Part shown: positions 1 to 32,717 of the stretch, piece after piece | How the letters are laid out: each line of letters begins with the position of its first letter | Numbering within the stretch: position 1 is the first letter of the stretch | Assembly (NCBI GenBank): GCA_017307865.1 | Contig: JAFKGE010000053.1 | Location: 1 to 32,717 of the forward strand | Source of the DNA: Burkholderiales bacterium | GTDB lineage: Bacteria; Pseudomonadota; Gammaproteobacteria; Burkholderiales; Burkholderiaceae_C | Reading direction: 5' to 3' | Length of the DNA: 32,717 nt | Program-made: the position numbers and the translations under genes | The notes under the pieces: model-generated | Told to the model about the DNA's origin: nothing | Database searches by the model: none | The model's input: the letters and a program-made list of their open reading frames with translations, nothing else

Positions 1-2303
<2,303 letters not shown>

Positions 2304-2329
2304 GACAGTGCCTTCATCGATTGAATTCG

Positions 2330-2360
2330 ATTCTGAACCTTCCCATCATGGAAGAGTCAA
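2330..2360 (-). promoter_or_regulatory. CueR/MerR-type promoter of the P1B-ATPase gene
   Basis: Reading leftward, a -35 TTGACT (2355-2360) and a -10 CAGAAT (2330-2335) are separated by exactly 19 bp, the over-long spacer typical of MerR-family activated promoters. The spacer carries CTTCC and GGAAG arms (2339-2343 and 2350-2354), resembling the CCTTCC/GGAAGG operator of CueR-controlled copA promoters. It lies 27 bp upstream of the ATPase ATG. No cueR gene is in the window. Confidence 0.7.
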
Positions 2361-2398
2361 CCCCTTCCACGCGCCCCACCCATCCCGCGCCCGGATGG

Positions 2399-2935
2399 TT
2401 AACGGGACAAGGACTTGCGGTACTCGACGTTGATCGCATCGTGACGCTGCCGCACCTCGGGTGGCCATTGCGCCTTGATCCACGACAGCACGGCCACGAT
2501 CTCATCGTCGTTCAACACGCCATCGTAGACGGGCATGGCCGTGCGGTAGTCGGGCTGCTTGATCAGCCGGGCCAGGCCCTGCTTGGTGATGGCGAACAGC
2601 TGTTCGTCCGGATGGTGCCAGGTGTGGCCGCTCGCGTCGTGCGGCGGCGCCGGCAGCAGACCGTCAGGCCCGCGCTCGCGCCAGTCGGGCTGGCCCTCAC
2701 CCCTGGCGCCATGGCAGGCCGCGCATTGCTGCGCGTAAATGCGCGCGCCAACGCGTAGCGCTTGGGGGTCATCGGGGCGCAGGCTGTGCAAGGAGCTCGC
2801 CTGCGACTCACTGGCGCGCAGGGAAAAATAGCCCATTCCTGCCACCAGCAGCAGGGTCAGCAAGCCGGCAGTGGCGAGGACCAGCGGCTTGCGTGCCAAG
2901 GCGGCGAAGCGCGGCACGCTGCCGACCGGACTCAA
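2399..2935 (-). CDS. Membrane-anchored class I cytochrome c
   Basis: 178 residues. A hydrophobic segment at about residues 18-34 is a signal anchor, followed by a periplasmic monohaem domain. The haem site is CAACH (71-75) and the likely axial ligand is Met134 in TAMPVYDG. It likely passes electrons in the periplasm; a role in copper oxidation with the neighbouring CopA or cupredoxin is inference. The start is TTG at 2935, overlapping the copI stop by 4 bp (TTGA), which suggests translational coupling; a GTG at 2917 is the alternative. Similar small cytochromes occur in some cop clusters, but I give no symbol. Confidence 0.88.
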   Translation of the reverse strand: MSPVGSVPRFAALARKPLVLATAGLLTLLLVAGMGYFSLRASESQASSLHSLRPDDPQALRVGARIYAQQCAACHGARGEGQPDWRERGPDGLLPAPPHDASGHTWHHPDEQLFAITKQGLARLIKQPDYRTAMPVYDGVLNDDEIVAVLSWIKAQWPPEVRQRHDAINVEYRKSLSR

Positions 2936-3438
2936 GGCGCAACCTGGACTTGCCCGACCATGCCGGCTTCAAGGTGCCCCGGTTCGGTGCAAGCGAAATC
3001 GACCTGGCCCGGCTGGGTGAACTGCCACACCATGCTGCCACGCTGGCCTGGCTTGAGGTTCAACTGGTTGGGCTCGCTGTGCGCCATGCCGGGATGGGCG
3101 CGCATCTGCACAGCGTGTTCCTTCAGTTCATCGAGCGATCCGAGCACCATTTCGTGCCTCACCTTGCCGGCGTTGCGCACCACGAAGCGCACCGTGTCGC
3201 CAACCCTCACGTCGATGCTGGAAGGATGAAAGCGCATGTCATCGTCCAACACCACGTCCACGGTGCGCGTGACCTTGGCCGGGTCGCCCGGCCTGCCGAA
3301 CAGGGCGGCGTGCTCGGACGCGCTCATGTTGCCGTGCGAGGCGGGCATGTCGTGGCCGCCCGCGCGCGTGCCGGCGGCGAGCGCGGCCATTGGAACCGCC
3401 GTGGCGGCGAGCAACGCAACAACGAATGTTTTCTTCAT
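2932..3438 (-). CDS. copI: CopI-like periplasmic cupredoxin
   Basis: 168 residues: Sec signal peptide (about 1-22), a Met/His-rich linker (HDMPASHGNM, 29-38) and a plastocyanin/azurin-type copper domain. The type 1 copper ligands appear to be His95 (KVRHEMV) and Cys150, His155, Met160 (C-TEPG-H-LEAG-M). Such proteins bind copper in the periplasm and support tolerance in Cupriavidus-type cop clusters (family knowledge). The ATG at 3438 has AGGAG upstream. It follows copB by 21 bp and overlaps the cytochrome gene by 4 bp, so it sits mid-operon. The symbol rests on family resemblance and gene order. Confidence 0.88.
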   Translation of the reverse strand: MKKTFVVALLAATAVPMAALAAGTRAGGHDMPASHGNMSASEHAALFGRPGDPAKVTRTVDVVLDDDMRFHPSSIDVRVGDTVRFVVRNAGKVRHEMVLGSLDELKEHAVQMRAHPGMAHSEPNQLNLKPGQRGSMVWQFTQPGQVDFACTEPGHLEAGMVGQVQVAP

Positions 3439-3459
3439 TCAAACAACTCCTGCAAAAAA

Positions 3460-4584
3460 TCAGAACCAGAAGCTCAAGCCGGCCACCCAGCGCGTCGGGC
3501 TCGCGCGCTCGCCCGCGGCGCGCACGAAGTCCCGCGTGCGGCCAAAGCTGTGCTGCCACTCGACGCCGACGTAGGGCGCGACCTGGCGCGTGATTTCGTA
3601 GCGCAGACGCAGGCCGGCGCTGGCGTTGGCGAGGCCGCTGCCGATGGCGTTGGCCGGGTCGCTCTTGCCGTAGAAATTCCACTCGGTGCGCGGCTGCAGC
3701 ACCAGCCTTTGCGTGAGCAGCAGGTCATACGACCCTTCGAGCCGCAGCGCGGTGCGGCCGCCACTGCCCAGATACCCGGTCGCATCGATCTCGAACCAGT
3801 AGGGCGCCAGGCCTTGCACGCCTGCCGCGAGCCACTGGCGGTCCTTGCCTGCGCCATGGTCCAGCCGCACGCCGAGCTGCGTATCCCAGTAAGCGGCAAT
3901 GGCGTGGCCCCAGAGCAGCTCGGTGCGTGAATCGTGCAGCTTGCCCTTGGCGACATCGCCCTCGGCCTTGATGAGCAGGTGATCGAAGTCGCGGCCGATG
4001 CGCGCCTGCAGGTCGTACGTCGTGGCGTTTTCGCCGTGGCGCGCCCATGCGCGCTCCAGCCGGTTGACCTTCAGGTTGGCAAAGCTCATCTGGTCGTCGA
4101 GCTGCAGGGGCGGCACGCCCGGCAGGGAATACTGGCCGCTGCCGCGCACGAAGCCGTCCGAATAGCCATTGGGGTCGCGTGCGTCGGCGGGCGGGCTGCC
4201 GCCCTGCATTTGCATGTTGCCGTGGTCCATGGCGGGCGCCGCGCCGGTGTCCGATGGCGCGCCGGCGGTCGCGGCACCATGGCCCATGCCGGGCATGGCG
4301 CCGTGATCCATGGGCATGGCACCGTGGTTCATCTCGAGGGCGTTGGTCATCGCCTCTGGCATGCGGCCTTGCATGGGCATGCTGCCTTGGTCCATCCCGC
4401 CCATGGACGGCGCCGCGGGCGCCGCAGTCGCCTCAGGTGCAGCGCCGTGCGACCCGTGCGCGCCGTGATCCTGGGCCAGGGCCGGAGCGCCGGCACCCCA
4501 GAAGACCAGCGTCAAGGCCACGGGCACCAGGCGCAGCCCACGGGCGTGCGCGATGGCGTGGGTCATGTTCGGATGCGTTGTCAT
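3460..4584 (-). CDS. copB: Outer-membrane copper resistance protein CopB/PcoB
   Basis: 374 residues. A signal peptide ends near ALA in GAGAPALAQ. A long Met/His-rich stretch (about residues 40-140) repeats M-x-H-G and HGAMP elements and probably binds or buffers copper. The C-terminal half is the PcoB/CopB beta-barrel, ending in an aromatic outer-membrane signature (AGLSFWF). The ATG at 4584 overlaps the copA stop as ATGA; a second in-frame ATG is at 4566. The open frame extends upstream to 4761, but that part lies within copA and is antisense-free shadow of it. CopB is thought to sequester copper or move it across the outer membrane, acting with CopA. Confidence 0.93.
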   Translation of the reverse strand: MTTHPNMTHAIAHARGLRLVPVALTLVFWGAGAPALAQDHGAHGSHGAAPEATAAPAAPSMGGMDQGSMPMQGRMPEAMTNALEMNHGAMPMDHGAMPGMGHGAATAGAPSDTGAAPAMDHGNMQMQGGSPPADARDPNGYSDGFVRGSGQYSLPGVPPLQLDDQMSFANLKVNRLERAWARHGENATTYDLQARIGRDFDHLLIKAEGDVAKGKLHDSRTELLWGHAIAAYWDTQLGVRLDHGAGKDRQWLAAGVQGLAPYWFEIDATGYLGSGGRTALRLEGSYDLLLTQRLVLQPRTEWNFYGKSDPANAIGSGLANASAGLRLRYEITRQVAPYVGVEWQHSFGRTRDFVRAAGERASPTRWVAGLSFWF

Positions 4585-6362
4585 GCCACCACCACCTCGC
4601 GGAACATGCCCATTTCCATGTGGAACATCAAGTGGCAGTGCCACACCCAGCGGCCGAGCGCATCGGCGGTGACGAGCAAGCTCACGCGCTGCGCCGGCTG
4701 CACGGGGATGGTGTGCAGGCGCGCGACGAAATCGCCCGAGGCGTTTTCCAGCTCCTGCCACATGCCGTGCAGGTGTATGGGGTGGGTCATCATGGTGTCG
4801 TTGTGCAGGATCACGCGCAGGCGCTCGCCATAGCGGAAATGCACCGGCGCGCTGGATGCGAAGTCCAGTCCGTCGAACGACCAGGCGTAGCGTTCCATGT
4901 TGCCCGTCAGGTGCAGCTCGATCTCGCGCTCGGGGCCTCCCGCATAGAGCGAGCCGCCGATGGTCTTGAGGTCGGCCAGGGTGAGCACGCGCCGGCCGTT
5001 GCCGCGCAGGCCGACGCCAGGGTCATCCAGGTTGGTGCGCGGCATGTCCACGCGCATGTCGGTGCCGGGCCCCCATTCGGTGCGCGCGTGGCGCACCGTG
5101 ATGCCGGGCTTTTGCAGGGGGTTGGGCGCCATGGAGTGCGCCATGCCGGCCATGCCCCCGTGGTTCATGCCGGCCATGTCGTGGCCGCCGCCTTGCGCCA
5201 TGCCGCCCATCATGTCGGCCATGCTGAGCCACTGCACCGCATCGAGTGCGGGCACGGGCGCGCTCAGGCCCTCGCGCACGGCGAGCGTGCCACGCGCATA
5301 GCCGGTGCGGTCCATGGACTGGGCAAACAGCGTGTACGCGTCGTCCTTGGGCTGCACGATCACGTCGTAGGTCTCGCCGGGTCCAAAGCGGAATTCGTCC
5401 ACGGTCACCGGCTCCACGTCCTGCCCGTCGGTTTGCACCACGGTGAGCGGCAGGCCCGGAATACGCACGTCATAAAACGTGTTGGCGCTGCCGTTGATGC
5501 AACGCAGCCGCACGCGCTCGCCGGGCTTGAAGAGCGCCGTCCAGTTCGCGCCCGGTGCGCTGCCGTTGACCAGGTAGCTGAGCACGGTGGACGACAGGTC
5601 GGCCAGGTCGGCCGGGCTCATGCGCATGGCATTCCACATGTCGCGCTCCGCCATGGCCGCATCCATGCCCTTGGCGCGCACGTCCTGTACAAATTTGGCG
5701 AAGGTCGGGCGGTGCTGGTTGAACACGTCGCCCTGGGCCTTGAGTTTGGCCAGGGCGCGCATCGGGTCGCTGCCTGTCCAGTCCGACAGCAGCACCACAT
5801 GCTCGCGCTCGGCGCGCAGGGTTTCGCCCCCGCGCGGCTCGACGATGAGCGCGCCGTACAAACCAGTGACCTCCTGCATGGCGCTGTGCGAGTGGTACCA
5901 GTAGGTGCCGCTTTGCTCCAGCGTGAAGCGGTAGGTGAACGTCTCGCCCGGCGCGATGCCGGCAAAGCTGATTCCCGGCACACCGTCCATCTGGAACGGC
6001 AGGATGATGCCGTGCCAGTGGATAGAAGCCGTCCCGCGCAGACGGTTGGTGACGCGAATCGTCACCGTCTCGCCTTCGCGCATGCGCAGCGTCGGGCCGG
6101 GCAGACTGCCGTTGACGGTGGTGGCGATGCCCGTGCGGCCGTCGAAATCGACGCGGGTCTCGGCCAGCGTCAGGTCGAAGACGGGGCCGCGCAACTCGGG
6201 TGCTGTTCCCGTACGGGCTGCCGGCAGGTCTTGCAGTGCCCAGGCGGGCACGGCGGCATCGAACGTACCCCATGCGGCGCCCGCCGCCAGCGCCCGGAGG
6301 AAGCGCCGGCGCTGGAAGGCCTGGCCCTGGGAGCCGGAAAGGGAAGGATTCTTGAAACGCAT
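4581..6362 (-). CDS. copA: Periplasmic multicopper oxidase CopA/PcoA
   Basis: 593 residues, close to the PcoA/CopA norm. It oxidises Cu(I) to Cu(II) and binds copper in the periplasm. A twin-arginine signal (QRRRFLRAL, about 17-25) implies export of the folded protein. All four copper-ligand boxes are present: HWHG (115-118), WYHSHS (155-160), HPIHLHG (527-533) and HCHLMFHMEMGM (575-586, holding the type 1 Cys/His/Met). A Met-rich loop near residues 380-410 (MADMMGG, MNHGGMAGM) is the usual Cu(I) docking segment. First gene of the leftward run, divergent from copR. Confidence 0.97.
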   Translation of the reverse strand: MRFKNPSLSGSQGQAFQRRRFLRALAAGAAWGTFDAAVPAWALQDLPAARTGTAPELRGPVFDLTLAETRVDFDGRTGIATTVNGSLPGPTLRMREGETVTIRVTNRLRGTASIHWHGIILPFQMDGVPGISFAGIAPGETFTYRFTLEQSGTYWYHSHSAMQEVTGLYGALIVEPRGGETLRAEREHVVLLSDWTGSDPMRALAKLKAQGDVFNQHRPTFAKFVQDVRAKGMDAAMAERDMWNAMRMSPADLADLSSTVLSYLVNGSAPGANWTALFKPGERVRLRCINGSANTFYDVRIPGLPLTVVQTDGQDVEPVTVDEFRFGPGETYDVIVQPKDDAYTLFAQSMDRTGYARGTLAVREGLSAPVPALDAVQWLSMADMMGGMAQGGGHDMAGMNHGGMAGMAHSMAPNPLQKPGITVRHARTEWGPGTDMRVDMPRTNLDDPGVGLRGNGRRVLTLADLKTIGGSLYAGGPEREIELHLTGNMERYAWSFDGLDFASSAPVHFRYGERLRVILHNDTMMTHPIHLHGMWQELENASGDFVARLHTIPVQPAQRVSLLVTADALGRWVWHCHLMFHMEMGMFREVVVA

Positions 6363-6408
6363 GTCGGAGATTCTGGCGGGTCTGCCTTTCGGCAGGATGT
6401 TCTCGACA

Positions 6409-6422
6409 TTACATTCCTGTCA
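6409..6422. promoter_or_regulatory. Candidate CopR operator between copA and copR
   Basis: The 123-bp divergent gap contains TTACATTCCTGTCA, an imperfect inverted repeat (TTACA-N4-TGTCA). Heavy-metal response regulators of the CopR/CusR/CzcR group bind short dyads of this general form in the gap between their own gene and their target. A separate CTGCC-TTTC-GGCAG hairpin (6382-6395) lies closer to copA, in its expected 5' leader. Assignment is by position and shape only. Confidence 0.4.
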
Positions 6423-6471
6423 GCTTCATGCCAGCAGTCCAGCAGGGCGGCACACTGATGCGGGAACAGTC

Positions 6472-6477
6472 AAGGAG
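6472..6477 (+). promoter_or_regulatory. Ribosome binding site fixing the GTG start of copR
   Basis: AAGGAG lies 8 bp before the GTG at 6486. It supports that start over longer upstream reading frames in other phases. Confidence 0.7.
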
Positions 6478-6485
6478 CCAAACGG

Positions 6486-7169
6486 GTGAAGATATTGATC
6501 GTCGAAGACGAGCCCAAGACGGGCGCGTACCTGCGCCAGGGCCTGACCGAGGCCGGCTACGTGGCCGACCTGGTGCCTCATGGCACCGACGGGCTGCACA
6601 TGGCCCTGCAGGGCGCCTACGACCTGGTGATCCTGGACGTGATGCTGCCCGGCCTGAACGGCTGGCAGGTGCTGCAGGCGCTGCGCGAACGCGGCCTGCG
6701 GATGCCCGTGCTGTTTCTGACAGCGCGCGACCAGGTGGAGGACCGCGTCAAGGGGCTGGAGCTGGGCGCCGACGACTATCTGGTCAAGCCGTTCTCGTTC
6801 GCGGAGCTGCTGGCCCGGGTGCGCATCATCCTGCGCCGCGCCCCTGCGGGCGGCGACGGTACGCTGCTGCGCGTGGCCGACCTGGAGCTGGATCTGCTGC
6901 GCCGCCGGGTCTCGCGCAATGGCCGGCGCGTGGACCTGACGGCCAAGGAGTTCGGCCTGCTGGAACTCTTGATGCGGCGCCACGGCGAGGTGCTGCCGCG
7001 CTCGCTGATCGCATCCCAGGTGTGGGACATGAACTTCGACAGCGACACCAACGTCATCGAGGTCGCCATGCGCCGCCTGCGCGTGAAGATCGACGAGGGC
7101 CACCCCGTCAAGCTGATCCAGACCGTGCGCGGCATGGGCTACGTGCTCGACGTGCCGCGGGAGGACTAG
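6486..7169 (+). CDS. copR: Copper response regulator CopR (OmpR family)
   Basis: 227 residues. Receiver domain with acidic pocket Glu7/Asp8, phospho-acceptor Asp51 (LDVMLPG), Thr79 and Lys101 (VKPFSF). The C-terminal OmpR/PhoB winged helix (about 130-222) ends [11 protein letters not shown]. Sequence and context match the heavy-metal group (CopR/CusR/IrlR). When phosphorylated by CopS it should activate copA-copB-copI and probably its own gene. The GTG start has a good Shine-Dalgarno. Its stop abuts the GTG of copS. Confidence 0.95.
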
Positions 7170-8579
7170 GTGGCGCTGGCGGCGCGTTGGGGCCGGCTGC
7201 CGTTGACACGGCGCCTGACCCTGCTCTTCACCACTGCTGCCGCCCTGGTGGTGCTGGGGCTGGGCGCCCTGTTCCTGGTGGAGATCGAGCGCCATTTCGT
7301 CGAGCTGGACCGAATGGTGCTGCAGGACAAGCAGCACCTGATCGAGGAAGTCCTGCGCAACGCCGGTTCGGTGGACGACGCGCGCCAGCGTCTGGGCGAG
7401 GCGCTGAGCTACCACCATGACCTCTACGCCCTGGTGCAGGATGGACAAGGCGCGGTGGTCTTTCGATCCGAAGGGTTCACGCCCGCCATGCGCGGTGAGA
7501 AAAACCTTGGCGCCAGCCAGGACCAGGCGTTTGGGGTGTTGCGCCACGGCGATGTGCGCTTTCACACGCTGGTTTTCAAGGCCGTGCCCGGCTACGCCGG
7601 CACCCCGCTTGGCGTCTGGATCGCCGCGGATACGCAGCACCACACACAGTTTCTTGACGGCCTGCGGCGCAGCCTGGCCCTGTATGTGCTGGGCGCCATC
7701 GCCCTGTGCGGCCTGCTCTCGTGGCTGGCCGCGCGCCAGGGCCTGGCGCCGCTGCGCGACATGAAGTCACGCGCCGCCAAGGTCACGGGCCAGAGGCTGG
7801 GCGAACGCATGCCGGTGCAGGCCGTGCCAGTGGAGATGGCCGACCTGGCCCAGGAGCTGAACCGCATGCTGGACCGGCTGCAGCAGGACTTCCAGCGCCT
7901 GACCGACTTTTCCTCGGATCTGGCACACGAGCTGCGCACGCCCATCAGCAATCTGCTCACGCAGACGCAGGTGGCGCTGACGAGCAGGCGCGACGCCGCA
8001 ACCTACCGTGACATCCTGGCCTCGAACGCCGAGGAATTCGAGCGGCTGGCGCGCATGGTGTCCGACATGCTGCTGCTGGCCAAGACCGAGCGCGGCGTGG
8101 ACCTGCCGCACAAGGAGCGTTTTTCCGCGCGCCAGGACGCGCAGGCGCTACTCGACTTCTACGAGGCCGTGGCCGAGGAAAAGCGCATCCGGCTCCACTT
8201 GGAGGGCGATGGCGAGGTCGAGGGCGACCGCCTGATGTTCCGCCGCGCGGTGAGCAACCTGCTGTCCAACGCCCTGCGCCACACGCCCGGGGACGGGGAC
8301 GTCGCCATCCACATCGCCAGCACCCCGCAAGCGATCACGGTGGCCGTGGAGAACACCGGCGCCGACATCGACCCCAAACTGCTGCCTCGGCTGTTTGACC
8401 GCTTCTACCGCGCCGATCCTTCCCGGGCCCATCCGGATTCCGATGGCTCCGGACTGGGCCTGGCCATCACGCGCGCCATCGCCCAGGCCCATGGCGGCCG
8501 TGTCACGGCCACGTCGGACCACGGGCTCACCCGCTTCACCCTGGAGTTTCCCCGCCGCCGAATCAATGCTCCGAACTGA
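7170..8579 (+). CDS. copS: Heavy-metal sensor histidine kinase CopS
   Basis: 469 residues. TM1 (about 16-36), a periplasmic sensor region (about 37-165), TM2 (about 168-187), HAMP, the dimerisation domain with H253 in HELRTPISN, and the HATPase domain (N box NLLSNALRHT; G boxes near DGSGLGLAI). This is the layout of the CusS/CopS heavy-metal kinases, which sense periplasmic copper or silver and phosphorylate the partner regulator. The GTG start follows the copR TAG with no gap, and GGGAGG inside the end of copR serves as ribosome site. Confidence 0.95.
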   Translation: MALAARWGRLPLTRRLTLLFTTAAALVVLGLGALFLVEIERHFVELDRMVLQDKQHLIEEVLRNAGSVDDARQRLGEALSYHHDLYALVQDGQGAVVFRSEGFTPAMRGEKNLGASQDQAFGVLRHGDVRFHTLVFKAVPGYAGTPLGVWIAADTQHHTQFLDGLRRSLALYVLGAIALCGLLSWLAARQGLAPLRDMKSRAAKVTGQRLGERMPVQAVPVEMADLAQELNRMLDRLQQDFQRLTDFSSDLAHELRTPISNLLTQTQVALTSRRDAATYRDILASNAEEFERLARMVSDMLLLAKTERGVDLPHKERFSARQDAQALLDFYEAVAEEKRIRLHLEGDGEVEGDRLMFRRAVSNLLSNALRHTPGDGDVAIHIASTPQAITVAVENTGADIDPKLLPRLFDRFYRADPSRAHPDSDGSGLGLAITRAIAQAHGGRVTATSDHGLTRFTLEFPRRRINAPN

Positions 8580-8601
8580 AAAAACATGGCGCTGTGTCCG
8601 C

Positions 8602-8627
8602 TGTCGTTCCAGGCCAGTGGATCGACA
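8602..8627. terminator. Possible bidirectional terminator between copS and the DUF924 gene
   Basis: In the 53-bp convergent gap, TGTCG and CGACA arms (8602-8606, 8623-8627) enclose a second CCA/TGG pair, giving an imperfect 26-bp palindrome. There is no clear U-tract, so intrinsic termination is uncertain. Confidence 0.35.
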
Positions 8628-8632
8628 CGGTG

Positions 8633-9259
8633 TCAGAACCCCGCCCCCGGCTGCGCCAGGTAGGCCAGCTCCTCAGCCGTGCTGGCGCGCCCCAGGATGG
8701 CGTTGCGGTGCGGAAAGCGGCCAAAGCGCGCGATCACGTCCCGGTGCTTGTGGGCGTAGTCCAGCGTGCCGTCGAAGTACGTCCGGGGCGTTGCGTTGGG
8801 CTCATCGCGCAAGGCCGTGAACAGGGCCACGCTGCGCGCCTGCATGGCCGAGTCCTCGGCGTGCTCCAGCGGCAGGTAGCAGAAGATGCGCGCCATGGGC
8901 GGCACCGCCTGGTCGTGGCCGCGCGCGAGGCCCTGCAACGCGATGGCCAGGGCCTTGGCGTCGGCCGCAAAGCTGGCGGGGTGGCCGCGAAACACGTTGC
9001 GGCTGAACTGGTCCAGCACGATCAGCAGCGCCAGGCGGCCGTCGGCGTGGTCGGCCCAAGCGTCCAGCCGGCCGGCGCGCGCCGCCTCGATGGTGCTTGA
9101 AAAGCGCTGGCCCAGCATGGCATCGAAGGCCTCGTCCTTGCGAAACCACTGGGCCTGCACACGCGCCATGGCGGCGGTGTCGAGCGGATAGGCGCCCAGC
9201 CACAGGCGCAGGACGTCGGCGGCCTGGGCCGGCCATTGGGTTGATGCGGAGTCGGTCAT
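8633..9259 (-). CDS. DUF924 family protein
   Basis: 208 residues, near the usual DUF924 length. Family features seen: an N-terminal WF-rich helix region (VQAQWFRKDEAFD), the conserved LIVLDQFSRNVFRG segment, then FCYLPLEHAEDSAMQ and a C-terminal FGRFPHRNAILGR. The fold is all-helical, TPR-like, with no established enzymatic role. It is cytoplasmic, with no signal or membrane segment. The ATG at 9259 gives MTDSAST. It is convergent with copS and divergent from the EF-G-like gene, so likely a single-gene unit. Confidence 0.92.
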   Translation of the reverse strand: MTDSASTQWPAQAADVLRLWLGAYPLDTAAMARVQAQWFRKDEAFDAMLGQRFSSTIEAARAGRLDAWADHADGRLALLIVLDQFSRNVFRGHPASFAADAKALAIALQGLARGHDQAVPPMARIFCYLPLEHAEDSAMQARSVALFTALRDEPNATPRTYFDGTLDYAHKHRDVIARFGRFPHRNAILGRASTAEELAYLAQPGAGF

Positions 9260-9337
9260 GCGTGCATTCTGGCGGCGCCGGCGCGGGTTTGCCAGTGTGC
9301 ACGCCCTGGCCCATGCTGGCATGATGAAGCGAACCTC

Positions 9338-9343
9338 GAGGAG
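9338..9343 (+). promoter_or_regulatory. Strong ribosome binding site of the EF-G-like gene
   Basis: GAGGAG lies 9 bp before the ATG at 9353 and decides that start against another long frame beginning at 9343. Confidence 0.7.
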
Positions 9344-9352
9344 TGAACCGCG

Positions 9353-11404
9353 ATGACCATCGACGCCGACGCATCCATCGATACCCTGCGCACGCTGGCC
9401 CTGGTGGGCGCGTCGGGCAGCGGCAAGACCAGCCTGGCCGAGGCCCTGCTGCACGCCAGCGGCGCCATCGGCGCGATGGGCAGTGTCGAACGCGGCAGCA
9501 CCGTGAGCGACCACGACCCGATGGAGATCAAGGCCCAGCATTCGCTGCAGGCCTCGGTGTTGCACCTGCGGCACGAGGGCTGCCGCATCCACCTGATCGA
9601 CACGCCCGGCCTGCTGGACTTCATCGGCCACAGCCTGCCGGCGCTGGAGGCGGTGGAAACCGCCGCCATCGTCGTCAACGCCGCCACCGGCATCGAGCCC
9701 ATGACGCGGCGCATGATGGAGCAGGCCGCCGAGCGCCAGCTCGATCGCCTGATCGTGGTCAACAAGATCGATGCCGAGGGCGTGGACCTGGCCGGCCTGC
9801 TGGCCGACATCCAGGCCGTCTTCGGCAAGGCCTGCCTGCCGCTGAATCTGCCAGACGCCGATGCCAGCCGGGTGGCGGACTGCTTCTACCAGCGCGAGGG
9901 CGCGAGCGACTTCGGCGCCGTGGCGGACGCGCACCGCGCCCTGGTCGAACAGGTGGTGGAAGTCGACAGCGCCTTCGTCGACCGCTACCTGAACGAGGGC
10001 GACGTCGACGCCAGCGAGCTGCACGCGCCGCTGGAGCAGGCGCTGCGCGAAGGGCACCTGGTGCCGGTGTGCTTTGTCTCGGCGCGCAGCGGCGCGGGGG
10101 TGAAGGAGCTGCTCGACGTCATGGTCCGGCTGCTGGCCAACCCCAGCGAAGGCAACCCGCCCGACTTCCTGAACGGCGAGGACGAGGCCGCCACGCCCCT
10201 GCACGCCCGGCCCGACGCCACGGCCCACGTGCTGGCGCACGTGTTCAAGATCAGCATCGACCCCTACGTCGGCAAGCTGGGCTTCGTGCGCGTGCACCAG
10301 GGCACCATCACGCCGGGCTCGCAGCTCTACGTGGGCGAGGGGCGCAAGCCCTTCAAGGTGGGCCACCTGTACCTGCAGCAGGGCAAGGAGCACGTCGAGC
10401 TGCCCAGCGCCGGGCCGGGCGCGATCTGCGCCATCGGCAAAGTGGACGAGCTGCAGTTCGACGCCGTGCTGCACGACGCGGCCGAGGACGAGGCGATCCG
10501 CCTCAAGCCCATGGCCTATCCGGTGCCGGTGCACGGCATCGCCATCACGCCCAGGCGGCGCGGCGACGAGCAGCGCCTGTGGGAGGTGGTGGGCAAGCTG
10601 GTGGCCGAAGACCCCTGCCTGCGCCTGGAGCGCGCCGCCGGCACGCACGAGACCATCGTGCGCGGCCTGGGCGAGCTGCACCTGCGCGTGCTGCTGGAGC
10701 GCCTGCGCGAGGTGCACAAGTTCGAGGTCGACACGCACCCGCCGCGCATCGCCTACCGCGAGACCATCACGCAGAACGCCGCCGCGCAATACCGCCACAA
10801 GAAGCAGAGCGGCGGCGCCGGCCAGTTCGGCGAGGTGCACCTGCGCGTGGAGCCGCTGGCGCGCGGCGCCGGCTTCGAGTTCGTCGACCAGGTCAAGGGC
10901 GGCACCATTCCGGGCCAGTTCATGCCGGCGGTCGAAAAGGGCGTGCGCGAGGCGCTGGCCGAGGGCGTGATCGCCGGCTACCCGGTGCAGGACGTGCGCG
11001 TGATCGTGCACGAGGGCAAGCACCACCCGGTGGACAGCAAGGAGGTGGCCTTCGTCACCGCCGGCAAGAAGGCCTTTCAGGCCGCCATGCGCGAGGCCAA
11101 ACCCGTGGTGCTGGAGCCCATCGCGCGCCTGCAGATCACCGCGCCCGAGGGCGCCACCGGCGCCATCACGGGCGATTTGTCGGCGCGCCGCGGCATCGTC
11201 AGCGGCACCGACAGCGGGCGCGACGGCGAGCTGACCATCAGCGGCCAGGTGCCGCTGGCCGAGCTGGCCGACTACCAGAGCCGGCTGAACGCCATGACCG
11301 CCGGCCAAGGGCGTTATTCGCTGGCGCTGTCGCACTACGCGGCGGTGCCGCCGGCGGTGCAGCAGCAGCTGGTCGGCCAGTACCAGCAGCCGAGCGACGA
11401 GTGA
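9353..11404 (+). CDS. Elongation factor G-like translational GTPase (EF-G2/FusA-like paralogue)
   Basis: 683 residues with the full EF-G domain order: GTPase, domain II, then III-V (domain IV GGAGQFGEVHLRVEP, domain V near the end). G motifs: P-loop GASGSGKTS (19-27) in place of the canonical HVDAGKTT; G3 DTPG (83-86); G4 NKID (137-140). The switch I region (GSTVSDHDPMEIKAQHS) differs from the RGITI of true EF-G. This fits the EF-G-like subfamily carried next to a normal fusA. Its role is uncertain; translocation proper is less likely than a stress, recycling or silencing function. No tuf or rps genes are adjacent. Confidence 0.93.
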   Translation: MTIDADASIDTLRTLALVGASGSGKTSLAEALLHASGAIGAMGSVERGSTVSDHDPMEIKAQHSLQASVLHLRHEGCRIHLIDTPGLLDFIGHSLPALEAVETAAIVVNAATGIEPMTRRMMEQAAERQLDRLIVVNKIDAEGVDLAGLLADIQAVFGKACLPLNLPDADASRVADCFYQREGASDFGAVADAHRALVEQVVEVDSAFVDRYLNEGDVDASELHAPLEQALREGHLVPVCFVSARSGAGVKELLDVMVRLLANPSEGNPPDFLNGEDEAATPLHARPDATAHVLAHVFKISIDPYVGKLGFVRVHQGTITPGSQLYVGEGRKPFKVGHLYLQQGKEHVELPSAGPGAICAIGKVDELQFDAVLHDAAEDEAIRLKPMAYPVPVHGIAITPRRRGDEQRLWEVVGKLVAEDPCLRLERAAGTHETIVRGLGELHLRVLLERLREVHKFEVDTHPPRIAYRETITQNAAAQYRHKKQSGGAGQFGEVHLRVEPLARGAGFEFVDQVKGGTIPGQFMPAVEKGVREALAEGVIAGYPVQDVRVIVHEGKHHPVDSKEVAFVTAGKKAFQAAMREAKPVVLEPIARLQITAPEGATGAITGDLSARRGIVSGTDSGRDGELTISGQVPLAELADYQSRLNAMTAGQGRYSLALSHYAAVPPAVQQQLVGQYQQPSDE

Positions 11405-11406
11405 TG

Positions 11407-11583
11407 GCGGCGCAGAAGGTGTGAATGAATCCAGAGTGCCCGAAAGGATCGCCCAAACACGTCCGATCAAGGCGCAAAGCGCAGTCGTAGCTCGGGCTAC
11501 GGCGAGCATTTGCAACGCCGAGCGGGCGGGTTTGGGCGATCAAGGCGGGCATGAGGGGTTCGTTCGCACCTTCTTAACGCCGC
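11407..11583. repeat. 177-bp imperfect palindromic repeat between convergent genes
   Basis: The left side (from GCGGCGCAGAAGGTG) and the reverse complement of the right side (GCGGCG-TTAAGAAGGTG) align along almost the whole length. Both contain ATCGCCCAAAC, and the core is GTAGCTCGGGCTAC (11487-11500). It fills the gap between the EF-G-like gene and the first CHRD gene and overlaps the stop and last codons of the latter (TAA at 11574-11576). It resembles a dispersed intergenic element I associate with Comamonadaceae (from memory, not searched). It probably also works as a bidirectional transcription terminator. Confidence 0.75.
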
Positions 11584-12053
11584 TGCTCGATCAGCTGGCC
11601 GCGCAATTCCCCTTCGGGGTAGCTGGCCGTCGTGAGGTTGACGTACCACTGGCCAGCCAGCAGGTCGGCGCGCTGGTGCGGCGTCAGCATGGCGCGGCCC
11701 TCGGACGGATTGATCACCGAGCGGCCCAGCGACAGCACCGCAGGCGCCACCTCGCCGCCCATGCCGGGGCTGTGAAAGCTGGCGCCGCGCACCGGGCCGC
11801 TGAGGCCGCTGAAGCTGAGCTTCCAGCGCAGCAGGCCGGTGTTGCGGTTGAGCACCGCCACCAGTTCGCCGCGCGCCGCGCTGTCGTTGGCCGGCACCGC
11901 TTCGCGCCCGCTCAGCTGGGCGCTGAAGGCGGCCAGCTCGGGCAGACGTTCGGGCACCGGCGGCGGGGCTACCGGGCGGTGCGGCGCCGGGCCCAGGGCA
12001 CAGCCGGCCAGCAGCGCCGCCAGCGCCAGGGTGACGACAAGGCGCGCGCGCAT
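11574..12053 (-). CDS. CHRD-domain lipoprotein (downstream copy)
   Basis: 159 residues. Lipoprotein signal with lipobox LLAGC (Cys at about residue 18), a Pro-rich spacer, then a CHRD (chordin-like) domain: FSAQLSGREAVPANDS, GELVAVLNRNTGLLRWKLSFSGLSG, and the closing TASYPEGELRGQL typical of the fold. CHRD domains are beta-rich extracytoplasmic modules with no known activity in bacteria. It starts at 12053, overlapping the stop of the upstream CHRD gene by one base (TGATG), so the two are co-translated. The 3' end lies inside the 177-bp palindromic repeat. Confidence 0.9.
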   Translation of the reverse strand: MRARLVVTLALAALLAGCALGPAPHRPVAPPPVPERLPELAAFSAQLSGREAVPANDSAARGELVAVLNRNTGLLRWKLSFSGLSGPVRGASFHSPGMGGEVAPAVLSLGRSVINPSEGRAMLTPHQRADLLAGQWYVNLTTASYPEGELRGQLIEQRR

Positions 12054-12679
12054 CAGTTGACCACCCGCAACTGGCCGCGCAGCTCACCCTGCGGGTAGCT
12101 GCTGGTGAACACGCTGACGTACCAGCGCCCGCTCACCAGGTCGGCGGCCTGCTGGGGCGAGAGCGTGGCGCGCCCCTCGTAGCGGGTGCCAAAGGGACTG
12201 GGCCAGATCATGGTGGCCGGGGCGTTGTGCGACGCGTCGGCCGGGCCATGGAACTCCACCCCCGTGATGGCGCCAGCCAGGCCGTCCCACGAGGCCTTCC
12301 AGCGCAGCACGCGGGTGCTGCTGTCGTACAGCGCGTCCAGCCGCCCTGCGGCGCCGCTGCGCGCCGGCGGGATCACGCTGGCGCCGTCCAGCAGGGTGGT
12401 CAGCGTCACCAGGTTGGGGTTGGCCTCGGGGGCGGATTCGGTCGCGGGCGGCAGCGGCTGCGGCGTTGAGGCCGGCGCGGGCGGCACCGGCATGGACTGG
12501 GCGCCCATGGGCGGCGGCGCCGGCGCCGGTGCGGGCGCCGCCGGCAGCGACTCGGGCATACGAATGGGCGGCGGACTGTAGCGCGGGCCCAGATCCACCG
12601 TGCCGCAGGCACTGGCCAGCACGGCCGCCGCCAGCACGGTCAGCACGGCGCGCGCTCGGATCGCGTGGGACTCGGTCAT
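12053..12679 (-). CDS. CHRD-domain lipoprotein (upstream copy)
   Basis: 208 residues. Signal and lipobox VLASAC near residues 19-24, a long Pro/Ala-rich linker (about 45-85) and one CHRD domain (VTLTTLLDGASVIPPARS to SSYPQGELRGQL). The linker suggests it stands off the membrane. The ATG at 12679 has GAGGAG upstream (revealed on the minus strand), which decides it over longer frames reaching 12853. A paralogue of the next gene with the same domain and closing motif, probably from tandem duplication. Function unknown. Confidence 0.9.
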   Translation of the reverse strand: MTESHAIRARAVLTVLAAAVLASACGTVDLGPRYSPPPIRMPESLPAAPAPAPAPPPMGAQSMPVPPAPASTPQPLPPATESAPEANPNLVTLTTLLDGASVIPPARSGAAGRLDALYDSSTRVLRWKASWDGLAGAITGVEFHGPADASHNAPATMIWPSPFGTRYEGRATLSPQQAADLVSGRWYVSVFTSSYPQGELRGQLRVVN

Positions 12680-12755
12680 GGGCAAACTCCTCACTTCGGA
12701 TTCGGGTTTCAGGGGTTCCGCCTTTGGACAGGTCAGGACGGGCCGCTTGCACTTG

Positions 12756-12761
12756 ATTGTA
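12756..12761 (-). promoter_or_regulatory. Possible -10 element for the CHRD operon
   Basis: TACAAT on the minus strand, about 77 bp before the CHRD start, in a 150-bp divergent gap. No good -35 is visible, so this is a weak call. Confidence 0.25.
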
Positions 12762-12829
12762 GGCAAGCCATGCGGGCGTCCTGTATCGGCCCTGCTATGC
12801 TGGCCGCACACCCGCCACCCTGCCCCGCC

Positions 12830-13243
12830 ATGCCCGATCTCGCCGCCCTGCAAAAGCTGCTCGACCCCTTGCTGCCCGGCCTGATGGGCGTGCGCCTGCT
12901 GGCGCTTTCGCCCGAGCGCGTGCGCGCCGAAATGACGGTGCGCCCCGACCTATGCACCGCCGGCGCGCGCCTGCATGGCGGCGCCTTCATGGCCTTTGCC
13001 GACACCCTGGGAGCGGTCGGCACGGTGCTCAACCTCGGGGCCGGCCAAAGCACCACCACCACCGATTCCAGCACCAAGTTCATCGCCGGCGCGGCCGTCG
13101 GCACGGTGGTCACGGGCGAGGCCGTGGCCCTGCACCGCGGGCGCAGCACCCAGGTGTGGCAGACCACCGTCACCAACGCCGACGGCAAGCTGTGCGCCGT
13201 GGTCACGCAGACCCAGTTGGTGCTGGAACCCAAGGCCGCCTGA
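12830..13243 (+). CDS. PaaI-family hotdog-fold thioesterase
   Basis: 137 residues, the usual length for PaaI/YbgC-type acyl-CoA thioesterases. Shows the hotdog signature LHGGAFMAFADTLGAVGT (about 45-62), where HGG and the acidic Asp in FADT are the conserved active-site positions, then the STTTTDSSTKFI strand. Substrate unknown; hydrolyses an aryl- or acyl-CoA in the cytoplasm by family. ATG 12830 chosen (MPDLAALQ); an in-frame ATG further upstream would add about 11 residues. Seven bases separate it from the next gene, so it is co-transcribed. Confidence 0.92.
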   Translation: MPDLAALQKLLDPLLPGLMGVRLLALSPERVRAEMTVRPDLCTAGARLHGGAFMAFADTLGAVGTVLNLGAGQSTTTTDSSTKFIAGAAVGTVVTGEAVALHRGRSTQVWQTTVTNADGKLCAVVTQTQLVLEPKAA

Positions 13244-13250
13244 CTGGACC

Positions 13251-13796
13251 ATGAGCCGCTGGCCCCTGCGGCCCCACCCGGCCACCCCGTGCGCGGCCGT
13301 CCAGCGGCTGGAAGTGAGCTTGGTGCGCGAGCCCGACGGCTGGCGGCTGTCCTATGCGCTGGCGGGCGCGCTGCCCGCCCTGCGCCTGCCACACCCTTCT
13401 GAGCACCCCAGCCCCGCCGACGGCCTGTGGCGCCACACCTGCTTCGAGGCCTTCGTCGGCACGGTCGGCAGCGCGCGCTACCGCGAGTTCAACTTCTCGC
13501 CTTCGGGCGACTGGGCCGCCTACGCCTTCGCCGCCGAGCGCCAGCGCGACCCCGCCGCGCCCACCGGGCCCGCCCCACGCATCGCCTGCACGCACGATGC
13601 GCGCACGCTGCGCCTCACCGCCTGGCTGCCCGCCGACGCCCTGCCTGCCATGGGCGGCGTGCTCGGCTTGAGCGCCGTCGTCGAGACCACGGACGGCGCG
13701 CTCAGCTACTGGGCGCTGGTGCATCCGCGCGCGCAGCCCGACTTTCATCACGCCGCCGGCTGGACGGCGCGCGTGCCCGACAATCGCCGACCATGA
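13251..13796 (+). CDS. DOMON-like domain protein
   Basis: 181 residues, cytoplasmic, no signal peptide. Shows the features of DOMON-like proteins: GLWRHTCFEAFVG, YREFNFSPSGDWAAYAF and a C-terminal YWALVHPRAQPDFHH. DOMON folds bind haem or sugars in other proteins; in this group the ligand is unknown. The end overlaps the DUF1343 gene as ATGA. The two are often adjacent in proteobacteria (recollection, not searched), which hints at a sugar-related role together. Confidence 0.85.
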   Translation: MSRWPLRPHPATPCAAVQRLEVSLVREPDGWRLSYALAGALPALRLPHPSEHPSPADGLWRHTCFEAFVGTVGSARYREFNFSPSGDWAAYAFAAERQRDPAAPTGPAPRIACTHDARTLRLTAWLPADALPAMGGVLGLSAVVETTDGALSYWALVHPRAQPDFHHAAGWTARVPDNRRP

Positions 13797-14998
13797 AATT
13801 CGGCCTCGAACGCTTCCTTGAAGACCCCGCCCTGCGCGCCCCGCTGGCCGGCCGCCGCGTGGCCCTGCTGGCGCATCCGGCCTCGGTCACGCGCGATCTG
13901 ACGCACGCGCTGGACGCGCTGGCCGCCCTGCCCGACCTGCGCCTGACGGCCGCCTTCGGCCCGCAACACGGCCTGCGCGGCGACAAGCAGGACAACATGG
14001 TCGAGTCGAGCGACTTCACCGACCCGCGTCTGGGCATCCCGGTGTTCAGCCTCTACGGCCAAGTGCGCCGCCCGACCGACGCCATGATGGACAGCTTCGA
14101 CGTGCTGCTGGTCGACCTGCAGGACCTGGGCTGCCGCATCTACACCTTCATCACCAGCCTGCGCTACGTGCTGGAGGCTGCGGCGGCTTCGGCCAAGGCG
14201 GTGTGGATGCTGGACCGGCCCAACCCGGCCGGCCGGCCGGTCGAAGGCCTGACCCTGCGCGAAGGCTGGGAAAGCTTCGTCGGCGCCGGCCCCATGCCCA
14301 TGCGCCACGGCCTGACGATGGGCGAGCTGGGCCGCTGGTTCATCGCGCAGCTGGGGCTGCGGCTGGAATACCGCGTGATCGAAATGCAGGGCTGGCAGCC
14401 CGAGGCCGCGCCCGGCTTCGGCTGGCCGGTTGAAAGAAGCTGGGTCAACCCCAGCCCCAACGCCGCCTCCTTAAGCATGGCGCGCGCCTACGCCGGCACC
14501 GTGATGCTGGAAGGCACCACGCTCAGCGAAGGTCGCGGCACCACGCGCCCGCTGGAGCTGTTCGGCGCGCCCGGCATCGACACCGCGCGCCTGCTGGCCG
14601 ACATGCGCCAGCTGGCGCCCGAGTGGCTCAACGGCTGCCGCCTGCGTCCCTGCTGGTTCGAGCCCACCTTTCACAAGCACGCCGGCCAGTTGTGCGCCGG
14701 CATCCAGATCCACGTGGAAGACCCCACGCACTACGACCACGCCGCCTTCAAGCCCTGGCGGCTGCAGGCCCTGGCCTTCAAGGCGCTGCGCCGGCAAGCG
14801 CCCGACGATCCGCTGTGGCGCGACTTCGCGTACGAATACGAGCACGATCGCTTGCCCATCGACCTCATCAACGGCGGCCCGCTGCTGCGCGAGTGGGTGG
14901 ACGACCCGACGGCCCCGCCCGCCGCGCTGGACGCGCTGGCCCGCGCCGACGAGCAGGCCTGGCGGGCCGCGCGCCGGCCTTTCCTGCTTTACGAATGA
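13793..14998 (+). CDS. DUF1343 / NamZ-like exo-beta-N-acetylmuramidase family protein
   Basis: 401 residues. Family motifs: FGPQHGLRGDKQDNM (about 56-70), IPVFSLYG, DVLLVDLQDLGCRIYTFITS (about 104-123), WMLDRPNPAGRPVEG, SMARAYAGTVMLEGTTLSEGRGTTRPLELFGAP, and a C-terminal IDLINGGP. Bacillus NamZ in this family releases MurNAc from peptidoglycan fragments. No signal peptide is visible, so this copy should act in the cytoplasm, perhaps in muropeptide recycling. That activity is inferred from the family. The ATG at 13793 overlaps the previous stop. Confidence 0.9.
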   Translation: MKFGLERFLEDPALRAPLAGRRVALLAHPASVTRDLTHALDALAALPDLRLTAAFGPQHGLRGDKQDNMVESSDFTDPRLGIPVFSLYGQVRRPTDAMMDSFDVLLVDLQDLGCRIYTFITSLRYVLEAAAASAKAVWMLDRPNPAGRPVEGLTLREGWESFVGAGPMPMRHGLTMGELGRWFIAQLGLRLEYRVIEMQGWQPEAAPGFGWPVERSWVNPSPNAASLSMARAYAGTVMLEGTTLSEGRGTTRPLELFGAPGIDTARLLADMRQLAPEWLNGCRLRPCWFEPTFHKHAGQLCAGIQIHVEDPTHYDHAAFKPWRLQALAFKALRRQAPDDPLWRDFAYEYEHDRLPIDLINGGPLLREWVDDPTAPPAALDALARADEQAWRAARRPFLLYE

Positions 14999-15005
14999 AA
15001 TCGGG

Positions 15006-15060
15006 CTGCAGCGCTTGCCAATCAAACGCAATAAGCTATCTATATAATAGCATCCAGGAG
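15006..15060 (+). promoter_or_regulatory. AT-rich leader of arsC: possible promoter within an intergenic repeat
   Basis: A 67-bp gap before arsC is sharply AT-richer than its surroundings. It holds CTGCAGCGCTTGCCA followed by GCTATCTATATAATAGC, an inverted repeat with TATAAT at 15043-15048, and AGGAG (15056-15060) as ribosome site. This pattern looks like a short repeat common between Comamonadaceae genes (recollection). TTGCCA (15015-15020) is too far from TATAAT (22 bp) for a standard promoter, so the spacing argues for caution. Confidence 0.4.
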
Positions 15061-15065
15061 TCATC

Positions 15066-15419
15066 ATGAGCACCGTCACGATCTACCACAACCCGCGCTG
15101 CAGCACCTCGCGCAAGGCGCTCGATCTGCTGCGCGAGCGGGGCATCGAGCCCGTCATCGTCGAATACCTCAAGCACCCGCCCAGCGCCGCCGAGCTCAAG
15201 CGCATCGCCAAGGCCAGCGGCCAGCCGCTGCGCGCCCTGTTGCGCACCAAGCAGCCCGAGTATCTGGAACAGGGCCTGGATGACGCCAGCCTCACGGACG
15301 ACCAACTGGCCGCCGCCATGCACGCCACGCCGGTGCTGATCGAGCGGCCCATCGTGGTCACGGCCAAGGGCGCACGGCTGAGGCGGCCGATCGAGCGCAT
15401 CCTCGAAGTGCTGGACTGA
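15066..15419 (+). CDS. arsC: Arsenate reductase, glutaredoxin-dependent type
   Basis: 117 residues, normal for ArsC/Spx-fold reductases. The catalytic HX3CX3R motif is His8, Cys12, Arg16 (YHNPRCSTSRKA). LIERPIVV and the distal Arg-rich segment (GARLRRPIERI) match the arsenate-binding part. Reduces arsenate to arsenite using glutathione and glutaredoxin. No arsR, arsB or acr3 gene is adjacent, so it is an orphan copy here, or in an operon with the chromate transporter pair that starts 5 bp downstream. Confidence 0.93.
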   Translation: MSTVTIYHNPRCSTSRKALDLLRERGIEPVIVEYLKHPPSAAELKRIAKASGQPLRALLRTKQPEYLEQGLDDASLTDDQLAAAMHATPVLIERPIVVTAKGARLRRPIERILEVLD

Positions 15420-15424
15420 GCGCC

Positions 15425-16039
15425 ATGCCCGCCACCGCCGCCAGCGATGCCGCGCCCGGCGCCCCGCGCTCGCGCGCCGACCTGTTCTGGTCCTTCAGCT
15501 GGATCGCGCTGCAGGGCTTTGGCGGCGTGATGGCGGTGGTGCAGCGCGAGCTGGTCGAGCGCAAGCGCTGGCTCACGCGCGAGCAGTTCGTCGAGGACTG
15601 GGCGGTGGCGCAGATCATGCCCGGCCCCAACGTGGTCAACCTGTCGATGATGATCGGCGACCGTCACTTCGGCCTGTCGGGCGCGCTGGTGGCGCTGGTC
15701 GGCATGCTGGCGCTGCCCAGCGTGCTGGTGCTGCTGCTGGCGGCCGGCTTTGCCAGCGTGGCCGACGCGCCCATGGCGCAGGGCGCGCTGCGCGGCATGG
15801 GCGCGGTGGCGGCGGCACTGATCATCGCCACCGGCCTCAAGCTGATCGGGGCGCTGCGCGGCAACCCGATGGGGCGCGCGGTGTGCCTGGCGCTGGTGGC
15901 GCTCACCGTGGTGGCGATGCTGGTGTTCAAGCTGCGGCTGGCGCTGGTGCTGGGGGTGCTGGGCGGCGCCGGCTGCCTGTGGGCCTGGCGCTGCCTGCGC
16001 CCTGCTGCCGCCAACGTCGGCGAGGCGCCACGGCCATGA
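15425..16039 (+). CDS. Chromate transporter, short form, first subunit
   Basis: 204 residues. ChrA half-domain: LFWSFSWIALQGFGGVMAVVQRELVERKRWLT (about 20-51), then the signature AQIMPGPNVVNLSMMIG (about 62-78), and about five to six hydrophobic segments. Short-chain ChrA proteins occur in pairs and together form one exporter (family knowledge). It is linked to the next gene by an ATGA overlap and starts 5 bp after arsC. Substrate chromate is inferred from the family; related members may move other oxyanions. Confidence 0.93.
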   Translation: MPATAASDAAPGAPRSRADLFWSFSWIALQGFGGVMAVVQRELVERKRWLTREQFVEDWAVAQIMPGPNVVNLSMMIGDRHFGLSGALVALVGMLALPSVLVLLLAAGFASVADAPMAQGALRGMGAVAAALIIATGLKLIGALRGNPMGRAVCLALVALTVVAMLVFKLRLALVLGVLGGAGCLWAWRCLRPAAANVGEAPRP

Positions 16040-16632
16040 CGATCACGCTGGGCGCGGCCGATTGGCTGGATTTGTTCGTGCGCTACCTGTCGCTGTCCCT
16101 GCTGGCGGTGGGCGGCGCCATCGGCACGGCGCCGGAGATGCACCGCTACCTGGTCGTCGACCGCCATTGGCTGACCGAATCGCAGTTCAACGGCTCGATC
16201 GCGCTGGCCCAGGCCGCCCCCGGACCCAACGTGCTGTTCGTGGCGCTGATGGGCTGGAACGTGGGGCTGAACGCCGGTGGCGGCGCGGCGGCCGGCTGGC
16301 GCGCCTACGCGCTGGCGGGCGCCGGTGCCGTGGTCACCATGCTGGGCATGCTGCTGCCTTCGGGCGTGCTGACCTACACCGCCACGCGTTGGGCGCACCG
16401 CAACCGCACGCGCCGCTCGGTGCGCGCCTTCAAGGCCGGCATGGCGCCCATCGTCATCGGCCTGCTGCTGGTCACCGGTTGGCTGCTGACGGCCGCCCAC
16501 GACCAGCCGGCGCGCGACTGGCGCCTGTGGCTGCTGACGGCGGCCGCCACGCTGGTCGTCTGGCGCACGCGCCTGCACCTGCTGTGGCTGATCGGCGCCG
16601 GCGCCCTGCTGGGCGCGCTGGGCTGGGTGTAG
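16036..16632 (+). CDS. Chromate transporter, short form, second subunit
   Basis: 198 residues. Second half of the pair: YLSLSLLAVGGAIGTAPEMHRYLV (N-terminal), then AQAAPGPNVLFVALMGWNVG (about 56-75) and four or more membrane segments. The conserved PGPN motif is present in both halves, in keeping with inverted topology of the two. ATG 16036 overlaps the upstream stop, which points to fixed stoichiometry. Confidence 0.93.
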   Translation: MTITLGAADWLDLFVRYLSLSLLAVGGAIGTAPEMHRYLVVDRHWLTESQFNGSIALAQAAPGPNVLFVALMGWNVGLNAGGGAAAGWRAYALAGAGAVVTMLGMLLPSGVLTYTATRWAHRNRTRRSVRAFKAGMAPIVIGLLLVTGWLLTAAHDQPARDWRLWLLTAAATLVVWRTRLHLLWLIGAGALLGALGWV

Positions 16633-16705
16633 GCACCGCGCCGCCACGTCGGCGCCAGCTGTCGGGAAGCTGTCGTACGTAGTTGCCGAACTGGTGACGC
16701 GCGAG

Positions 16706-16753
16706 GTCGTCGCGAACAATGAAAAGGTCACGCTTTTCAGGTTCGACCACGAC
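16706..16753 (+). promoter_or_regulatory. Large imperfect hairpin abutting the tctB start
   Basis: Nested arms GTCGT, CGAAC and TGAAAAG (16706-16726) pair with CTTTTCA, GTTCG and ACGAC (16733-16753) around a 6-base loop. The inner arm is a perfect 7-bp repeat. The structure ends exactly at the ATG at 16754, with no visible Shine-Dalgarno. It could be a regulator site or an RNA element masking translation. Confidence 0.5.
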
Positions 16754-17185
16754 ATGAACGACCAAAACCTGCTCAAGGGGCTGCTGCTGGCGGCCGTCGC
16801 GCTGGCCTTCGGCCTGGGCGCGTTCCGTTATCCCATCGGGGCGTTTTCGCGCGCCGGGCCGGGCCTGTTCCCGCTGGTGATCAGCGGCATCCTGCTGCTG
16901 ATCGCCATCGTCAGCATCATCCGCTCGCGCTTCGTCGAGCGCGTGCCGCTGGACTTCAGCATCAAGAACATCGTGATCATCATGATCGCGCTGTGCGCCT
17001 TTGCCGTGGTGTCCCAGTACGTCAACATGGTGCTGGGCATCGTGCTGATGGTTTTCATCTCGACCATTGCCGGCGACAACTACTCGTGGCGGCGCAACAC
17101 CAAGATCAGCGTCGCGCTGATCGCCGTGGCCTATGCGTTCCATTACCTCCTGGGGCTCAACCTGCCCCTGCCAGGTCCCTATTGA
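16754..17185 (+). CDS. tctB: Tripartite tricarboxylate transporter small subunit TctB
   Basis: 143 residues with four membrane segments (starting LLLAAVALAFGLGAF, then LFPLVISGILLLIAIV, IVIIMIALCAFAVVSQY, ISVALIAVAYAFHYLL). FSRAGPGLFPLVIS is the TctB signature. Forms the membrane unit with TctA. ATG 16754 (MNDQNLLKG) chosen because TctB proteins begin just before the first membrane segment; a GTG at 16694 would add 20 residues covering the hairpin. Followed by tctA after 52 bp. Confidence 0.9.
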   Translation: MNDQNLLKGLLLAAVALAFGLGAFRYPIGAFSRAGPGLFPLVISGILLLIAIVSIIRSRFVERVPLDFSIKNIVIIMIALCAFAVVSQYVNMVLGIVLMVFISTIAGDNYSWRRNTKISVALIAVAYAFHYLLGLNLPLPGPY

Positions 17186-17237
17186 TCCTGCCGCGCCGCA
17201 TCTTGCGGGCAAACGCCACCCTTTCGGGAACTGACAC

Positions 17238-18788
17238 ATGGAAACGCTGCACAACCTGGCCTTCGGCTTTGAACACGCGCTGACGCTGCACAACCTGCTG
17301 TACTGCGCCATCGGCTGCTCGGTGGGCACCCTGGTGGGCCTGCTGCCCGGCCTGGGGCCGCTGGCCACCATCAGCCTGCTGCTGCCGCTGACCTACTCGA
17401 TCTCGACCACCGGCGCGCTGATCATGCTGGCGGGCATCTACTACGGCGCCCAGTACGGCGACAGCGTGAGCGCCATCACCATGAAGATGCCGCACGCCAG
17501 CAGCATCGTGGCCTGCATCGACGGCTACCAGATGACGCTCAAGGGCAAGACCGGGTTGGCCCTGTTCACCGCCGGCGTGTCCAGCTTCATCGGTGGCACG
17601 GTGGCCATCGTGGTGCTGGCCTGGCTGGCGCCCACGCTGGGCGAGGTGGCCTTCAAGTTCGGGCCGGCCGACTACTGCGCGCTGATGATGTTCGGCTTTC
17701 TGTGCGTCAGCTTCGTCACCACCGGCAGCCTGCTGAACGGCTTTGCCATGTGCATGATCGGCGTGCTGCTGGGCATGGTGGGCACCGACGTCAACAGCGG
17801 CATGGAGCGCTACACCTTCAGCCTGCCCAACCTGGCCGACGGCGTGAGCCTGGTCAGCCTGGCGCTGGGTTGCTTCGGCATCGCCGAGATCACCAAGAAC
17901 CTGGACGCCCACGAGCAGCGCTCGCCCTTCAACGGCACCATCAAGCTGATGCCGACCTGGCCCGAGTTCAAGCGCATTTTCCCGAGTGCGCTGCGCGGCA
18001 GCGCGGTGGGCTCGTTCATCGGCATCCTGCCCGGCGGCGGCGCGGCCATCGCGCAGTTTGCCGCCTATGCGCTGGACAAGAAGGTCAGCAAGCACAGGGA
18101 CGAGATCGGCACCGGCGCCATCGAGGGCGTGGCCGGCCAGGCGGCGGCCGACGAGGCCGCGGCGCGCACCAGCTTCATCCCGCTGATGAGCATCGGCATT
18201 CCCGAGAACGCGGTCACGGCGCTGATGCTGGGCGCCTTCATCATCAAGGGCATCCAGCCGGGTCCCAACATGATCGCCAGCCACCCCGAGCTGTTCTGGG
18301 GCCTGGTGGCCAGCATGTGGGTGGGCAACGTGTTCCTGCTGGTGCTGAACGTGCCGATGGTGCGCTACCTGCTGTCGATCTTCAAGATTCCGTACAACGT
18401 GCTGTTCCCGGCCATCCTGTTCTTCTGCTGCATCGGCACCTACAGCATCAACAACAACCTGGACGACATCTACACCACGGCCCTGTTCGGCCTGATCGGC
18501 TACGTGTTCATGCGCTTCGGGCTGGACGCCGCGCCGCTCATGCTGGGCTTCATCCTGGGCCCCATGCTGGAGGAAAACTTCCGCCGCACGCTGCTGCTCA
18601 GCCGCGGCAGCTTCGACATCTTCGTCGAGCGCCCGATCAGCGGCACCCTGCTGGCCCTGATCGCGATCTTCATCACGTGGCAGGTGCTGGCCTTCTTCTT
18701 CAAGACGCGGGCCAAGAAGCGGGAAGCGGCGCTCACGGTGCCGCCCCTGGTTGCGTCTCCGCTGGCCGAGCGGGTGCCGGAAAACTGA
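17238..18788 (+). CDS. tctA: Tripartite tricarboxylate transporter large subunit TctA
   Basis: 516 residues, normal length, about 12 membrane segments. Family motifs: GLLPGLGPLATISLLLP (about 34-50), the GIYYGAQYGDSVSAI region (about 72-86), GSFIGILPGGGAAIAQF (about 255-271) and MSIGIPENAVTALMLGAF. Carries citrate-like acids with Na+ or H+ in the inner membrane. The periplasmic binding subunit TctC is absent from the window, so a distant Bug-type protein must serve it. The last 56 bp overlap the end of tctE on the other strand. Confidence 0.96.
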   Translation: METLHNLAFGFEHALTLHNLLYCAIGCSVGTLVGLLPGLGPLATISLLLPLTYSISTTGALIMLAGIYYGAQYGDSVSAITMKMPHASSIVACIDGYQMTLKGKTGLALFTAGVSSFIGGTVAIVVLAWLAPTLGEVAFKFGPADYCALMMFGFLCVSFVTTGSLLNGFAMCMIGVLLGMVGTDVNSGMERYTFSLPNLADGVSLVSLALGCFGIAEITKNLDAHEQRSPFNGTIKLMPTWPEFKRIFPSALRGSAVGSFIGILPGGGAAIAQFAAYALDKKVSKHRDEIGTGAIEGVAGQAAADEAAARTSFIPLMSIGIPENAVTALMLGAFIIKGIQPGPNMIASHPELFWGLVASMWVGNVFLLVLNVPMVRYLLSIFKIPYNVLFPAILFFCCIGTYSINNNLDDIYTTALFGLIGYVFMRFGLDAAPLMLGFILGPMLEENFRRTLLLSRGSFDIFVERPISGTLLALIAIFITWQVLAFFFKTRAKKREAALTVPPLVASPLAERVPEN

Positions 18789-20145
18789 TCCGCACCCTGA
18801 AGCCGGCACCGGCCGCGGTCGTTTCGATCGCGGCCGTCGCGCCATGCAGGCGGGCGATGTCGGCCACGATCGCCAGCCCCAGTCCGCTGCCGCTGCCGGC
18901 GGCGCCGCGGCCCCGATGAAAGCGCCGCCACAGCGACTCGCACTCGCCGGCGGCAACGCCGGGACCGTCGTCTTCCACGCTCAGTTCGGCGCCGCCCTCC
19001 GCCAGCGTGCGGGTGCGCACCGTGACCTTGGCGCCGCGCCCGGCATGCTCGGTCGCGTTGTGGATCAGGTTGCCGATCAACTCGTCCAGCAGCACCGGAT
19101 AGCCGTCGACCGCCGCCGGCTCCAGCTCGAAACCCAGGTCCTGCCCCGCCTGCAGTGCGGGCGCCAGCCACTGGTTGGCGCTGTCGGCGGCCAGCTGGCG
19201 CAGGTCGACCCGCTGGGGCATGGGCCGGGCCTCCAGCGCCGCGCCCTCGGTGCGTGCCAGCGACAGCAGCTGTTGTGCCAGGCGGCTGCCGCGCTCGGCC
19301 GCCAGCTGCAGGCGCTCCAGCGCGGGTTGCAGGGCCGCCGGATGCTCGCTGGCCAGCAACTCGGACGCCTCGACCCGCACGATGGCCCAGGGCGTGCGCA
19401 GCTGGTGCGCGGCATCGGCGACGAAGGCGCGCTGCGCGCCGGCGGCCTCGCGCAGGCGCGCCAGCAGGGCATTGAGCGATTGCACGAAGCCCGCCACCTC
19501 GCCCGGCATGCTGCCGGCGTCGATGGGGCGCAGCTGCCGTACGCTGAGCCGGCCGATGGCGTCCGACGCGCGCTGCAGGGGCTGCAGCACGCGGTTGACG
19601 GCCAGCAGGGCCAGCAGCGCCAGCGGCAGGGCCAGCGCCAAGGCGCCGACCGCCGCCGCCAGCACGGCGGCGCGCAGGGCCGCCGTGCGCTTGCCCATGG
19701 TTTCGGCCACCAGCACCGGGCACACCCGACCATCTTGGGCACACCGGTAGCCAAACGCGGCCACGCGCATCGGCCGGCCCTGGATGGCGCCGTCGGAAAA
19801 CAGCCACTGGCCGGCAGCCAGCGCGGCCGGCGCCTGCGCCGCCAGCTCCGCGCTGCCGCCCAGCACATGCCCGGCCGGGTCGACCACGGCGAACACCGTT
19901 TCATCGATCAGGTCGGCGCTGAGGGCCTTGGCGGTCTGCTCGCTGATCGGCAGGCTGATCTGCCCATCGTGGTCCTCGACGATCTGTGACAGCGCCACCG
20001 CCGTATCGGTCAGCGAGCGGTCCAGCGAATCGAGCGCCGGCGTCAGCACCAGCACGTAGATCATCGCGGCGGCCAGCGGAATCAGCGCGGCCAGCGACAG
20101 CGCCAGCCACAACCCGAAGGTGCGCCGCAGGCTGGGGCGCGTCAT
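18733..20145 (-). CDS. tctE: Sensor histidine kinase TctE-like
   Basis: 470 residues. TM1 (about 11-33), a periplasmic sensor domain of the 2CSK_N type (about 38-150), TM2 (about 158-183), HAMP, HisKA with His247 (DAAHQLRTPW), then HATPase (ELIGNLIHNATEHA; GSGSGLGLAIV). HQLRTP is typical of the TctE group, which senses tricarboxylates. ATG 20145 overlaps the tctD stop (ATGA). A Cys pair (RCAQDGRVC) in the sensor region could form a disulfide. The C-terminal tail overlaps the tctA end. Confidence 0.92.
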   Translation of the reverse strand: MTRPSLRRTFGLWLALSLAALIPLAAAMIYVLVLTPALDSLDRSLTDTAVALSQIVEDHDGQISLPISEQTAKALSADLIDETVFAVVDPAGHVLGGSAELAAQAPAALAAGQWLFSDGAIQGRPMRVAAFGYRCAQDGRVCPVLVAETMGKRTAALRAAVLAAAVGALALALPLALLALLAVNRVLQPLQRASDAIGRLSVRQLRPIDAGSMPGEVAGFVQSLNALLARLREAAGAQRAFVADAAHQLRTPWAIVRVEASELLASEHPAALQPALERLQLAAERGSRLAQQLLSLARTEGAALEARPMPQRVDLRQLAADSANQWLAPALQAGQDLGFELEPAAVDGYPVLLDELIGNLIHNATEHAGRGAKVTVRTRTLAEGGAELSVEDDGPGVAAGECESLWRRFHRGRGAAGSGSGLGLAIVADIARLHGATAAIETTAAGAGFRVRISFPAPARPAETQPGAAP

Positions 20146-20828
20146 CGGGCGCTGTCCGTCGGCGCGGCGGGCTCCAGCAGATAGCCCAGGCCGCGCACCG
20201 TGCGCAGCCGCACGCCGGCCGGCTCGATCTTGCCGCGCAAGCGCGACATCAGCAGCTCCATGGCGTTGTCGGAGGTGGCGGCGTTCCAGTCCGGGATCAG
20301 CGCGGCGAGCTGATCGCGCGCCACGATGGCGCCGATGTGCATGAGCAGGTACTCGATGACGATGGACTCGCGCGCGGTCAGGTTGAGCGCCTGCTCGCCG
20401 TTGTAGGCACGGCGCAGCGCCGCGTCGAAGCGCAGCGCAGCCACCTGCAGCACCCGGCTGCGCCGGAATTCGTGGCGCCGCACCAGCGCATGCAGGCGTG
20501 CCAGCAGCTCGGGCACGGCAAAGGGCTTGACGAGGTAGTCGTCGGCCCCGTTGGCCAGCCCCAGCACACGGTCGTCGATGCTGTCGCGCGCCGTCAGCAT
20601 GAGCACCGGCAGGTTCGATCCCTGCGTGCGCACCCGATCGAGCGTTTCGAGGCCATCGATGCCCGGCAGGCCGATGTCGAGCACCAGTGCGTCGTAGTCG
20701 TCCTGCAGCACCGACTTGGCCACCGGCTCGCCGCGATGGCTGACATCGACGTGCCAGCCGCGCGCACGGATGGCCTCGGCGACGGATTGCGCCAGCGTGA
20801 CGTCGTCTTCGACCAGCAGGATGTTCAT
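20142..20828 (-). CDS. tctD: Response regulator TctD-like (OmpR family)
   Basis: 228 residues. Receiver with acidic Glu7, Asp8 and Asp9, phospho-acceptor Asp51 (LDIGLPG) and Lys101 (VKPFAV); C-terminal winged helix ending RTVRGLGYLLE. Partner of the TctE kinase, likely activating tctB-tctA. ATG 20828 (MNILLVEDD) overlaps the stop of the hydrolase gene upstream as ATGA; a longer frame up to 20906 lies inside that gene and is not used. Confidence 0.93.
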   Translation of the reverse strand: MNILLVEDDVTLAQSVAEAIRARGWHVDVSHRGEPVAKSVLQDDYDALVLDIGLPGIDGLETLDRVRTQGSNLPVLMLTARDSIDDRVLGLANGADDYLVKPFAVPELLARLHALVRRHEFRRSRVLQVAALRFDAALRRAYNGEQALNLTARESIVIEYLLMHIGAIVARDQLAALIPDWNAATSDNAMELLMSRLRGKIEPAGVRLRTVRGLGYLLEPAAPTDSAR

Positions 20829-21775
20829 GTCGATCGGGCGCGTGCCGCCTGGTCCAGCCACACACCCAGGCCCTGGGCGTTCAGTTCGATGTCGATCACC
20901 AGCCATTCGGCGGCCGCGGCCTCGCCGCCGGTCCAGCCGTGGCGCGCGGCGCAGCCGGTGTAGAGCGCGCGCAGCTCGGCGCGCAGCCGCGCGTGGCGCT
21001 CGTTCACCGGCAGCCCTGCGGCGGCACGGCCGATGCTCACCATGGCGTCGATCTGCTCGTGCAGGTCGGCGGCCAGGCGCTCCACCGGGGTCAAGGGGCC
21101 GTAGTGCGTGGGACAGACCGCCGCTGGCTTGAGGGCGAGCAGCCGCTCGATGGAGCGATGCAGCGCCGGCGGGTCGAACTCGCTTGGCGAGGTGGCCGGC
21201 ACGATGAACGGCCCTTGCGCGGTGTCGAACTCGCGGTACGACACGCCGAAGGTGTCGCCGCTGAAGACCCAGCCCGAAACCGGATCAAAGATGGCGTTGT
21301 GGTGCCGCGCATGGCCCGGCGTGTCCAGGCAGATCAGGCGCCGGCCCGCCAGGTCGACCTCGTGGCCGTCGGGCGCTTCGACCACGCGCTCGGCCGGCAC
21401 CGGCACCAGGCGGCCGTAGCTGCGCTGCATCTCGGTCTCGCCGTACACCGCGGTGGCGCCGGCCCACAAGCGGCTGGGATCGATCATGTGGCGCGCCCCG
21501 CGCGGGTGCACCGCCAGGCGGGCATGGGGCAGCTGGCGCAGCAGCTCGCCCGCGCCGCCGGCGTGGTCCAGATGCACATGGGTCAGGATCAGCCAGTCCA
21601 CGTCGGCCGGCGCCAGATTCGCCCCGGCCAGGGCCGCCAGCAGGCGCGGCACCGAGTGGTTGACGCCGCAGTCGATGAAGGCGCCACGGCCCTTTTCGAT
21701 CACCAGGTAGGCCGCGTCGAGGCGCGGACGCACGAAGCCGGTGTCGATGACGTGAATGCCGTGGGAGTCGTTCAT
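20825..21775 (-). CDS. Metallo-beta-lactamase-fold hydrolase
   Basis: 316 residues, cytoplasmic. Zinc ligands HVHLDH (66-71, the HxHxDH motif), His155 in DTPGHARHH, and Asp174 in FSGDTFG. PTHYGPLTP (C-terminal third) gives the last His. Binuclear zinc hydrolase; substrate unknown, with glyoxalase II-like or other thioester/lactone hydrolysis possible. ATG 21775 preferred over a TTG at 21793. It lies 39 bp after tetR and overlaps tctD, an unusual partner for a TctDE system. Confidence 0.9.
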   Translation of the reverse strand: MNDSHGIHVIDTGFVRPRLDAAYLVIEKGRGAFIDCGVNHSVPRLLAALAGANLAPADVDWLILTHVHLDHAGGAGELLRQLPHARLAVHPRGARHMIDPSRLWAGATAVYGETEMQRSYGRLVPVPAERVVEAPDGHEVDLAGRRLICLDTPGHARHHNAIFDPVSGWVFSGDTFGVSYREFDTAQGPFIVPATSPSEFDPPALHRSIERLLALKPAAVCPTHYGPLTPVERLAADLHEQIDAMVSIGRAAAGLPVNERHARLRAELRALYTGCAARHGWTGGEAAAAEWLVIDIELNAQGLGVWLDQAARARST

Positions 21776-21814
21776 GGGAGCATGGACTTGCAACGATGGG
21801 TGAATTCTGGCCCA

Positions 21815-22486
21815 TCAGGCGACGGCGTCGGCCAGCAGTCCGCGCTCGACCATCGCCACCTGCCGCTCGGCCAGCGCCAGCCGTGCCGGCTCGTCCAGCG
21901 CGCGCAAGGGGCCGTCGATCATCAGGAAGGCCATGCCGTGAACGGCCGACCAGGCCATGAATTCAGCCCCCGGCCGACGCTCCGGTGGCAGCAGCCCGGC
22001 AGCCGCCATGGCGTCCAGCGCGTCGCCCAGCAGCTCGAAGGGATCGCGCCCGCTGGCGCCGCGCGGCGCCGGGTCGTCCAGGGCAAAGTCCTGCAGGCCG
22101 AACGGCCGCGCGGCAAACGCGGTGCGAAACAGCCCCGGCTGCTGCCAGGCGAAGCGCAGGTAGGCGATGCCGACGCCGCGCAGGGCCGCGCGCGCGCGCC
22201 GGCCCGCATCGCGCAGGCGGCGTGTGGCCGCATTCACCTCGCTTTCGATCTCCTGCGCCAGCAAGGCCAGCGCGGCGGCGCGCACGGCGTCGAACAAGTC
22301 CTGGTGACTGGCGAAATGCCGGTAGGCGGCGTTGGGCACCACGCCGGCGCGGCGCGTGGCCTCACGCAGCACGACAGCGACGGGGCCGCCTTCGCGCGCC
22401 AGCTCGATGCCGGCGTCCAGCAGGGCGCGGCGCAGGTCGCCATGCCGATAGGTGCGGCGCGCGGCAGATTTTGCGAGGTCTGACAT
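21815..22486 (-). CDS. TetR-family repressor with WHG-type C-terminal domain
   Basis: 223 residues. N-terminal helix-turn-helix (about 14-60: YRHGDLRRALLDAG, AGVVPNAAYRHFASHQDLFDAV). The C-terminal ligand/dimer part matches the WHG-domain group, with AYLRFAWQQPGLFRTAF and the AWSAVHGMAFLMIDG segment. Head of the leftward run to the hydrolase and tctDE, and divergent from the ten-gene operon at 22600. The two operator-like palindromes in the gap are probably its targets, controlling one or both directions. Confidence 0.92.
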   Translation of the reverse strand: MSDLAKSAARRTYRHGDLRRALLDAGIELAREGGPVAVVLREATRRAGVVPNAAYRHFASHQDLFDAVRAAALALLAQEIESEVNAATRRLRDAGRRARAALRGVGIAYLRFAWQQPGLFRTAFAARPFGLQDFALDDPAPRGASGRDPFELLGDALDAMAAAGLLPPERRPGAEFMAWSAVHGMAFLMIDGPLRALDEPARLALAERQVAMVERGLLADAVA

Positions 22487-22504
22487 TTGGAAACAGATCT
22501 TATG

Positions 22505-22549
22505 TGGACAGCGTTCAAATCCCTACGTAGCATAAGTGTACGGCGTCCA
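22505..22549. promoter_or_regulatory. Two matching operator-like palindromes (candidate TetR sites)
   Basis: TGGACAGCGTTCA (22505-22517) and TGTACGGCGTCCA (22537-22549) agree at 10 of 13 positions and share TG-AC-GCGT-CA. The second is part of a near-perfect 15-bp palindrome (22536-22550, 6 of 7 pairs). Centres are 32 bp apart, about three helical turns. TGTGGAC/GTCCACA at 22503 and 22545 also forms an inverted pair. Placed between divergent starts at 22486 and 22600. CTACGTAG (22523-22530) lies between. Confidence 0.6.
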
Positions 22550-22599
22550 CAATTTCTGCACCAGTGGGCATATTTCAATCCCTCATCGAGGACCCGGTC

Positions 22600-23052
22600 A
22601 TGCAATTCATTCCCTATCTCAACTTCGACGGCAACTGCGCCGAGGCCTTTGCCTTCTATGCCAAGCTGTTTGGCGGCACCATCGTCTACCAGGGCACCTT
22701 CGGCGAGATGCCGGCGCAGCCCGGCATGCCGCCGCTGCCCGAGGCGGCGAAGAAGCGCATCATGCATGTGCACATGCAGGTGGGCGAGCAGTCGCTGATG
22801 GCCTCCGACGCCATGCCCGTCGCGCCGGGGCAAGACCCCGCCACCTGCGGCGGCGGCTACCGCAAGCCCCAGGGCCTATGGGTGTCGATTCAAGTGGCTA
22901 ATGCGCCCGAGGGCCAACGCGTGTTCGACGCATTGGCGCAAGGCGGCGCCGTGGCGATGCCCTATGCCAAGACCTTCTGGTCCGAAGGCTTCGGCATGGT
23001 GACGGACCGCTTCGGCACGCCGTGGATGGTGAACGTCGCGGCGCAGTCCTGA
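22600..23052 (+). CDS. PhnB-like VOC (glyoxalase/bleomycin-resistance fold) protein
   Basis: 150 residues. PhnB-type motifs: IPYLNFDGNCAEAFAFYAKLFGG (about 3-25), MHVHMQVGEQSLMASDAMP (about 54-72) and a C-terminal FWSEGFGMVTDRFGTPWMVN. VOC folds bind metal and small electrophilic or aromatic substrates; activity here is unknown. First gene of the rightward operon, 113 bp from tetR. ATG 22600 chosen, as this family begins MQ(F/P)IPYL; a GTG at 22564 is in frame. Confidence 0.92.
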   Translation: MQFIPYLNFDGNCAEAFAFYAKLFGGTIVYQGTFGEMPAQPGMPPLPEAAKKRIMHVHMQVGEQSLMASDAMPVAPGQDPATCGGGYRKPQGLWVSIQVANAPEGQRVFDALAQGGAVAMPYAKTFWSEGFGMVTDRFGTPWMVNVAAQS

Positions 23053-23066
23053 TGGGCATTTCAACC

Positions 23067-23072
23067 AAGGAG
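23067..23072 (+). promoter_or_regulatory. Ribosome binding site choosing GTG 23079 for the first SRPBCC gene
   Basis: AAGGAG is 6 bp before GTG 23079. An alternative ATG at 23052 overlaps the previous stop (TGATG) but has no such site. Confidence 0.55.
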
Positions 23073-23078
23073 TCCATC

Positions 23079-23525
23079 GTGAGCGACCGCACCATCCATC
23101 TGCACCGCGTGCTGCGCACCACGCCCGAGAAGCTCTACCGGGCCTTCACAGAGGCCGACGCCCTGGCCAAGTGGCTGCCGCCCTACGGCTTTACCTGCAG
23201 GGTTGACCATGTGCGGGCCCGCGTCGGCGGCAGCTTCCGCATGTCGTTTCACAACTTCGGCAGCGGCAACGGGCACTCGTTCGGCGGCGAATACCTGGAG
23301 CTGGTGCCGGGCGAACTCATCCGCTACACGGACCGGTTCGACGACCCGAACCTGCCCGGCGTGCTGGAGGTCACCGTCAAGCTCAGGGCCGTGAGCTGCG
23401 GCACGGAGCTTGCCATCACCCAGGCCGGCATACCGCAGGCCATTCCGCTGGAGATGTGCTACCTGGGCTGGCAGGAATCGCTGGCGCAGCTGGCCCGGCT
23501 CGTCGAGCCCGATATTCCGGGCTGA
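23079..23525 (+). CDS. SRPBCC / AHSA1-type protein (first copy)
   Basis: 148 residues. START/Bet v1-like ligand-binding fold: HRVLRTTPEKLYRAFTEADALAKWLPPYGF (about 8-37), GGSFRMSF, GGEYLELVPGELIRYTDRFDD (about 71-91), and a closing helix with GWQESLAQLARLVE. AHSA1-like members bind hydrophobic ligands or aid stress responses, and most lack a known reaction. Cytoplasmic. The start is GTG by ribosome site. A 106-bp gap follows. Confidence 0.9.
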   Translation: MSDRTIHLHRVLRTTPEKLYRAFTEADALAKWLPPYGFTCRVDHVRARVGGSFRMSFHNFGSGNGHSFGGEYLELVPGELIRYTDRFDDPNLPGVLEVTVKLRAVSCGTELAITQAGIPQAIPLEMCYLGWQESLAQLARLVEPDIPG

Positions 23526-23631
23526 CGGCCCCGCCGCTTGCGATCTGCAGGCGGCGCGCATCAGTTCTCCAGCGCAGAGGCCACCGCGCCTTCGCCCTTG
23601 GGGTCGTACCCCCACTATGAGGAAGAACGCC

Positions 23632-24333
23632 ATGAATGCATCAGCAACACCCCGCATCGCTGACCGTGACGAGTGGGAGCGGCTGCGCGCCGACCTGCTG
23701 GCCCGCGAGAAGGCGCACACGCGCGCCGGCGATGCACTGGCCGCCGCGCGCAGGCGCCTGCCGATGCTGCGCATGGACCCCGTCACGGTCGTGGGCCGCA
23801 ACGGGCAGGTGGGGCTGCAAGACGTGTTCGAGGGCCGGCGCATGCTGCTCGTCTATCACTTCATGTGGAAGCCCGGCGCGGCGCACGAAAAGCAGTGTCC
23901 GGGCTGCACGCACACCCAGGTCGCGATGGACGCCGCCGTGCGCGCCTACCTGGCGGCACGCGACGTGAACTACGCCGTGTTCAGCAGCGGCCCCTGGGCC
24001 GAGATCGTCGCCTACCGCGACTTCATGGGCTGGACCGCGCCCTGGTATTCGACGGCCGATAGCAACGCACAGCTGGCCACGCGCGACGGCGGCGACCTGC
24101 GCTGCTACCTGCGGGTCGGCAACGAGGTCTATCTGAGCTACGAAACAACGGCGCGAGGCGTCGAGGCCATGCTGCCCACGCTCCAGCTGCTCGACCGCAC
24201 GCCCTACGGCCGGCAGGAAACGTGGGAAGACTCGCCCGCCGGCTGGCCACACGAGGACGAGGCCGGATCGTGGTGGTGGCGTGACGGTCGTCCCGTTGCG
24301 CAGTGGACGCGCATGGCAAACGCCCCGCTTTGA
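23632..24333 (+). CDS. DUF899 thioredoxin-like protein (first copy)
   Basis: 233 residues. Begins with a helical segment (WERLRADLLAREKAHTRAGDALAAARRRLP), then DVFEGRRMLLVYHFMW, CPGCTHTQ (a CXXC thioredoxin-type motif near residue 88), YAVFSSGPWAEIVAYRDFMGWTAPWYST and a C-terminal WEDSPAGWPHEDEAG block. Probably a redox protein of thioredoxin fold; substrate unknown. ATG 23632 is preceded by AGGAAG; an ATG at 23617 is possible. Closely related to the gene at 26739. Confidence 0.93.
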   Translation: MNASATPRIADRDEWERLRADLLAREKAHTRAGDALAAARRRLPMLRMDPVTVVGRNGQVGLQDVFEGRRMLLVYHFMWKPGAAHEKQCPGCTHTQVAMDAAVRAYLAARDVNYAVFSSGPWAEIVAYRDFMGWTAPWYSTADSNAQLATRDGGDLRCYLRVGNEVYLSYETTARGVEAMLPTLQLLDRTPYGRQETWEDSPAGWPHEDEAGSWWWRDGRPVAQWTRMANAPL

Positions 24334-24352
24334 CCCGGACGGAGGCACGACG

Positions 24353-25021
24353 ATGACGCGCGTTCGGGTCGAAAGCTTCACCATTTCGCTGGACGGGTAC
24401 GGCGCAGGCCCGAGGCAGAATCTCGAGCATCCGCTGGGCGTAGGCGGCGAGGCCTTGCACCAATGGGCGGTGCCCACGCGCACGTTCCAGCGCCGGGTGC
24501 TGGGCGGCGAGGACGGCACCGCCGGGGTGGACGAGGATTTCGCAGCACGCGGCTTCAGAAACCTCGGCGCCTGGATCCTGGGGCGCAACATGTTCGGCCC
24601 GATCCGCGGGCCCTGGCCAGATATGAACTGGCAGGGCTGGTGGGGGGACGATCCGCCCTATCACGTCCCCGTCTTCGTGCTGACCCACCATGCACGCGCG
24701 CCGCTGCAAATGAAGGGCGGCACGACGTTCCATTTCGTCACGGGCGGCATTCACGCTGCGCTGGACCAGGCGCGCCAGGCGGCGCAGGGGCTGGACGTGC
24801 GCATTGGCGGCGGGGTCAGCACCGTGCAGCAATACCTTCGCGCGGGCCTGATCGACGAGCTGAACATCGCCATTTCGCCGGTCCTGCTCGGAGGCGGAGA
24901 GCGGCTTTTCGATGGCATGGACCTGCCCGCCCTGGGATACGAGTGCGTGCAGTTCGTCGGCACGGAAAAGGCCGCCCATGTGGTGCTGCGGGCCTCAGGC
25001 AAGCGGCAGGAAGCGACATGA
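24353..25021 (+). CDS. RibD C-terminal / dihydrofolate reductase-like protein
   Basis: 222 residues. Fold of RibD_C: N-terminal VRVESFTISLDGYGAG, mid-protein AWILGRNMFG, and HFVTGGIHAALDQARQAAQGLDVRIGGG (about 122-149), then LIDELNIAISPVLLGGGERLFDG, which is the NADPH-binding and closing motif. NAD(P)H-dependent reductase family; substrate unknown, often not folate or riboflavin. ATG 24353 with GGAGG upstream. Its stop overlaps an ATG at 25018 (ATGA). Confidence 0.92.
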   Translation: MTRVRVESFTISLDGYGAGPRQNLEHPLGVGGEALHQWAVPTRTFQRRVLGGEDGTAGVDEDFAARGFRNLGAWILGRNMFGPIRGPWPDMNWQGWWGDDPPYHVPVFVLTHHARAPLQMKGGTTFHFVTGGIHAALDQARQAAQGLDVRIGGGVSTVQQYLRAGLIDELNIAISPVLLGGGERLFDGMDLPALGYECVQFVGTEKAAHVVLRASGKRQEAT

Positions 25022-25032
25022 AAGGATCAAGC

Positions 25033-25440
25033 ATGCAAATTACCGTCGCCACCACCGTCGCCGCCCCGCTGGCCGAAGTCTGGCGTGCCTACACCACGCC
25101 TGCGGACATCATGGCCTGGAACGCGGCCTCGCCCGACTGGCACACCACGGCCGCCACGGTTGACCTGCGCGCCGGCGGCCACTTCTCGTCGCGCATGGAA
25201 GCCAAAGACGGCAGCATGGGCTTCGACTTTGCCGGGGTGTACACCCAGGTCGTGCCGCAAAAGCTGATCGAGTACTCGTTCGGCGACCGCAGGGGAAGGG
25301 CGGAATTCAGCGACGGCTCGAAAGGTGTGACGGTAACGGTCACGTTCGACGGCGAAACGGAAAACTCCGTGGAGCAGCAGCGCGCGGGCTGGCAGGCGAT
25401 CCTCGACAGCTTCAGGCGCCACGTCGAAACGCGGTCGTGA
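25033..25440 (+). CDS. SRPBCC / AHSA1-type protein (second copy)
   Basis: 135 residues. MQITVATTVAAPLAEVWRAYTTPADIMAWNAA opening, then LRAGGHFSSRMEAKDGSMGFDFAGVYTQVVPQKLIEYSFGD and a final helix GWQAILDSFRRHVE. Same fold as the gene at 23079 but not close in sequence. ATG 25033 has AAAGGA before it; ATG 25018 would couple to the upstream stop and add five residues, so the start is open. Function unknown. Confidence 0.9.
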   Translation: MQITVATTVAAPLAEVWRAYTTPADIMAWNAASPDWHTTAATVDLRAGGHFSSRMEAKDGSMGFDFAGVYTQVVPQKLIEYSFGDRRGRAEFSDGSKGVTVTVTFDGETENSVEQQRAGWQAILDSFRRHVETRS

Positions 25441-25537
25441 CCGGGCACACCCCTGTTCGTTCAACCCTCATCGGACACCGCCCAAGCACTTGAGCGCACA
25501 GGAACGGGACCGACTGCAGCGCTTGCTCAAGACCACG

Positions 25538-26185
<648 letters not shown>

Positions 26186-26230
26186 AACGCCAGGCCTTCA
26201 GGCAAGCCTGCAAGGGCATGGAGAAACGTC

Positions 26231-26716
26231 ATGACGAAACCCGCCAAGAACACCATCTGCCTTTGGTACGACGGCACGGCCGAGGAGGCGGCGCGCTTTT
26301 ACGCCCAGACCTTCCCCGATTCTTCCGTCGGCGCGGTGCACCGCGCGCCGGGCGACTACCCCGACGGCAAGCAGGGCGACGTGCTCACCGTCGAGTTCAC
26401 CGTGCTGGGCATCCCCTGCCTGGGGCTCAATGGCGGTCCCGTCTTCAAGCACAGCGAGGCATTCTCGTTTCAGGTCGCCACCGTCGACCAGGCGGAGACC
26501 GACCGCTACTGGAATGCCATCGTCGGCAACGGCGGCCAGGCCAGCGAGTGCGGCTGGTGCAAGGACCGGTGGGGCCTGTCGTGGCAGATCACGCCCATCG
26601 CACTGACCCGCGCCTACACCAGCAGCGACCGCGCCGCCGCCAAGCGCGCCTTCGACGCCATGATGAGCATGGGCAAGATCGACGTCGCCGCCATCGAGGC
26701 GGCGGTGCGCGGTTGA
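26231..26716 (+). CDS. PhnB-like VOC protein (3-demethylubiquinone methyltransferase-type fold)
   Basis: 161 residues. Motifs: TICLWYDGTAEEAARFYAQTFPDSSVG (about 8-34), FTVLGIPCLGLNGGPVFKHSEAFSFQVAT and GWCKDRWGLSWQITP (about 114-128). Automated annotation often calls this group 3-demethylubiquinone-9 methyltransferase, but it is a VOC fold without a SAM motif. GGAG before the ATG. Differs from the VOC gene at 22600 in subgroup. Confidence 0.92.
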   Translation: MTKPAKNTICLWYDGTAEEAARFYAQTFPDSSVGAVHRAPGDYPDGKQGDVLTVEFTVLGIPCLGLNGGPVFKHSEAFSFQVATVDQAETDRYWNAIVGNGGQASECGWCKDRWGLSWQITPIALTRAYTSSDRAAAKRAFDAMMSMGKIDVAAIEAAVRG

Positions 26717-26738
26717 TCGAACGAAGGAGAACGCCACC

Positions 26739-27452
26739 ATGAAAGACTCTGCCCGGCCGCCGGTCGTCGATCGCGCGGCGTGGGAACGTGCCCGCGCCGA
26801 ACTGCTGGCCCGCGAAAAGGCCCACACGCGCGCCGGCGATGCGCTGGCCGCCGCGCGCCGGCGCCTGCCGATGACGCCCATGCCCGCCATCACCGTGGTC
26901 GGCGCCCATGGCCCCGTTCCCCTGCACGAGGTGTTCGAGGGCCGGCGTCAACTGCTGGTCTACCACTTCATGTGGAAGCGCGGCGCGCCGCACGACAAGC
27001 AGTGCCCTGGCTGTACGCACACCCAAGTGGCGCTGAACGATGCGGTGCGCGCCTACCTGGCCGAGCGCGACGTGAGCTACGCCGTGTTCAGCCGTGGCCC
27101 CTGGCCCGAGCTTGCGGCCTACCGCGACTTCATGGGTTGGACGGCGCCCTGGTATTCGACGCAGGATTGCCAGGACGACGAGATGGCCACGCGCAACGGC
27201 GGCGACCTGCGCTGCTACCTGCGCGTGGGCAGCGAGGTCTTCATGAGCTATGAATCGACGCAGCGCGGCATCGAGGCGATGCTGCCCACGCTCCAGCTGC
27301 TCGACCTCACGCCCTACGGCCGGCAGGAAACGTGGGAAGACTCGCCCGCCGGCTGGCCGCACCAGGACGAAGCCGGATCCTGGTGGCGGCGGGACGGCCG
27401 TCCCGTGGCGCAGTGGACCCGCATCGCGGCAGCCAACGCCGACCAGCCATGA
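26739..27452 (+). CDS. DUF899 thioredoxin-like protein (second copy)
   Basis: 237 residues. Same layout as the gene at 23632: WERARAELLAREKAHTRAGDALAAARRRLP, EVFEGRRQLLVYHFMW, CPGCTHTQ, YAVFSRGPWPELAAYRDFMGWTAPWYST and WEDSPAGWPHQDEAG. The two share long DNA identity near their 3' ends (about 24178-24280 and 27288-27390), so the pair is a recent duplication or is kept alike by gene conversion. AAGGAG before ATG 26739. Its end overlaps the DUF4256 gene as ATGA. Confidence 0.93.
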   Translation: MKDSARPPVVDRAAWERARAELLAREKAHTRAGDALAAARRRLPMTPMPAITVVGAHGPVPLHEVFEGRRQLLVYHFMWKRGAPHDKQCPGCTHTQVALNDAVRAYLAERDVSYAVFSRGPWPELAAYRDFMGWTAPWYSTQDCQDDEMATRNGGDLRCYLRVGSEVFMSYESTQRGIEAMLPTLQLLDLTPYGRQETWEDSPAGWPHQDEAGSWWRRDGRPVAQWTRIAAANADQP

Positions 27453-27988
27453 CCAACCAGGAACGCGACAAGCTCCTGCGCGCGCTGCAGAACCGCTTCG
27501 ACCAGCACCAGCGGCGCCATCCCGCCATCGCCTGGGCCGCGGTGCAGCAGCGGCTGCTGGGCCAGCCCGAGGCGCTGCGTGCCCTGCACTGGATGGAAGG
27601 CACGGGCGGCGAGCCGGACGTGATCGCCCAGGACGCGGGCGCCTGCGTGTTTGCCGACTGCTCGCCCGAGAGCCCGCCCGGGCGCCGCAGCCTGTGCTAC
27701 GACCGTGCCGCGCTGGACGCGCGCAAGGCCAACAAGCCCGGCGGCAACGCCCTCGATACCGCCGCCGAGGCGGGGGTCGAGCTGTTGAGCGAAGCGCTGT
27801 ACCAGCACCTGCAGACGCTGGGCGAGTTCGACACCAAGACCTCCAGCTGGCTGCTGACCCCGTCGGGCGTGCGCAGCCGCGGCGGCGCGCTGTTCGGCGA
27901 CCGGCGTTTCGGCCGCGTGTTCATCTATCACAACGGCGCCGAGTCCTACTACGCGGCGCGGGGTTTCCGCGCGTCGCTTCGGGTTTGA
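27449..27988 (+). CDS. DUF4256 family protein
   Basis: 179 residues, cytoplasmic. Family features: LLRALQNRFDQHQRRHPAIAWAAVQQRL (N-terminal), ALHWMEGTGGEPDVI, FADCSPESPPGRRSLCYDRAALDARKANKPGGNA (about 69-102), LLSEALYQHLQTLGEFDTKTSSWLLTP and FGRVFIYHNGAESYYAARGFRASLRV. Role unknown. Translation is coupled to the second DUF899 gene by a 4-bp overlap, suggesting joint action. Confidence 0.9.
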   Translation: MTNQERDKLLRALQNRFDQHQRRHPAIAWAAVQQRLLGQPEALRALHWMEGTGGEPDVIAQDAGACVFADCSPESPPGRRSLCYDRAALDARKANKPGGNALDTAAEAGVELLSEALYQHLQTLGEFDTKTSSWLLTPSGVRSRGGALFGDRRFGRVFIYHNGAESYYAARGFRASLRV

Positions 27989-28031
27989 TAGCGCCCGGCC
28001 CCATCCTCTCGCAATCCATCCGGAGTCCCAC

Positions 28032-28418
28032 ATGGCACACAATCCCGTCGTCTGGTTCGAAATCTACGTGCAGGACATGGCCCGCGCCCAGCGCTTTTAC
28101 GAGGACGTGCTGCAGTGCAAGCTGCAGCCCCTGACCCCGCCCGACAGCGTGGCCGGCGGCACGAAGATGATGGCCTTTCCCATGGACATGGCCGCGCCCG
28201 GCACGGGCGGCATGCTGGTGCAGATGGCCGGCGTGCCCTCGGGCGGTGGCGGTACGCTGGTGTACTTCGGCTGCGACGATTGCGCCCTGCCGCAAGGCCG
28301 CGTGCTGGCCGCAGGCGGACGCATCGACAAGCCCAAGTTCGCGATCGGCCCCTACGGCTTCATCGCGCTGGTGGTGGACACCGAGGGCAACTGCGTCGGC
28401 CTGCATTCGATGCAGTGA
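28032..28418 (+). CDS. VOC family (glyoxalase-fold) protein
   Basis: 128 residues, single VOC domain: PVVWFEIYVQDMARAQRFYEDVLQCKLQPL at the start, TLVYFGCDDC in the middle, and a closing FAIGPYGFIALVVDTEGNCVGLHSMQ, where conserved metal-site residues of the glyoxalase-like fold are expected. The substrate is unknown. Last gene of the rightward operon, 43 bp after DUF4256. It ends 59 bp before the leftward membrane protein stop. Confidence 0.93.
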   Translation: MAHNPVVWFEIYVQDMARAQRFYEDVLQCKLQPLTPPDSVAGGTKMMAFPMDMAAPGTGGMLVQMAGVPSGGGGTLVYFGCDDCALPQGRVLAAGGRIDKPKFAIGPYGFIALVVDTEGNCVGLHSMQ

Positions 28419-28477
28419 GCCTGGAGGCGATGCTGGTCGGCGTCGTGGCCAAGATCGCACGCGGTCAGAGCGCGACC

Positions 28478-28888
28478 CTAAGAGAACCAGCGCAAAAACG
28501 CGGCAGCGGCCAGCGCGGTGGCACCCAGCGCCGCCAGCACGCGCCACCTCGCCGCGCCGCCCCCACCACCGGTCGCCGCCTGCGGGCGCAGCAGCGCCAG
28601 CGCCAGCAGCGCCACGGCCGTCAGCGCACACAGCAGCTTGAGCACCAGCGCGCCGATGGCGATGCCGTGGATGTCCGGCAACTGGCCGTAAAAATGGTAG
28701 CTGACCAGGCCGAACAGGCCGCCGCTGGCCAGCTGCAGCGCCCAGCCCGCCAGCGCCAGCCACAGCACGCCACGCGCACCCGCCGATTTGGCGGTGGCCA
28801 GCGCGTACAGCGGCGCGGCGACCACGATCACGGCGCCGAAGTTGTGGCCGACCTGGGTCAGCGCATAGGCGAGGTTTTGCCCGTCCAA
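28478..28888 (-). CDS. Small membrane protein of unknown function
   Basis: 136 residues with four hydrophobic segments (AVIVVAAPLYALATA; VLWLALAGWALQLASGGLFG; IAIGALVLKLLCALTAVALLALALL; RVLAALGATALAAAAFL). Starts TTG at 28888, five bases after the stop of the Ig-like gene, with GAG just before; no ATG is suitably placed. Conserved-looking polar residues: His15 (VGHNFG) and His45 (SYHFYG). I do not recognise the family. Likely acts with the exported protein upstream. Confidence 0.75.
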   Translation of the reverse strand: MDGQNLAYALTQVGHNFGAVIVVAAPLYALATAKSAGARGVLWLALAGWALQLASGGLFGLVSYHFYGQLPDIHGIAIGALVLKLLCALTAVALLALALLRPQAATGGGGGAARWRVLAALGATALAAAAFLRWFS

Positions 28889-28893
28889 GCCGG

Positions 28894-29247
28894 CTACTCG
28901 ACGCTGACGGTCACGCAGCGCTGCAGCCCGATGGGCACATGCGCCTTGTTGGCGACCTTGATGCAGATCTCGTGCGTGCCGGCGGCCAGCGTCTCCAGCG
29001 TGTAGCTGCCCTTGAGCTGGCGCAGGATGCCCGTTTCCTTGCCGTCCACGTAGACGTGCACGTGGTCGCCGCCCGGGCCGGGCACCACGGCGTACACCAG
29101 CTTGTTCTGGTTCATCGCGTCCAGCTTGGCGCCGTCCTTGGGCGAGTCGATGGTGATGGAGCCCTCGGCCGCCAGGGCGGCCGGCGCCAGCCAGGCAGCG
29201 CCCGACATCAACGCGAGCAAAAGAGTGAAGGCAGGCAGGCGGCGCAT
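28894..29247 (-). CDS. Exported small Ig-like domain protein
   Basis: 117 residues. Signal peptide (about 1-27, cleavage after ALA) and one compact beta-sandwich domain: ITIDSPKDGAKLDAMNQNKLVYAV, then GGDHVHVYVDGKETGILRQLKGSYTLETLAAGTHEICIKVANKA and QRCVTVSVE. The HVHVYVDG motif could bind metal. One Cys pair (ICIK, RCVT) may be disulfide-bonded. The ATG at 29247 has GGAGC before it. Function unknown; shares an operon with the membrane protein that follows. Confidence 0.82.
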   Translation of the reverse strand: MRRLPAFTLLLALMSGAAWLAPAALAAEGSITIDSPKDGAKLDAMNQNKLVYAVVPGPGGDHVHVYVDGKETGILRQLKGSYTLETLAAGTHEICIKVANKAHVPIGLQRCVTVSVE

Positions 29248-29321
29248 GGCAGCTCCAGTCGGACGGGGGGATGGCCCCAGCATACCGCGCGACGCCGGCA
29301 CGCGCCAGGCGCGGCCAGCGA

Positions 29322-30059
29322 TCAGCCCCCGCGCTGGCGCCGCGCCTCGTACAGGCACACGCCGCTGGCCACCGACACGTTCAGGCTTTCCACCGCGCCC
29401 TGCATGGGGATGCGCACCAGCGTGTCGCAGGTCTTGCGCGTGAGCTGGCGCAGCCCCGGCCCCTCGGCGCCCAGCACCAGCGCCGTGGGCGCCTTCAGGT
29501 CGGTCTCGTACAGGCTTTGCCCGGCGTCGCCCGTGGTGCCGACGACCCAGATGCCGCGCTCCTTCAGCTCGCCGAGCTGGCGCGCCAGGTTGGTGACCAT
29601 GAAGTAGGGCACGGTCTCGGCCGCGCCGCTGGCGACCTTGGCCACGGTGGCGTTGATGCCGCAAGCGTGGTCCTTGGGCGCGATGACGGCATGCGCGCCG
29701 GCGCCGTCGGCCACGCGCAGACAGGCGCCCAGGTTGTGCGGGTCGGTCACGCCGTCGAGCACCAGCAGCAGCGGCGACTCGGCCAAACCGTCCAGCAGGT
29801 CGTCGAGCGAATGGGCCTGCTCGATCGCCTGCACGCGCGCCACCACGCCCTGGTGACCCCCACCGCCGCATAGCTTGGTCAGGCGCAGCCCGTCGGCCTC
29901 GATCACGCGCACACCCGCTTCGGCGGCACGCGCCAAAAACTGCTTCATGCGCGCGTCGCGGCGCGTGGCGTCGATGTAGAGCTCGACGATCGACGCGGGC
30001 GCGGTCTTCAGGCGCACGCCGACGGCATGAAAGCCGAACAGCACTTTGGGCGATGACAT
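29322..30059 (-). CDS. rlmB: 23S rRNA (guanosine-2251-2'-O)-methyltransferase RlmB
   Basis: 245 residues, SPOUT (TrmH) family. An N-terminal substrate-binding domain ([27 protein letters not shown]) and a C-terminal knot: motif 1 [16 protein letters not shown] (about 131-146), motif 2 [14 protein letters not shown] and motif 3 [23 protein letters not shown]. Methylates ribose of G2251 in the 23S P-loop. ATG 30059 ([13 protein letters not shown]) preferred over a start at 30086. No rnr gene is adjacent in the window. Confidence 0.96.
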
Positions 30060-30122
30060 GGCATGCATTATCGACGGGCACCTCACCCGCCGCGCCGACG
30101 CCGCGCAAGGCGGCCACCGGGG

Positions 30123-30230
30123 TCACTTCACGCCGATCACCATCGAATCAGGGCCGACCAGCGGCTCGACACGGGTCTGCGCAAACCCCGCATCGCGCAT
30201 CCAGCCCTGGAAGTCGGCGCCGATGACGGC
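30123..30230 (-). pseudogene. C-terminal remnant of a SAM-dependent (O-)methyltransferase
   Basis: Reading leftward, the last codons encode [20 protein letters not shown] and then [12 protein letters not shown] followed by TGA at 30123-30125. This matches the C-terminal tail of methyltransferases of the acetylserotonin/hydroxyneurosporene O-methyltransferase type. Upstream of about 30240 the match stops at the LysR gene end, so the rest of the gene has been lost. It marks a rearrangement junction. Confidence 0.6.
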
Positions 30231-30245
30231 GCACCGCCCATGCCG

Positions 30246-31187
30246 TCACAGCCCGGCTATCGCTTGGTGCGCGGCCTCAATCACTGCCCGGACCAAGGGA
30301 CTGCGCGCCGCCCGATCCCGGTAGATCACTCCCACCGGATACATGGAAGCGGGCAAGGGCACGGGAACGACCGCGATCAGCTTCGCCTGCGCGAGCTCAC
30401 GCGCGGTGACTTCGGGGAGTATGGACAACAGGGTCGTGCAACTGAGCAGCTTGAGCGTGATGGACACCGAGACTGTTTCCGTCGTCACGCGCGGCGGCGG
30501 CAGGTGTTCATGCGCAAGCAGCGAAGACACCATGTTGTACGGAGCGCCCCTGAGCGCCGGCAGACTCCATTCGGAGCTTCCGAGCCAACGCAGTCGGTCT
30601 TTTTTTCGCGCGCGCACGATCGGATGGTCCGGACCGCAAACGATCACGGAGGACTCGTGGTAGAGGACCTCGTAGCGCAGGCCGGGGGGAAGCAGATTGG
30701 GCACGATACGTCCGAGAACGCAGTCAAGACGCCCGTCTGATAGCGGCCCGAGCAAATCGACCTCCACACCTTCGTGGATGGAAACGACCAAGTCCGGCAT
30801 GGCGCGGAGCACCCGTTCGCGCGTCTGCATCAGCAACCTCGGCATAGCGACCGGAAAGACGCCAAGGCGCAAGTGGCCCGTGGCGCCTTGCAGCGCAAGC
30901 TCCAGCTCCGTCTGAGACGCGCCAAGCTCATCGACGATCAGGGCCGCGCGGCGTGTCATGGCGATGCCGGCGAGCGTCGGCTGCAACCCGCGCCGATTGC
31001 GCGTGAACAAGCTGGCGCCCAGGACGTCCTCGATCTCGCGCAACAGCTTGCTGGCGGTGGGCTGGCTCACGTGCATGTCTTTCGCGCAGCGCGCCACGTT
31101 GGGCTCCTTGCCCAGCAGCGCGAGCAGCTGCAAGTGGCGCAGGCGCAGGCGGCTCAGCAGTCGCGCCGTGGAGTTTGATGTCGTCAT
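30246..31187 (-). CDS. LysR-family transcriptional regulator
   Basis: 313 residues. N-terminal winged helix (about 14-72: LRLRHLQLLALLGKEPNVARCAKDMHVSQPTASKLLREIEDVLGASLFTRNRRGLQPTLAG), and a C-terminal effector domain of the periplasmic-binding type. It resembles the GbpR/PcaQ-like branch. It is divergent from the AMP ligase at 31338, the classic LysR layout, and probably controls it and itself in response to an aromatic or organic acid. ATG 31187 (MTTSNSTAR) chosen; the longer frame to 31262 runs through the promoter region. Confidence 0.92.
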   Translation of the reverse strand: MTTSNSTARLLSRLRLRHLQLLALLGKEPNVARCAKDMHVSQPTASKLLREIEDVLGASLFTRNRRGLQPTLAGIAMTRRAALIVDELGASQTELELALQGATGHLRLGVFPVAMPRLLMQTRERVLRAMPDLVVSIHEGVEVDLLGPLSDGRLDCVLGRIVPNLLPPGLRYEVLYHESSVIVCGPDHPIVRARKKDRLRWLGSSEWSLPALRGAPYNMVSSLLAHEHLPPPRVTTETVSVSITLKLLSCTTLLSILPEVTARELAQAKLIAVVPVPLPASMYPVGVIYRDRAARSPLVRAVIEAAHQAIAGL

Positions 31188-31282
31188 TTGCAATTCAGGT
31201 TCTGGATAACAGAGTGCGGTAACTTCATAGTAAACGACATCCCTGAAAGCCGACACCGCCACTACACTGAGATTTCGTTTTC

Positions 31283-31310
31283 CACACGTTCAGCCATCCA
31301 CAAACGTGTG
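31283..31310. promoter_or_regulatory. Palindrome in the LysR/AMP-ligase gap
   Basis: CACACGTT (31283-31290) and AACGTGTG (31303-31310) are perfect inverted 8-mers around 12 bases. It lies 27 bp before the ligase start and 96 bp from the LysR start. A regulator site is plausible; the strict T-N11-A form of LysR boxes is not obvious. Confidence 0.45.
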
Positions 31311-31337
31311 ACCCGTTCACTTTGTTTGGCACGACTC

Positions 31338-32600
31338 ATGACCTCAACCCCGGCCTACTGGAACCACGAGCTCGAAACCCTTCCCTGGTCGGAAGTGGAG
31401 CAATGGCAGGCAACGCAGATCGCCTCGGCGCTGCCCGCGTTGCGTCAGCGCTCGGGCCTGTATGCCGATCTGCACGCCCACCTTCCCGACGTCCTGCCCA
31501 TGCGCGACCTGCGCGATCTGCAGGTACTGCCCTTCACGCTCAAGAGCGACCTGCGCGCGGCCCAGGACGCCAGCACTGCGGCGGCGCCTTTGGGCCGCAA
31601 CCAGGCGGTCGCCACGGATTCCCTGGTGCAGTGCATCTCGTCCTCCGGCACCACGGGGCAGCCCCTGTACTACGGGCTGACTGCCGCGGACGTGGAGCGA
31701 TTCACCGATGCCATCGCCAACACGTGGTTCACCGCGGGCTTGCGCCCCGACGACGTGGTCGCGCATTTGGTCGGCCTTCCCATGGTGGCTGGCGGACTGC
31801 CCTACGCGGATGGCTTTCGGCGTGTGGGAGCCACTTTGTGCTGGCTCGGGGGCTTCCCGACCGACCGTATTCTTCGCGAGATGCGGCGGCTGCGCGTCAG
31901 CGCGCTCCTGTCGACGACTTCGTTCGGCCTTTATCTGGCAGAGCAGTGGGAAGAGGTTGGACGCCAGACGGGAATCGCATCGGCGCTGAGGCTGGTCATG
32001 GGCGGCGGTGAGCCGGGCTTGAATCAGCCGGAAATCCGCACCCGGATCCGCCAAGGCCTGGGTATCAGCAGCTTGCGCGAAACCATGGGCCTGGGCGACG
32101 TGCTCTCGTCGATGTGGTCGGAATGCGAAGCGGAAGACGGCATGCATTTCAATGCCCAGCGCTACGTGGCCGTGGAATTGATCGACCCGGAAACCGGCGA
32201 GCAAAAGCCCTGGACCGAAGGGGCGACGGGCGAGCTCGTCTACACCGCCTTCGCGCGTGACGCGACGCCGGTGGCGCGCTACCGCTCGCGGGACCATGCG
32301 CTGGTCACGGGCACCAGGTGTGCCTGCGGCCGCACCAGTCCACGCATCCGCTGCATTGGGCGCACCGACGACATGCTGATCTACAAGGGCATGAACGTTT
32401 TTCCAGCCGCGATCCGCGACCTGATCACCCTGCGTTTTCCCGGCCAGGTGACGCCCAATCTGAGGTTGTGGAAGACGCACGCAGCCCAGGTCCGCTTCGA
32501 CGATCCGATCGCGGTGGACGTCGAGGCGTCCGGACGGCTGAGCGCGGAGCAATCGCAAGTGCTGGCTCGAGCTGCGCATTCCACTGATGGCGGACAGTGA
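31338..32600 (+). pseudogene. PaaK-type (phenylacetate-CoA ligase-like) AMP-forming ligase, 3' end cut by an insertion
   Basis: 420 codons remain. Adenylate-forming motifs: CISSSGTTGQPLYYG (P-loop type), VMGGGEPG, RETMGLGDVLSS, GELVYTAFARDATPVARYRSRD, then GRTDDMLIYKGMNVFP before the C-terminal domain. C-A-C-G-R-T matches the usual Cys-rich hinge. Activates a carboxylic acid (aromatic or related) to its CoA thioester. The true frame ends in the insertion-element DNA: the last residues (STDGGQ) come from it, and the final 40-50 residues expected for PaaK are missing. Activity is doubtful. ATG 31338 chosen as the natural N terminus. Confidence 0.8.
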
Positions 32601-32717
32601 TTCCATTCCCATCGCGGACAGCGTTCCATGCGATGGCGGACACGCTGCGCGAGTGTCCTGAGTGACGAGCAAATCGTAGCCGAAGTGTCCGCCATCAGCA
32701 TGGAACGGGTGGCTGCT
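32585..32717. mobile_element. End of an IS21-like insertion element, continuing past the right edge
   Basis: TGATGGCGGACA begins at 32585, repeats as ATCGCGGACA (32611-32620) and GATGGCGGACA (32632-32642), and recurs exactly inverted as TGTCCGCCATCA at 32686-32697. Spaced copies of one short end repeat, with TG at the outer tip, are typical of IS21-family ends. A frame opens at 32628 and stays open to the edge, but I cannot name its protein. Family call is by end structure only. Confidence 0.5.

What the first reader, a model, noticed from the sequence alone, without database searches (positions are those of the whole stretch)
22487..28418. Ten-gene accessory operon of small detox/stress proteins behind a divergent TetR
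Ten same-strand genes with short gaps or overlaps: two PhnB-like VOC, two SRPBCC, two DUF899 with CPGC motifs, a RibD_C reductase, a GST, DUF4256 and another VOC. Families of this kind often cluster, in many genomes with an ECF sigma factor, but here none is present and a TetR with paired operators sits at the head. The mix of thioredoxin-like, reductase, glutathione and VOC folds suggests a stepwise pathway against an electrophilic or aromatic compound. Substrate and most activities are unknown.
Basis: partly seen in the sequence, partly recalled or inferred. Interest (0 to 1): 0.75.

Follow-up and report, generated by a model that had tools for sequence, protein, structure and literature searches.

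The report
Shuffled detox operon under twin-operator TetR
Ten small putative detoxification and stress genes appear to share one switch, a TetR-type repressor with two DNA landing pads around a single promoter; the switch recurs in many bacteria while the genes behind it vary, so finding the compound that flips it would give clues to several unstudied protein families.

Summary
In detail: ten same-strand ORFs (22600-28418) of the named Pfam families behind a divergent TetR (21815-22486). Two exact copies of TGNACNNNGTNCA (22505-22517, 22537-22549) flank the only sigma70-like promoter found in 21700-28900; no terminator was found. A paired-site pattern hits this genome once. Over 31 TetR heads examined, window included, 18 carry both sites exactly and 27 at least one; random windows gave 0 pairs in 18,116. 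Divergent VOC, DUF1428, SRPBCC, RibD_C or related genes follow 24 of the 31. Beside rlmB, 7 of 12 other genus genomes fetched carry TetR plus a variant operon. Cargo varies: DUF899, RibD_C and DUF4256 are missing from those seven, while a DUF1428-VOC2-VOC1 core is kept in six. No cysteine is conserved in the TetR, which argues against a thiol sensor. Inducer, substrates, DNA binding and enzyme activities are untested. My ten paper searches found no account of this system.

The parts
21815..22486 (-). divergent TetR regulator (TetR_N, TetR_C_33), no cysteine
22505..22517 (.). operator O1, TGGACAGCGTTCA; its first six bases are the -35
22505..22533 (+). sigma70-like promoter TGGACA-17-TAGCAT, the only one found in 21700-28900
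22537..22549 (.). operator O2, TGTACGGCGTCCA, starting 4 bases after the end of the -10
22600..23052 (+). VOC1, PhnB/YjdN-like
   Evidence: (YjdN model below its cut-off)
23052..23525 (+). SRPBCC1 (AHSA1)
23632..24333 (+). DUF899a with CPGC
24353..25021 (+). RibD_C (dihydrofolate-reductase-like)
25033..25440 (+). SRPBCC2 (AHSA1)
25538..26185 (+). glutathione S-transferase
26231..26716 (+). VOC2 (3-dmu-9_3-mt), close to solved 1u69
26739..27452 (+). DUF899b with CPGC
27449..27988 (+). DUF4256, overlaps DUF899b by 4 bases
28032..28418 (+). VOC3 (Ble-like_N, Glyoxalase)

Best explanation
This is a TetR-repressed battery of small detoxification and repair proteins whose cargo changes from genome to genome under a conserved switch. 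Shown by sequence: two copies of one operator flank the promoter-like site (O1 contains its -35, O2 follows its -10), and the regulator, its DNA-binding helix and the operators are conserved in relatives. Inferred: TetR dimers on O1 and O2 block the promoter, probably also that of tetR; a small, probably hydrophobic molecule binds the C-terminal domain and releases them; the battery is then made together and its members act in parallel on the compound, its products and damaged cell parts (VOC and GST chemistry, NADPH reduction by RibD_C, dithiol chemistry by DUF899, lipid or aromatic binding by SRPBCC). Inducer and substrates are unknown.
For: Ten genes with short junctions; one promoter-like site and no terminator in 21700-28900; both operators exact in 7 of 9 heads found by TetR alone, 6 of 7 found by rlmB alone, 18 of 31 over all; 0 pairs in 18,116 random windows; paired-site pattern in 4 of 300 order genomes, once each, all at heads of this TetR, backward control 1 of 300; related cargo divergent from TetR in 24 of 31 heads and none in 5 of 5 rlmB sites without the TetR; an MFS transporter in the cargo of L161 and beside the Rubrobacter homologue; no conserved cysteine.
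Against: No expression, binding or activity was measured. 7 of 31 heads show none of the query families on the divergent side (L162, L166, L065, L213, L214, L215, L219; L213 was read over only 3.6 kb and L215 has an MFS gene there by annotation), so switch and cargo are separable. 4 of 31 heads have no exact site. In only 10 of 16 twin-site heads tested does the best-scoring promoter start at O1. The pattern found 3 of the 6 other genomes of that draw known to carry this TetR. Six of the 31 heads other than the window's were reached through DUF899 and one through DUF4256. A core gene order is kept among the seven rlmB-site relatives, so the shuffling is not free. The word detoxification rests on family resemblance.
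Confidence: 0.7

Rival explanations
1. A stepwise pathway: the ten enzymes act in sequence on one electrophilic or aromatic compound.
For: Reductase, GST, VOC and thioredoxin-like families together could be ordered on paper; DUF899, RibD_C, both SRPBCC, VOC1 and VOC2 recur together in several of the DUF899-bearing clusters.
Against: DUF899, RibD_C and DUF4256 are absent from all seven rlmB-site operons found by rlmB alone; DUF4256 is in 2 and GST in 5 of 24 loci; four heads have one recognised VOC gene only. The clusters that share DUF899 were found through it.
Confidence: 0.12
2. A redox or electrophile regulon in which the TetR itself senses through cysteine oxidation or alkylation, as NemR does (recalled).
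For: GST, DUF899 with CxxC and VOC genes in the cargo; GFA in three relatives.
Against: The window TetR has no cysteine; the commonest Cys column holds 6 of 31 homologues.
Confidence: 0.05
3. Not one regulatory unit: a loose cluster of similar small genes with their own promoters, only the first of them under TetR.
For: Two gaps of about 100 bases; cargo differs widely and some heads have one recognised gene; promoters of other sigma types are not covered by the scan.
Against: No second sigma70-like site and no terminator found in the region; two overlapping junctions; the same families recur behind the same regulator in 24 of 31 heads.
Confidence: 0.13

Closest known systems
TetR-tetA type divergent unit with two palindromic operators (background passages of PMC9736018)
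   Same: divergent TetR-family gene, two palindromic operators between regulator and target, single-component repression expected
   Different: many-gene variable cargo instead of one pump; different operator and C-terminal domain; ligand unknown
ECF41 and ECF42 loci (passages of PMC3426412, PMC8999054, PMC6180224)
   Same: accessory genes of small oxidoreductase or unknown families next to a dedicated regulator; ECF41 has only local targets; YCII, the ECF42 neighbour, appears in the related cluster L141
   Different: no sigma factor gene on this contig; control by a repressor with operators instead of a sigma factor
NemR (recalled, not fetched)
   Same: TetR family repressor with a reductase and a VOC enzyme as targets
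   Different: NemR senses through cysteine (recalled); this TetR has none
Deinococcus sp. KNUC1210 plasmid locus (L171)
   Same: homologous TetR (55% identity) divergent from alpha/beta hydrolase, dihydrofolate-reductase-family and DUF899 genes, with a metallo-beta-lactamase-fold gene nearby
   Different: three-gene cargo; only a one-mismatch operator found

Membership tests
TetR family regulator | N-terminal TetR helix-turn-helix with a C-terminal regulatory domain | tested here: met
   TetR_N and TetR_C_33 over the cut-offs
TetR-repressed divergent operon | palindromic operators overlapping or flanking the target promoter | tested here: met
   O1, promoter-like site and O2; conserved in relatives
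TetR-repressed divergent operon | operator binding and derepression by a ligand | not testable with these tools
   needs gel shift, footprint and reporter
ECF41 or ECF42 locus | ECF sigma factor gene in the cluster | tested here: not met
   no Sigma70_r2 match on contig C77
ECF42 locus | YCII-domain gene in the neighbourhood | tested here: not met
   none of the ten genes matches YCII in Pfam, and a YCII query found none in the window
NemR-type thiol sensor | conserved regulatory cysteine | tested here: not met
   no Cys in the window TetR, no conserved Cys column in 31 homologues
thioredoxin-like DUF899 | DUF899 match with CxxC | tested here: met
   thioredoxin-like clan from one passage of PMC3091736
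thioredoxin-like DUF899 | redox activity | not testable with these tools
   needs purified protein

The most novel reading that the evidence does not exclude
One unnamed TetR subfamily with an invariant DNA-binding helix and a twin-operator promoter is the master switch, in several phyla, of an exchangeable toolkit of poorly known small proteins (PhnB-like VOC, DUF1428, SRPBCC, DUF899, RibD_C, GFA, GST, DUF4256): a one-component counterpart of the ECF41 and ECF42 loci, whose cargo is swapped at a fixed chromosomal site beside rlmB in this genus and its neighbour.
Probability: 0.5. Interest if true: 0.7.

Novelty: new variant of a known kind. Interest (0 to 1): 0.5.

Why it matters
Several of these families are domains of unknown function or have no tested physiological role that I know of. 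One conserved repressor with a readable operator offers a reporter with which the inducer can be screened for, and the inducer would point to the substrates of the cargo. The site beside rlmB is also a natural series for how a regulated operon gains, loses and reorders genes under a fixed switch.

Tried and rejected
DUF4256 as bait for gene order led nowhere: of the best 80 loci kept from 582 relatives in a capped scan, 10 of 80 held any other query family within the stretch read, mostly kilobases away; only L065 had VOC2 beside it. Other DUF899 genes (L133, L144-L150) had none of the cluster around them apart from scattered VOC2, RibD_C, DUF4256 or GST matches. Recent duplication of DUF899a and b: they fall on different branches, with support of about 0.8, so it stays open. 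DUF4256 structure: mean pLDDT 68, no PDB match at E<=0.001. A single-site operator count is uninformative (103 per strand, backward control 127); only the pair is. Ten paper searches listed no account of this regulator or operon; the library lacks most subscription journals, and no paper was read whole. Not examined: 10 of the 24 rlmB-bearing genus genomes beyond the short loci.

Full report
Anatomy. Ten open reading frames run on the + strand from 22600 to 28418. Pfam places them as VOC (3-dmu-9_3-mt, Glyoxalase), AHSA1, DUF899, RibD_C, AHSA1, GST, VOC (3-dmu-9_3-mt), DUF899, DUF4256 and VOC. Two junctions overlap by 1 and 4 bases; seven have gaps of 11 to 106 bases. The divergent gene 21815-22486 has TetR_N and TetR_C_33; no NCBIfam model reaches its cut-off on it.

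Control region. Between the TetR start and VOC1 lie two exact copies of TGNACNNNGTNCA, 32 bases apart: TGGACAGCGTTCA (22505-22517) and TGTACGGCGTCCA (22537-22549). The only sigma70-like promoter found in 21700-28900 is TGGACA-17-TAGCAT at 22505-22533, against 0.4 expected; no terminator-like site was found, against 4.2 expected in shuffles. The -35 is the first six bases of O1, and three bases separate the -10 from O2. A repressor on both sites would hide the promoter; that is inference from the layout.

Is the operator real? In the window alone two sites are weak evidence (4 of 100 shuffles reach 2), and single sites are common in the genome (103 per strand, backward control 127). The pair is not: a paired pattern hit this genome once and 3 others of 300 in the order once each, all four at heads of this TetR, with 1 backward-control match in the 300 (places compared). 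That pattern fixes GTGGAC in the first site and missed three further genomes of the draw that carry the TetR (G941, G959, G989). TetR homologues were then taken without regard to the operator: of nine other genomes found by TetR alone seven have both sites exactly; of seven heads found only because they lie beside rlmB, six do. Over 24 heads, window included, 16 have both, and random 300-base windows from the same loci gave 0 pairs and 45 single hits in 18,116 draws. Seven further heads (G1179 and six plasmid records) add two with both and three with one exact site. In all 18 of 31 have both and 27 of 31 at least one; L065, L171, L214 and L217 have no exact site. The best-scoring promoter starts at the first base of O1 in 8 of 10 twin-site heads but in only 2 of 6, so 10 of 16: the promoter overlap is common, not universal.

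Co-conservation. DUF899b led to close copies (73-81% identity) in five other genomes: G018 and G025 of the genus (of 29 searched) and G292, G419 and G404 of the family (of 399 searched). All five have the divergent TetR and a cluster of the same families in other orders. Extra genes tested by Pfam in L131 and L141 are DUF1428, GFA, Anthrone_oxy, GST, RibD_C, YCII and two glyoxalase-fold proteins. These five were found through DUF899, so having it is by construction. In the TetR-only set 7 of 9 have VOC1-, VOC2- or DUF1428-like genes divergent from the regulator; in L163, L164, L168 and L169 one VOC gene is the only recognised query family, though in L168 a SnoaL-like gene follows.

One site, changing cargo. 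rlmB lies downstream of the operon in the window, in G018 and in G419 and G292 of another genus. rlmB was found in 24 of 29 genus genomes; I fetched 11-13.5 kb around it in 12 besides those held. Seven of the 12 have the TetR and an operon there; five have neither, and one of those (G025) has its operon on another contig. The five empty stretches hold none of the query families. Among the eleven rlmB-site operons I count nine arrangements after collapsing adjacent repeats (from, families at E<=1e-6). The shuffling is not free: in the seven found by rlmB, VOC2 always precedes VOC1, and DUF1428-VOC2-VOC1 opens six of them. DUF899, RibD_C and DUF4256 are absent from all seven at that threshold. 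A fixed pathway would not be expected to tolerate this; a battery of separately useful proteins would. Some genes lie in two pieces in draft relatives, by decay or assembly error.

Regulator. Over 31 homologues 39 residues are invariant, among them P51, A53, A54, Y55, R56, H57 and F58 of the DNA-binding part; the window protein has no cysteine and the commonest Cys column holds 6 of 31. A cysteine sensor is therefore unlikely. The six regulators of the DUF899-bearing Burkholderiales clusters form one clade, support 0.989. On plasmids or large second replicons 11 records matched, ten with 53.6-63.1% and one (Nocardia) with 38.4% identity: Cupriavidus, Caballeronia, Rubrobacter, Streptomyces, Deinococcus, Embleya, Nocardia. 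Where annotated, the gene divergent from the TetR is an MFS transporter in Rubrobacter, a dihydrofolate-reductase-family gene in Streptomyces and D. aetherius, and an alpha/beta hydrolase followed by such a gene and DUF899 in Deinococcus sp. KNUC1210. The MFS gene, also in L161, is the best hint that the signal is a toxic small molecule.

Enzymes. VOC2 is a close relative of the solved, uncharacterised 1u69 and VOC1 of 1u6l; RibD_C resembles 3kgy; the GST matches LigF-, YibF- and maleylacetoacetate-isomerase-type chains at low scores. DUF899 has no convincing solved relative by sequence (best E 0.41); a passage of PMC3091736 lists it in the thioredoxin-like clan. DUF4256 is strikingly conserved (56 invariant columns in 32 sequences), but its model was poor and matched no solved fold.

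Against my reading. 7 of 31 heads show none of the query families on the divergent side: L162, L166 and L065, L213 (a 3.6-kb locus), L214, L215 (MFS by annotation) and L219. Presence was scored by homology within 9 kb on the divergent strand, not by proven co-transcription. Nothing here measures expression, binding or activity, and the word detoxification rests on family resemblance.

Known or new. Control by a TetR with two operators is familiar (passages of PMC9736018). ECF41 and ECF42 loci are the nearest parallels for the cargo (passages of PMC3426412, PMC6180224 and PMC8999054), but membership fails: no sigma gene lies on this contig. Ten paper searches listed no account of this regulator or operon. 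I call it a new variant of a known kind.

Noticed in passing
20825-21793 (-): A metallo-beta-lactamase-fold hydrolase follows TetR on the same strand. A homologue lies near the TetR in L131 (547 bits), and lactonase-annotated genes lie near it on both Deinococcus plasmids.
   Followed up: partly
L209:9362-12169: In G023 a SIR2-type gene, which lies beyond the TetR in several relatives, is about 1.3 kb from rlmB, as if the TetR operon had been lost or had never arrived.
   Followed up: partly
27449-27988: DUF4256 has relatives in many bacterial phyla and one archaeal MAG, with 56 invariant columns in 32 sequences, yet no paper in the library names it.
   Followed up: partly
L162, L166, L214, L219: One TetR clade (support 0.989) has operators or near-operators but none of the query cargo beside it; its target may lie elsewhere.
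   Followed up: no
L161:6718-8158: An MFS transporter lies between the VOC and DUF1428 genes behind this TetR, read in two pieces; the second piece is just below the Pfam cut-off.
   Followed up: partly
P. aeruginosa PA2722-PA2721 (not fetched): A table passage of PMC9736018 lists a GFA gene next to a VOC gene in one ChIP peak of another TetR, PA3973, the same pair of families as in some of these operons.
   Followed up: no
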